From the NCBI GenBank assembly GCA_021166835.1, contig JAJPEN010000040.1, positions 1-50,079 of the forward strand: a stretch of 50,079 nt of DNA. Reading direction: 5' to 3'. The DNA comes from Burkholderiaceae bacterium. GTDB lineage: Bacteria > Pseudomonadota > Gammaproteobacteria > Burkholderiales > Burkholderiaceae. Shown here one piece after another: positions 1 to 50,079 of this stretch. Positions within the stretch are counted from its first letter, which is position 1. Each line of letters starts with the position of its first letter. The notes below the pieces were generated by a model that saw only the letters and a program-made list of their open reading frames with translations, was not told the DNA's origin and ran no database searches. Both the position numbers and the translations under genes were made by a program.

Positions 1-80
1 TTCAGCATCGATTCAACTTCACGTGCGCACACTGCAAGCACAGTCGCCATCGACTGGAGTTCCGCGCAAAGGAGTTCATC

Positions 81-446
81 ATGCAATCGACCGCATTTCT
101 CGCCTCGATCGGAATGCTTGCAGCCCTCCTCGGCAGCAGCCCCGCGCTGGCTGGAGATCGCAGCGACAGCCGCCACCATGACGGTGAGCGCCACCGCGTC
201 GCGAACACTCGTCCTGCCGGCGCCTTCGACCAGGGCATGCAGGCCGTACCCCATAACGCAGGGCCCGGAGAATGGGGCCACGGCTGGCAATATTTCTCAG
301 ATCCCGTCGCGCGACGCGCCGTCGTCATCAGCCCGCAAGGCGACTATTACTACAGCCACGGCAAAGGACTGCGCTGGGTCGCTGCGGCGCAGAGGGGCGC
401 CCCGGAAACCGCCTCCGCCCGGGTCGTGCAAAACCCGGACGGATGA
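81..446 (+). CDS. small secreted protein, function unknown
   Basis: A 121-residue protein that I do not recognise. Residues 1-24 form a hydrophobic signal peptide ending in an ALA-type cleavage site (SSPALAGD), so it is probably exported to the periplasm. The mature part is polar, His- and Arg-rich at first, then carries aromatic clusters (GHGWQYF, GDYYYSHGKGLRW). No cysteines or catalytic motifs are evident. An AAGGAG Shine-Dalgarno lies about 6 nt before the ATG, which supports this start. It converges with the small gene at 535-840, with a hairpin between them. The 80 bases before it hold no other gene. Confidence 0.6.
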   Translation: MQSTAFLASIGMLAALLGSSPALAGDRSDSRHHDGERHRVANTRPAGAFDQGMQAVPHNAGPGEWGHGWQYFSDPVARRAVVISPQGDYYYSHGKGLRWVAAAQRGAPETASARVVQNPDG

Positions 447-494
447 GCGATTCGCCGAATGAGCCGGATCCCCTCGCGGAGGCGTTCGACCGGT

Positions 495-525
495 GCCACT
501 GCACCCGAGGCGCGGGTGCGGTGGC
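495..525. terminator. terminator-like hairpin between convergent genes
   Basis: Arms 495-507 and 513-525 form a 13-bp stem with one T-G wobble (500/520) around a 5-base loop. It lies between the stops of two convergent genes, so it could end transcription from both sides. No clear T-tract follows, so intrinsic termination is not certain. Confidence 0.45.
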
Positions 526-534
526 CCTGTCCGG

Positions 535-840
535 TCAGGCATTGAAGCTGGGAGCGCCCAGGACCGTGACGCCGACCGGCCGCATCGGTGCGGACGCCGG
601 GGCGTTCGCTCGGCCGGGTGTCGGCTTCTCGACCGGTCCCTCGTTGTTCGACTGGACGAGGAGCAGGTCGGCCGCCCCATCGGCGACCTGTGAGGTCTGC
701 GCACTCATCTGCAGCGCGATCGTGGGGGCGCCGACGTTGCCGTTCACGGCCGGATAATCGGTTTCGATGGTCTGTGCCTGCACGCCGAAGGCGGCGAAGG
801 CGAAGGCGGTCGGGATGGCGAATCTGGCGATCGATTTCAT
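535..840 (-). CDS. small exported protein, function unknown
   Basis: A 101-residue protein with a clear signal peptide: MKSIAR, a hydrophobic core, then a VQA-Q cleavage site near residue 22. The mature region of about 78 residues is small, proline- and alanine-rich and mildly acidic (PVEKPTPGRANAPASAP), with no recognised domain and no cysteine. It is probably periplasmic. It sits downstream of the DUF2917 gene on the same strand, 75 bases after that gene's stop, but no shared function is evident. Third-position GC and the signal peptide argue for a real gene rather than a shadow. Confidence 0.55.
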   Translation of the reverse strand: MKSIARFAIPTAFAFAAFGVQAQTIETDYPAVNGNVGAPTIALQMSAQTSQVADGAADLLLVQSNNEGPVEKPTPGRANAPASAPMRPVGVTVLGAPSFNA

Positions 841-915
841 GACGTCTTCCTTCAGGTGTGCACCGTTTTCGAACGGCGAGTAGTTACGATGCGCCCGCCG
901 TCGTACAGGCAGATT

Positions 916-1302
916 TCAGTTCAGCCCGTCGCTCGTTTCGATTGAAGTCGTCGCGGCGGCACGTTTCGCGAGTCGGCTCCGCATCGATGCCGACCCTTGC
1001 GAAAGCGCCGGTGCCGCGCGTTCACCGAGCCGCTCGCGCTGCGCATGCGGCACGACGACTTCCGGCGGAGGCGCCAGCACGATCAGCAGGCTGTCCTGCA
1101 ACGCCTGCACGACGGTCAGGTGCGAACCTTCGAGCTGCAGCGACTCCCCGTCGGTGAGAAAAGTGTCGTGCGGCTGCGCATCCTGCGTAATCCAGACCAG
1201 TCCCTCGAGGACCGTCACTACCTGGCCGCGTCCCTTGCGGATGCGCATCAGCGCGTCCTTCGACAGGGTCCGGGCCGCCTGGGCGATTTCATTCGTGTAC
1301 AT
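916..1302 (-). CDS. DUF2917 domain-containing protein
   Basis: A 128-residue protein from the ATG at 1302; a TTG five codons earlier is also open. The central part (about residues 20-75) matches the DUF2917 pattern: a basic stretch (MRIRKGRGQ), then a beta-rich segment around GLVWITQD, then DTFLTDGESLQLEGSHLTVV. DUF2917 is a small cupin-like domain common in Burkholderiales with no established role. The C-terminal 45 residues are charged and probably disordered. A GGAG Shine-Dalgarno sits 6 nt before this ATG, inside the right arm of an inverted repeat (1307-1332). It is transcribed on the same strand as the histidine kinase gene, downstream of it. Confidence 0.75.
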   Translation of the reverse strand: MYTNEIAQAARTLSKDALMRIRKGRGQVVTVLEGLVWITQDAQPHDTFLTDGESLQLEGSHLTVVQALQDSLLIVLAPPPEVVVPHAQRERLGERAAPALSQGSASMRSRLAKRAAATTSIETSDGLN

Positions 1303-1306
1303 GACC

Positions 1307-1332
1307 GACTCCGACAATGACTTGTCCGAGTC
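1307..1332 (-). promoter_or_regulatory. inverted repeat covering the DUF2917 Shine-Dalgarno
   Basis: Arms 1307-1317 and 1322-1332 are complementary at 10 of 11 positions around a 4-base loop. In the minus-strand transcript the 3' arm contains the GGAG ribosome-binding sequence just before the ATG at 1302. The hairpin could limit translation, or the repeat could be a protein operator. It is seen in sequence only. Confidence 0.4.
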
Positions 1333-1452
1333 GTCATCGTCGCGCCCGGGGGTTGCACGTTTGTTTCACGGCAGCTGAAAGGAATTTCATATGACACGGC
1401 GCTGCGATCGGACAGGCGCAGTCGAGAGCTGCGCGTACCGGATGCAGCGCGC

Positions 1453-4032
1453 TTACGCCGGGGCGTGCAGTGCGACGGACAGGCTGCGTGCGATGTCGCG
1501 TGCCACGAGCGGCTTGCCGAGGATCTCGACGACGCCGAGTTCCTTCGCACGTGCGGCAAGTGCGGGACTGACGTAGCCGCTCATCAGCACGATCGGGATC
1601 TCCGGCCGGATCGCCCGGATCTGCTGCGCCAGCTCCGAACCGGTCATCACGGGCATCGCCTCGTCGGAGAGCACGAGGTCGAAGCGATCCGGTTCGGCAC
1701 GGAAGCACTCGAGTGCCTGCGCGCTCGACTCGAAGCCCACGGGCTCGTAGCCGAGTCGTGCCAGCAGCTCTTCGCCCAGTCGCACGAGCGCCGTCTCGTC
1801 GTCGACGAGGAGCACGGTCTGGCCCTTGCCGAGCGCTGCCGGCTCTTCCTCGACCGCGACCGGCAGCACGGTCGATCCCTCGCGCGGCAGGTAGACCGTC
1901 ATCGTCGTGCCCTCGCCCGGTCGGCTCGCCACGGCGATGCCGCCGCCCAGGTCGGTGACGATCCCGTGCACCAGCGACAGCCCCAGCCCGGTGCCGACGC
2001 CGATGTCGCGCGTGGTGAAGAACGGATCGAAGATGCGCTCGAGCAGCCGCGGCGGCATGCCGACGCCGGTGTCGGCGACGACCAGGCGTACGTAGGCGCC
2101 GGCAGCGAGCTCGCTCGTCGTCACGCGTTCGGGCGTGTCGAAATCGACCGCGTCGACGCGCACCGAAAGCGCGCCCTTCGAACCGATCGCCTGCACCGCG
2201 TTCGCGCACAGGTTCATCACCACCTGGTGGATCTGCGTCGTGTCGCCCAGCACGGCAGCGTCGCCCGCATCGAGGCGGCGCTCGAGGCGTATGCCGCCGG
2301 GCATCGAGGCGGCGACCTGGTCGAGCACCTCGGCGACGACCGCCTGCACGTGCACCGGCTTGCGCTCGCCCATCCCGCTGCGACTGAAGGCGAGGATGCG
2401 CTCGACGAGCGACTTCGCGCGCATGCCTGCGCTGATCGTCGCGTCGATGTGCCGGCGCAGCCCGGTGCCCTCGGCCGCTTCCTTCTGCGCCATCTCTCCG
2501 TAGCCGAGGATCGCGGCGAGGATGTTGTTGAAGTCGTGCGCGATGCCGCCGGCGAGCGTTCCCATCGCCTCGAGCTTCTGCGCCTGGCGCAACTGCTGCT
2601 CGAGACGGTCGCGATCGGCCTCGGCGTTCTTGCGGTCGGTGACGTCCTCCATCGAGCCCGCCATCCGGTATGCGCGCCCGGCCGCGTCGCGCAGCGCGAT
2701 GCCGTGCTGGCGGTACCAGTGCCAGTGGCCGTCGGCGTGCCGCAGCCGGTATTCGACGTCGAAGTTCGGCGTGCGCCCCTGCAGGTGCGCGGCCAGGGCC
2801 GCGCGCGTGCGCGACACGTCGTCGGGGTGGTAGGTGGCCAGCGCGATCCAGTCTCGCCGCGGCCGGCGCGGCTCGCCGCCCGGCCCGAGCGAGAGCACCT
2901 GCTGCGCGCGCGGCGACAGGAACAGCATGTCCGACGGCAGGTCCCAGTCCCACAGTCCCTCGTTCGCGCCGTCGACGGCGAGCTGGTAGCGCTCCTCGGA
3001 CTCGCGCAGCGCCTGCTCGCTCTGGCGCAGCGCCTCCTGCGTGCGCTTGCGTTCGGAGATGTCCACCGTGGCGCCGGCAACCCGCTGCGCCCGGCCCTGC
3101 CCATCGCGGAAGCACTGCCCGCGCGTCTGCACCCAACGGTATGCGCCCGTGCTGCGATCGAACACGCGGTACTCGGCGTCGATGCGCGGCGTGCGGCCCG
3201 CCAGGTGCTCGTCGACCGCGTCGACGAGCAGCCGCCGGTCGTCGGGGTGCAGCGGAACGGCGCTGAGCCAATCGCGACCCTTCGTCGGCAGGCTCTCCGG
3301 CGTGAGCCCGACCATCGACGCGAGGTTCTTCGAAGCGAACACCTCGTCGCTGGCCACGTCCCAGACCCAATGCGCGACGTTCATTCCGATCATCGCGATC
3401 GCATAGCGCTCCTCCGACTGGCGCAACGCCTGCTCGGCGCGCTTGCGCGCGTCGATGTCGCTGATCGACCCGGCGATGCGCAGCGGCCGGCCGTCGTCAT
3501 CGCGGACGCACAGCCCGCGCACGTGGATCCATCGCATCTCGCCGCCGGGATGCACTATCCGGTACTCGCCTTCGAAGGCCGGCGTGCGCCCGGCCAGATG
3601 CGCTTCGAGCGCCTCTTTGCGGCGGACTGCATCCTCGGGATGCATGCGCACCCGGCGAAACACCTCCTCGTTAGCCTGCACTTCATCACTGTCGGCCGTG
3701 CCGAGCAGTTCGCGGGCGCGTGCCGACAGGTAGATCCGCTGCGTGCGGAAGTCCCAATCCCAAATGCCGTCGTCGGAACCCGCGACGGCGAGCTCGAAGC
3801 GCTGGCGCGACGCCTCGAGCGCGTCGCGTGCGGCGCGAAGTTGCAGCAGCTGGTGCAGCAGCAGCCACAGCAGCAGTCCGGCGAAGGCCGCCAGCGCCGC
3901 GCTGCGGCGAATCTCGGCCGGGCCCATGGCCGTCCAGACCATCGACGCGAGGAACAACACGCCGACCACGCCGATCGCACGGCGCAGCCATGGTTTGGGG
4001 GTGAAGGCGTGCAGCGACTCGCCGGTGTTCAT
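1453..4032 (-). CDS. hybrid PAS-domain sensor histidine kinase with C-terminal receiver
   Basis: 859 residues. Two N-terminal membrane helices (about 17-37 and 45-63) precede three PAS/PAC repeats (about 75-200, 205-330, 342-470). A HisKA domain carries the phospho-acceptor H499 (GGIAHDFNN). The HATPase domain has an N-box (N607), D654-TGVGM and GTGLGLSLV. A receiver domain at 738-855 has D744/D745, acceptor D790 and K840. It should autophosphorylate in response to an unknown signal and pass phosphate to its own receiver. The start is the ATG at 4032, which overlaps the stop of the upstream receiver gene as ATGA, so the two are translationally coupled. The open frame extends to 4455, but that stretch is a shadow of the receiver gene. 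Confidence 0.9.
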   Translation of the reverse strand: MNTGESLHAFTPKPWLRRAIGVVGVLFLASMVWTAMGPAEIRRSAALAAFAGLLLWLLLHQLLQLRAARDALEASRQRFELAVAGSDDGIWDWDFRTQRIYLSARARELLGTADSDEVQANEEVFRRVRMHPEDAVRRKEALEAHLAGRTPAFEGEYRIVHPGGEMRWIHVRGLCVRDDDGRPLRIAGSISDIDARKRAEQALRQSEERYAIAMIGMNVAHWVWDVASDEVFASKNLASMVGLTPESLPTKGRDWLSAVPLHPDDRRLLVDAVDEHLAGRTPRIDAEYRVFDRSTGAYRWVQTRGQCFRDGQGRAQRVAGATVDISERKRTQEALRQSEQALRESEERYQLAVDGANEGLWDWDLPSDMLFLSPRAQQVLSLGPGGEPRRPRRDWIALATYHPDDVSRTRAALAAHLQGRTPNFDVEYRLRHADGHWHWYRQHGIALRDAAGRAYRMAGSMEDVTDRKNAEADRDRLEQQLRQAQKLEAMGTLAGGIAHDFNNILAAILGYGEMAQKEAAEGTGLRRHIDATISAGMRAKSLVERILAFSRSGMGERKPVHVQAVVAEVLDQVAASMPGGIRLERRLDAGDAAVLGDTTQIHQVVMNLCANAVQAIGSKGALSVRVDAVDFDTPERVTTSELAAGAYVRLVVADTGVGMPPRLLERIFDPFFTTRDIGVGTGLGLSLVHGIVTDLGGGIAVASRPGEGTTMTVYLPREGSTVLPVAVEEEPAALGKGQTVLLVDDETALVRLGEELLARLGYEPVGFESSAQALECFRAEPDRFDLVLSDEAMPVMTGSELAQQIRAIRPEIPIVLMSGYVSPALAARAKELGVVEILGKPLVARDIARSLSVALHAPA

Positions 4033-4394
4033 GAGACGACGCGCAGCAGCGGACGCAACGTGTCGAGCAGCGCTTCGCGCGAGACCGGCTTGGGCAGCAC
4101 CGCTGCGACGCCCAGTTGCCGCGCGCAGCAGCCGTCGCGATCGACGTTGGCGAAGAACGCCGAAGACAGGGCCACCACCGGCCGACCGTCGTGCACTGCC
4201 ATCAGCGACCGCATCCGCTCGCAGCCGCCCTCGCGCGGGAAGGCGACGTCGACCAGGACGACGTCGCAGCGCGCGTGCACGTCGTCCTGCGCTTCGATCC
4301 CGGCGGCCGACAGCCACTCGGCGAGAAGGGCGAACAGGACCGGGTCTGCGCCGACGATCAACACACGGGGGCGTTCGCTCGCTCGAAGATTCAT
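4029..4394 (-). CDS. stand-alone receiver-domain protein
   Basis: 121 residues, a single CheY-like receiver fold. The predicted phospho-acceptor is D49 (VVLVDVAF) and the conserved lysine is K102 (VLPKPVS). The N-terminal acidic pair that binds Mg2+ is reduced to one residue (VGADP, D17), so phosphorylation may be weak or altered. It has no output domain. It is coupled by an ATGA overlap to the downstream hybrid kinase, which suggests it is a phosphorelay partner or a competitor of the kinase receiver. It is divergent from the OmpR-type gene across about 160 bases. Confidence 0.75.
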   Translation of the reverse strand: MNLRASERPRVLIVGADPVLFALLAEWLSAAGIEAQDDVHARCDVVLVDVAFPREGGCERMRSLMAVHDGRPVVALSSAFFANVDRDGCCARQLGVAAVLPKPVSREALLDTLRPLLRVVS

Positions 4395-4554
4395 TCCTCG
4401 ATCCGCTTTGAATCCGATGCCATTCAGCCCCGGCCGTCTTGCGGCCGCATTGCAAAGCGATCCCGCCAGATTACGTCTGAAACAGTCCGGAAGAGGCTGT
4501 AATGCGACCGACTTTCGTTGTAGGCTTTCCTATTCGGACGGAGGCGAAGCGCAG
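4395..4554. promoter_or_regulatory. divergent promoter region between two-component genes
   Basis: 160 bases between the minus-strand receiver/kinase pair and the plus-strand OmpR-type regulator. The sequence is less GC-rich than the flanking genes, as expected for promoters. I could not define -35/-10 boxes or an operator with confidence. A GGAGG ribosome-binding site for the OmpR-type gene lies at 4540-4544. Confidence 0.4.
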
Positions 4555-5274
4555 ATGAAGCCGCACGTGCTCGCACTGGACGATGACCCCTCGATTCGCG
4601 ACCTTCTCGCCACGTACCTCGCGCAGAACGAGATGCGCGTGACGGCGGTCGCCGACGGTAGCGGCCTGATCGAAACGCTGTCGCGCGAGGCGATCGATGT
4701 GGTCGTGCTCGACCTGCGACTGCCGGGCGAGGACGGCATGCAGATCATGCACCGCATCCGGCAGCGCTCGTCGATCCCGATCCTCGTGCTCACCGGCGTG
4801 GCCGAGGAGGCAGATCGCGTCATGGGCCTGGAGCTCGGCGCCGACGACTACCTGACGAAGCCGTTCAGTCCGCGCGAGCTGCTCGCCCGCATCCGCGCGC
4901 TACTGCGCCGCGCGAAAGCGCAGGCGAGCGTCGCCCAGCACGTCGCCGAGATACGCGCCTGGCGTTTCGGCGACTGGGAGCTGAACGTGGGGCTGCGCAA
5001 ACTGCGCGCTGCGGAGGGGCGCCTCGTCGATCTCACCAACGGCGAGTTCAGCCTGCTCGCCGCGATGCTCTCGGCGCCGAAGCGCATCCTCACCCGGGAC
5101 CAGCTGCTCGAGGCCTCGCGATTGCACAACGCCGAGGTGTACGACAGGACGATCGACGTGCAGATCCTGCGACTGCGCCGCAAGATCGAGCCCGACCCGG
5201 CGCACCCGACATACATCCGCACCGAGCGCGGCGCCGGATACGTGTTCGACGCCGAGGTGCAGACGCTGCGCTGA
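4555..5274 (+). CDS. OmpR/PhoB-family response regulator
   Basis: 239 residues. The receiver domain (about 4-115) has acidic residues D9-D11, phospho-acceptor D53 (VVLDLRLPGEDG), T80 and K102 (YLTKPFSPREL). The C-terminal winged helix (about 138-236) ends in the typical DVQILRLRRKIEPDP and GAGYVF. It is a DNA-binding transcription factor of the OmpR class. The ATG at 4555 has GGAGG 10 nt upstream; the much longer open frame to the left is antisense to the kinase. It is divergent from the hybrid kinase and its receiver, so these may form one signalling system, although hybrid kinases often use other partners. Confidence 0.9.
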   Translation: MKPHVLALDDDPSIRDLLATYLAQNEMRVTAVADGSGLIETLSREAIDVVVLDLRLPGEDGMQIMHRIRQRSSIPILVLTGVAEEADRVMGLELGADDYLTKPFSPRELLARIRALLRRAKAQASVAQHVAEIRAWRFGDWELNVGLRKLRAAEGRLVDLTNGEFSLLAAMLSAPKRILTRDQLLEASRLHNAEVYDRTIDVQILRLRRKIEPDPAHPTYIRTERGAGYVFDAEVQTLR

Positions 5275-5343
5275 GCGAGGCCCGGCCCGCGCCGTCCGCA
5301 AGTCCTCGGCGGCGACGAACGCGACTCCTCAAAGGGAGGCAGC

Positions 5344-6168
5344 ATGCAGAACGGCGATGCGGGCACGATCCGGATCGGCATCGGCGGCTGGATCTACCAG
5401 CCGTGGCGCGGCGTTTTCTATCCGGAGAAGCATCCGGCGAAGCGCGAACTCGAGTACGCGAGCCGCCGACTGAGCTCGATCGAGATCAACGGCACCTATT
5501 ACCGCACGCAGAAGCCGGCGACCTTCGCGAAATGGCGAGACGAGACGCCGGATGACTTCGTCTTCGCCGTCAAGGCACCCCGCTTCGCCACGCATCGCAC
5601 GCGGCTCGCCGAAGCGGGCGAGTCGATCGAACGATTCCTTGCGAGCGGCGTGCTCGAGTTGAAGGAAAAGCTCGGGCCGATCAACTGGCAGTTCCCGACG
5701 AGCCGCAGCTTCGACGCGGCGGATTTCGAGGCATTCCTGGCGCTGCTGCCGGCGTCCGCCGACGGACGTCCGCTGCGTCACGCGGTCGAGGTTCGGCACG
5801 ACAGCTTCCGCAACGCCCAATTCGTCGCACTGGCGAAGGCACGCGGCGTGGCGATCGTCGTCGCCGGCGACAGCGAGCATCCGCAGATCGCCGACCCGAC
5901 CGCGCCCTTCGTCTACGTTCGCATCATGGGCACGCGGGAGAACGAGCCGACCGGCTACTCCGCGAGCGATCTCGATCGCTGGGCGGCGCGCGCGAAGGCG
6001 TGGGCGTCGGGTGCGACGCCGGAAGGGCTGGCCTTCGCGGCCCCCGCCAACGCATCGGGGGCGCAGGCAGGACGAGCGACTCCTCGCGACGTCTACCTCT
6101 ACGTGATCAGCGGCTGCAAGGCGCGCAATCCGGCCGCCGCCATGGCGCTGATCGAGCGGCTCGGGTAG
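5344..6168 (+). CDS. DUF72 family protein (YecE-like)
   Basis: 274 residues. The family pattern is clear from the N-terminus: IRIGIGGWIYQPWRG.FYPE, then ASRRLSSIEINGTYYR, then FVFAVKAPRFATHRTRL, LGPINWQFP and the AVEVRHDSF segment. DUF72 proteins adopt a TIM-barrel-like fold; their biochemical role is not established. The length is typical of the family (about 240-290). A GGGAGG site precedes the ATG by 6 nt. It follows the OmpR-type gene after 69 bases on the same strand, and no functional link is evident. It converges with the AraC-type gene. Confidence 0.85.
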   Translation: MQNGDAGTIRIGIGGWIYQPWRGVFYPEKHPAKRELEYASRRLSSIEINGTYYRTQKPATFAKWRDETPDDFVFAVKAPRFATHRTRLAEAGESIERFLASGVLELKEKLGPINWQFPTSRSFDAADFEAFLALLPASADGRPLRHAVEVRHDSFRNAQFVALAKARGVAIVVAGDSEHPQIADPTAPFVYVRIMGTRENEPTGYSASDLDRWAARAKAWASGATPEGLAFAAPANASGAQAGRATPRDVYLYVISGCKARNPAAAMALIERLG

Positions 6169-6206
6169 TGGGCCGTCGGCCGAGTTCATCCAACGAGTGC
6201 TGGCCA

Positions 6207-7187
6207 CTACTGCCCGCGCAGCGTCGCCGAGGGCGACTCCCCATAGCGGGCTCGGTAGTCGGCCGCGAAGCGTCCGAAATGCAGATACCCGACTGAAAGC
6301 GCAACGTCTGTCACGCGCGTTCCCGGTGGTGCGTCTCGCAGCATCTCGCGTGCCTTCGCGAGTCGATGCCCGCGCGCAAAATTCAGCGGAGTGGTCTTCC
6401 GATAGCGGCGAAAGCCGGTGTAGAGGGTTCGAACGCTGATGCCGAGACGCCCTGCCAATTCGCCGATGCCTCCCTCGAGCGCGGGATCGGCGGCGATCAT
6501 CTCTTCAGCACGACGCACGTAGGACGGAGCCGGCGCCCGCGAATCGACCCGCAGCGCATCCGTGTAGTTGTGCGGCTGCACCAGCAACAAAGTCGAAATC
6601 AACGCGTCGTCGAGTGTCCGCCTCCCGATCGGCGAGCCGAGGTAGTGCGACTGCGGTGTCAATTCAGCCAGCAGGAACTGAACCAGCCGATTCCAGGTTG
6701 CGCCTCGCTCGCTCGCGAGATCCAGCCGAGGCAGGAACTCGACCGGGCGGGACGGCATGTGGCCGAGCAGCATCGCGAGGGCGCGCTCCAGACTCGAGCG
6801 CGGAATCTTGATCGAGAGTTTGCTGCAGTCATCGTCCCATTGTGTCCGGATGGGCGACACGCAGGACTGAACCGAAGCGATCGCCGGGTTCGACGTGAGC
6901 TCCCATTCGGCGGAACGAATCGTCGACGTACCCGCGATCGGCATGCCTACCAGATAGAAATCGTCGAGCGAGCCTGGATCGAGCCGCACTGCCGCTCCGT
7001 ATCGCGCATAGAGAAGGACGATCTCGCCGAGCTTCACCGTTCGGCAGCACACGTCCAACTGTGCGTGCTCGTGCACGAGTCGCAGCGCGTGGGGCGACAG
7101 AATCCGACCGAAATGGCGACGCGCCTCCTCCAGATCCACGGTTCGAAAGGCGGGGAATTCGTTCAGTGGGCCATCGATCCGGTTCAT
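6207..7187 (-). CDS. AraC-family transcriptional regulator
   Basis: 326 residues from the ATG at 7187 (MNRIDGPLNEF); the frame is open to 7322, but that part lies in the regulatory region. The N-terminal half resembles the AraC-binding-like ligand domain found in XylS/BenR-type regulators of aromatic catabolism. The C-terminal 100 residues hold the double helix-turn-helix (LAGRLGISVRTLYTGFRRY; VTDVALSVGYLHFGRFAADY). It is divergent from the TPP enzyme gene, with a 14-bp direct repeat of 20-bp period between them. The likely role is activator of the 7280-12875 operon and repressor of itself; the ligand is probably the transported compound (inference). Confidence 0.85.
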   Translation of the reverse strand: MNRIDGPLNEFPAFRTVDLEEARRHFGRILSPHALRLVHEHAQLDVCCRTVKLGEIVLLYARYGAAVRLDPGSLDDFYLVGMPIAGTSTIRSAEWELTSNPAIASVQSCVSPIRTQWDDDCSKLSIKIPRSSLERALAMLLGHMPSRPVEFLPRLDLASERGATWNRLVQFLLAELTPQSHYLGSPIGRRTLDDALISTLLLVQPHNYTDALRVDSRAPAPSYVRRAEEMIAADPALEGGIGELAGRLGISVRTLYTGFRRYRKTTPLNFARGHRLAKAREMLRDAPPGTRVTDVALSVGYLHFGRFAADYRARYGESPSATLRGQ

Positions 7188-7189
7188 GA

Positions 7190-7223
7190 CAGCGCAATCT
7201 GGACAAATGCAGCGCAATCGGGA
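7190..7223. promoter_or_regulatory. tandem direct repeat, candidate AraC-family operator
   Basis: The 14-base unit CAGCGCAATCNGGA occurs at 7190-7203 and 7210-7223, identical at 13 of 14 positions and spaced exactly 20 bases apart, about two helical turns. Direct repeats on one DNA face are the usual arrangement for AraC/XylS-family sites. They lie just upstream of the AraC-type start codon and 57-90 bases before the TPP enzyme gene. Confidence 0.6.
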
Positions 7224-7279
7224 TGGTCGGCTACCCGAGCATCCTACAAGATGGAAGTCATCGCGGACAGGGAGACGGA

Positions 7280-8956
7280 ATGTCGTCAGCTGCAAGAGAG
7301 GCAATCGCCGTTCTCGAAGCAAACGGGATCGATCGGGTGTTCGGAAACCCGGGCACTACCGAAGTCCCCCTTCTGGATGCCACCGTGTCAGGCGAAGTCG
7401 CTTTCCATCTCTGCCTTCACGAGGGTGTTGCGGTAGCGATGGCCGACGGCTACGGGCGCGCGACGAACAGTGTGGGCGTGGTCATGGTCCACACCTCGGT
7501 GGGCACGGCGAACACTCTGGCCAACCTGATCAACCTGAGCAGCGATCGCTCGCCCCTGCTCGTGATCGCCGGCGACAAGGACGACAGACTGAGCGGACGC
7601 GGGTGTTTCTGCGAAGTATCCGATCTTCCCGGACTCGTGCGGCAGGCGACCAAGGAGGCCTGGCGTGTAACGCTTCCGCAAAAACTGCCCGAACTCGTAT
7701 TGCGTGGGCTCAAGGTGGCCCAGACTCCGGCCCGCGGACCGGTCTTCCTCGCAGCGCCAGAGAATTACATGGCCGAGGAACTGAGTACGGAGTTCGTTGG
7801 CCTGTACCGCCGCAGAGCGGACAAGATCACGCTGCGCACGCATCCGGAAGAACTCGTGGCGGTGTTACAGGCGCTGGCGAGCGCCGAGCGCCCGTTGCTT
7901 CTCGCCGGAAACGAGGTCGGAGCGGGCGAAGCGATGTCGCTGCTCGTCGATCTGGCCGAACGGTTCTGCGTTCCTGTCGTCGGCGAGGAAGTTTTCACGA
8001 CGAACTCGCTCAACTTCCCCACCGATCACCCCTATTACCACGGCAATTTCGCCCCCGACATTGACGTCGTGCGGGACGCGGACCTGATCGTCTCGATTGG
8101 CGCGCGCATGTTCATGGAGTACACGTGGCCGGTGCAGCCCTATCTGCGTGCCGGAGTGCGCCTGCATCAGATCGGAGCCGATGCCAACGAACTCGGCAAG
8201 ATCTATCGGGCTGAACGGGCCATACTGTCCGACGTCGGTGACGCCCTGCGCGAGATGTGCCGGTTGACCGCCGATGGGACGATCGCCATGCCGCGCGAGG
8301 CGGCGCTCGAGCGCCGCCTCGCGCGTGCGCGGAAGCAATCGTCGGTATACATCGCCTCCCCGCCTGCAAACGACCTCGTCAGGCCGACCGCGACAGGCGC
8401 ACTGCATCCGCTGCGACTGCTCGAGCTGCTGGACTCGATTCTGCCCAGCGATCTCGCGATCGTCGACGAATCGGTGCTTTCCAAATCACTGATGCAGACG
8501 CGTTTCCGCCTCGATGCCAACCGATTGTATTTTGGAACTTCGGGCGGCGGACTCGGCTGGGGAATTCCGGCCGCGGTCGGGGTGCAACTCGGAATGCCGG
8601 GGCGGCGAGTCGTTGCCTTCGTCGGCGACGGAGGTGCACTTTTCAACATCCAGGCGCTGTGGAGCGCGGCGCACCTGCGCGCGCCGGTCATCGTCGTGAT
8701 CGTCAACAACGACGGTTACATGGCCGTGCGCCGCGGATTGCGGGAATTCGGCGAGGCCTCGCAGCGATCGGGGCGATTCCCCGGTTCCTCGTTCTCGAGC
8801 CCCGGAATCGATTTTTGCGCGATCGCGCGCGGGTTCGGCGTGCGCGCAGTGTCGGTGCAATCGGAGGAACAGCTCGTCGAAGCGCTGCGATGTGCGCTCG
8901 CCTCCGACGACGCCGTCGTGATCGATGCGCACGTGATCGCATCGCACTATCACTGA
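7280..8956 (+). CDS. thiamine-pyrophosphate enzyme, benzoylformate-decarboxylase/acetolactate-synthase type
   Basis: 558 residues from the ATG at 7280, preceded by GGGAGA. The three-domain TPP fold is complete: an N-terminal pyrimidine domain with catalytic E48 (CLHEGVAVAMADGYGRA), a central domain, and a C-terminal pyrophosphate domain with GDG at 449-451 and NN at 476-477. The overall pattern, including the C-terminal GGGLGWGIPAAVGVQL segment, is closest to benzoylformate decarboxylase-like members. It probably decarboxylates a 2-keto acid or ligates one to an acceptor; the substrate cannot be read. It is the first gene of an operon with an SsuA-type importer and RidA, so the imported compound or its deaminated 2-keto derivative may be the substrate (inference). 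Confidence 0.85.
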   Translation: MSSAAREAIAVLEANGIDRVFGNPGTTEVPLLDATVSGEVAFHLCLHEGVAVAMADGYGRATNSVGVVMVHTSVGTANTLANLINLSSDRSPLLVIAGDKDDRLSGRGCFCEVSDLPGLVRQATKEAWRVTLPQKLPELVLRGLKVAQTPARGPVFLAAPENYMAEELSTEFVGLYRRRADKITLRTHPEELVAVLQALASAERPLLLAGNEVGAGEAMSLLVDLAERFCVPVVGEEVFTTNSLNFPTDHPYYHGNFAPDIDVVRDADLIVSIGARMFMEYTWPVQPYLRAGVRLHQIGADANELGKIYRAERAILSDVGDALREMCRLTADGTIAMPREAALERRLARARKQSSVYIASPPANDLVRPTATGALHPLRLLELLDSILPSDLAIVDESVLSKSLMQTRFRLDANRLYFGTSGGGLGWGIPAAVGVQLGMPGRRVVAFVGDGGALFNIQALWSAAHLRAPVIVVIVNNDGYMAVRRGLREFGEASQRSGRFPGSSFSSPGIDFCAIARGFGVRAVSVQSEEQLVEALRCALASDDAVVIDAHVIASHYH

Positions 8957-8983
8957 GATTCCACGAAAGGAGACAGGACCGTC

Positions 8984-9964
8984 ATGCGAAAGACAGTGAA
9001 ATTCAGCGTGATACTGAATGTGCTGCTCGCTTTTGCGTACTGCATGCCCGCGCATGCGGCGAGCGGTGAGCAGGCGCAGTCGCGCAACGGGTCCGGTGCG
9101 AGCGCCGCGCTCACGCAAGTAACGGTCGGGGTTCTGAACGTATCCGATGCAGCGCCGCTCTATCTCGCGATCCAGAACGGCATCTTCGCCCGCCACGGCT
9201 TGTCCGTTGAAACGGTGCCCGCCGCCGGCGCGGCGCAGGCGACCTCGGGGCTCGTCTCTGGAGACATGCAATTCGCGTTTGGAAGTTACGTTCCGTTCAT
9301 CCTCGCCGCGCAGAAAGGGGTGGGGCTGAAGATCGCAGCGCCCGCCGACGATGTGAACGACGCCTTCAGTCGCGTGGTAGTCGCGAAAGACAGTCCGTTC
9401 CAGACCGCGTCCGACCTGAAAGGCAGGAAGATTGCGGTTTCGGCGCTGATCAATTTCGGCACTCTCGGCATCCAGGAGGCACTCAAGGCCTCAGGCGTCG
9501 ATCCGAAAGACGTCACCTTCGTGACCTTCCCGTTTCCCAACATGATGGCGGCGCTGGAGCACGGACAGGTGGATGCGGCATGGCTCGTCGAGCCGTTCCT
9601 GACACAGGCCCGCGACTCGGGCAAGACGAGAGACCTGTTCAACCCGTTCAGCGGAAAGATGCAAGGCGTCCCGGCCGCCGGGTTCATGATGACGGCGGGC
9701 TACGCGAAGGCGCACGCCGATGTGGCAGCGAAATTCCGGCGAGCCATGGCCGAAGCGAGCGGATTGGCGACCAGCGACCCTCTGGTCGTCCGAAAAATCA
9801 TTCCGACCTTCACGAAGATCCCGGCTCCGGTGGCCATGAAAATAGGTCTGCCGGCGTATACGTCGGTGCTCGAGCCTTCGCAATTGCAGCGCCTCGCCGA
9901 TGTCATGGCGAGCAATGGCCTGCTCGGAAATGGGTTCGACACCTCGGTCTTTTTCGGTGACTGA
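8984..9964 (+). CDS. ABC transporter substrate-binding protein, SsuA/NMT1 type
   Basis: 326 residues with a signal peptide (about 1-26, ending PAHAAS) and no lipobox cysteine at the cleavage site, so it is a soluble periplasmic binding protein. The mature protein has the NMT1/SsuA pattern: AAPLYLAIQNGIFARHGLSV near the start, then DLKGRKIAVSAL, then a central MAALEHGQVDAAWLVEPFL. Family members bind sulfonates, nitrate, aromatic acids or pyrimidine precursors; the ligand cannot be assigned. An AAAGGAG site precedes the ATG. It overlaps the next permease gene by 8 bases and belongs to a five-component importer operon. Confidence 0.85.
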   Translation: MRKTVKFSVILNVLLAFAYCMPAHAASGEQAQSRNGSGASAALTQVTVGVLNVSDAAPLYLAIQNGIFARHGLSVETVPAAGAAQATSGLVSGDMQFAFGSYVPFILAAQKGVGLKIAAPADDVNDAFSRVVVAKDSPFQTASDLKGRKIAVSALINFGTLGIQEALKASGVDPKDVTFVTFPFPNMMAALEHGQVDAAWLVEPFLTQARDSGKTRDLFNPFSGKMQGVPAAGFMMTAGYAKAHADVAAKFRRAMAEASGLATSDPLVVRKIIPTFTKIPAPVAMKIGLPAYTSVLEPSQLQRLADVMASNGLLGNGFDTSVFFGD

Positions 9965-10826
9965 AGCCAACGTACTCTCCCGGGGAGCGATCGCGACGAG
10001 CGGTGTGTCCCCGGCGCGGTCTTCGAAACGGCACTTGCGGCGCTTCGCCGGCACGAGCCGGAGCGCCAGACGCGTGGCCGGGGTCGTGCTCGTCCTCGCG
10101 CTCGGCGAACTGGTCACCAGATCGGGGGCCGTCGACCCGCAGTACGTCCCTCACGTATACACCGTGCTGAGGAGGATGGTGGAGCTGTGCGGCGACGCGA
10201 GCTTCCTGTCACACACCCTGGATACCGTCCAGGCATGGCTCATCGGGCTGGCGCTCTCGGTCGTCGCCGGGGTCGCGCTGGGATTCGTGCTCGGCTCGAA
10301 TCGATTCGTCTACAAGTCCTTCCAGGCGCTTTTCGACTTCGTCCGACCGATTCCTTCCGTCGCGTTGATACCGCTCGGGATGCTGGTGATCGGCCAGGGC
10401 ATGCAGCTCAAGCTCGCGCTCATCGTGTATGCCGCGACCTGGCCGATGCTGTACAACATCGTGTCGGCAATCCGCTCGCTCGATCGCATTCAGCAGGAAA
10501 CGGCCCGCGTCTTCCACATCGGCCGTCATGCCCGTTTCCTGCACATCTTCCTGCCGTCGACCCTGCCTCACCTCGCCACCGGAATCCGGGTCGCCTCCCC
10601 GATCGCCCTGGTTCTGGCAATCAGCGTCGAAATGCTGGGCGGCAGCCGCACGGGGCTCGGGGTGTGGATCCTGGACGCGAATACCGGCGCGGGGCGCGCC
10701 GACCTGGTCTTCGCGGGCACCGCGATCGCCGGCATCCTGGGAGCGCTCGGCAACTGGCTCCTCGCCGTGGCGGAGCGCCGCCTGCTGCCCTGGCACCCGT
10801 CGCATCGCTCGGACAGCACGCGATGA
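9957..10826 (+). CDS. ABC transporter permease (SsuC/TauC type), first of pair
   Basis: 289 residues if started at GTG 9957, which overlaps the stop of the binding-protein gene; an upstream ATG at 9900 is open but buried in that gene. About six membrane helices are visible. The BPD_transp_1 coupling loop is present (ARVFHIGRHARFLHIFLPS), the cytoplasmic EAA-type motif for ATPase contact. The N-terminal 45 residues are basic and cytoplasmic. It is followed by a second, different permease with an ATGA overlap, so the channel is probably a heterodimer. It imports the ligand of the 8984-9964 binding protein. Confidence 0.8.
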   Translation: MTEANVLSRGAIATSGVSPARSSKRHLRRFAGTSRSARRVAGVVLVLALGELVTRSGAVDPQYVPHVYTVLRRMVELCGDASFLSHTLDTVQAWLIGLALSVVAGVALGFVLGSNRFVYKSFQALFDFVRPIPSVALIPLGMLVIGQGMQLKLALIVYAATWPMLYNIVSAIRSLDRIQQETARVFHIGRHARFLHIFLPSTLPHLATGIRVASPIALVLAISVEMLGGSRTGLGVWILDANTGAGRADLVFAGTAIAGILGALGNWLLAVAERRLLPWHPSHRSDSTR

Positions 10827-11671
10827 CGGGAACCGGTTCGGCTCGAGTCGAGACACTGGCTTCGATGCGTCTGGCATCGAGCGGATGGCATTTCTCGCGA
10901 GCGTTCGTGACCCATGTATGGGTTCTGATCGTCGCGGCGATCGCGTGGGAACTGATCGCCCGTTCCGCGAACCTCTTCTACTTCCCTCCGCTCACCACCG
11001 TCCTCGAACATGCGAGGCAGATGTGGTTCTCGGGTCCCGCGTCGAGCGGGTGGCTGACCCAGGCTTTCATGGCCGATGTCGCGTCGAGCCTTGTGCGCGT
11101 CGTACTTGGGCTTCTGGTCGCCGTCGTCCTCGGTGTCCTGGCGGGAACAGCGATCGGACTGCTGCCTCGATTGGGCGATTTCATCGACCCGACGCTTCAG
11201 TTCGCGCGATCGGTCCCGCCGGTGGCACTCGTGCCGATCTTCATGCTCCTGTTCGGAATCGGATCGGAGATGAGGATCACACTGATTGCGTTTACATCGG
11301 TATGGCCCATCCTGTTGAACACGATCACCGGTGTGCGCTCGGTGGAACCTCTGTATCACGCGACCGCCCGCCTCTTTCGGATCGGCATCCAGAAGCGCCT
11401 CGTCCACATCGTTCTGCCGGCGAGCGCTCCCCTCATACTCGCCGGCCTGCGGGTAAGCACGGCGCTGGCTCTCATCGTCATGGTGCTGTCCGAAATGGTC
11501 GCCGCCACCAGTGGGATCGGCTACCGACTGATGTTCGAGCAGCAGAGTTTCGCCCTCGCCAACATGTGGGCGTGCATCGTATTGCTGGGGACGATCGGCT
11601 ACCTGCTCAATGCGATCGTCGTCCTGCTCGAGAAACGGCTTCTGCGGTGGCTGCCGACGCCACGGGAGTAG
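10823..11671 (+). CDS. ABC transporter permease (SsuC/TauC type), second of pair
   Basis: 282 residues. The ATG at 10823 overlaps the previous stop as ATGA. About six transmembrane helices, with the EAA-type loop (TARLFRIGIQKRLVHIVLPA) and a preceding SVPPVALVPIFMLLFGIG helix that is typical of the SsuC group. It is clearly a paralogue of the preceding permease but well diverged from it, which suggests a two-permease importer rather than a recent duplication. The ATPase gene begins 8 bases after its stop. Confidence 0.85.
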   Translation: MTGTGSARVETLASMRLASSGWHFSRAFVTHVWVLIVAAIAWELIARSANLFYFPPLTTVLEHARQMWFSGPASSGWLTQAFMADVASSLVRVVLGLLVAVVLGVLAGTAIGLLPRLGDFIDPTLQFARSVPPVALVPIFMLLFGIGSEMRITLIAFTSVWPILLNTITGVRSVEPLYHATARLFRIGIQKRLVHIVLPASAPLILAGLRVSTALALIVMVLSEMVAATSGIGYRLMFEQQSFALANMWACIVLLGTIGYLLNAIVVLLEKRLLRWLPTPRE

Positions 11672-11679
11672 GAGAGAAC

Positions 11680-12492
11680 ATGACCACGTCGAGCGCTCTT
11701 CTGGAGGTTCGGGAACTCGGTCACTCGTATGGCCGGGGGCCGGGCGCGCTGTCGATTCTCGACGGCATCGGATTCGAGGTCGAGAAGAACCAGATCGTCT
11801 CACTGGTGGGGCCGTCGGGTTGCGGCAAGACGACGTTGCTTTATGCGATATCCGGACTGCTGCGTCCGTCGACGGGCGAGGTTCGCCTGCGTGGCACCCC
11901 GGTGCGCGGCGTGCCGGCCGGTCTGGCGATGGTGTTCCAGGACTACAGCCGATCGCTGTATCCCTGGATGTCGATCGAAAGGAACGTCGACTTCCCGCTC
12001 ATGGCGAACGGCGTGAAGAAACAGGAGCGCCGGGAGCGCGTGAGCACGTGCCTGGAAGCCGTCGGGCTCGCCGGTCATGGGCAGAAATATCCCTGGCAGT
12101 TGTCGGGAGGGATGCAACAACGGGGCGCCATTGCGCGGGCGCTTGCCTGTCGTCCCGACGTGCTTCTGATGGATGAGCCGTTCGCGTCGGTGGACGCGCA
12201 AACCCGGGAGGATCTCGAAGATCTGGTCTTGTCGGTCCGGAAGAGGTTCGACACGACGATCCTGTTCATCACGCACGATATCGACGAAAGCATCTACCTT
12301 TCGGACAAGGTGATCGTCCTTTCGAAATCGCCCACCTTCATACAGGATCAGGTCGACGTCCGCTTTTCGCGCGAGCGGGATCAGATCGGGACGCGCAGCC
12401 TGCCGGAGTTCGGCGTCATGCGTGCTCATATCGCATCGCTCATTCGTGGCGCAGGGGCTCACGTGGGCGGTGCCATGGTCAATCCAGCATGA
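11680..12492 (+). CDS. ABC transporter ATP-binding protein (SsuB/TauB type)
   Basis: 270 residues. Walker A is GPSGCGKTT with K50, the Q-loop lies in AMVFQDYSRSLYPW, the signature is LSGGMQQRGAIARAL, Walker B is VLLMDEPF and the H-loop is FITHDIDE. All catalytic motifs are intact, so it should power the two permeases upstream. The FQDY-LYPW arrangement is characteristic of the nitrate/sulfonate/taurine ATPase group. A GGAGAG site precedes the ATG. The last codons overlap the RidA start as ATGA. Confidence 0.9.
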   Translation: MTTSSALLEVRELGHSYGRGPGALSILDGIGFEVEKNQIVSLVGPSGCGKTTLLYAISGLLRPSTGEVRLRGTPVRGVPAGLAMVFQDYSRSLYPWMSIERNVDFPLMANGVKKQERRERVSTCLEAVGLAGHGQKYPWQLSGGMQQRGAIARALACRPDVLLMDEPFASVDAQTREDLEDLVLSVRKRFDTTILFITHDIDESIYLSDKVIVLSKSPTFIQDQVDVRFSRERDQIGTRSLPEFGVMRAHIASLIRGAGAHVGGAMVNPA

Positions 12493-12875
12493 AAACTTCG
12501 ATCCAACGCTACCCTTCCGAACTCCCGCTGCCCTTCTCCAAAGTCGTTCGCGCCGGCGGCTTCCTGTTCCTGTCGGGACAGGTCGCCCTGGACACGCAGG
12601 GCAAACCGTTGACCGGAGACATCACCGAGCAGACCCGTGCGGTGTTGGACAGCATCGGCGCGACGCTGGCCGAGCATCGAGCGAGCCTCGCTGACGTGGT
12701 GCGTGTCACCGTGTGGCTCGCCGACCTGCAGCAGTTCCCGGCCTTCAACCGGGTGTATGCAGAGTACTTCGGCGCTGCCTTGCCTGCGCGGAGCACCGTG
12801 CAGGCCCAATTGGCCCATGGCGCGGCGATCGAAGTCGAGGTACAGGCGTTCGTCGGCGATGCCGACGGCCGATAG
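12489..12875 (+). CDS. RidA/YjgF family imine deaminase
   Basis: 128 residues. RidA proteins hydrolyse reactive enamine/imine intermediates to keto acids and ammonia. The catalytic arginine is R101 (LPARSTVQ) and the companion acidic residue is E115 (IEVEVQAFV). The conserved FLFLSGQVALD strand is present near residue 25. It is the last gene of the operon (ATGA overlap with the ATPase). Its presence with a TPP 2-keto-acid enzyme suggests that the imported compound is an amine or amino acid converted through an imine to a keto acid (inference). Confidence 0.85.
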   Translation: MKTSIQRYPSELPLPFSKVVRAGGFLFLSGQVALDTQGKPLTGDITEQTRAVLDSIGATLAEHRASLADVVRVTVWLADLQQFPAFNRVYAEYFGAALPARSTVQAQLAHGAAIEVEVQAFVGDADGR

Positions 12876-12907
12876 GGAAAGCTGGTGCGAAAGCCGGCGA
12901 CAGGCGC

Positions 12908-13852
12908 TCAGGCCCGAGCTCGTCGCAATGCCTGCGGTGGCTGACCGAGACCTCGCAGAAAAGCGCGGCGCATGCGGCCGGGATCGCCGAAGCCGGTGGT
13001 CTCTGCGATGCGCTCGAGAGAGTCGTGGCCGGTTTCGACGGCAGTGCGGGCAGTTTCGAGACGCAGGCGTTCCACGGCCTTGGCGGGCGTCGTCCCGGTT
13101 TCGGCCGTGAAGGCACGGGCGAAATTGCGCGGGCTCATCGCGGCGCGTTCAGCCAGACGCTCCACGGTGAGCGGCTCGGCGAGGTGGGCACGCATCCAGT
13201 TGATCAGCTCGACGAAGCGCCCGGTCCTTCCCCCCAGTTCGACGAGAGCAGAGAACTGCGATTGGCCGCCTGGCCTGCGCTGATGGACGACGAGCTGTTG
13301 CGCGACGCGTCGCCCGACGCCCGCGCCGAGATCGTCCTCGATCAGGGCGAGCGCCAGGTCGATGCCCGCCGAAATCCCCGCCGAGGTCCAGATATCGCCG
13401 TCCCGGATGAAGATGCGCTCCGCGTCCAGCTTCACCTTCGGGTAGCGGCGTTCGAGCTGCTCCGTGCTGTCCCAGTGGGTCGTGGCTCGCTTGCCATCGA
13501 GCAGGCCGGCCTCCGCGAGCAGGAAGGCTCCGGAGCAGACGCTCGCAATGCGTCGTGCCGTCACGCTCCTCAGCCAGGCGACGATTCGTTGCGCTGCCGC
13601 CATGGAGCGGATGATCTCGCCGCCCGAAACGAGGACGGTATCGAATGTGCCGTCGCGCAGCGGCTCGGCCGCAAGGCTGAGGCCTGAGGAACTCTCCACG
13701 CGCGCTGTCGGTCGGGAGATGCCGGGCGCCATGACCGTGAGCTCGTAGCTGCCCGGTCGGAAGCGCTCCGCCATTTCGAAGGCTGCGGCCGGCCCGGCCG
13801 CGTCGAGCAGCTGGAAGCCCGGATGGAGCACGACGGCGACGCTTCGCGACAT
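12908..13852 (-). CDS. GlxA-family regulator (DJ-1/PfpI domain plus AraC helix-turn-helix)
   Basis: 314 residues. The N-terminal DJ-1/PfpI-like domain (about 4-175) has its nucleophile elbow at ASVCSGAFLLAEAGLL with C106. The C-terminal part (about 210-312) is an AraC-type double helix-turn-helix (LAERAAMSPRNFARAFTAE; IAETTGFGDPGRMRRAF). Such proteins act as DNA-binding activators, often of nitrogen-compound catabolism. It converges on the RidA gene, so it may be a second regulator of the neighbouring operon or act elsewhere. Its promoter lies against the inverted-repeat element at 13908. Confidence 0.9.
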   Translation of the reverse strand: MSRSVAVVLHPGFQLLDAAGPAAAFEMAERFRPGSYELTVMAPGISRPTARVESSSGLSLAAEPLRDGTFDTVLVSGGEIIRSMAAAQRIVAWLRSVTARRIASVCSGAFLLAEAGLLDGKRATTHWDSTEQLERRYPKVKLDAERIFIRDGDIWTSAGISAGIDLALALIEDDLGAGVGRRVAQQLVVHQRRPGGQSQFSALVELGGRTGRFVELINWMRAHLAEPLTVERLAERAAMSPRNFARAFTAETGTTPAKAVERLRLETARTAVETGHDSLERIAETTGFGDPGRMRRAFLRGLGQPPQALRRARA

Positions 13853-13907
13853 GGCAGTTTTCGCCCGATTTATGTCGTTTCGGTCATCGTCGGCCTGCGA
13901 TAGGGTC

Positions 13908-14177
13908 TAGGGCCTGTTCACCCTACGATCGTCCCCGCGTGAGCCCGAAAAAAGCGCGCAATCAAGGCGCAAAGCACAGCCGTGGCGGGGCCACGGCGAG
14001 CATTTGCAACGCCGATTGCGCGCATTTTTTCGGGCTCACCCTTCGGGCCGGGGCCTGCCGAGCCGCCACACTTCGTTGCTGGCTCCTTGCGTGGCACCGC
14101 CACGCGCGTCGCCAGCGCCTCGTTTGGCGGCTCGGCAGGCCCCGGCGCGGGGACGATCGTAGGGTGAACAGGCCCTA
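13908..14177. repeat. nested inverted-repeat element with three-way-junction fold
   Basis: The 343-base gap 13853-14195 holds no credible gene. The outer arms 13908-13939 and 14146-14177 are perfect 32-base inverted repeats. Inside lie two further stems. Stem A pairs 13939-13963 with 14014-14039 (25 pairs and one bulged A) and holds a small hairpin (13979-13986/13990-13997). Stem B pairs 14048-14068 with 14125-14145 (21 of 21) and holds 14078-14083/14111-14116 and 14089-14094/14100-14105. Both outer ends carry TA, consistent with a TA target duplication. It codes for no transposase, so it may be a non-autonomous MITE- or REP-like element. The family is not identified. Confidence 0.85.
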
Positions 14178-14195
14178 AGGTCGGACGCTCTTCCC

Positions 14196-15425
14196 TTGAA
14201 GGACGTCGAGTTTTTCACGGTCGATGCGGTCCCGATCGACCGCGAACTGCAGGACGCCGGCAATACCGGCCCCGAACTCGCGCAACTGGCGGCGAGCTAT
14301 GCCAACAGCCCGCGCGCGATCGTCGTTCGCGATCCGTCTTCCGACTGGCGGCTGTTCGTCGTGATGCTGCCGCTGGCTTCGCGCCTGTCGCTGATGACGA
14401 ACCCGATCTTCGCGCACCTCACCCGCGCCTGGGGGCTGAACGTGCGCTTCGTCGGCGTCGATCGCGACCAGCTCGTCTACGATTTCCGCGCGCTGCTGTC
14501 CGACCGCACGCTGCGCCTGCTGGTCGACGTGCTCGCCCGCAGCGAAGTCGCGCCGGGCGCGCCGCGCCCGGACAGCGAAGCGCTCGACGTGCTCTTCGCG
14601 TCGCTGGCCGACGAGATGCTCACCACGCTCGATCGCCGGCGCGACGACTGGGGACGGCACCTCGACCGCGAGCACCGCATCGAGCCGCACGCGGCGGGGT
14701 CGCTGTTCGATCGCGCAGGGCGCCATCCCGATTTCCTCGCCCGCCTGCGGGCGGCGCTGCGCGACGAGATCATCGACGTCGACTTCTACGGGCGCGCGCT
14801 GCGCTCGATCGACCTGCGCGAGGACGCGATCGACGCGCGCGTGCGCGCGGTGCTCGAATCGGCGCTCGACCCGGTCACGCTCGCCAAGCTGTCGAAGACC
14901 GGCGCCGGACTGCACCTGGGCTGCTACAACTGGCTGCGCATCGATCGGCGGCACGCCGCGCCACGCGCCCACCTGCTGGCGAGGCTGCCGTCGTTCGCGA
15001 ATTTCTTCGCCGACGCGCTCGTGCCTATCGACGCCTGCGCGCCCGAACGCGGCGCGGCCGACGAAGCGCTGAACGACGATTTCACGATGACGACGAAGGC
15101 CGCCCGCCCCACCTTCGAACTGCGCCCGATCGCCGCGCGCGAACGCAGCGCGCACAGCCTGTACTGGGCGGCCGCGCTGAAACGCGCGATCGACGCCGGC
15201 CAGGATCGCGCGACGATCGAAGCGATCGCGCAGCGCTTCGCGGTCGGCGACAACGTCGTGCGGCGGATCTGGCGCGAGCGACCTGCCGCATTGGGCCAAC
15301 CGCCCACCTGGCAACTGGGCCAGATCCTTCGCCAGTTGCAGGCGAACGGCGAACGCGGGTGGCCGGCCGACGCGGCCGGCTGGCAGTCATTGATCGCGAG
15401 CGCGGTGCCGGCCGAAGCCGCGTGA
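14196..15425 (+). CDS. hypothetical protein, 409 residues
   Basis: I do not recognise this protein. It is soluble, Arg/Asp/Ala-rich and mostly helical, with no signal peptide or membrane helix. Visible segments include FVVMLPLASRLSLMTNPIFA, a central helical region, and a C-terminal helix-turn-helix-like stretch (ATIEAIAQRFAVGDNVVRRI). The only in-frame start near the 5' end is TTG at 14196, without a good ribosome-binding site and only 18 bases after the repeat element; the next in-frame stop upstream lies inside the element. The original 5' end or promoter may therefore have been displaced by insertion. It converges with the glycosyltransferase operon. Confidence 0.6.
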   Translation: MKDVEFFTVDAVPIDRELQDAGNTGPELAQLAASYANSPRAIVVRDPSSDWRLFVVMLPLASRLSLMTNPIFAHLTRAWGLNVRFVGVDRDQLVYDFRALLSDRTLRLLVDVLARSEVAPGAPRPDSEALDVLFASLADEMLTTLDRRRDDWGRHLDREHRIEPHAAGSLFDRAGRHPDFLARLRAALRDEIIDVDFYGRALRSIDLREDAIDARVRAVLESALDPVTLAKLSKTGAGLHLGCYNWLRIDRRHAAPRAHLLARLPSFANFFADALVPIDACAPERGAADEALNDDFTMTTKAARPTFELRPIAARERSAHSLYWAAALKRAIDAGQDRATIEAIAQRFAVGDNVVRRIWRERPAALGQPPTWQLGQILRQLQANGERGWPADAAGWQSLIASAVPAEAA

Positions 15426-15444
15426 TACGAAGAGGAGGCCGACG

Positions 15445-15464
15445 CGCAGCGGCGCGCCGCTGCG
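15445..15464. terminator. GC-rich palindrome between convergent genes
   Basis: A perfect 20-base palindrome (CGCAGCGGCG and its complement) can form an 8-bp stem with a CGCG loop. It lies between the stop at 15425 and the stop at 15466 of convergent genes, as expected of a bidirectional terminator. No strong T-tract is seen. Confidence 0.45.
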
Positions 15465-15465
15465 T

Positions 15466-16434
15466 TCAGCCGTCGCGCACCACCTCCCGCAGGAACTGCG
15501 TCCACTCGCGCGCGAAGCGTTCGATCGAGAAGCGCGCGAGCGCATCGGCGCGCGCCGCCTCGCCCCAGCGTCGCGCCAGTTCCCGATCGTCGATCAGCGT
15601 TCGCATCACGTCGACCAGCGCGTCGACGTTCGTGTCGGCATAGCCGTTCACGCCGTTGCGGATCACCGTCGGCATCTCGGTGGTGGCGAGCGCGATCACC
15701 GGCACGCCGACAGTCATCGCCTCGAGCACCGACAGGCCCAGACTCGTATAGCGGATCGGATTGAAGAAGAAGCGAAAGCGCGAAACGAAGCCCGGCAGCT
15801 CGAGATTCGGAATCTCGCCGGCGCCGCCGATCGCTTCCGAACCCATGCCGACCAGCGTCAGCGCAACGCGCTCGCGCACCCGCTCGAACACATCGGCGCC
15901 CAGCCGACGCCCGCGCTCGCGCAGGTGGTTGACGACGACGATCCCTTCGTCGCGGTCGCCGCGATAGCGAGCGTCGTCGGGCACCAGAACGCCGTGCTCG
16001 ATGACGCGCGTGCGCGCATCGCCGTTGTCCCACATCAGCGCGTTGAACGAGGTCACGTGCACGATGTGCGCGTCGCTGTCGGCCGCCGGGTGGCGCGTGG
16101 CCGTCGGATGCTGCTGCGGCGGGTCGTGCTCGAGATACACGGCGGGCAGTGCGCGCTGCGCCTCGCTCAGCCGGTGCAGACGATCCTCATCCCAGTGACG
16201 GCGCGACTGGTACAGCACGCAGTCGAAGCGTCGCTGCGCCACCTCTTCGGCGGCGACCTCATGCACGTTCGGCCCCCACGGCAGCCTGCCCACGCGTCCG
16301 GCGTGTCCGGGCGGATGGCCGGGCAGCGTGACGAGATGGAAGTCGTGCGCCGCCTGGCTCAGGTAGTACAGATAGTTGCCGTGCACGTGCCAGGTGAGCA
16401 CCTGCAGGCGCGAGTCGTCGCGCGGCGTGGCCAT
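15466..16434 (-). CDS. glycosyltransferase, GT4/GT-B type
   Basis: 322 residues from the ATG at 16434; the frame is open far upstream, but that stretch is antisense or shadow to the GT9 gene. The protein has a GT-B shape: an N-terminal acceptor half, then a C-terminal half with the donor-site pattern (YTSLGLSVLEAMTVGVPVIALATTEMP and NGVNGYADTNVDALVD). The catalytic glutamate pair is represented by the single E of SVLEAM. It should transfer a sugar from a nucleotide donor to a cell-surface glycan. It is the last gene of the minus-strand glycan operon, 11 bases after the GT9 stop. Confidence 0.75.
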   Translation of the reverse strand: MATPRDDSRLQVLTWHVHGNYLYYLSQAAHDFHLVTLPGHPPGHAGRVGRLPWGPNVHEVAAEEVAQRRFDCVLYQSRRHWDEDRLHRLSEAQRALPAVYLEHDPPQQHPTATRHPAADSDAHIVHVTSFNALMWDNGDARTRVIEHGVLVPDDARYRGDRDEGIVVVNHLRERGRRLGADVFERVRERVALTLVGMGSEAIGGAGEIPNLELPGFVSRFRFFFNPIRYTSLGLSVLEAMTVGVPVIALATTEMPTVIRNGVNGYADTNVDALVDVMRTLIDDRELARRWGEAARADALARFSIERFAREWTQFLREVVRDG

Positions 16435-16445
16435 CGCGATGCCGC

Positions 16446-17555
16446 TCAGGCGCCGACCGACACGAGTGCCGGCGACGGCTGTTGCGCGTCGACCGTCAGC
16501 TGGTGCAGCGCAAGCTCGAACATCGCATCGACATCGATCGCCGACGCGCACGGATGCCCGGCACGCGGACACGAGAAATGCGCGCACGGGCGGCAATCCA
16601 CGTCGACGGCGAGCATCGGATGCATCCGCCGATCGAGGGGGCGCCATCGTCGGATCTCGCTGCCGCTGGCAACGACGACGCTGCGCGTGCCCACGCCGAC
16701 CGCCACGTGCGACACGCCGGTGTCGTTGCAGACGAGCAGCCGGCAGCTCTCGATCGCGGCGCCCAGTTCGCCGAGTCCGGTGGCGCCGCTCAGATCGGCC
16801 GCGCGCGTTCGCATCGAGCGGCGCATCGACGCGGCCAGCGCGCTTTCGTCGGCGCTGCCGGTGATCGCGATCTGCCAGCCGCGCAACGCCAGTCGATCGG
16901 CCAGTTCGGCGAAACGCTCCACCGGCCAGCGCCTCGACGGGAAACGCGCTCCCGGATGCACGAGCACCAGACGCTGCGGATCGAGCGAATGCCGCTGTGC
17001 GATGCGTCGCCATGCGCGACGCTCGTCCTCGCGCAGCGGGAACTCCAGCTCGCGCCCGCGCCGCGCGATGCCGAGGTGATCGACGACGCGCAGCAAGCGC
17101 TCGATCTCCGATTCCTCTTCGGGCCAGCGCAGGAAATCGTCGCCCGCGGCGCCAAGGCCGTGCGCCGGCGCGAAGCCGCAGCTGCGTTTCGCGCCCATCA
17201 TCCGCACGATGCCGTTGGTGCGCTCGCCGCTGCCGTGCAGTTGCAGCGCCAGGTCGAAACTCCGTGCACGCGCCTGGGCGAAGAAGCCCGGCAGCCGAGA
17301 GCCTGCCGGCGGCTGCTCGGGCAGGCCGACCGCGCCGGGAAAGCCCAGCCAGTCGTCGACGTAGCGGTCGAAGCGCCGCGCGAAGGCTTCGGACGAAGGC
17401 AGTCCGACCAGCGTGACGTGCGCGCGCGGCCACGCGTGACGCAGCGCGCGCAACACCGGCACCGCGCAGAGCAGGTCGCCGAGCTGCAATGCGCGGAACA
17501 CCGCGATGCGCTGCGCGCGTTCGTGAATCATCGGTTCGATCGGCAAGGCTGCCAT
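16446..17555 (-). CDS. glycosyltransferase family 9 (heptosyltransferase-like), copy 1
   Basis: 369 residues from the ATG at 17555, with AAGGAG upstream. GT9 markers: the N-terminal ALQLGDLLCAVPVLRALR, LVHPGARFPSRRWP in the middle, and NDTGVSHVAVGVGT for donor binding. The C-terminus carries a cysteine cluster (CRPCAHFSCP...HPC) that may bind metal or form disulfides. GT9 enzymes usually add heptose to the lipopolysaccharide core on the cytoplasmic side. It follows a second GT9 gene after 17 bases, in the same direction. Confidence 0.85.
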   Translation of the reverse strand: MAALPIEPMIHERAQRIAVFRALQLGDLLCAVPVLRALRHAWPRAHVTLVGLPSSEAFARRFDRYVDDWLGFPGAVGLPEQPPAGSRLPGFFAQARARSFDLALQLHGSGERTNGIVRMMGAKRSCGFAPAHGLGAAGDDFLRWPEEESEIERLLRVVDHLGIARRGRELEFPLREDERRAWRRIAQRHSLDPQRLVLVHPGARFPSRRWPVERFAELADRLALRGWQIAITGSADESALAASMRRSMRTRAADLSGATGLGELGAAIESCRLLVCNDTGVSHVAVGVGTRSVVVASGSEIRRWRPLDRRMHPMLAVDVDCRPCAHFSCPRAGHPCASAIDVDAMFELALHQLTVDAQQPSPALVSVGA

Positions 17556-17572
17556 CCGTCTCAGTGCTCCTT

Positions 17573-18697
17573 TCAGTGCTCCTGGTCGAGGAATCGTTCT
17601 TCGAGAGCGCGCATCGAACGCCGCGCCGAGAGCAGCGCGAGCGCGGCGTCCACCGCTTCGCGCGGCTCCACGCCCGCGAGGCACGCCTGCGTGCCGTTGG
17701 GGCACACGCTCTTGTAGCAGTTGCGGCACGGCACGTCGCGATTCAGCACGCGCGCGGGTACGCGCCACGGACCGTGCTGCGGGTTCGTCAATGCGTAGAG
17801 GTCGACCACCGGCGTGCCGAGCGCGGCGGCGACGTGCACGGGGCCGGTGTTGTTCGCGATCAGCAGGTCGGCGCCTTCGAGCAGCGCGCCCAGTTCGCCG
17901 AGCGACAGCCGTCCCGAGAGGTCGTGCACGCGCGCGGGCCTGTCCGCCTGCGCGACGATGCCGTCGACCAGCGCGCATTCGCCGGCGTCGCCGCTGAGCA
18001 CGATGCAGCGGTGCTGCCGCTGCGCAAGCTCGCGCAGCGCCTGCGCGAAATGCGCAGCCGGCCATCGACGCGACGGCGCGCTCGCCCCCGGATGCACGAC
18101 GATGCGCGCCGCTGCGGGATCGACACCGGCCTCGCGCAGCTTCGTCACGAGCGTCATTCGATCGGCCTGCACCACGCGGAACGACAGTCGAAGATCGGCC
18201 GGGCGCGGCGCGAAGCCGGCGACCAGGTCCAGTTGCCGATCGACCTCGTGGCGCAGCTGCTGCGCCGGTTCGGTTTCCGGCAGCCAGTCGGTGAGCAGCA
18301 GGTACGGATTCTCCCGGCAGTGCGCGAGCCGCAGCGGGATGCCCGCCATCCGGCATACGAGCGCCGGCGCGATCGGACTCTGACTGTAGGCGCTGAAGAT
18401 CACCGCCGCGTCGAAACGATGCGCGGCGAGAACGTCGACGAGCGCACGGTCCGCGTCGGTACCCGACTCGTGGGTGCGCGCGTTCTTCACCCACGGCGCC
18501 TCGTAGCCGATCGTCGCGTCGATCTCGGGCACGTGCGCGGCCACGCGCACGCCCGACGAAGAGCCGAGCAGCGTGACGTGGCGCGACGGCTTCGCCGCGC
18601 GGATCGCGCGTATCGCCGGCGTCGTCATCAGCACGTCGCCCATGTTGTCGAGCCGCACGCACAGCACGCGTTCGGCCTCGCGCCACGCCTCGTTCAT
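17573..18697 (-). CDS. glycosyltransferase family 9 (heptosyltransferase-like), copy 2
   Basis: 374 residues from the ATG at 18697, which overlaps the stop of the phosphatase gene as ATGA. Family markers: VRLDNMGDVLMTTPAIRAIR at the N-terminus, IVVHPGASAPSRRWP, and NNTGPVHVAAALGTPVV. A C-terminal cysteine group (CRNCYKSVCP) resembles that of copy 1 and of other GT9 proteins. With the GmhB-like phosphatase it points to heptose-containing glycan assembly. The two GT9 copies are clearly diverged, so they probably add successive residues. Confidence 0.88.
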   Translation of the reverse strand: MNEAWREAERVLCVRLDNMGDVLMTTPAIRAIRAAKPSRHVTLLGSSSGVRVAAHVPEIDATIGYEAPWVKNARTHESGTDADRALVDVLAAHRFDAAVIFSAYSQSPIAPALVCRMAGIPLRLAHCRENPYLLLTDWLPETEPAQQLRHEVDRQLDLVAGFAPRPADLRLSFRVVQADRMTLVTKLREAGVDPAAARIVVHPGASAPSRRWPAAHFAQALRELAQRQHRCIVLSGDAGECALVDGIVAQADRPARVHDLSGRLSLGELGALLEGADLLIANNTGPVHVAAALGTPVVDLYALTNPQHGPWRVPARVLNRDVPCRNCYKSVCPNGTQACLAGVEPREAVDAALALLSARRSMRALEERFLDQEH

Positions 18698-19308
18698 GCC
18701 GCCACCGGTGCGCCGTTCGATGCGCTCGCCGCCTCGCTCGGCGCACTCGCCGCCTCGATCAGCGCGGCGGCTTCGTTCAGATCGCGCACGAGGTGATCGG
18801 GCCGGCGAAAGGGCCCGTCCAGCCACTCGGTCTCGTTGCCGTTGCACACGAGCACCGAGCGGCATCCGGCGCGCTTGCCCGCCTCGACGTCGTCGAGGAT
18901 GTCGCCGATCATCCACGAGCGCTGCAGATCGATCGCGTGCTCGTGCGCCGCACGATGCAGCAGCCCCGGCAGCGGCTTGCGGCAGTCGCAGGCGACGGCA
19001 TGCGCGGCGACGCTTCCCTGCGGATGATGTGTGCAGAAATAGGCAGCCGCCAGCGAGGCGCCGCACTGCGCGAACATCGCCGCCAGCTGCGCGCGCACGC
19101 CGTCCAGGCGCGACGCGTCGAAACGGCCGAGCGCGACTCCCGCCTGGTTGCTGACGACGATCAGCGGAACGCCCAGCGCGGCGAAGCGCGCGAGCGCCTG
19201 CGGCACGCCGTCGGCGAAGCGCATGCGCTGCGGATCGACGTTGAACGGAACGTCGACGAGCAAGGTCCCGTCCTTGTCGAGAAAGACCGCCGGCCGCGGC
19301 GCGCTCAC
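18694..19308 (-). CDS. gmhB: HAD-IIIA phosphatase, D-glycero-D-manno-heptose 1,7-bisphosphate 7-phosphatase type
   Basis: 204 residues from GTG 19308, which overlaps the SDR stop as GTGA. Motif I is FLDKDGTLL (D11 nucleophile, D13), motif II lies in VVSNQAGVALGR, and GDILDDVEAG supplies the Mg2+ acidic residues. The Zn-binding insert typical of GmhB is present (CTHHP...CDCRKP). It should remove the 7-phosphate in ADP-heptose synthesis. The usual partners gmhA and hldE are not in the window. The C-terminal tail is Ala/Glu-rich. The gene symbol is by family; a histidinol-phosphatase-like activity cannot be excluded. Confidence 0.8.
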   Translation of the reverse strand: MSAPRPAVFLDKDGTLLVDVPFNVDPQRMRFADGVPQALARFAALGVPLIVVSNQAGVALGRFDASRLDGVRAQLAAMFAQCGASLAAAYFCTHHPQGSVAAHAVACDCRKPLPGLLHRAAHEHAIDLQRSWMIGDILDDVEAGKRAGCRSVLVCNGNETEWLDGPFRRPDHLVRDLNEAAALIEAASAPSEAASASNGAPVAA

Positions 19309-20078
19309 GGCCACGAAGTCTCGCGCATCGGCAGGACCATCATCTCGGGGATGACGGTCTCGGCGGGCTGCTCCAGCACGAAGCGGATCGCGCGCGCGAC
19401 GTTGCGCGGATCCTGCAGCAGCGACGGATCGATGTCGGGAAAGCGGTCGAGCAGGAACGGCGTGCGCATGCCGCCGGCGACGATCGCGCAGACCTTGATC
19501 CCCTGCGGCCGCAACTCCGCGTGCAGCGCGTGCGACAGACCGAGCACGCCCCATTTGGTCGCGTGATAAGCGCTCGCGTTCGGCCACGCGCGCTTCGACG
19601 CGGTGGATGCGATGTTGACGATCGCGCCGCCGCGCTCGCGCATCGCCGCGCAGGCTCGCCGCGCGACGAGAAACACGCCGTTGAGGTTGGTGCGCACTAT
19701 GCGTTCCCAATCGGCGGCCGAAAGCTCCGCGATCGGCGCCGTGACGTCGATCGCCGCGCTGTTGACCACGGCGTCGACCGCGCCGAAGCGATCGATCGCG
19801 GTGTCGAACAGGCGTCGCACCTGCTCTTCGTCGCCCACGTCCACCGCCGCGGCGAGCGCCTCGACGCCGCTCTCCTTCAGCCGGGATGCGCAGCGCTGCG
19901 CCCGCTCCGCTGCCACGTCGGCGACGACCACGCGCGCTCCCGCCGCGCCCAGTTCGGCGCAGGCCGCCGCACCGAGCCCGCTCGCGCCGCCGGTGACGAC
20001 GACCACGCGCTTCGCGAGGCTCTCGATGGGCTGCGCGGCCTGCGCGCCCGATTCATTTCCAGCCGACGGCTGCTGCAT
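19305..20078 (-). CDS. short-chain dehydrogenase/reductase
   Basis: 257 residues from the ATG at 20078. Classical SDR: Rossmann motif VTGGASGLG (about 29-36), NSAAID in place of NNAG, an active-site serine in the NIASTAS stretch, and Y171-x3-K175 (AYHATKWG). It should oxidise or reduce a sugar, alcohol or ketone with NAD(P). Its start lies 26 bases inside the upstream glycosyltransferase gene and its stop overlaps the phosphatase start, so it is firmly inside the glycan operon. A role in modifying a nucleotide-sugar or glycan precursor is an inference. Confidence 0.85.
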   Translation of the reverse strand: MQQPSAGNESGAQAAQPIESLAKRVVVVTGGASGLGAAACAELGAAGARVVVADVAAERAQRCASRLKESGVEALAAAVDVGDEEQVRRLFDTAIDRFGAVDAVVNSAAIDVTAPIAELSAADWERIVRTNLNGVFLVARRACAAMRERGGAIVNIASTASKRAWPNASAYHATKWGVLGLSHALHAELRPQGIKVCAIVAGGMRTPFLLDRFPDIDPSLLQDPRNVARAIRFVLEQPAETVIPEMMVLPMRETSWP

Positions 20079-21426
20079 CGTTGCTCCCCATTCTTGTTTC
20101 GGATCCGGATGCGACGCGCGCCGCACGCAAGGGCAGGCGCGCGACCGGCGACGGCGTCGCGCCCGTCCTGCCGGGCGAACGTACCGGCCTGCGCGCGTAC
20201 GAGGCGGCAGTGCGATAGACGTCGAGCAGCGCGCGCGCCACGCGTTCCCAGGTGTAGAGCTTTCTCGCGCGCGCCAGGCCTGCGCGCCCCATTCGTTGCG
20301 CGAGCGCCGGCTGCGCTTCCAGCTGCGCGAGACGTTCGGCCAGCGCGACCGGGTCGTTCGGCGGAACGAGGTAGCCGGTGCGGCCGTCGACGACCGTGTC
20401 CTGGATTCCGCCGACCGCGGCGCCGACCACCGGGCATCCGCAGGCCATCGCTTCGACCGGCGTGATGCCGAAGGGCTCGTACCACGGCGTGGTGACGAAG
20501 ACGTCGGCCGCGCTGTAGACGGTGCGCAGCCGGTCGCGGTCGCAACGACCGATGAAGTCGACGCGATCGGCAACGCCCTCGTCGTGCGCGATGCGAGCCA
20601 GGCGCTCCAGCTCCGGCGTGCGGTTCATCGTCGGATCGCTCGAATTGCCGCCGGCGATCACCAGCCGCGCATCGCGCCCGAAGCGGTTCTTCAGCACCGC
20701 GATCGAGCGGATCACGTTGTCGACGCCCTTGCGCGGCACCATCCGGCCGAGCTGCAGCACGGTGAATTCATCGTTCGGCCATTGCAGCTGCGCGCGCGCC
20801 GCCAGCCGGTCGATCGGCTGCAGTTCGGCGGGATCGAAGCCGCAGGGCACGATGTCGATGCGCGACGAGTCGGCGCCGTAGTGCTCGATCATGTCGCGCA
20901 AGTCCTGCGGACACTCGGCGACGATGCGATGCGACTCGCGCACGAGCTGGTCTTCGATGTCGAAGCGCGCGTCGGAGAAGCCGTCGTCGGCGCCCTGGTG
21001 CAGGCGGCGGACGCGTCCCAGCGCATGGAAGGTGGTGACGAGCGCCGTGCGAAAAGTGCGCGCGAAGCGCAGCCCGACCCAGCCCGACATGAAGAAGTTC
21101 GCGTGGACGATGTCGTAGCACAGCTTCTGCTCGCGCACGAAGGCGTGCATCGCCGCCGAGAAGGCCGGCATGTGCGCGAGCAGCTTCTCCTTGGGCAGCT
21201 CGGCCTGCGGACCGGCGCGCACGTGCACCACCCGCACGCCGGGCAGCCAGTCGACGACGCGCGCGAGCGCAGCATTGTCGCGGCGCGTGTAGACGTCGAC
21301 TTTCAACCCGAGGCGAGCGAGCTCGCGCGCGACGTTGGCGACGTAGATGTTCTGTCCGCCGGCATCCACGCCGCCTACCGCGCAAAGCGGTGAGGCGTGC
21401 TCGCTCACGATCGCGATGGTTCGCAT
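20053..21426 (-). CDS. glycosyltransferase family 4 (MshA/sucrose-phosphate-synthase-like)
   Basis: 457 residues. The N-terminus has the GGVDAGGQNIYVANVARELARLG pattern of MshA-type and sucrose-phosphate-synthase-type GT4 enzymes. The donor domain carries LQLGRMVPRKGVD, then TPWYEPFGITPVEAMACG with the EX7E catalytic pair, then VGGIQDTVVDGRTGYLV. The C-terminal 50 residues after the GT4 fold are basic and low-complexity. A purine-rich site (GAGAGAG) precedes the ATG. It is the first glycosyltransferase of the operon and overlaps the SDR gene. 206 bases separate it from the upstream gene, and I see nothing else in that gap. Confidence 0.85.
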   Translation of the reverse strand: MRTIAIVSEHASPLCAVGGVDAGGQNIYVANVARELARLGLKVDVYTRRDNAALARVVDWLPGVRVVHVRAGPQAELPKEKLLAHMPAFSAAMHAFVREQKLCYDIVHANFFMSGWVGLRFARTFRTALVTTFHALGRVRRLHQGADDGFSDARFDIEDQLVRESHRIVAECPQDLRDMIEHYGADSSRIDIVPCGFDPAELQPIDRLAARAQLQWPNDEFTVLQLGRMVPRKGVDNVIRSIAVLKNRFGRDARLVIAGGNSSDPTMNRTPELERLARIAHDEGVADRVDFIGRCDRDRLRTVYSAADVFVTTPWYEPFGITPVEAMACGCPVVGAAVGGIQDTVVDGRTGYLVPPNDPVALAERLAQLEAQPALAQRMGRAGLARARKLYTWERVARALLDVYRTAASYARRPVRSPGRTGATPSPVARLPLRAARVASGSETRMGSNDAAAVGWK

Positions 21427-21632
21427 TGACTCTCTCTTGTTTCGGGACAGGATCCCGAAGCGGAGAGCCTGTCGCCACCGAGCAGAGCGAAGAACGTGCC
21501 CGCACGCGCTCGCGGCAACCCGCTTCGACGGGAACGCGCTTTACCGGAGCGCGGCGCGGCGCGCGCGGCAAGTCCTTCCGTGCGGAAATTCCTACTGCGG
21601 TGCAGCGCCTGTCTGCAGCACCCGTCCCGCAT

Positions 21633-22199
21633 TCAGCGGGCGACATCGCTCGTTGCGTCAGCAGGGCCCGGACGCGGACCGACGAAAGGCTCGTGCTGCC
21701 TTGCAGCAACCTCCTTGACGAGCGCGCGCAAGGCAGCGGCAATCATCGTGGCGAAGGCTTCGTCGTACCACGGATGAGCGCCGCTCACTCCGACGACGAT
21801 GCCGTCGAGGCACACGGCGCCCCACACCGCCACGTCGCCCACGCGCAGCCGATGCGGCTGCAGCGCCTGCAGCCGGTGCGTGTCGACGCCGTGCAGCCAC
21901 GCCTGCCGCGCCTTCGCCCGCGCGAACATGCCGTAGTCGGCGTCCCATCGCGCACGATCGCCGATCCGGTGTTCCGCGAGGATCGCCTCCTCGAAAGTGC
22001 AATCGCCCGGTGCGAGCGCGGGGTCGACGACGACGATCGAGAGGAAGCCACCGCCGCTCACCTCGGGCCGGGCGACCGCCGCCTCGATCGCCGGAAGCGC
22101 CATCTCGATCGCCCGCTGCGCGCAGGCGCGATCGGCATACCAGCTGCCGCGCACGCCGAGTTCGCTGCGCAGAACGGCGGGGGTGCCGGTCGTCGTCAT
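21633..22199 (-). CDS. GlcG/HbpS-like domain protein (tentative)
   Basis: 188 residues from the ATG at 22199, which overlaps the stop of the ABC-receiver fusion as ATGA, so the two are translationally coupled. The pattern of a central helix (MFARAKARQAWLHG) followed by VWGAVCLDGIVVGVSGAHP and YDEAFATMIAAAL resembles the GlcG/HbpS fold, whose members bind haem or small molecules and can sense redox state. Sequence support is partial, so the family call is weak. The C-terminus is polar and probably disordered. No signal peptide is seen, so it is probably cytoplasmic. Coupling to the fusion suggests a role as its partner (inference). Confidence 0.55.
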   Translation of the reverse strand: MTTTGTPAVLRSELGVRGSWYADRACAQRAIEMALPAIEAAVARPEVSGGGFLSIVVVDPALAPGDCTFEEAILAEHRIGDRARWDADYGMFARAKARQAWLHGVDTHRLQALQPHRLRVGDVAVWGAVCLDGIVVGVSGAHPWYDEAFATMIAAALRALVKEVAARQHEPFVGPRPGPADATSDVAR

Positions 22200-25033
22200 C
22201 GCTTGTCTCCTGTAGAAGCGGAAGGTTCGATGCGCGCTTCCTCGTCGGCCGGCGAACGATCGCCCGCCGGCGCCTGCGCGCGCTTCGGCGCCGGCACGAG
22301 CCGCCGGATCGTCGCGACCAGTTCGTCGACCTGCACGGGCTTGGTCAGGTGCACCTGGAAGCCCGCCATCAACGCGCGCAGCCGGTCCTCGGGCTTCGCC
22401 ATTCCGGTCAGCGCGATCGCCGGCGTACGACGATCGAGACCGATGCCCAGGCGCGCCTCCAGCTGGCGCAGGCCGCGCACGACGTCGTGGCCGTCCTCGT
22501 CGCCCAATGCGATGTCGCACAGCACGATGTCGGGCCAGCGCGCGGGCGCGAGCGAAGACAGCCATTCGAGCGCGTCGAAGCCGTGCTCGAAGGTGACGAC
22601 CTCGGCACCCTCGTGCTCGAGCGTGAGCTGCAGCATCTCACGCACGTCGGCGACGTCGTCGATCGCGACGATGCGCAGTCCGCCCAGGCGTCGGGCGGCA
22701 ACCGGCGCCGACTCCTTCGCCGCCTCCTTCGCCGCCTCTTTCGCGACGGGCAGCGAGACGCCGCCCGCATCGATCACGCGCAGCGGAAGCTCGATGACGT
22801 ACCGCGTTCCGTGCCCGGGCCCGGGTGGCTCGATCGTGAAGCGTCCGCCGTGGCGCTCGAACACGCTGCGCAACTGCAGCGGATCGGCCGACGGCACGCC
22901 ATCGGGCGGCGGCGCGCGCAGTTCGCCCGCCGAATGCGAACCGTCGGTGAGGACCAGCCGCGCCGAGCCTTCGTGCCGCGTGATCGCCCACTCGATGCGC
23001 CCGCCGTCGGGCGTCGCGTTCAATGCGTGCAGCGTCAGGTCCCACAAGGCCTGCGAGAGCACGCTCGGATCGCCGGTGATGCGCGCCTGCGTCAGCTCGA
23101 TGTTGGTGAAGATCTGGATCGAGCGCTCGTCGACGATGCCGCGCACTCCGTCGAGCACGCTGGCGAGCACGACACCGAGGTTGACCGGCTGGCGGGCCAG
23201 GCGCCGCTCGGTGCGCTCGACGTCCAGCTGCTGCTGCTGCAGGTTCCACAACTGCGCATACAGGCCGCGTCGCCCGAGCAGCTCGTCGTGCCTGCCGCGC
23301 TCGACGATGCGGCCCCGATCGAGCACGATGATCTCGTCGGCGCCGACGATCGTCGACAGCCGATGCGCGATGATCAGCGTCGTGCGATCGCGCGCGATGC
23401 GGTCGATCTCGCTCTGGATTGCGCGCTCGGCGCGCGTGTCGAGCGCGGAGGTCGCCTCGTCGAAAATCAGCATCGGCGGGTCCTTCAGCAGCGCGCGAGC
23501 GATCGCGAGCCGCTGGCGTTCGCCGCCCGAGAGCATCAGTCCGCGCTCGCCCACCGGCGTGTCGTACTGCTGCGGCAGCGACATGATCAGCTCGTGCAGC
23601 TGCGCGGCCTTCGCCGCCTCGATCACGTCGGCCTGCGATGCGCCCGCGCGCCCGTAGGCGATGTTGTAGGCGATCGTGTCGTTGAACAGCACCGTGTCCT
23701 GCGGCACCACGCCGATCGCCCCGCGCAGGCTGGGCAACCCGATGCGGCGGATGTCGGTGTCGTCGACCAGGATGCGCCCGCCGTCGACCTCGTACATGCG
23801 CATCAGCAGCCGCGCGAGCGTCGACTTCCCGGAACCGCTGCCGCCCACCACCGCCGCCGTGCGCCCCGGCTCGATGACGAAACTCACCCCCTGCAGGATC
23901 GGCCGGCCCGGCTCGTAGGAGAACTCGACGTCGTCGAAGGCCACGCGCGGACGATTGCCTTCGAGCAGCGCGCGGTGCGGCGGGTCTTCGTCCGGCTCCA
24001 CCGGATTGCGCAACAGCACCGACAGCCGGTCGACGTTGACCATTGCATCGCGCGTTTCGCGGAACAGGAAGCCGAGCGCGTTCAGCGGCATGCAGATCTG
24101 CAGCACGTAGGCATTGACGAGCACGAGGTCGCCCACCGTCATCGCGCCCTTCATCGTGTACTCGCCGGCGAGCAGCATGATCGCCGCCACGCCGGCGGCG
24201 ATGATCGCGCCCTGCCCCAGGTGCAGGCGCGACAGCGCGTACTGGCTCTGCACGCTCAGCTCGGACCACTCGCCCATCAACGCGGCATAGCGCTGCGCCT
24301 CGTGGCGCTCGCGCACGTTCACCTTCACCGCCTCGTAGTTCAACAGGCTGTCGAGCAGGCTGCCTTCGGCGCGCGCACCGGTCGCGTTCACGCGCGCCTC
24401 GAACTCGACGCGCCGCTTCGTCATCACGAAGGTGTAGAAGGCGTAGACGCCGAAGGTGGCGAGGATGATCGCAGTGAACCACAGGCTGTAGCCGCCGATC
24501 ATCACGATCAGCACCCCGCCGATCTCGACCAGCGTGGGCAGCAGCGTGAACAGCGCCGCGCCGAGCAGGAAGCCGACGGCGGCGGTGCCGCGGTTCACGT
24601 CGTGCAGCAGCGCCCCCGAGTTGCGGCTCGCGTGGAAGGCCGGACCGACGCGCAGCAGATGCAGCAGCGAGCGTTCGGCGGTGCCCGAGATCGAATCGAG
24701 CGTCACCCGCACGAAGCTCATGTCGCGCAGCTCGACGAAGAGCGTGCTCGAGAAGCGCAGCAGGCTGTAGCCGATCAGCAGGAACACCGGCACGGCGACG
24801 AGCGGCGCGATGGCGGGCGGATTGCCGGCCAGCGCCGCGTTGCGCGCGGCTTCGGCGATCGTGAACTCGTCGACGATGCGCTTGAGCACCAGCGGCACCG
24901 CCACGCTGGCGACTTTAGCGAGGACGAGGAACAGCGCGGCGAGCAGCGCGGCGCGCCGATGCCGGCGCAGCACCGTCCACAGCGTGTCGATGATCAGGTT
25001 GTTGCGCCCGAAAGCAGGCGCTGCGGCGGTCAT
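22196..25033 (-). CDS. ABC exporter (Atm1/HMT-type) fused to a degenerate histidine-kinase ATPase domain and a receiver domain
   Basis: 945 residues from the ATG at 25033. Residues 1-335 are an ABC exporter membrane domain of the Atm1/HMT type (LLHDVNRGTAAVGFLL). The nucleotide-binding domain (about 360-595) is intact: Walker A 397-405 with K403, Q445, signature LSGGERQ 501-507, Walker B D525/E526 and H557. Residues 610-750 resemble a HATPase_c domain: an N-box-like ALWDLTLHALNATPDGG and the ending HGTRYVIELP. The N-box Asn and the DxGxG box are degraded, and there is no phospho-acceptor histidine. Residues 786-910 are a complete receiver: D792/D793, acceptor D840, T876, K898. The frame is continuous with no stop. 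It heads the glycan operon. Confidence 0.85.
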   Translation of the reverse strand: MTAAAPAFGRNNLIIDTLWTVLRRHRRAALLAALFLVLAKVASVAVPLVLKRIVDEFTIAEAARNAALAGNPPAIAPLVAVPVFLLIGYSLLRFSSTLFVELRDMSFVRVTLDSISGTAERSLLHLLRVGPAFHASRNSGALLHDVNRGTAAVGFLLGAALFTLLPTLVEIGGVLIVMIGGYSLWFTAIILATFGVYAFYTFVMTKRRVEFEARVNATGARAEGSLLDSLLNYEAVKVNVRERHEAQRYAALMGEWSELSVQSQYALSRLHLGQGAIIAAGVAAIMLLAGEYTMKGAMTVGDLVLVNAYVLQICMPLNALGFLFRETRDAMVNVDRLSVLLRNPVEPDEDPPHRALLEGNRPRVAFDDVEFSYEPGRPILQGVSFVIEPGRTAAVVGGSGSGKSTLARLLMRMYEVDGGRILVDDTDIRRIGLPSLRGAIGVVPQDTVLFNDTIAYNIAYGRAGASQADVIEAAKAAQLHELIMSLPQQYDTPVGERGLMLSGGERQRLAIARALLKDPPMLIFDEATSALDTRAERAIQSEIDRIARDRTTLIIAHRLSTIVGADEIIVLDRGRIVERGRHDELLGRRGLYAQLWNLQQQQLDVERTERRLARQPVNLGVVLASVLDGVRGIVDERSIQIFTNIELTQARITGDPSVLSQALWDLTLHALNATPDGGRIEWAITRHEGSARLVLTDGSHSAGELRAPPPDGVPSADPLQLRSVFERHGGRFTIEPPGPGHGTRYVIELPLRVIDAGGVSLPVAKEAAKEAAKESAPVAARRLGGLRIVAIDDVADVREMLQLTLEHEGAEVVTFEHGFDALEWLSSLAPARWPDIVLCDIALGDEDGHDVVRGLRQLEARLGIGLDRRTPAIALTGMAKPEDRLRALMAGFQVHLTKPVQVDELVATIRRLVPAPKRAQAPAGDRSPADEEARIEPSASTGDKR

Positions 25034-25279
25034 CGGAAGGAGGCGGGCACGAAGGAGACGACGAAAACGGCAGCGGCGACGCGCCGGCAGCGCGCGCCGA
25101 GACCGCGCGGCAATCGGCGGTTGCGTCAAACGGGATGCCCGGCGATATACCGCCGTACTGCGCGATGTGCCGCCCGCGCGCGGTCAAGTGCGGCGCGCGG
25201 ACGCCTTCCTTCCGAAAAACTTGCGGGCTCGGCCGCTTGCGGGCCCGGCCTGCGCGATGCGCGGCCTTCTCGCGGCCGT

Positions 25280-25849
25280 CTACTTCGCCCGGCCGTACTT
25301 CGCGATCAGCCGCGCCTTGCCCAGCGCATTCGCGTTGACCATGAAGCCGACGAAGGAGGCGCTGGCGCCGGTCGGGATGTCGAGCTTGTCGACCTTCAGC
25401 GCATACACGGTGAAGACGTAGCGATGCGGCTTGTCGCCGGCCGGCGGGCACGGACCGCCCCAGCCCGGCACGCCGAAATCGGTGGTCTGCTGCGCAGCGC
25501 CCTGCGGCAGGTTCTTGCCGTCCACCGACCCCGCGCCGTCGGGCAACGACGTCGTGTCGGCGGGCAGGTTGTAGACGACCCAGTGCCACCAGCCGGCACC
25601 GCCGGTGGGCGCATCGGGGTCGTGGACCATCAGCGCGAAGCTCTTCGTTCCGTTCGGGGCGTCCTTCCAGCTGAGCGCCGGAGAGATGTTGTCGCCCTTG
25701 CAGCCGAAACCGTTGTAGACGTTCTTCTCGGGAATCGTCGCGTTCGGTTTCAGCTCGGGACTGGACAGCTCGAAGGCAGCGGCACTGCCGACGCTCGAGA
25801 GCACGAGCGCGGCGCAGCCGGCGGCGAAGGCGGCGGCAGTCGGGCGCAT
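25280..25849 (-). CDS. YbhB/YbcL-type PEBP (Raf-kinase-inhibitor-like) secreted protein
   Basis: 189 residues from the ATG at 25849; the open frame runs to 25960, but this ATG starts a clear signal peptide (about 1-25, ending SAAAFEL). The phosphatidylethanolamine-binding-protein fold is shown by ISPALSWKDAP, MVHDPDAPTGGAGWWHWVVYNLP and HRYVFTVYALKVDKLD. Bacterial members are periplasmic and their ligands are largely unknown. It is transcribed toward the ABC fusion gene with a 246-base gap in which I see no gene. It is divergent from the molybdenum hydroxylase gene. Confidence 0.88.
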   Translation of the reverse strand: MRPTAAAFAAGCAALVLSSVGSAAAFELSSPELKPNATIPEKNVYNGFGCKGDNISPALSWKDAPNGTKSFALMVHDPDAPTGGAGWWHWVVYNLPADTTSLPDGAGSVDGKNLPQGAAQQTTDFGVPGWGGPCPPAGDKPHRYVFTVYALKVDKLDIPTGASASFVGFMVNANALGKARLIAKYGRAK

Positions 25850-25996
25850 GGCTTTGTTGTCGTTCGATGGGCTCGGGGAAGGCAATCGTCTTCCGATTCG
25901 GTTTCCCGCGCAACCGTGGGGTTGCGGCGCCCGACGGCGAGCTCGCGTCGGCAGTAGCATCGGTCGACCGATCGCGCTTCGCCGGAGGAAACGACA

Positions 25997-28315
25997 GTGA
26001 GCTCAGCCCCCTACGGGCGCTATGGCAGCGGCCAGGCCGTACGACGCCTGGAGGACTACACGCTGGTCACCGGGCGCGGCGCCTTCGCCGACGACTTCGA
26101 CGCGCCCGGCCAGGCGCATCTGTGCCTGCTGCGCTCGCCGCACGCGCACGCGCGCATCGTCTCGATCGACGCCGAAGCGGCCCGGCGCATGCCGGGCGTC
26201 GTCGCCGTGTTCATCGGCGAGGACCTCGTCGCCGCCGGCGTCACGCCCTTCCCTGGTCCTCCGTTCCAACGCCCGGATGGCTCGCCGGCCGCGTCGCCGC
26301 CGCGACACGCGCTCGCCGCCGAAGGCGTGCGCTTCGTCGGCGAAGCGGTCGCCGCGATCGTCGCCGAGACCACGGCGATCGCTGAAGAGGCGCGCGACGC
26401 GATCCTCGTCGACTACGACCCGTTGCCGGCGGTCGTCAACGCGCAGCAGGCGCTCGCGCCCGACGCGCCGCTGGTCTTCGACGGCGCGCCGGGCAACGTC
26501 GCCGCGATGACGCGCTACGGCGACCGGGCCGCGGCCGACGCCGCCTTCGCCTCGGCCGCGCACGTCGTCGAGCAGGAGATCGTCAACCAGAGGCTGGCCC
26601 CTTCGCCGCTCGAACCGCGCACCGTGCTCGCGATGCCCGATCGCGACAGCGGCCGCCTGACGCTTCGAATGAGCACGCAGATGCCGGGCGGCGCTCGCGA
26701 TTCGCTCGCTGCGCTGCTCGGCCGACCGATCGAAAGCATCCGCGTATTGGCCGGCGACGTCGGCGGCGGTTTCGGCATGAAGACGGGGCTGTATCCGGAG
26801 GACGCTGTCGTCGCCTGGTGTGCGCAGGAGTTGCAGCGCCCGGTCAAGTGGCGCGCCGAGCGCAGCGACGAGTTCCTCGGCGCCGTACACGGCCGCGACC
26901 TGCACAGTCGCGCCGCGCTCGCGCTCGACGCCGACGGGCGCATCCTCGCGCTGCGCATCCGCTCGGAAGCGAACGTCGGCGCCTACGCCACGCCCACCGG
27001 CGTCGCCATCCAGCTGCTGGTCGGACCGTGGGTGCAGACCAGCGTCTACGACATCGCGACGATCGACTTCGAGTTCCGCGCGGTGCTGACCAACACGACG
27101 CCCACCGGCGCCTATCGCGGCGCGGGCCGGCCCGAAGCGATCTACCTGATCGAGCGGCTGATCGACGCCGCGGCGTATCGGCTGTCGCTCGATCCGGTGG
27201 AACTGCGTCGCCGCAACCTGATCGGGCCGCAGCGCATGCCCTATCGCAACGCGATGGGCCAGGTCTACGACAGCGGTCACTTCGAGTCGATGCTCGACCA
27301 GGCGCTGGCGCTGGCCGATGCGAGCGGCTTCGACGCTCGGCTCGCGCAATCGAAGGCGCGCGGCCGGCTGCGCGGGCGCGGCATCGTCACCTTCCTCGAG
27401 TGGACCGGCGGCAACGCACTCGAAGAGCGCGTCACGATCGACGTGACGCCCGACGGCATCATCGAGATCGCATCCGCTACGCAGGCGATGGGCCAGGGCA
27501 TCGCGACCTCGTATGCGCAGCTCGCCGTCGACGTCTTCCAGGTGCCGATCGAACGCATCCGCATCGTGCAGGGCGACACCGATCGGGGTGCCGGCTTCGG
27601 CAGCGCCGCGTCCCGGTCGCTGTTCACCGCCGGCTCGTCGTTGCACGTCGCTTCCACCCAGACCGTGCAGAAGGCGCAGGAACTGGCCGCCGATCACTTC
27701 GAGACGTCCGTCGACGACGTCGAATACCGGGAAGGAATGTTTCGCATCGTCGGCACCGATCGTGCGATCGGGCTGTTCGAACTGGCCGCGCTCGAACCCG
27801 AGAAGCGCATCCATGTCGACTCGACGGCGGCCGTCGCCGGGGCGAGCTGGCCGAACGGATGCCACGTCTGCGAAGCGGAAGTCGACCCCGAGACCGGCGA
27901 GGTGCATCTGGTCTCGTATTTCTCGATGAACGACGTCGGGAGCGTGGTCAATCCAATGATCGTTCGCGGGCAGCTCGAAGGCGGCGCCGCACAGGGTATC
28001 GGCCAGGCGCTGTGCGAGCACGTCGTCTACGACGCCGACAGCGCACAGCTGCTCTCCGCCAGCTTCCTCGACTATGCGTTGCCGCGCGCGCTCACCGTGC
28101 CCACGTTCCGCATGGAGATGGATACCTCGGTGCCCTGCCGGACGAACCCTCTCGGCGTCAAGGGCGTCGGCGAACTGGGGACGATCGGCGCGGCTCCCTG
28201 CGTCGCCAACGCCGTTGTCGACGCGCTATGGCGCGTCGGCGCAGGAGAGCGCGCGCTGGCGCTGCAGATGCCGCTGACGCCGGAGCGCGTATGGAGCGCA
28301 TTGCAGGCCGGATAG
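25997..28315 (+). CDS. xanthine-dehydrogenase-family molybdopterin-binding large subunit
   Basis: 772 residues from GTG 25997, with GGAGGAA upstream. The N-terminal Ald_Xan_dh a/b hammerhead-type domain is followed by the molybdopterin-binding domain: GDVGGGFGMKTGLYPE, TGAYRGAGRPEA, ATQAMGQGIATSYAQ, and a C-terminal KGVGELG in which E726 is the likely catalytic base. The AYRGAGR sequence, not AYRCSFR, indicates a form II-type hydroxylase rather than true CO dehydrogenase. The enzyme would hydroxylate an aldehyde or heteroaromatic ring and needs an FAD subunit and a 2Fe-2S subunit, neither of which is next to it. The substrate is unknown. Confidence 0.88.
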   Translation: MSSAPYGRYGSGQAVRRLEDYTLVTGRGAFADDFDAPGQAHLCLLRSPHAHARIVSIDAEAARRMPGVVAVFIGEDLVAAGVTPFPGPPFQRPDGSPAASPPRHALAAEGVRFVGEAVAAIVAETTAIAEEARDAILVDYDPLPAVVNAQQALAPDAPLVFDGAPGNVAAMTRYGDRAAADAAFASAAHVVEQEIVNQRLAPSPLEPRTVLAMPDRDSGRLTLRMSTQMPGGARDSLAALLGRPIESIRVLAGDVGGGFGMKTGLYPEDAVVAWCAQELQRPVKWRAERSDEFLGAVHGRDLHSRAALALDADGRILALRIRSEANVGAYATPTGVAIQLLVGPWVQTSVYDIATIDFEFRAVLTNTTPTGAYRGAGRPEAIYLIERLIDAAAYRLSLDPVELRRRNLIGPQRMPYRNAMGQVYDSGHFESMLDQALALADASGFDARLAQSKARGRLRGRGIVTFLEWTGGNALEERVTIDVTPDGIIEIASATQAMGQGIATSYAQLAVDVFQVPIERIRIVQGDTDRGAGFGSAASRSLFTAGSSLHVASTQTVQKAQELAADHFETSVDDVEYREGMFRIVGTDRAIGLFELAALEPEKRIHVDSTAAVAGASWPNGCHVCEAEVDPETGEVHLVSYFSMNDVGSVVNPMIVRGQLEGGAAQGIGQALCEHVVYDADSAQLLSASFLDYALPRALTVPTFRMEMDTSVPCRTNPLGVKGVGELGTIGAAPCVANAVVDALWRVGAGERALALQMPLTPERVWSALQAG

Positions 28316-28344
28316 CCGCTTGCGCGACGCGTGCCCTCGGCCCG

Positions 28345-29268
28345 TCAGAGTCGCTGGCAGATCTCGAAGAAAGAACTGCGCAGCCACTCGTGTTCCGGAT
28401 CGGCGTCCATCGCCTTTCCCCAGACGAGATAGACCGGCAATGGGGGCAGCTCGAGCGGCGTCTTCAGCGCCTTCAGCCGATAGTGATGCGCGTAGACCTG
28501 CGCCATGCGCCTGGGCATCGTGCAGATGAAGTTCGTGTTGCGCACGATCACCGGCATCGACTGGAAGCCCGGGACCTGCAGCACGATCTCCCGCTTCAGG
28601 CCCATGCGCCGCAGCTCGGTGTCGACGACCGAGCCGCGGACTCCCTTTCGCCCCAGCCGCCCGAACACGACGTGCGGCAGCGACAGGTATTGCGCCAGCG
28701 TGAGGCTGTCGCCGACCGTCGGATGATCGTGGCGCACCAGCGAGACGAAACTCTCGTCGAGCAGGTGGCGCACGTTCAGTTCACTGTCCTGCAGCGCCGC
28801 GTATCGGGTAGCCAGCGCGATCGTGCCGTCGCTCAGCTTGCGCGATAGCGTCAACCCCGGTTCGGGGCGGATGCGAATGCGCACGCCGGGTGAGACCTGC
28901 ATCAGCCAGTCCATGAAGCGCGGCATGATCACGGTCTCGCCGTAGTCCTCCACCGAGATGACGTACGAGCGCGTCGACGACGCGGGATCGAAGACCTCGT
29001 CGCGACGTCGCGTACGCAATCCGGCCTGGATCAGGTCGAGCGCCTGTCGCACCGGACCCGCAAGCAGGCGCGCCCGCGGCGTCGGCGTCATTCCCTGCGC
29101 CGTACGAACGAAGAGCGGATCGTCCACCGCGGCCCGCAGGCGTGCAAGCGCATTGCTCATCGCCGGTTGGCTCATGCCGAGCTTGTCGGCGGCACGCGTC
29201 AGGTTCCCCTCGGTCACGATCGAGTCGAAGACCGTGAGCAGGTTCAGGTCGATGCTGCGAAGATTCAC
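28345..29268 (-). CDS. LysR-family transcriptional regulator
   Basis: 307 residues. The N-terminal winged helix-turn-helix is of the NodD/NahR/LinR subgroup (SIDLNLLTVFDSI, TRAADKLGMSQPAMSNALARLR, DPLFVRTAQGMTPTPRA). The rest is the LysR substrate-binding domain. It is divergent from the enoyl-CoA hydratase gene and thus from the whole 29375-42644 catabolic cluster, so it probably activates that cluster in response to a pathway intermediate (inference). It converges with the molybdenum hydroxylase gene. Confidence 0.9.
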   Translation of the reverse strand: MNLRSIDLNLLTVFDSIVTEGNLTRAADKLGMSQPAMSNALARLRAAVDDPLFVRTAQGMTPTPRARLLAGPVRQALDLIQAGLRTRRRDEVFDPASSTRSYVISVEDYGETVIMPRFMDWLMQVSPGVRIRIRPEPGLTLSRKLSDGTIALATRYAALQDSELNVRHLLDESFVSLVRHDHPTVGDSLTLAQYLSLPHVVFGRLGRKGVRGSVVDTELRRMGLKREIVLQVPGFQSMPVIVRNTNFICTMPRRMAQVYAHHYRLKALKTPLELPPLPVYLVWGKAMDADPEHEWLRSSFFEICQRL

Positions 29269-29283
29269 GCCCGCCCCATCAGA

Positions 29284-29311
29284 TTCACGAAATCAATGAT
29301 GGTCTTCACGA
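29284..29311. promoter_or_regulatory. direct repeat in the LysR/catabolic divergent region
   Basis: TTCACGA occurs at 29284-29290 and 29305-29311, spaced 21 bases apart (about two helical turns), within the 106-base region between the LysR gene and the first catabolic gene. It is a candidate regulator site. LysR sites are more often T-N11-A palindromes, so this is tentative. Confidence 0.3.
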
Positions 29312-29346
29312 TAATCCATTAGACCGAAGAAGGCACGCGATCTAGC

Positions 29347-29368
29347 CTTCCCCTTCCGATCGGGGAAG
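29347..29368 (+). promoter_or_regulatory. hairpin overlapping the ribosome-binding site of the enoyl-CoA hydratase gene
   Basis: CTTCCCC at 29347-29353 pairs with GGGGAAG at 29362-29368 around an 8-base loop, 6 bases before the ATG. The GGAAG of the 3' arm is the probable Shine-Dalgarno, so folding could limit translation of the first catabolic gene. This is a structural observation only. Confidence 0.3.
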
Positions 29369-29374
29369 AGAGCG

Positions 29375-30157
29375 ATGAACACCGACGCGTACCGCTGCAT
29401 TCGGTTCGAGCAGGACGGGCAGAAGGCCTTTCTCTGGTTCAATCGCCCCTCGGTGCTGAATGCGTTGAACCGCGAACTCATCGACGAGGCGCTCGATGCG
29501 CTCGGGCGGATCTCGTCCGACACGCGGGTGCTCGTTCTACGCGGAGCCGGCGACCGTGCGTTCGCCGCCGGAGCAGACCTCGTCGAGATGCAGGAACGCA
29601 CGATCTGGACCGACCTCGACTTCGGCCCGCGGCGCGAGTTGGCGCGGCGGCTCGAGAACGCGCCGTTCCCGACCGTGGCCGCGCTGAATGGCGCCGCACT
29701 GGGCGGCGGTCTCGAACTGGCGCTCGCCTGTCACCTGCGAATCGCCAGCGAGAACGCGAAGCTCGGCCTTCCCGAGACGCGGCTGGGGATCATGCCCGGC
29801 AACGGCGGTACTGCGCGCCTGCCTCGACTGGTCGGCCAGGGCCGCGCACTGCAGATGATGCTGCTCGCCGAAACCGTCGAGGCGCGCGAAGCGGAGCAGA
29901 TCGGTCTCGTCAACTGGGTCGTGCCGGCGCAGGAATTCGACGCCCGCGTCGCCGCGCTGGCCGACCGGCTGGCGCAACTCGCACCGGTGGCGACGCGGGC
30001 GGTTCTCGATTGCGTCGTGCGCGGGGCGGACCTCTCCGTGGACCAGGCGATCGAGAACGAGCACCGCTGGTTCCAGATCTGCCTGGCGAGTCCCGACAAG
30101 CAGGAAGGGGTCGCCGCATTTCTCGAGAAGCGCCCGGCGCGCTTCGGCGGCGTCTAG
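29375..30157 (+). CDS. enoyl-CoA hydratase/isomerase family protein
   Basis: 260 residues, full crotonase length. The oxyanion-hole segments are present (AFAAGADLVEM; LNGAALGGG). Both glutamates usual for hydratases are kept: E114 (GGLELALACH) and E134 (LGLPETRLGIMPGNGG). It should hydrate an enoyl-CoA or carry out a related crotonase reaction in the cytoplasm. It is the first gene of the LysR-controlled cluster; the thiolase-fold gene starts 27 bases later. The substrate is unknown. Confidence 0.88.
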   Translation: MNTDAYRCIRFEQDGQKAFLWFNRPSVLNALNRELIDEALDALGRISSDTRVLVLRGAGDRAFAAGADLVEMQERTIWTDLDFGPRRELARRLENAPFPTVAALNGAALGGGLELALACHLRIASENAKLGLPETRLGIMPGNGGTARLPRLVGQGRALQMMLLAETVEAREAEQIGLVNWVVPAQEFDARVAALADRLAQLAPVATRAVLDCVVRGADLSVDQAIENEHRWFQICLASPDKQEGVAAFLEKRPARFGGV

Positions 30158-30183
30158 ATCAGGCAAGAAAGGAGAGAGAGAGC

Positions 30184-31392
30184 ATGCGTGGAGAGGTTGC
30201 GATCGTCGGCTACGGGCGCACGCCCTACAGCCGGGTGAAACCGGGCGAGCCGGTCCTGACCGTCGACGAGTACATCGCTTGGGCGGCCGACCTCGCGCTC
30301 GAGCGGGCCGGCATGTCGAAGAACGACTTCGACGGCCAGGGCCTGGCGGTCTCGCATTCGGAGGCGGGCCACACCGTCAACTGGTCGGCCTCGGTCGCCG
30401 AGACGCTCGGCATCTCGCCGAAAGTGCTGCTGCGCGCCGACCAGGGTGGTGCTTCGGCGTCGTCGCTGCTGATCCGCGCCGCGGCGATGATCCACGCGGG
30501 GATCGTCGATCGCGTGCTCGTCGTCGGCGCCGACACGCCTCTCACGCTGCCTTCGGTGGCCCCGGGCCTTCCGCTGTCACCCGAGCGCTCGCGCGGAACT
30601 TACTGGGACTTCCAGGGCCCGTTCGGTGTCATGGGTGCCACCGCGCAGTTCGGGCTGATCCAGACGCGCTATCGCCACGAGCACGAGCTCACCGACGAGC
30701 AGCTCGCAAAGATCGCCGTCACCTCGCGCTACCACGCTTCGCTGCATCCCGGTGCCATCTACCGCAAGCCGATTACGGTCGACGACTACCTCGGCTCGCG
30801 GGTGCTGTCGGCGCCCCTTCGGCTGCTCGACTGCGTGCCGATCGTCAACGGCGGACTCGCGTACGTCGTGACGTCGGCGAAGTCCGCACGCTCGATCACC
30901 GACCGGCCGGTGTACCTGCTCGGCTTCGGCGAGGCGAACAACTACTACCACGGCTCACGCACGCGGCCGGACATCACCTACACCGGGTTCGTGCGGGCCG
31001 CGCCCGAAGCGTTCCGCATGGCCGGCGTGACGCACAAGGACGTCGACCTGTTCGAGCCGTACGACGACTACCCCTTCGTCGTCGTGATGCAGATCGAGGA
31101 CTGCGGCTTCTGCAAGAAAGGCGAAGGCGGCCGCTTCGTCCAGGAGCGGAACCTGCGCTACGACGGCGACTTCCCGCTGTCCACCGACGGCGGGCAGCTG
31201 TCGGGCGGACAGCCTGGCGGCGCGATCGGCGGGTTCATGGGAATGATCGAGGCAGTTACCCAGCTTCGTGGCGAGGCGGGCGAGCGCCAGATCAAGGACG
31301 TCTCGATCACCACCTCGCTCGGCTTCGGCGGAATTCCCTATGGCCGTCCCGGCCGCAGTTGCATCACGATCATTCTCGGTTCGGAGAGGTAA
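30184..31392 (+). CDS. thiolase-fold protein (SCP2/Ltp2-like) lacking thiolase catalytic residues
   Basis: 402 residues with an overall thiolase/SCP-x fold (VGYGRTPYS start, GGASASSLLIRAAAMIHAG, DVDLFEPYDDYPFVV, GGQLSGGQPGGAIGG). The nucleophilic Cys position reads Gly (88/89), the His of the GHP motif reads Gln343, and the final Cys position near 378 reads Ser/Leu. It therefore cannot work as an ordinary thiolase. Paired with a DUF35 protein 4 bases downstream, it resembles steroid-degradation Ltp2-type aldolases, which use the thiolase fold for retro-aldol cleavage with a DUF35 partner. Aldolase activity here is an inference. GGAGAG precedes the ATG. Confidence 0.85.
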   Translation: MRGEVAIVGYGRTPYSRVKPGEPVLTVDEYIAWAADLALERAGMSKNDFDGQGLAVSHSEAGHTVNWSASVAETLGISPKVLLRADQGGASASSLLIRAAAMIHAGIVDRVLVVGADTPLTLPSVAPGLPLSPERSRGTYWDFQGPFGVMGATAQFGLIQTRYRHEHELTDEQLAKIAVTSRYHASLHPGAIYRKPITVDDYLGSRVLSAPLRLLDCVPIVNGGLAYVVTSAKSARSITDRPVYLLGFGEANNYYHGSRTRPDITYTGFVRAAPEAFRMAGVTHKDVDLFEPYDDYPFVVVMQIEDCGFCKKGEGGRFVQERNLRYDGDFPLSTDGGQLSGGQPGGAIGGFMGMIEAVTQLRGEAGERQIKDVSITTSLGFGGIPYGRPGRSCITIILGSER

Positions 31393-31395
31393 TCC

Positions 31396-31815
31396 ATGCG
31401 CCAGTCGCCCAACGGGAAGCCTCTTCCCGAAATCACCGAGCTCACGCGTCCGTTCTGGAGCGCAGCGCGCGAAGGCAGGCTCGTCATGCAGAAGTGCCCG
31501 CGTTGCGGCACGCTCGACTTCTTCCCGAAGCCGTGGTGCGTCGAATGCGGCCAGCGCGGCCTAGAGTGGGTCGACGTGCGCCCCACCGGCAAGGTCTACT
31601 CGCACACGACGGCCACCACGGTCATGATGAACCTTCCCGGCTGGAAGGAAGAGCTGCCGGTGATCCTGTGTCTCGTCGATCTCGACGACGGCCCGCGGAT
31701 GTACGCGCAGCTCACCGACTGCGCCCCGGAGGACGTCCGCATCGGCATGCCGGTGCGCGCTCATTTCGAGGCGATCAGCGAAGAGGCGGGCGTGCCCCGG
31801 TTCCGGGCCGCCTGA
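31396..31815 (+). CDS. Zn-ribbon OB-fold protein (DUF35 type)
   Basis: 139 residues. A rubredoxin-like zinc ribbon has C34, C37, C48 and C51 (CPRCG...CVECG), followed by an OB-fold domain (GKVYSHTTATT...). DUF35 proteins bind the thiolase-fold partner and help hold acyl-CoA substrates. It starts 3 bases after the thiolase-fold gene, so the two products almost certainly form one complex. About 130 bases without a gene separate it from the TAXI gene. Confidence 0.88.
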   Translation: MRQSPNGKPLPEITELTRPFWSAAREGRLVMQKCPRCGTLDFFPKPWCVECGQRGLEWVDVRPTGKVYSHTTATTVMMNLPGWKEELPVILCLVDLDDGPRMYAQLTDCAPEDVRIGMPVRAHFEAISEEAGVPRFRAA

Positions 31816-31946
31816 GAAGAGACGTTCGGCGACCGCAGCCGTTCGAATCCACGCGGGAACGCCACCCATCGAGAAAGGCGGCGGCCCGCTCCGGGCAGGA
31901 GCCCGACATCAAGGCAGGCTTCGGCCTGGCGAAAGGAGGCAGATCC

Positions 31947-32981
31947 ATGAAGCAGGACCGGTTCCAATCGGGTCGGAGAGTGGTGCTGCGCGCCGGCGTC
32001 GCGGCGACGCTGACTGCAGGGTTCGGCACGGCGCACGCCGCCGACCATCCGCCCGTCGACATCGGGCACATCAGCGCACCCTTCGGCACGGGCTCGTACG
32101 TGCTCGGCTCGGCACTCGAGGAGATCTCGAAGAAGAAGCACCCGTGGCTGCGCATCACGCACGCCGAGAGCCCAGGCTTCGTCTTCAACATTCGCCGGCT
32201 CGACAAGGAACCGGAGCTAAAGAAGACGATGATCATCGGCTCCGGATCCGGCGTCAGCGGACTGGCCGTCGCCGGCGAGAAGCCGTTCGACAAGAAGTAC
32301 CCGCCGCTGAAGCTGATCGCGAACTACAACCTCACGGCCGTCTGGCTCGCGACGCTCGATCCGAACATCAAGTCGGTGAAGGACCTGGCGGGCAGGAAGA
32401 TCGCCCTGGGTCGCGCGCCGCAGATCAACTGGACCGTTCAGCCGGAATGGACGCTACGTTACGGGTGGGATCTGCCCAAGGGCAAGGTCGATATCCAGTA
32501 CGTCGGACCGAAGGAAGCAATCGACGCATTGCTCGACGGCACCGCCGACGCCGCGGTCGTCGGCGGCTATTTCGATCCGCTCACCAACAAGCTCGAACTG
32601 AGCCCGCAGACCGTCGAATTCCTCGCGTCGGGCCGCAAGGTCACGCACCTGCAATGGGGGACCGACGCCGTCAAGAAGACGATCGAGCACGGCATGAACA
32701 TGGTGCCGATCACGATCCCGGCGAACACGATCGACGGGGTCTCGCAGCCGCTCGAGGTGTTCGCCGACACCGCCGCGTGGATGGTCGCCCCCGAGTTCCC
32801 CGAAGACATCGCCTACGAGGTGACCAAGATGATCATCGAGAACATCAAGGTCTTCGGAGAAGTGCACGCGCTCGGCAAGCTGATGTCGCCTCAGGCGATG
32901 GCCTACGGCTGGGAGACGAAGGACATCCATCCGGGTGCCCTGCGGGCGTACCGCGAAGCGGGCGTCATCAAGCAACCGTAG
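31947..32981 (+). CDS. TRAP transporter solute-binding protein, TAXI family
   Basis: 344 residues from the ATG at 31947, with AAAGGAGG upstream. It carries a signal peptide with a twin-arginine-like GRRVVLRAG core (about 1-31, ending AHAAD). The mature protein has the TAXI pattern: TGSYVLGSALEEISKK, IGSGSGVSGLAVAGEKPF, DLAGRKIALGRAPQINWTV. It would capture an organic anion in the periplasm for the fused TRAP permease at 34359. The upstream reading frame is a shadow of the thiolase gene. Confidence 0.85.
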   Translation: MKQDRFQSGRRVVLRAGVAATLTAGFGTAHAADHPPVDIGHISAPFGTGSYVLGSALEEISKKKHPWLRITHAESPGFVFNIRRLDKEPELKKTMIIGSGSGVSGLAVAGEKPFDKKYPPLKLIANYNLTAVWLATLDPNIKSVKDLAGRKIALGRAPQINWTVQPEWTLRYGWDLPKGKVDIQYVGPKEAIDALLDGTADAAVVGGYFDPLTNKLELSPQTVEFLASGRKVTHLQWGTDAVKKTIEHGMNMVPITIPANTIDGVSQPLEVFADTAAWMVAPEFPEDIAYEVTKMIIENIKVFGEVHALGKLMSPQAMAYGWETKDIHPGALRAYREAGVIKQP

Positions 32982-33007
32982 CGCGCAAGACCCACCCGCG
33001 ACTCGCC

Positions 33008-33628
33008 GTGAGCACGCCTGCCGTGGAGTTCTTCTTCGACTGCTCGAGCCCCTGGACCTACCTCGCCTTCGAGGAGGTCCAGCGGGTGGCGCAGGAAACC
33101 GGCGCCACGATCGAGTGGCGCCCGATCCTCGTCGGCGGCGTGTTCAACGCGGTGAACCCATCGCAGTACGAGGCACGACGCAACCGTGTCGCACCGAAGG
33201 AAGTCTACGTCGCGAAGGATCTCGCCGACTGGGCTCGCCGGTACGGACTGCGCATCGCCTGGCCGCCGACGGTGTTCCCGGTCAACAGCGTGGCTGCGAT
33301 GCGCGGCTGCCTGGTCGCGGCCCGCAGCGGGCGTCTCGTCGAACACGCACGCGCCGTCTTCGAGGCCTACTGGCGCGACGACCGCGACATTTCTCAGCCC
33401 GAAGTGCTCGATGCGATCCGCGAGCGATGCGGGCTCGATCGGGACGACTATTTCGCAGGGATCGCCGACCTCGAGATCAAGGCGCAGCTTCGCCGAAACG
33501 TCGACGAACTGATCGCGCGCGGGGGATTCGGATCGCCGACGACCTTCGTCGGCGGCACCGACATGTACTTCGGCAACGACCGCATGCCGCTCGTGCGCGA
33601 TGCGATCCTCAAACTCAGCGATGCCTGA
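33008..33628 (+). CDS. 2-hydroxychromene-2-carboxylate isomerase-like protein (DsbA family, NahD type)
   Basis: 206 residues from GTG 33008. The N-terminus FFFDCSSPWTYLAFEEV matches the kappa-GST/HCCA-isomerase group, in which a Ser after FD.S.P activates glutathione; the single Cys here does not form a CXXC redox site. The C-terminal GFGSPTTFVGGTDMYFGNDRM segment is also characteristic. HCCA isomerases act in naphthalene-type ring degradation, using glutathione for a cis-trans or ring-opening isomerisation. The substrate here is not known. Its last 14 bases overlap the convergent GST gene. Confidence 0.85.
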   Translation: MSTPAVEFFFDCSSPWTYLAFEEVQRVAQETGATIEWRPILVGGVFNAVNPSQYEARRNRVAPKEVYVAKDLADWARRYGLRIAWPPTVFPVNSVAAMRGCLVAARSGRLVEHARAVFEAYWRDDRDISQPEVLDAIRERCGLDRDDYFAGIADLEIKAQLRRNVDELIARGGFGSPTTFVGGTDMYFGNDRMPLVRDAILKLSDA

Positions 33629-34295
33629 CGCCGAACAGCGCCTCGCGCGCCTTGTCGTCCATCGGGCCGAAGCTGCGCCGCTCGCGAGCCGCTTCGACGC
33701 CGCGCTGCACCGCCGGACGCGCCTTCATCGTGCGATGCCAACGAAGAAGGTTCGGAAACGGGTCGAGCGGCTGGCCGAAGCGCTTGTACGGCAACAGCCA
33801 CGGCCAGCAAGCCATGTCGGCGATCGAGTAGGCGCCGGCGAGGAACTCGCGGTCGGCGAGATGACGGTCGAGGACGCCGAGCAGCCTGGCGTACTCGTTG
33901 CGGTACCGCGCGAGCGCATAGGGCTCGGGCTGCGGCGCGTAGTTCACGAAGTGGCTCAATTGCCCGGCCATCGGGCCGAGCTCGCCCACCTGCCACGACA
34001 CCCACTGCAGCGTCTCATGGAAACCCGCGGCGTCCTCGGGCAGGAACCGACCGGTCTTCTGAGCGAGATAGACGAGGATCGCGCCCGACTCGAAGACCGG
34101 CAGCGATCCGCCCTCGGCGCCATGGTCGACGATCGCAGGGATGCGGTTGTTGGGGCTGATCGCGACGAAATCGGGCGCGAACTGCTCGCCGCGCCGGATG
34201 TCCACGGGCAAGACGTGATACGGAAGGCCGCACTCCTCCAGCAGGATCGTGATCTTCCAGCCATTCGGCGTGGGCCAGTAATACAGATCGATCAT
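33615..34295 (-). CDS. glutathione S-transferase family protein
   Basis: 226 residues from the ATG at 34295. The N-terminal thioredoxin-fold half is [21 protein letters not shown], with [11 protein letters not shown] and the [14 protein letters not shown] motif. The C-terminal helical half includes [19 protein letters not shown]. The pattern matches the YfcG/Nu-type bacterial GSTs. It is read against the surrounding catabolic genes and overlaps the HCCA-isomerase-like gene by 14 bases at their 3' ends. A second glutathione-dependent protein next to an HCCA isomerase suggests glutathione chemistry in this pathway (inference). Confidence 0.88.
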
Positions 34296-34358
34296 TCGTG
34301 ATCCCGCGGCACCGTGCGCGGTGCGGCAAAGGGATTCCGCAAACGAGGAGACGAGGTC

Positions 34359-36293
34359 ATGGAAGGCGGCAAGCGCAAGACGATCGACCGGGTGCTCATG
34401 GGCCTTGGTATCGCCATGGTCGGCTATCACATGCTGTCGACGCAATACCTGTTCCTGGGTGCATACGAGCACCAGAACGTGCACCTCGCGTTCACGCTCG
34501 TGCTGCTGTTCCTGAACGGGATGCGCAACGCGAAAACCCGTTGGTGGCTCGCGGTACAGGGGGTTCTCGTTCTGCTCAGTCTCGCGGCCACCGCCTACGT
34601 GCAATTGAACCTCGGCCACCTCGAAGAGGTGATCGGCTATCCGGAGCCGACCGACCTTCTCGTCGGCATCCTCCTGATCTTCCTCGTCATCGAAGCGACA
34701 CGTCAGGCATGGGGAATCACGCTGCCGATCGTCGCAGGTGTCTTCGTCGCCTACTTCGTCTTCGGGCACTACCTTCCCGGCCAGCTCCACCACAGGCCCT
34801 TTTCGGTCGAGTACATCGTCTCGTACCTGAGCATCGGGCTCTCCGGTGTGTACGGGACCTTTCTGTCGATCTCGGCGAACCAGGTATTCCTCTTCGTCGT
34901 GTTCGGCGCGCTGCTCGGCGTCATCCGCGTCAACGACTTCTTCTTCGAAGCCGGCAAAATTCCCGGGCGCGTGATGCAGGGCGGCCCGGGGCAGACGGCG
35001 GTCGTCTCGAGCGCGCTCGTGGGAATGGTCTCCGGCGCGGCGGTCGCCAACGTCGCGATCACGGGCGCCTTCACGATCCCGTTCATGAAGAGGGTTGGCT
35101 ACAAGCCGGAATACGCGGGCGCCATCGAGGCGACCGCGTCGACCGGTGGACAGCTGATGCCTCCGGTGATGGGCGCGGCCGCCTTCATGATGGCCTCGTT
35201 CCTCGGCGTGCCCTATGCCGACGTGATGGTCGCCGGGATCATCCCCGCGATCCTGTACTTCTGGGGCGTGATGCTCGGCGTGCAGTTCCTCGCCGTGCGA
35301 CAGGGAATCCGCGCTCCGCAGGAGGCGATCGACTACCGCCTGATCCTGCGACGCTTCCCTCTGTTCGCGCTGCCGCTGGCCGTCCTCGTCGTGATGCTGC
35401 TGATGCAGTACAGCCCGGCACTCGCCGCGTTCTGGGCGATCGTGCTGTCGATCGGGCTGAGCTACATCGGGCGCGAGACGCGGCCGAAGTTCCTCGACCT
35501 GCTCCAGTGCCTGGCCGGCGGCGCCCTCGTCGGCGCGCAGATCGCGGTTTCGCTCGCGATCGTCGGACTGATCGCGCAGACGCTGATCACGACCGGCCTC
35601 GGCACGAAGATCGCGGGGCTCGTCGAGATCATCAGCGGCGGCAACCTGCTGATCGCGCTGCTGGCGACGATGATCGTCTCGATCGTGCTCGGCTGCGGAG
35701 TCCCGACCACGGCCGCGTACGCGCTCGTGGCCATCGTCGTCGTTCCGATGATCACGAAGCTCGGCGTCGAACCGATCTCGGCCCACTTCTTCGCGTTCTA
35801 TTTCGCGGTGATCTCGGCACTCACGCCGCCGGTCGCGCTTGCCGCACTCGCCGGCGCCGGAATCGCCGGAGCGAACTACTTCAAGACCTCGCTCAGCGCC
35901 TTCAAGCTCGCGATCTCCGGATTCATCATCCCGTTCCTGATCGTCTTCAATCCCATCCTCGTACTGCGCCAGTCCGACTGGGTCTGGGCGATCGGCTCGC
36001 TGATCGCGGTTCCGCTGGGAATGACCACGCTCACCGCCGCGCTGTACGGCTGCGGTCTGACGGTCTTCACCTGGCGGGAACGCGCGCTCGCACTGTTCTC
36101 GACGGCGATGATGGTCGGCTATGCGTCGTTCCGCCACCTCGACGAATGGCCGCTCGAATACCCGATGCTCGCGCTCGGCTGCGCGTCGTTCGCCCTGCTT
36201 CTCGCGATGCAGCTTCGGGCGCAGCGCGCGCAGGCGAAGCCCGGCACGCTGCCGGCAGCGAGCATCGAACTGGGGTCCTCAGCCGCGCGCTGA
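34359..36293 (+). CDS. fused TRAP transporter permease (small and large subunits in one chain)
   Basis: 644 residues, highly hydrophobic, with more than 14 predicted membrane helices. The N-terminal part (about 1-130) corresponds to the small 4-TM subunit. The rest is the large DctM-type subunit, with the conserved [34 protein letters not shown] and [14 protein letters not shown] segments. Fused permeases of this kind work with TAXI binding proteins, and the 31947 gene supplies one. It starts at ATG 34359 with GAGGAGACGAGG upstream. The transported solute is unknown but is probably the pathway's acid substrate. Confidence 0.9.
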
Positions 36294-36325
36294 GAACCGC
36301 TACTGAAACGCAGGAGAAGCAGGTG

Positions 36326-37546
36326 ATGCAAGCCCCGAAAACCGACGTCCCTTCCTCGCCGAGCCACCGGCTCGTATCCGGCCGGTTCCGCTGGGAGGAC
36401 CCGCTGCTGCTCGAGGAGCAGTTGACCGACGACGAACGGATGATTCGCGACAGCGCGCATCGCTACGCGCAGGAGCGGCTGATGCCGCGGATCCTGCTGC
36501 AGAACCGGCACGAGGACTTCGACCGCGAGATCCTGAACGAGATGGGCGAGCTCGGCTTCCTCGGCGCGTTCATCGACGGCTACGGCTGCGCGGGCATCGG
36601 CTTCGTGGCGAGCGGCCTGATCATGCGCGAACTCGAGCGCGTCGACACCGCGTACCGCTCGTCGGCGAATATCCAGACGATGGTGATGGACGTCCTCTAC
36701 AACTTCGGAAGCGAGGAGCATCGCGAGAAGTACCTGCCGCGGATGGTCACCGGAGAGCTGATCGGGGCATTCGGGCTGACCGAACCTGACCACGGCAGCG
36801 ATCCCGCGTCGATGAAGGCACGCGCGCGAAGGACGTCGGGCGGGTACCTGCTCAACGGAACGAAGACCTGGATCACGCACGCGCCCGTGGCGGACGTCTT
36901 CGTCGTCTGGGCGAAGAACGACGAAGGCGTCGTACGGGGCCACGTAGTCGAGCGCGGCGCCAAGGGCCTGTCGACGCCGAAGATCGAGGGCAAGTTCTCG
37001 ATGCGCGCGTCTCCCACGGGCCAGATCATCCTCGAGGACGTCTTCGTGCCCGACGAGAACGTGCTGCCGAACGTCGTCGGACTGAAGGGAGCGTTCGCCG
37101 GGCTGAACAACGCGCGCTTCGGGATCTGCTGGGGCGCCTGGGGCGCGGCCGAGTTCTGCTGGCACACGGCGCGCAACTACGCGCTCGAACGCAAGCAGTT
37201 CGGCCGGCCGCTCGCCGCCAACCAACTGGTGCAGAAGAAGCTCGCCGACATGCAGACCGAGATCGCAGTCGGGCTGCAGTCGTGCCTGCGGCTGAGCCAG
37301 CTGCGCGACCAGGGCAAGGCCGCGCCCGAGATGATCTCTCTGCTGAAGCGCTACACGGCCGCCAAGGCGCTCGACATCGCGCGCGAGGCGCGCGACATCC
37401 TCGGCGGCAACGGCATCTCCGACGAATTCCACGTCGTGCGCCACATGATGAATCTCGAGGTCGTCAACACGCTCGAGGGCACGCGCGACATCCACGCGCT
37501 CGTGCTCGGGCGCGCGCAGACGGGCATCTCCGCATTCACCTCCTGA
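36326..37546 (+). CDS. gcdH: acyl-CoA dehydrogenase, glutaryl-CoA-dehydrogenase-like
   Basis: 406 residues. The FAD-binding pattern [14 protein letters not shown] lies near 148-160. The C-terminal [20 protein letters not shown] signature is that of glutaryl-CoA dehydrogenase; E384 would be the catalytic base and R111 ([10 protein letters not shown]) the carboxylate-recognising arginine. Family enzymes oxidise and decarboxylate glutaryl-CoA to crotonyl-CoA. It follows the TRAP permease after 32 bases. Related dicarboxyl-CoA substrates are possible, so the gene symbol is by family resemblance. Confidence 0.82.
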
Positions 37547-37577
37547 AACGACAACCGACCGAAGACAGACGAGACGC

Positions 37578-39749
37578 ATGACCGGAATGGACGACATCAC
37601 TGTGCGGGCCCGCGAGGGCACAGTTCTTCTCGACGCGGACACCGTAGCTGTCGTCGGCGCATCGCCCGACGACAACAAGATCGGCGGCAAGCCGATCCGT
37701 TTCCTGCGCGAGTTCGGCTTCCGGGGGCGCGTCTGCCCGGTCAACCCCCGCTACGAGGAAATCGGCGGACACCGCTGCTACCCCGACCTCGCCTCGATCG
37801 AAGGTCTCGTGGACGTGGCGATCGTTGCCGTTCCGTATCAGCAGGCCCAGCCCGTGGTCGAACAGTGCGTGCGCAAGGGCGTACGCGAGATCGTGATGTT
37901 CAGTTCCGGGTACGCGGAGACGGGCCCGGAGGGCGCGCAGCGCCAGCAGGCAATCCTGCAGATGCTCGCCGGCAGCGGCACCCGCCTGCTCGGGCCGAAT
38001 TCGCTTGGAGTGGCCAACCTGTCGTCGGGATTCATCGCCAACTTCAGCCAGGCCTTCGAGCTGCCCGCCGGCGTGCTGCGCACCGGCCGCGCCGGCTTCG
38101 TCTCCCAGAGCGGCGCCTTCGGCACTTTCATCTTCACGCTGAGCGCCGAGCAGGGGCTCGGCTTCAAGTACTTCGCGGTCACGGGCAACGAGGGCGACGT
38201 CACCGTGAGCGAGCTGATCGACGCGATGATCGACGACGACGAAGTCGACCTCGTCGCCGGATACGTCGAGGGCGTTCGCGACGGCCGCCGGTTCCTGCAG
38301 GTCTGCGAGAAGGCACGCGCACGCGGCAAGCCGCTCGTGCTCGTCAAGAGCGGCCGAACCGCGGGCGGCAGCGCGGCGGCGCTTTCGCACACCGCGGCGA
38401 TCGCCGGCGCCGACGAGGTCTACGAGGCGGTCTTCCGCCAGACGGGCGCGATCCGCGTCGACGACGAACAGGAGATGCTCGACGTCGCCACGCTGATGCG
38501 TTCGCACAAGCCGATGCACGGCCGGCGCGTCGGCGTGCTGACGATGTCCGGCGGCGCCGGCGTGCTGATCGCCGACGCGCTCGAGGACAACGGTCTCGCG
38601 CTCGCGCGACTGGATCCGGGTACCGAAACGGCGCTCGGCCGAATCGTTCCCGAGTTCGGCTCGACGCGAAACCCGGTCGACCTGACCGGCCAGTTCCTGA
38701 GCGAGCCTGCGATGCTCGACGCCGCACTCGGATGCCTGCTCGACGACCCGAACGTCGACGCGGTCGTGCTGTTCCTCGGGCTGGGCCGCCGATACGGAGA
38801 GCAGATCGCCCAGACGTTGAGAGAGGTGGCCGGGAGAGCGGACAAGCCGTTGCTCGTCGCGTGGATCGCGGGTCCCGCCGCGGTCATCGCGCAACTTCGC
38901 GCCGAAGGCATCCCGGTGCTGCCGAGCCCGACACGTACGATCCGCGCGCTCGGAGCGCTCGCGCGTTTCGGCGAGGCGCACGCGCGCGAGTCGCGCTCGT
39001 TCTCGATCGTCGGATCGACGACCCAGCCCGTCGTGGCTTCCGGAAGCGCCGGACGTTGCTCGGAGGCGCAGACCAAGGCGCTGCTCGAGCGCTACGGCAT
39101 CCGCCGGCTTGCGGAGTCGCTGGTCCGAAGCGAGGACGACGCGGTTGCGATCGCCGGCTCGATCGGGTATCCGGTCGTGCTGAAGGTCTGCGCCGCCGAC
39201 CTCCTGCACAAGACCGAAGCCGGCGCCGTCGCGTTGAACCTGCGCGATGCAGACGCGGTGCGTGCGGCCTACCGGCGCATTCTCGACGGCGCCAGGCGCC
39301 ATTCGCCGGGGCTCGAGGTCGAGGGTGTGCTCGTTTCGCCGATGGCCGACGACGGCGTGGAAGTGATCGTCGGAGCGCGCCGCGATCCGGTCTTCGGTCC
39401 GGTCGTCCTCGTCGGCTCGGGCGGAATCTACGCCGAGGTGCTGCGCGACGCTGCGATCGGCGTGCTGCCGCTCACCAAAGGCGAAGCCGCGGAACTGATC
39501 CGCTCGCTGCGCGTTCATCCAATGCTCGCCGGGGCACGCGGAAAGCCGCCGGCGGACGTCGATGCGCTCGCCGCTTGCGTCGAAGGCGTGGCGAAGCTGA
39601 TGCTGGAGCACCCGGAAGTGTCGGAGATCGAAATCAACCCGATGCGCGTGCTCGAACAAGGGCGCGGCGCGGTGCCGCTCGATGCGCTGATGGTCGTGCA
39701 GTCCTCCCGCCAGGTTGCAGAGCGCGACACGCACGGAGCGCGCACGTGA
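37578..39749 (+). CDS. acetate-CoA ligase family protein, NDP-forming (alpha-beta fusion)
   Basis: 723 residues. The CoA-binding domain (about 20-125, VAVVGASPDDNKIGGKP) and succinyl-CoA-ligase-like domain (about 165-300) are followed by a C-terminal ATP-grasp domain (about 490-715, YPVVLKVCAADLLHKTEAGAV; EIEINPMRV). H271 (LSHTAAIAGA) is the likely phosphorylated histidine. These enzymes interconvert an acid plus CoA and NTP with acyl-CoA. It may activate the imported acid or conserve energy from an end product. Its stop overlaps the next gene as GTGA. Confidence 0.88.
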   Translation: MTGMDDITVRAREGTVLLDADTVAVVGASPDDNKIGGKPIRFLREFGFRGRVCPVNPRYEEIGGHRCYPDLASIEGLVDVAIVAVPYQQAQPVVEQCVRKGVREIVMFSSGYAETGPEGAQRQQAILQMLAGSGTRLLGPNSLGVANLSSGFIANFSQAFELPAGVLRTGRAGFVSQSGAFGTFIFTLSAEQGLGFKYFAVTGNEGDVTVSELIDAMIDDDEVDLVAGYVEGVRDGRRFLQVCEKARARGKPLVLVKSGRTAGGSAAALSHTAAIAGADEVYEAVFRQTGAIRVDDEQEMLDVATLMRSHKPMHGRRVGVLTMSGGAGVLIADALEDNGLALARLDPGTETALGRIVPEFGSTRNPVDLTGQFLSEPAMLDAALGCLLDDPNVDAVVLFLGLGRRYGEQIAQTLREVAGRADKPLLVAWIAGPAAVIAQLRAEGIPVLPSPTRTIRALGALARFGEAHARESRSFSIVGSTTQPVVASGSAGRCSEAQTKALLERYGIRRLAESLVRSEDDAVAIAGSIGYPVVLKVCAADLLHKTEAGAVALNLRDADAVRAAYRRILDGARRHSPGLEVEGVLVSPMADDGVEVIVGARRDPVFGPVVLVGSGGIYAEVLRDAAIGVLPLTKGEAAELIRSLRVHPMLAGARGKPPADVDALAACVEGVAKLMLEHPEVSEIEINPMRVLEQGRGAVPLDALMVVQSSRQVAERDTHGART

Positions 39750-40651
39750 CGGGCGCGGCACGCAGGCAGGAGAAGTTCCTTTCGGCGGCGCAGGCCGCCG
39801 ACCTCGTCGACGACGGCATGACCGTCGCCGTGGGCGGATTCATCAACAGCGGGCACCCGATGCCCGTGGTGCGGGAGCTGATCCGGCGCCGGCGCAAGGC
39901 GCTGACGATCATCGGACCGGCCTCCGGCGGCCTCGATCTCGACCTGCTCGTGGCCGGCGGCTGCGTGAAAAAGCTCGTGAGCTGCTACTTCGGCGCGGAA
40001 ACGCTCACGCCGATCTCGCCGATGATCCAGCACGCGGCGCAACGCGGCGAGCTCGAGATCTTCGAGTGCGACGAGGGGATGTACTACGCCGCGCTGCACG
40101 CCGGCTCGCAGCGATTGCCCTTCCTGCCGGTGCGCGCCGGCGTCGGAACGAGCTATCCGGAGATCAACCCCGCGTTGAAGCCATTCGTCGATCCGATCCG
40201 AGGCGAGCCGCTGCTCGCGATCCCGGCGATCCGTCCCGACGTCGCATTCGTCTATGCCGCCGTCTGCGATGCCTACGGCAATGCGCAGCACGTCGGCACG
40301 GGCTACGGCGACCGCGCGCTGTATCGCGCGGCCGAACGCACGGTGGTCTTCGCCGAGAAGATCGTCTCGAACGAGGAGATCCGGCGCGACCCGGCGAGAA
40401 CCTCGATTCCGGGTGCGTACGGCGTCGTTCGCGCGCCCTTCGGCTCGCACCCGTTCGCGAGCCCGGGCTGCCATCTGGCCGACGAGGAGCACCTGCGCGA
40501 GTACCTGGCCGCCTGCCGGTCGCTCGTACGCTCCGGCGACCCGCAGCCGCTACACGAGTACCTCGACCGATATGTATACGGCCCGGAGGACCACGTGGAC
40601 TATCTCCAGACGATCGGCTTGCGGCGACTGCTGTCGCTCTCCGAGTACTGA
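39746..40651 (+). CDS. CoA-transferase family I subunit A, IpdA-like
   Basis: 301 residues from GTG 39746, which overlaps the previous stop. The GctA/IpdA pattern is clear: VAVGGFINSGHPMPVV, VKKLVSCYFG, FECDEGMYYAALHAGSQR, LPFLPVRAGVGTSYPE. The DEGM glutamate and the LPFLP-RAG run match what I recall of mycobacterial IpdA, a subunit of a ring-opening CoA hydrolase in steroid catabolism. It forms a heterodimer with the product of the next gene, 18 bases downstream. The specific reaction is inferred. Confidence 0.82.
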   Translation: MTGAARRQEKFLSAAQAADLVDDGMTVAVGGFINSGHPMPVVRELIRRRRKALTIIGPASGGLDLDLLVAGGCVKKLVSCYFGAETLTPISPMIQHAAQRGELEIFECDEGMYYAALHAGSQRLPFLPVRAGVGTSYPEINPALKPFVDPIRGEPLLAIPAIRPDVAFVYAAVCDAYGNAQHVGTGYGDRALYRAAERTVVFAEKIVSNEEIRRDPARTSIPGAYGVVRAPFGSHPFASPGCHLADEEHLREYLAACRSLVRSGDPQPLHEYLDRYVYGPEDHVDYLQTIGLRRLLSLSEY

Positions 40652-40669
40652 ACGCAGCAGCGAATCGCG

Positions 40670-41476
40670 ATGAACGTCACCGAAGCTTCCTGCACCGTCG
40701 ACGAGTTGAACGCCGTCTTCCTGTCGAGGCAGATCGCGGACGGCGAGCGCGCGCTCGTCGGCGCGAACGTGCCCGTGCCGCGCGCGGGCGTCCTGCTCGC
40801 CCACCTGCATCACGGTCCGAACATGATCGTAATGCTCGCGCACACCCGCACGAACCTGTACGACGAGCCGCGCCTGCCCGGCTTCGACTCGCTGACCGAC
40901 TGGCGGCAATCGCGCTGGGCCGAATCGCAGTACATCCACGACGAGGTCTTCGACGCGTTCGACAAGATGACCGACCTCTTCGCGGTCGGCGCACTGCAGA
41001 TCGATCCGTACGGAAACGCGAACCTGATCGGCGTGGGCGACGACTACCGTCGCCTGCGCTTCCGCGGACCGGGCGCCGTCGGCACGCCGAGCGCCGCGGT
41101 GTCGATCGGTCGCTACTACCTCTACGTCGCCTCGCACGATCGGCGCATCTTCGTCGACCGGTGCGACTTCGTCTCGACCTTCGGCTGGGGCGAAGGCGGC
41201 GACCACCGGCAGCGGCTGGGCTTCCCCGGCGGAGGCCCGCGCTTCTGCATCACGCCGCTGTGCGTCTTCGACTTCGAGGAGCACAGCAAGCGCATGCGGC
41301 TGCACTCGCTTCACCCTGGCGTGAGCGTCGACGACGTGCTGCGCAACACGGGTTTCGAACCGATCATTCCGCCGCACGTTCCGCAGACCGAAGCGCCTAC
41401 CGCCGTCGAGCTGCGACTGCTGCGCGAGCGCGTGGATCCGGGCGGGATCCTGCGCAGGCGAACGAACAACGGATAG
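40670..41476 (+). CDS. CoA-transferase family I subunit B, IpdB-like, without catalytic glutamate
   Basis: 268 residues, partner of the preceding gene. The fold follows GctB/IpdB, with VGANVPVPRAGVLLAHLHH, QIDPYGNANLIG and VFDFEEHSKRMRLHSLHPGVS. At the position where true transferases have the acyl-accepting Glu (FE-G after the PN strand), this protein reads IVMLAHT, so covalent CoA transfer is unlikely. IpdB-type proteins also lack that Glu and hydrolyse or cleave cyclic beta-keto-acyl-CoA. The same role is proposed here, by analogy only. Confidence 0.8.
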   Translation: MNVTEASCTVDELNAVFLSRQIADGERALVGANVPVPRAGVLLAHLHHGPNMIVMLAHTRTNLYDEPRLPGFDSLTDWRQSRWAESQYIHDEVFDAFDKMTDLFAVGALQIDPYGNANLIGVGDDYRRLRFRGPGAVGTPSAAVSIGRYYLYVASHDRRIFVDRCDFVSTFGWGEGGDHRQRLGFPGGGPRFCITPLCVFDFEEHSKRMRLHSLHPGVSVDDVLRNTGFEPIIPPHVPQTEAPTAVELRLLRERVDPGGILRRRTNNG

Positions 41477-41501
41477 CCACGGGCAAAGGAGCGAAACGAC
41501 G

Positions 41502-42644
41502 ATGGACTTCAGCCTGACCTCGGAGCAGGAGATGCTTCGCGACTCGGTCGCGCGCTTCATGCGCGCAGAGTGCGACGAGAACCTTTTCCGGCGCATGGAC
41601 GAGGAGGCGTACTACCCGGACGACCTGTACCGCCGCATGGGCGAGCTCGGCTTCATCGGAATTCCGCTGCCCGAGCAATACGGCGGCACCGGCCTCGGCT
41701 GTGTCGAGTCGACGCTGTTCCAGGAGGAGCTCAGCAAGCGGCTCCTGCCGCTGCAGATGACGTTCCAGGTGTCGATCCTAGCCGCCGGCGTCGCGATCCT
41801 CGATCTCGGCTCGGACGAACAGAAGGAGCGCTTCCTTCCGCCGCTCGCGCGCGGCGAGACGAAGTTCTCGATCGCCTACACCGAGCCCGACGCCGGAAGC
41901 GACGCTGCATCGATCCGCACCGCCGCCGTGCGCGACGGCGACGGCTTCCGGATCGACGGGCAGAAGATCTTCATCACCGGCGCCGACATCGCCGACTACC
42001 TGCTCGTCTCCACTCGCACCGATCGCGAAGCGCCGGCTCGCGAGGGCATCACCGCCTTCATCGTCGATGCACGGGCCGAGGGCGTTCGCGTGCAGCCGAT
42101 TCGCAAGCTCGGCGTCAAGGCGAGCTCGTACTGCGCCGTGTTCTTCGACGGCGTGCACATCCCCGCCGATCGAGTGGTGGGAGGTGTCGGCCGCGGTTGG
42201 GGCGTCGTCAGCCACAGCCTCGAGCTCGACCGGATCGGTGCAGCGGCCCGATGGGTCGGTTTCGCGCAGGAAGCGCTCGACTACGGACTCGAATACGCGA
42301 AGACCCGAACGCAGTTCGGCAAGCCGATCGGGCGCTTCGCCGAGATCCGGGAGATATTCGCGCAGATGCAGACCGAGCTCGACGCCGCTCGCCTGCTCAC
42401 CTACCGGGCGGCGCAACGCTTCGACGCGAAGCAGGAATGCCGCAAGGAAGCGTCGATGGCGAAGCTCTTCGCGTCCGAGCTCGTGATCCGGCTCACGCGG
42501 AACATGATGCAGGTGCTCGGCGGCTACTCGTACGCCATGGAGTACCACGCGCAGCGTTTCCTGCGCGACTGCCAGTTCGCGACGATCGGCGCCGGCACGT
42601 CGCAGATCCAGCGACAGATCATCGGGAAGGGGATGGGCCTCTAG
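41502..42644 (+). CDS. acyl-CoA dehydrogenase with altered catalytic-base position
   Basis: 380 residues, standard length. The FAD-site pattern AYTEPDAGSD lies at about 125-134 and the helical C-terminal domain includes YAKTRTQFGKPIG. The usual YEGT-x-x-IQ motif near the C-terminus reads IGAGTSQIQ, so the common catalytic Glu is Ala364. A D243 (LELDRIG) in the helix that carries Glu in isovaleryl-CoA-type enzymes may replace it. It follows the IpdB-like gene after 25 bases, with AAAGGAG upstream, and ends the LysR-controlled cluster. The substrate is unknown. Confidence 0.88.
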   Translation: MDFSLTSEQEMLRDSVARFMRAECDENLFRRMDEEAYYPDDLYRRMGELGFIGIPLPEQYGGTGLGCVESTLFQEELSKRLLPLQMTFQVSILAAGVAILDLGSDEQKERFLPPLARGETKFSIAYTEPDAGSDAASIRTAAVRDGDGFRIDGQKIFITGADIADYLLVSTRTDREAPAREGITAFIVDARAEGVRVQPIRKLGVKASSYCAVFFDGVHIPADRVVGGVGRGWGVVSHSLELDRIGAAARWVGFAQEALDYGLEYAKTRTQFGKPIGRFAEIREIFAQMQTELDAARLLTYRAAQRFDAKQECRKEASMAKLFASELVIRLTRNMMQVLGGYSYAMEYHAQRFLRDCQFATIGAGTSQIQRQIIGKGMGL

Positions 42645-42660
42645 TCCGCACTTCTTTGCC

Positions 42661-43422
42661 TCAGACTTTGAAAGTCGCACGGAGCTGATCGGCCGCCTCC
42701 CGCAACCGCTCCACGTGACCCAGCAGTTCCTTAAGCGTGGTGCGGCCTTCTGGCGCCTGCACTGCGACTGCAGCGCAGGCTCTTTGCCTATCGAGCATCA
42801 CCGGTACTGCGATCGCATTGAGTCCGCGTAGATGCTCGGAGCTGTTTACTCCGATTTTTCGACGACGCGTTTCCACCAAGTCCCGTTGCAGCGCTTCGCG
42901 GTCAATGATCGTACTGCCTGTGTAGCTGCGAAGCGGGATCTGCATGAGAAGCCGCTCACGCTGGGCCTTCGGAAGCAAGCTAAGAAGCAACTTCCCGCTC
43001 GATGTTGCATGCAACGGCACGTGCGACCCAGGGGCGAGCGTCAATCGGAGCGGCCAAGAGCTTTCGACCCTGTCGAGATACACGATTTCGGTACCGGCAA
43101 GAGCCGTGAGATTGCAAGTCTCCCCGATCGAATCGACAAGGCTTTGCAGGATGGCCCTGCGTAGCTGCCTGGTCGGGCCGTTCATCAGCCCTTGCGTCGC
43201 GAATTGTTCAACAGAGGACCCGAGCTGAAGCGTGCGCCGATTTGGCTCGCGAATCAGCAAACCCGCCTGCTGAAGCTGGTTCACAAGTCGATGCACTGTC
43301 GGCTTGGGAAGCCCAAGCTCTTCACAGACTGTGCGTAGTGAGCAGCCGTCCATGTGGCGGCTCACGACCTCCAAGACCCGAAACCCCCGGACAGCCGCGG
43401 AATTCGTCTGGTTGCTTTGCAC
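42661..43422 (-). CDS. IclR-family transcriptional regulator
   Basis: 253 residues from GTG 43422, with GGGAGGGC upstream. The N-terminal winged helix is VRGFRVLEVVSRHM, CEELGLPKPTVHRLVNQLQQAGL. The C-terminal IclR effector domain includes LDRVESSWPLRL, LHATSSGKLLLSLL and GLNAIAVPVM. It is divergent from the binding-protein gene at 43627, so it probably controls the 43627-50079 operon; the effector is unknown. It converges with the acyl-CoA dehydrogenase gene. Codon use is less GC-biased than in the cluster to its left. Confidence 0.9.
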   Translation of the reverse strand: MQSNQTNSAAVRGFRVLEVVSRHMDGCSLRTVCEELGLPKPTVHRLVNQLQQAGLLIREPNRRTLQLGSSVEQFATQGLMNGPTRQLRRAILQSLVDSIGETCNLTALAGTEIVYLDRVESSWPLRLTLAPGSHVPLHATSSGKLLLSLLPKAQRERLLMQIPLRSYTGSTIIDREALQRDLVETRRRKIGVNSSEHLRGLNAIAVPVMLDRQRACAAVAVQAPEGRTTLKELLGHVERLREAADQLRATFKV

Positions 43423-43460
43423 TAGCGCCCTCCCGCGCGTACGGATGCATCAGAAACATC

Positions 43461-43478
43461 GATATTCGAGACAGTATC
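43461..43478. promoter_or_regulatory. imperfect palindrome in the IclR divergent region
   Basis: GATATTCGAGACAGTATC is an 18-base imperfect palindrome (GATA-T...A-TATC) in the AT-richer 204-base region between the IclR gene and the ABC operon. It is a candidate operator by position and symmetry only. I could not define -35/-10 boxes. Confidence 0.25.
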
Positions 43479-43626
43479 ATCAAAAAAGTAGTTGTAGCAT
43501 CTTCATTAAGACGCGAGAAGATCGTCGGACCATCGCCAAGCGAGCCCGGTTCTGTGAGCCCGTTACGAGCGCGTAAGCGAGTCCAAGAAGTTGGCTTTTG
43601 CCAGGTGGCAACAGGAGGAGACTTGA

Positions 43627-44613
43627 ATGGCACGCGCATTTCGAAGTGCGGCTGCGGCTCTGTCTATCGTCGCAGCCGCTTGCTTCAGCATCTCCACGGT
43701 TTCAAGCGCTCAGGAGAAGCCGGTAGTCCGCATCGGGGTTCAGCCCAACATTCTCCCCGACGTAATCATGAGAGAACGGCGGACATTGGAAGAGAAGTAC
43801 GCCGACAAATTCACCGTTCAATGGGTCGAGATGACCCATGCAGGGCCGGCGATCGAGGCGTTGGTTGCGAACTCGATCGATATCACCGACGCGGGCGTGC
43901 TGCCGCTGATTACCGGGAAGGCCCGAGGTGCCGACTACTTTGCCGTAGCAGATGCAGTTGGTGACGTGACCGGACTCGTTGTCCGTACCGATCGAAACAT
44001 TAATTCGGTCGCCGACTTGAAGGGGAAGACTCTCGCGTTTCCGGGAAAGGGATCGTGGCAGTACGGTCTCACGCTCATGGCTCTCGAAAGTACGAGTCTC
44101 AAGGAGTCAGACCTCAAGTTGGTTAGGTCCCGGTTCCCCGAGATGCCTGTTCTGTTGCAGAAGGGGTCGGTGGATGGATTCGCGGGCGCCGAGCCCTTCA
44201 TGTCGACGCTGCTCTCGACCGGGGACGCAAAATCATTGTTCCGGCCGTCCTCGGTTCTACAGCAGAAAGAAGGCACCCTGATCTCCGGGCATGTTGTCGC
44301 GCGCCGAGATTTCATCGAAAAGCACCCGGAGATTCTCCGGTTGATCCTGAAAGAGTTCGCCGAGTCATCCAGGTTCATTCGAAACAACCCTGAGGTAGCC
44401 GGCGAGATCTTTGCAAAAATCTTTCCTGGTGTGGTGACCAAGGAAGTCTTCACGTACGCAGTGAAGAACGGGCTTGTGTATCTCAATGACGTCAAGCCGC
44501 GCGTCGATGACTGGGTGAAATTCATCGAGACAACGAACCGATATGGCTTGACAGAAATAGCAAACCCGCGCGAGTTTGCACAGAACTACATACGTCCGGA
44601 GTTCGTGGATTAG
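43627..44613 (+). CDS. ABC transporter substrate-binding protein, SsuA/NMT1 type
   Basis: 328 residues with a signal peptide (about 1-28, ending TVSSAQEK). The mature part has the NMT1/SsuA pattern: VVRIGVQPNILPDV, MTHAGPAIEALVANSIDI, DLKGKTLAFPGKGSWQYG, GSVDGFAGAEPFMSTL. It is a soluble periplasmic binding protein; the ligand is unknown. GGAGGAGA precedes the ATG. The BKACE enzyme gene lies between it and its permeases, which ties the imported compound to BKACE chemistry (inference). Codon use is clearly less GC-biased than in the left-hand cluster. Confidence 0.85.
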   Translation: MARAFRSAAAALSIVAAACFSISTVSSAQEKPVVRIGVQPNILPDVIMRERRTLEEKYADKFTVQWVEMTHAGPAIEALVANSIDITDAGVLPLITGKARGADYFAVADAVGDVTGLVVRTDRNINSVADLKGKTLAFPGKGSWQYGLTLMALESTSLKESDLKLVRSRFPEMPVLLQKGSVDGFAGAEPFMSTLLSTGDAKSLFRPSSVLQQKEGTLISGHVVARRDFIEKHPEILRLILKEFAESSRFIRNNPEVAGEIFAKIFPGVVTKEVFTYAVKNGLVYLNDVKPRVDDWVKFIETTNRYGLTEIANPREFAQNYIRPEFVD

Positions 44614-44681
44614 CGGCAAGTCGTTGCAAGACAGCGAAATGTTCAGGCAGGTTTTTTACGCGCCCTTGTAGGAGACAAGAT

Positions 44682-45677
44682 ATGCGTGCGGAGAGTCCGG
44701 AGTTTCATATCGAGCGCGAGCCGAAGATAAATACTTTGGCCCGACCTCTCATCATAGAAAGCGCTTTCCCCGGTTGGCTCTCGCCAAAGGTCAACCCCAA
44801 TATTCCTCTTCAGCCGAAGGCGATCGTCCGGGAACTGATCGATTCAGTCAGGGCCGGCGCTAGTGCGGTCCACATCCACCCCCGCGACCCCGTGGATGGC
44901 GCGCTGCTGATGGATCCTGACAAGCTGAAAGAACTCGTAGACCCTCTCTGGGACGAGCTTGGTGAGGTATTCACCTGGAACCATTCCTGGGTTGGAAAAC
45001 CCATGGAGCCCATCGACTACCTGCACCACACCGAGCGACTTCTGACGCTCGGGAAAGGGAACAAATACATCATGGGCAGCGTTGTCCTCATCACCGGCAA
45101 TCCCGGCGACAGAAATCAGACGCTGTTTGGAGATGAGCAGGCAGTCCGCGAAGGAGTCCCGTGGTTGGAAAGCCACGGCGTCAAGCCCATCTTCCAGATC
45201 TACGACAGTCACGGAATCGAGTGGCTTGCTAGGGAAATCATAGAACCTGGCCTCGCTCGGTGGAAACCATTCATGTGTTGCTTGCACATGGGCAAACACC
45301 ACTCGAGCTTCATCGGTTCGGATCCATGGGGGCACCTGCAACTCATCACGAGCATGAACGCACTCAGAGCCGCCATTCCAGACGCCGTTGTCGGGCTGCG
45401 TGCGGGTGGACGCAATTGGCTGCCCATTACCACTGCGGCCATTGCAATGGGCATCGATATGGTTGGTGTGGGGCAGGAAGACTGCTTGTGGATGTATCCC
45501 CACAGAGACGAAATCATGAAAAAGAACTCCGATGTGATCGCAAAGGTTGCCACGATCGCGCGCGAATTGGGTCGTGAAGTCGTAGCACCGGATCAGGTGA
45601 AGTCGGTACTCGGGTTCGAGGGCTGGGAGCCGGCGAGAGCAGCGACCCATTCGCTAAGAAACCTGGCGACTGCGTAA
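44682..45677 (+). CDS. BKACE-family beta-keto acid cleavage enzyme (3-keto-5-aminohexanoate cleavage-like)
   Basis: 331 residues. The Zn-binding pattern VHIHPRDP gives H64, H66 and R68, and GVGQEDCLW supplies the late conserved acidic residue; GLRAGGRNW is the substrate-side loop. BKACE enzymes condense a beta-keto acid with acetyl-CoA and split it into acetoacetate and a CoA ester. They use a TIM barrel in the cytoplasm. Substrate specificity varies widely across the family and cannot be read here. GGAG lies before the ATG. It sits between the binding protein and the permeases of an importer. Confidence 0.85.
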   Translation: MRAESPEFHIEREPKINTLARPLIIESAFPGWLSPKVNPNIPLQPKAIVRELIDSVRAGASAVHIHPRDPVDGALLMDPDKLKELVDPLWDELGEVFTWNHSWVGKPMEPIDYLHHTERLLTLGKGNKYIMGSVVLITGNPGDRNQTLFGDEQAVREGVPWLESHGVKPIFQIYDSHGIEWLAREIIEPGLARWKPFMCCLHMGKHHSSFIGSDPWGHLQLITSMNALRAAIPDAVVGLRAGGRNWLPITTAAIAMGIDMVGVGQEDCLWMYPHRDEIMKKNSDVIAKVATIARELGREVVAPDQVKSVLGFEGWEPARAATHSLRNLATA

Positions 45678-45759
45678 CGCGGGCGCCGTCTGGGTGGCGG
45701 GGGCGATTGTCGCAGGCGACGGGCCCCCTTCTCGAAGCTCCGCTACCGGAAGTGCGACG

Positions 45760-46536
45760 ATGGCACGTTGGAAGTGGTTCGTTATAGACGTGGGTCTACT
45801 CGTTGTCGCGTGGTGGCTCATCTCGACCTCGATACCTCATGCGGCAAGTGTTCTACCCCCACCAGGAGCGGTAGGCGTCGAGTTTTACTCACTTGCTTCA
45901 AGCGGGGAGCTGTGGCAACACTTGCTTGCCAGCCTGTCTCGGGTATTCAACGGGTTTGCTTTGGCAGTCGTGACTGGCGTTCCGTTGGGGGTGCTGATCG
46001 GCTGCAGCAAAACACTTCAGAAAATAACGGAGCCGCTGGTCGAGGTCATACGACCCATATCGCCGATTGCCTGGATACCGCTCAGTATTCTTTGGTTCGG
46101 AATTGGCGAGGGCAGCAAGATCTTCATCATCTGGTTGATCACGTTCTTCTTTGTTCTGTTGAACACGGTCGCGGGGGTGGTGGGGGTCGACAAGAAGCTA
46201 TTGGAGGCAGCTCGCACTCTCGGAGCCTCACGACAGTTCATCTGGAGAAAGGTTGTCATCTGGGCGGCCCTGCCCTCTATCTTTGTCGGTCTTCGGCTGG
46301 GTCTCGGCGTTTCCATCGGGGGCGTCCTCATCGCGGAGATGGTCGCCGCAGAATCCGGGATTGGATTCATGATGGAGCGGGCGCGCGTCGTATCAAGTTC
46401 CGAGCCCGTAATAATCGGGATGCTCGTCATAGGCTTCCTCGGTTACACGGCGAACAGATTGTTCTTGGCACTTGAAGGTATCGTCCTCAAGCACAGGACA
46501 TCCCTTGCATTCGGGAGCGCCAATGCCGACGAATAG
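45760..46536 (+). CDS. ABC transporter permease (SsuC type), first of pair
   Basis: 258 residues from ATG 45760 (MARWKW), chosen because GGAAG lies 7 nt upstream and the first helix begins at once; GTG 45694 in the same frame would add 22 polar residues. About six membrane helices are visible, with IRPISPIAWIPLSILWFGIG and the EAA-type loop (EAARTLGASRQFIWRKVVIW). It is the inner-membrane channel of the second importer. Its 3' end overlaps the next permease by 14 bases. Confidence 0.85.
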   Translation: MARWKWFVIDVGLLVVAWWLISTSIPHAASVLPPPGAVGVEFYSLASSGELWQHLLASLSRVFNGFALAVVTGVPLGVLIGCSKTLQKITEPLVEVIRPISPIAWIPLSILWFGIGEGSKIFIIWLITFFFVLLNTVAGVVGVDKKLLEAARTLGASRQFIWRKVVIWAALPSIFVGLRLGLGVSIGGVLIAEMVAAESGIGFMMERARVVSSSEPVIIGMLVIGFLGYTANRLFLALEGIVLKHRTSLAFGSANADE

Positions 46537-47317
46537 AGCTTCCCCGGCTGCGCCATCGGGCATGTCTGCATCGGACGGCGCCGCAACGAGTGTTGCGCTA
46601 TACCTCGTCGGATTCGTAGGGCTCCTGTCGATATGGTTCGTTGCTTCGGCGCTCCTGGGCAACCCCCTGTTCTTGCCCGGGCCAGTCTCGGTAGCCGAAG
46701 CCCTTTCTGGCCTTGTCGCTGACGGCTCCCTGGAGCAAAACGTCATGGCGAGCCTCGGGCGTGTTCTGGCTGGCTACGCACTCGGCGCGGCGTTGGCTCT
46801 CATCGCTGGCGTAATAATCGGTGTATCACGCTCTCTCGAGCGCCCGCTAGAGCCGGTCATCGAGCTGTTCAGGTCCATACCCCCGTTTGCGATGATTCCT
46901 CTCGCTCTGCTCGCATTCGGGATTCACCCGGCAGGAAAGATCGCGATACTGGCATATGCCACGTTCTTCCCCGTATTGATAAACACCGTATCCGGCATCT
47001 CGCAAGTCTCGAATCGGCTGGTCGAGGCCGCACAAACACTCGGCGCCTCCAAGGTCTTCATTGTCTTCCGCGTCCTACTTCCTGCCGCGATGCCGCAAGT
47101 CGTCGTCGGTTTGCGGCTGGGATTCGGAAGTGCCTGGTTGGCTCTCATCGCCGCCGAAATGGTCGCGTCCTCCGAAGGTCTCGGGTTTCTGATCTCCGAT
47201 GCACGCGAACTTCTCGAGACCGACGTAGTACTTGGCGGTATGTTCGTAATCGGAATGATTGGCTACCTCTTCAACCTCGCCTTCACCGCACTAGAGCGGA
47301 AAAGCAGGACAACGTGA
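46523..47317 (+). CDS. ABC transporter permease (SsuC type), second of pair
   Basis: 264 residues from ATG 46523, with GGGAG upstream, overlapping the first permease. It has about six membrane helices, with FRSIPPFAMIPLALLAFGI and the EAA-type loop (EAAQTLGASKVFIVFRVLLP). It is homologous to but distinct from the first permease, so a heterodimeric channel is likely. The following ATPase gene overlaps its stop (GTGA). Confidence 0.85.
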   Translation: MPTNRASPAAPSGMSASDGAATSVALYLVGFVGLLSIWFVASALLGNPLFLPGPVSVAEALSGLVADGSLEQNVMASLGRVLAGYALGAALALIAGVIIGVSRSLERPLEPVIELFRSIPPFAMIPLALLAFGIHPAGKIAILAYATFFPVLINTVSGISQVSNRLVEAAQTLGASKVFIVFRVLLPAAMPQVVVGLRLGFGSAWLALIAAEMVASSEGLGFLISDARELLETDVVLGGMFVIGMIGYLFNLAFTALERKSRTT

Positions 47318-48132
47318 TCATGAAAATTGCGATAAAGGTCGAGAGAGTAGAAAAGGTCTGGCCGCCTCACCAGACTCGAAGCTCACCCCTGACTGCCCTG
47401 TCCGACGTAAATCTTCAAATCGAACGGGGACAGTTCATTGTTCTTCTCGGCCCCAGCGGCTGCGGCAAGAGTACGCTACTCCGAATGATCGCCGGCCTGG
47501 ATGTACCAACCGCCGGTCGTATCACCTTGAACGAGGTTCCGATCGCCGGACCGGGCCCGGAGCGCGGAATGATTTTTCAAGATTACGCGCTCTTCCCCTG
47601 GAGAAACGTCCTCCGGAACGTGACATTCGGGCTGGAAGCAAGGGGCATTGGAGCGAATGAGCGATCGTCGGTTGCGCTGGAGCTGATCAATCTTGTTGGC
47701 CTTTCCGGATTCGAAAGCGCGTACCCAGGCCAACTATCAGGTGGGATGCAGCAACGCGTATCTCTCGCTCGCGCCCTCGCCAACGATCCAGAGGTGCTAC
47801 TAATGGACGAGCCTTTTAGCGCGGTCGATTCCCAGACCCGCGAAACGCTCCAGGAAGAACTATTGCGGATCTGGCGCGTGAAGCACAAGACTGTCATCTT
47901 CGTTACCCACGATATCGCCGAGGCAGCGTTTTTGGCAGATCGCGTCGTCACCATGGCGACGCGCCCCGGCAGAGTACGCAGCGATATCGCGATCGGCCTG
48001 GAGCGTCCGCGGGACCGCACGAATCCAGAATTCGTCCGTCTGTGCAGAAGGCTGCGTGAAGAGTTGACGCCGGATTCCGAGGACCGCCCGGAGCAGAAAA
48101 TGGTCGGCGGCCTCAGACCGATCACTGCCTGA
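47314..48132 (+). CDS. ABC transporter ATP-binding protein (SsuB/TauB type)
   Basis: 272 residues from GTG 47314; ATG 47320 is a nearly equal alternative. Walker A is LLGPSGCGKST, the Q-loop MIFQDYALFPWRN, the signature LSGGMQQRVSLARAL, Walker B VLLMDEPFSAVD and the H-loop VTHDIAEA. All motifs are complete. It powers the two permeases upstream. An 85-base gap without a gene follows, before the acyl-CoA synthetase. Confidence 0.9.
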   Translation: MIMKIAIKVERVEKVWPPHQTRSSPLTALSDVNLQIERGQFIVLLGPSGCGKSTLLRMIAGLDVPTAGRITLNEVPIAGPGPERGMIFQDYALFPWRNVLRNVTFGLEARGIGANERSSVALELINLVGLSGFESAYPGQLSGGMQQRVSLARALANDPEVLLMDEPFSAVDSQTRETLQEELLRIWRVKHKTVIFVTHDIAEAAFLADRVVTMATRPGRVRSDIAIGLERPRDRTNPEFVRLCRRLREELTPDSEDRPEQKMVGGLRPITA

Positions 48133-48217
48133 GGAACCGCAAGGGATTTCAGGCGCCGCCGCTTATCGATCCAATCCCCTCTCACACCGAGAGGACGACT
48201 ACCGCTATCTCCAGAGC

Positions 48218-49789
48218 ATGCACACGTCGGGTACCCGGTACCAGCAGGCCAATGACCAGAAAACCGTCTGGGGGCTGGTAAACGCGCAGGCCAGCGAATG
48301 TCCCGACAAGACGTACCTCATAGCGGACCAATCAGGGCGCCACCTCAGTTTCGGCGAATTGAGAGCGTCCTGTTGCCGCATAAGTTCTTTTTTTGAGCAG
48401 CAAGGCGTCGCTTGCGGCGATAGGGTGGCAGTGGTGATGCCGAACTGCTTCGCCGCGGCGCAGCTTCTCATAGGAACGATGTATTCGGGCCGCTGCGTTC
48501 TTCCAGTCAACCTGCTGTCCGGACGCGAACAACTCCGGTTTGTACTCGAGCACTCAGACTGCAAGCTCATTTTCGCCGAACGGGAATGGACCGGCCGGTT
48601 GCGCGACAGCCTTCCGGCTGATTCCGGAAAACGCATCGTTGAAATCGACGGCGAGAGCCACGTTCTCCTGGGTCAGCGCGAGACCGCACCATGCGAGCCA
48701 CACAGCGAAGCCCTGGCGTTGCTAATGTACACATCGGGGACGACGGGAATCCCCAAGGGCGTCATGCTCACGCAAAGCAACCTTGCCGCGAACGCCTATG
48801 CTATCCGCCGAGAGCATGTGTTAGAAGCGACCGATCGGGTCGCCGGAGTACTTCCGCTCTACCATATAAATGGCTTCATGGTGACTATGCTCTCGCCGCT
48901 CACATACGGTGGCAGCGTGGTTCTTGCGTCACGTTTTTCGGCAGGCAGATTTTGGGGCTTGGTAGAAGAGCACGGCTGTACGTGGCTAAACGTCGTTCCC
49001 ACGATAATCAGTTACCTGCTCGAAACTGAAGCTCCACCGCAGGAGACTCTCTCCCGAGTGCGGTTTTGTCGGTCCGCGTCGGCTGCCCTGCCGCCGCAGC
49101 ATTACTCGGAATTCGAGTCTCGGTTTGGAATAGGGATCATCGAAACAATGGGTCTGACGGAAAGCGCTGCCCCAGCCTTTAGTAACCCATTGAACGAGAG
49201 AAAGCGACGACCAGGGTCAGTTGGTCGGCCTTCCGGCTGCGAGGCTCGCGTCGTCGACGAGGCCGGCAACACGCTGCCGGATGGCCAGCGCGGTGAAATC
49301 GTGCTGCGAGGTCCTCAGCTTACGTCGGGCTACTACCAAAACCCAGAGGCCACGAAATCCGCTTTTTTCCCTGGCGACTGGTTTCGAACAGGCGACCTGG
49401 GCTGTCGCGATCGCGATGGTTTCTTTTATATAACCGGTCGTATCAAGGAATTGATCATCAAGGGGGGCGAAAACATCGCCCCTCGTGAGATAGACGAGAC
49501 GTTGCTGCAACATCCCCTCATCGCTGACGCGGCTTGTGTAGGAATACCGGATCGACATTATGGTCAGGAGATCATGGCCTGCGTAGTTGTTCGCGAGAAA
49601 AAGGAACATAGCTCCGACGATTATGAATCGCTGCGAGAGGAGTTGCGGCGGTTCTGCGCAGAGCATGTCGGTCCATACAAGACGCCCAAGACGATTCGAT
49701 TCGTCGAGGAATTGCCGCGTGGGCCTTCCGGCAAGGTACAGCGACTCAAGCTTCTCGATGCAAAGGAAGAAAGCTCGGTGGAGCCATGA
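48218..49789 (+). CDS. AMP-forming acyl-CoA synthetase
   Basis: 523 residues, an adenylate-forming enzyme. The P-loop-like motif is MYTSGTTGIPKG, A5 is TMGLTESAAP, A7 is WFRTGDLGCRDRDGFF and A8 is ITGRIKELIIKGGENI; the catalytic lysine lies in PRGPSGKVQRLKL near the C-terminus. It should activate a carboxylic acid to its CoA thioester. Its place after the BKACE importer suggests it acts on the imported acid or on a BKACE product (inference). The next gene starts at ATG 49786, which overlaps this stop as ATGA. Codon use is lower in GC than in the left-hand cluster. Confidence 0.88.
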   Translation: MHTSGTRYQQANDQKTVWGLVNAQASECPDKTYLIADQSGRHLSFGELRASCCRISSFFEQQGVACGDRVAVVMPNCFAAAQLLIGTMYSGRCVLPVNLLSGREQLRFVLEHSDCKLIFAEREWTGRLRDSLPADSGKRIVEIDGESHVLLGQRETAPCEPHSEALALLMYTSGTTGIPKGVMLTQSNLAANAYAIRREHVLEATDRVAGVLPLYHINGFMVTMLSPLTYGGSVVLASRFSAGRFWGLVEEHGCTWLNVVPTIISYLLETEAPPQETLSRVRFCRSASAALPPQHYSEFESRFGIGIIETMGLTESAAPAFSNPLNERKRRPGSVGRPSGCEARVVDEAGNTLPDGQRGEIVLRGPQLTSGYYQNPEATKSAFFPGDWFRTGDLGCRDRDGFFYITGRIKELIIKGGENIAPREIDETLLQHPLIADAACVGIPDRHYGQEIMACVVVREKKEHSSDDYESLREELRRFCAEHVGPYKTPKTIRFVEELPRGPSGKVQRLKLLDAKEESSVEP

Positions 49790-50079
49790 GACATCGGTTA
49801 TCAACTGGATCGACCGAGTGGAGGCCGGCAGAAAGGGTAGGTCGGAGCCGTGACGACGCCGTGTTCGATCCGTCGGCCGCTGTTATCGCGACGCTCGTCG
49901 AGCGCGCGCGCGTGGCACAGCGGATCTACGAGCGCTTCGACCAGGCACGCGTCGACGAGGCGGTCCTGGCGGCCGGATGGGCGATCATGGAGCCGTCGCG
50001 CAACCGCACGCTGGCCGAAATGGCCGTGCGCGAAACCGGGCTCGGTGTCGTCGAGGACAAGATCCAGAAGAACTACCGC
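49786..50079 (+). CDS. acylating aldehyde dehydrogenase, N-terminal fragment cut by window end
   Basis: Partial, 98 codons to the window edge without a stop. The ATG at 49786 overlaps the synthetase stop (ATGA). From about residue 26 the sequence (VIATLVERARVAQRIYERF, DQARVDEAVLAAGWAIME, LAEMAVRETGLGVVEDKI) matches the N-terminus of CoA-acylating aldehyde dehydrogenases of the EutE/sulfoacetaldehyde-dehydrogenase group. These convert an aldehyde and CoA to acyl-CoA with NAD(P). The first 25 residues are basic and do not look like family sequence. GTG 49861 is a plausible original start. GC rises sharply at about 49850. Confidence 0.75.
   Translation, partial: MRHRLSTGSTEWRPAERVGRSRDDAVFDPSAAVIATLVERARVAQRIYERFDQARVDEAVLAAGWAIMEPSRNRTLAEMAVRETGLGVVEDKIQKNYR

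What the first reader, a model, noticed from the sequence alone, without database searches (positions are those of the whole stretch)
22196..25033. ABC exporter fused to a kinase-like ATPase domain and a complete receiver domain
One continuous frame joins an Atm1/HMT-type half-exporter with all nucleotide-binding motifs, a degenerate HATPase_c-like domain (N-box Asn and DxGxG lost, no phospho-acceptor His), and a receiver with D792/D793, D840, T876 and K898 intact. I know of no described system in which a transporter carries its own phospho-acceptor. It may be an exporter whose activity is switched by phosphorylation, with the kinase-like part as a nucleotide-sensing relay. A GlcG/HbpS-like protein is coupled by ATGA.
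Basis: partly seen in the sequence, partly recalled or inferred. Interest (0 to 1): 0.88.

Follow-up and report, generated by a model that had tools for sequence, protein, structure and literature searches.

The report
ABC exporter with built-in receiver tail
A family of bacterial membrane pumps, encoded beside sugar-assembly genes, carries at its end a broken kinase-like domain and an intact phosphate-accepting switch, which suggests a pump that is turned up or down by phosphorylation.

Summary
One frame (22196-25033, minus strand, 945 aa) joins an Atm1/ABCB7-fold half-exporter, a HATPase_c (CA) domain with a broken ATP site and no HisKA, and a complete receiver (REC). It is a family: 126 fusion proteins, this one and some fragments included, and 78 genome loci, mostly Burkholderiales and Rhodocyclales by title. 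None of the 126 keeps more than 3 of 5 ATP-site residues (45 of 45 hybrid kinases keep 5); 119 keep the REC site. On a quick rooted tree the fusion looks ancestral, with repeated losses. New here: the gene lies in a conserved, apparently heptose-glycan cluster. 55 of 78 fusion loci hold at least 3 of 10 cluster genes, against 0 of 17 ordinary Atm1 paralogue loci. Three of six glutathione-contact positions are changed. Best reading: a cluster-dedicated exporter with a phospho-switch tail (dead CA as adaptor, REC as input). The kinase, the effect on transport and the substrate are inferred. A nucleotide relay is not supported, and HbpS homology of the next gene is weak.

The parts
22196..25033 (-). 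Fusion gene, 945 aa: Atm1-type ABC half-exporter + pseudo-CA + receiver
24083..24943 (-). Transmembrane domain (residues 31-317); contacts R208, Q274 (and R325 beyond it) kept, positions 212 and 271 (and 319) differ from glutathione-type Atm1
23249..23956 (-). Nucleotide-binding domain (residues 360-595); Walker A, Q445, SGGE, D525-E526 and H557 invariant in 68 of 68 aligned fusions
23195..23263 (-). Predicted continuous helix 591-613 running from the NBD end into the first CA strand, where a kinase would have its DHp
   Evidence: AlphaFold2 models
22784..23191 (-). Pseudo-CA (HATPase_c fold, residues 615-750): N-box, G1 and G2 degenerate; DP at 717-718 in most fusions
22676..22783 (-). Linker 751-786, partly of low pLDDT; dN/dS above both CA and REC in 7 of 10 lineages measured
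22298..22675 (-). Receiver domain (residues 787-912), D840 phospho-acceptor at 22514-22516
21633..22199 (-). Small protein, distantly HbpS-like (weak), overlaps the fusion stop by ATGA
20053..21426 (-). GT4 glycosyltransferase
19305..20078 (-). Short-chain dehydrogenase
18694..19317 (-). HAD phosphatase (start not settled)
17573..18697 (-). GT9 (heptosyltransferase) family protein a
16446..17555 (-). GT9 (heptosyltransferase) family protein b
15466..16434 (-). Second GT4-type glycosyltransferase

Best explanation
It is a half-size (presumably homodimeric) ABC exporter of an Atm1-derived subfamily, dedicated to an apparently heptose-glycan biosynthetic cluster. Its C-terminal tail was taken from a hybrid histidine kinase and cut down to a dead CA domain plus a live receiver. 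A trans-acting phospho-donor (a hybrid or orphan histidine kinase, an HPt, or acetyl phosphate) phosphorylates D840. The receiver then changes its contact with the dead CA, which is held on a continuous helix (591-613) directly after the NBD, and so favours or hinders NBD dimerisation and export. Shown here: the domain layout, the broken ATP site and missing H-box, conservation of the receiver site, gene linkage and changed pocket. Inferred: that D840 is phosphorylated, the donor, the sign of the effect, and the substrate.
For: Receiver site (D/E, D/E, D, T/S, K) intact in 119 of 126 fusions, D840 in 126 of 126; CA keeps at most 3 of 5 ATP-site residues in each of the 126, against 5 of 5 in 45 of 45 hybrid kinases. 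REC and CA under purifying selection in all 11 lineages compared (dN/dS 0.06-0.30 and 0.06-0.39; linker 0.15-0.94 in the 10 measurable). NBD and CA are joined by one predicted helix. CA without REC in 8 proteins (four of them on contigs over 26 kb), so CA may serve the exporter by itself; among the 126 aligned fusions none has REC without the CA region. In a quick tree the kinases fall on one side of a branch with full support, apart from P0267, an ABC protein that I had mislabelled, which is consistent with one origin of the tail. Linkage: 55 of 78 fusion loci with at least 3 of 10 cluster genes, ordinary Atm1 paralogues 0 of 17 with any, unfused members of the same subfamily 21 of 22 near cluster genes. 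Pocket: positions of ABCB7 R319, N378 and F426 are Q/E (68/68), H (67/68) and A/T/S (68/68), against R, N, F in 14 of 14 paralogues (contacts from PMC13376393, passages).
Against: The module is dispensable in evolution: on the rooted tree (6 CA-only and 12 unfused rows) REC loss needs about five changes and loss of the whole module about four, while unfused exporters stay in the same cluster. CA and REC are less constrained than the ABC part in most lineages (NBD dN/dS 0.04-0.23). No constant partner kinase: a hybrid-kinase-like frame lies within 10 kb in 18 of 76 loci, which I judge near chance for kinase-rich genomes (no control run). 23 of 78 fusion loci have fewer than 3 of the 10 cluster genes, six of them none; some contigs end early. 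Seven of 126 fusions have a changed receiver site. Pfam does not recognise the CA of two REC-less members. The paralogue loci come from other genomes than the fusion loci. No dimer was modelled.
Confidence: 0.5

Rival explanations
1. Transporter as sensor: the transport cycle sets whether REC can be phosphorylated or dephosphorylated, so the tail reports flux (or drains phosphate) to a separate two-component system that controls the cluster.
For: Transporter-linked signalling is known: CrbS and CbrA carry SLC5 domains on histidine kinases. DivL shows that a pseudokinase can work by binding a phospho-receiver (PMC9430884, passages), and DivL is the second Foldseek match.
Against: No output domain, no HisKA, and no constant neighbouring kinase (18 of 76 loci). 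In CrbS/CbrA signalling was reported not to depend on transport (abstract passage).
Confidence: 0.2
2. The tail is a scaffold: dead CA and REC dock the glycosyltransferases or a lipid-linked product to the pump, and phosphorylation plays no part.
For: CA kept without REC in 8 proteins; DP in place of the kinases' GL at the G2 box (D 116 and P 100 of 126); exporters lie beside glycosyltransferases.
Against: The five REC catalytic residues would not need to stay intact, yet do in 119 of 126.
Confidence: 0.15
3. Vestigial tail in decay on an ordinary exporter.
For: Repeated loss of REC and of the module; unfused members live in the same cluster; CA and REC less constrained than the ABC part in most lineages.
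Against: dN/dS well below 1 in REC and CA in each of 11 lineages and D840 in 126 of 126.
Confidence: 0.1
4. Plain Atm1/AtmA-type exporter of glutathione or glutathione-metal complexes with the tail as stress regulator; the glycan genes are incidental.
For: Atm1 fold at about 40 percent identity; R208, Q274, R325 kept in 68 of 68.
Against: Three of six glutathione contacts changed throughout the subfamily; gene linkage against 0 of 17 for ordinary paralogues; 15 of 17 fusion genomes also hold a second Atm1-type paralogue with a shorter frame.
Confidence: 0.15
5. One reading: CA binds nucleotide and passes phosphate to REC.
For: D697, the G1 Asp, is kept in 111 of 126; single other motif residues survive in some (second N-box Asn 19, G1 Gly 20 and 15 of 126).
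Against: No fusion keeps the full set, the first G2 Gly is absent in all 124 counted, and no H-box is seen in 126.
Confidence: 0.03

Closest known systems
Atm1/ABCB7/NaAtm1 half-exporters
   Same: Best fold match (NaAtm1 4mrn, about 40 percent identity); among the best sequence matches; NBD motifs complete
   Different: Three of six glutathione contacts replaced; C-terminal CA-REC; sits in a glycan cluster
Hybrid histidine kinases (PAS/GAF-HisKA-HATPase-REC)
   Same: CA followed by REC, with detectable sequence homology; ShkA is the top Foldseek match
   Different: No HisKA or H-box, broken ATP site, an exporter in place of sensor domains
CrbS (SLC5-STAC-kinase-REC)
   Same: Transporter-type domain and REC in one chain (PMC5715377, passages)
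   Different: CrbS has DHp and CA and signals to CrbR; its transporter domain is of the sodium-symporter family, not an ATP-driven exporter
DivL pseudo-histidine kinase
   Same: Kinase-fold CA, second Foldseek match; DivL works with the receiver protein DivK (PMC9430884, passages)
   Different: DivL is no transporter; its receiver partner is a separate protein

Membership tests
ABC B-type exporter, Atm1/ABCB7 group | ABC_membrane + ABC_tran with complete NBD motifs | tested here: met
ABC B-type exporter, Atm1/ABCB7 group | Full glutathione contact set (ABCB7 R315, R319, N378, Q381, F426, R432) | tested here: not met
   three of six changed in 67 or 68 of 68 fusions; 14 of 14 ordinary paralogues keep all six
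Hybrid histidine kinase | HisKA/DHp with phospho-acceptor His | tested here: not met
   no HisKA in the Pfam scan of P0001 up to E 1; H-box pattern in 0 of 126 fusions against 43 of 45 kinases
Hybrid histidine kinase | ATP-binding CA | tested here: not met
   by motif only: at most 3 of 5 residues in each of 126; binding itself not tested
Response-regulator receiver (PF00072) | DD, D, T/S, K site and fold | tested here: met
SLC5-STAC kinases (CrbS) | SLC5 transporter + STAC + DHp | tested here: not met
   the transporter part is ABC and there is no HisKA; STAC was not looked for on its own
HbpS/GlcG (PF03928), downstream gene | Pfam score above cut-off | tested here: inconclusive
   13.8 to 19.8 bits against a cut-off of 25 in 3 of 5 sequences, no match in 2; some of the relatives were partial pieces
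Phospho-regulated transporter | Phosphorylation of D840 changes transport | not testable with these tools
   needs biochemistry

The most novel reading that the evidence does not exclude
A new class of signalling output: the receiver's effector is an ATP-driven export pump itself, gated post-translationally by a phospho-Asp switch through a dead kinase domain, and dedicated to exporting the product of a conserved glycan pathway.
Probability: 0.42. Interest if true: 0.86.

Novelty: new variant of a known kind. Interest (0 to 1): 0.7.

Why it matters
If right, two-component signalling acts directly on a pump, not on transcription, and the same subfamily offers natural controls: members with CA+REC, with CA alone, and with neither (the last in the same gene cluster). 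It also proposes an exporter for a widespread glycan-type cluster for which my paper searches listed no description, and shows an Atm1-type pocket re-shaped away from glutathione.

Tried and rejected
Assembly artefact or frameshift: rejected; the frame is open in the genomes of 17 fusion loci and in 77 of 78 fusion loci. One locus, L054, has an interrupted frame. Whole window genome: not held. HbpS-like protein as special partner of the CA-REC tail: rejected, since 11 of 22 unfused loci also have it. Constant partner kinase: not found (18 of 76). Zinc ABC paper PMC7912956 (passages): a different transporter. PexA paper PMC6424863 (passages): background on Atm1-type exporters only. Paper searches for the fusion or the cluster: searches found none; in the listings shown (20 of 99, 10 of 10, 20 of 37, 16 of 16, 10 of 16) no title or opening abstract describes either. 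I opened few of those papers, and only licensed PMC papers are searched. Searches looked for AtmA, HbpS and Atm1 residues. A wider fold comparison was filled by REC domains and said nothing about CA. Pocket comparison of fused against the first unfused set showed almost no difference, because those unfused proteins proved to be the same subfamily; the paralogue comparison replaced it. That comparison used 14 of 22 ordinary paralogue loci, those with a frame on the strand that my script read. The neighbourhood control used 17 loci of ordinary paralogues. In the first ABC tree I had put P0146, which has a receiver, among the CA-only rows; it is left out of the second. Rows dropped: P0030, P0033, P0044, P0045 by my motif filter; P0267 and P0317 were first counted as kinases and moved; the trees were not rebuilt. 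Only the best 80 of 98 loci and the best 120 hits per protein search were seen. Species frequency was not settled: 12 of 300 genomes matched the tail at E 1e-25, many probably kinases; 7 of 399 genomes show a frame of 900 aa or more at the exporter match, in a cut listing and not checked one by one. Whether the shorter REC-less proteins P0125, P0127, P0154 and P0166, on contigs of 3-5 kb, are complete could not be checked.
Full report

It is a real family. A database search with residues 600-945 lists 72 further proteins with ABC and receiver domains (P0002-P0073, five of them fragments without ABC_membrane) before plain hybrid kinases begin; a second search from P0053 adds more, including one from Solimonas, a gammaproteobacterium by recalled taxonomy. 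In genome contigs 98 stretches encode a relative; of the 80 kept, 78 are fusion loci (mostly Burkholderiales and Rhodocyclales by record title) and two, L070 and L080, have frames without the exporter. One of the 78, L054, has an interrupted frame. In the genomes of 17 of these loci the long frame is open, and 15 of 17 also hold a second Atm1 paralogue at 46-51 percent identity with a shorter frame (607-812 aa).

The kinase part is dead by its motifs, the receiver is not. In 126 fusions, none keeps more than 3 of 5 ATP-site residues (two N-box Asn, G1 Asp and two Gly), against 5 of 5 in 45 of 45 hybrid kinases; where the kinases have GL at the G2 box most fusions have DP (D 116, P 100 of 126); an H-box pattern is found in none of the 126, against 43 of 45 kinases. 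D840 is kept in 126 of 126 and the five-residue receiver site in 119 of 126. In 11 lineages of two to six sequences dN/dS is 0.06-0.30 for REC and 0.06-0.39 for CA; the NBD is tighter (0.04-0.23); the linker between CA and REC is 0.15-0.94 in the ten lineages where it could be measured, above both CA and REC in seven of them.

Evolution. In a quick tree of CA-REC the kinases lie on one side of a fully supported branch and the fusions on the other, save P0267, an ABC protein that I had counted as a kinase. With ordinary Atm1 paralogues as outgroup, fused members lie on both sides of the subfamily's deep splits, so one early fusion and later losses is the simplest reading (quick tree, modest support). 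Eight proteins show the dead CA but no REC, four of them on contigs over 26 kb; Pfam does not recognise CA in the two that I scanned, but they align with it. A group with Noviherbaspirillum and Massilia names has neither.

Neighbourhood. In the window the fusion is followed on the same strand by a small, distantly HbpS-like gene (ATGA overlap), GT4, SDR, HAD phosphatase, two GT9 and another GT4. The same genes, often with a carbamoyltransferase, GT2, an epimerase and a PIG-L deacetylase, recur: carbamoyltransferase in 51 of 78 loci, HbpS-like 50, SDR 49, GT9a 49, GT9b 45, GT4a 44, HAD 40 (Pfam names); 7 of 78 have none of carbamoyltransferase, GT9a, GT4a or HbpS-like. With a set of ten genes, 55 of 78 fusion loci have three or more; 17 of 17 loci of ordinary Atm1 paralogues, from other genomes, have none. 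Unfused members of the same subfamily also lie in the cluster (21 of 22), with HbpS-like in 11 of 22. So the cluster belongs to the exporter subfamily, and the tail is an addition to it. Annotated plasmids of Paraburkholderia sprentiae and Burkholderia multivorans show many of the same genes; one GT9 is named waaF in the first. The window itself has no carbamoyltransferase match. That the product is a heptose glycan is an inference from the GT9 family name.

Pocket. ABCB7 binds glutathione through R315, R319, N378, Q381 and R432, and substrate through F426 (PMC13376393, passages). By the HMMER alignment (chain number plus 70, my count, letters agreeing at all six) these are positions 208, 212, 271, 274, 325 and 319 here. 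The fusions have R 68/68, Q or E 68/68, H 67/68, Q 68/68, R 68/68 and A/T/S 68/68; ordinary paralogues have the ABCB7 letters in 14 of 14. The substrate is therefore probably not the glutathione cargo of ordinary Atm1 (inference).

How it most likely works. An Atm1-derived pump dedicated to the cluster's product carries a tail in which the dead CA serves as adaptor between NBD and receiver; phosphorylation of D840 by a donor in trans shifts the NBD cycle. The anatomy, conservation and linkage are shown; phosphorylation, donor, direction and substrate are inferred. A hybrid-kinase-like frame lies within 10 kb in only 18 of 76 loci, so no partner can be named.

Known relatives. CrbS joins an SLC5 domain to a kinase and REC (PMC5715377, passages), so a transporter domain with its own REC is not unheard of; DivL is a working pseudokinase (PMC9430884, passages). 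An ATP-driven exporter ending in dead CA plus REC was not described in what my paper searches listed, which cover only licensed PMC papers and of which I saw titles and opening abstracts.

Noticed in passing
window 1453-4455 (-): A PAS-HisKA-HATPase-REC hybrid kinase frame (1000 aa from a TTG) lies about 18 kb from the fusion on the same strand; a possible but unproven phospho-donor.
   Followed up: partly
L082:3680-5266 (-): In the B. multivorans plasmid a PAS-HisKA-HATPase-REC kinase sits about 2 kb upstream of the fusion, annotated only as ATP-binding protein.
   Followed up: partly
L023, L032, L046, L073 and others, beside the fusion: PIG-L deacetylase is near 23 and a GT2 (b) near 30 of 78 fused loci, but PIG-L near only 1 of 22 unfused ones.
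   Followed up: no
window 25280-25867 (-): Phosphatidylethanolamine-binding-protein family gene about 250 bases upstream of the fusion on the same strand; in my clustering it recurs only in the close relatives L001-L003.
   Followed up: no
window 25997-28315 (+): Molybdopterin-binding subunit of the xanthine dehydrogenase/aldehyde oxidase type, divergent from the fusion.
   Followed up: no
L081:13026-18204: CheR-family methyltransferase and CheB genes next to the PIG-L end of the cluster in Paraburkholderia sprentiae.
   Followed up: no
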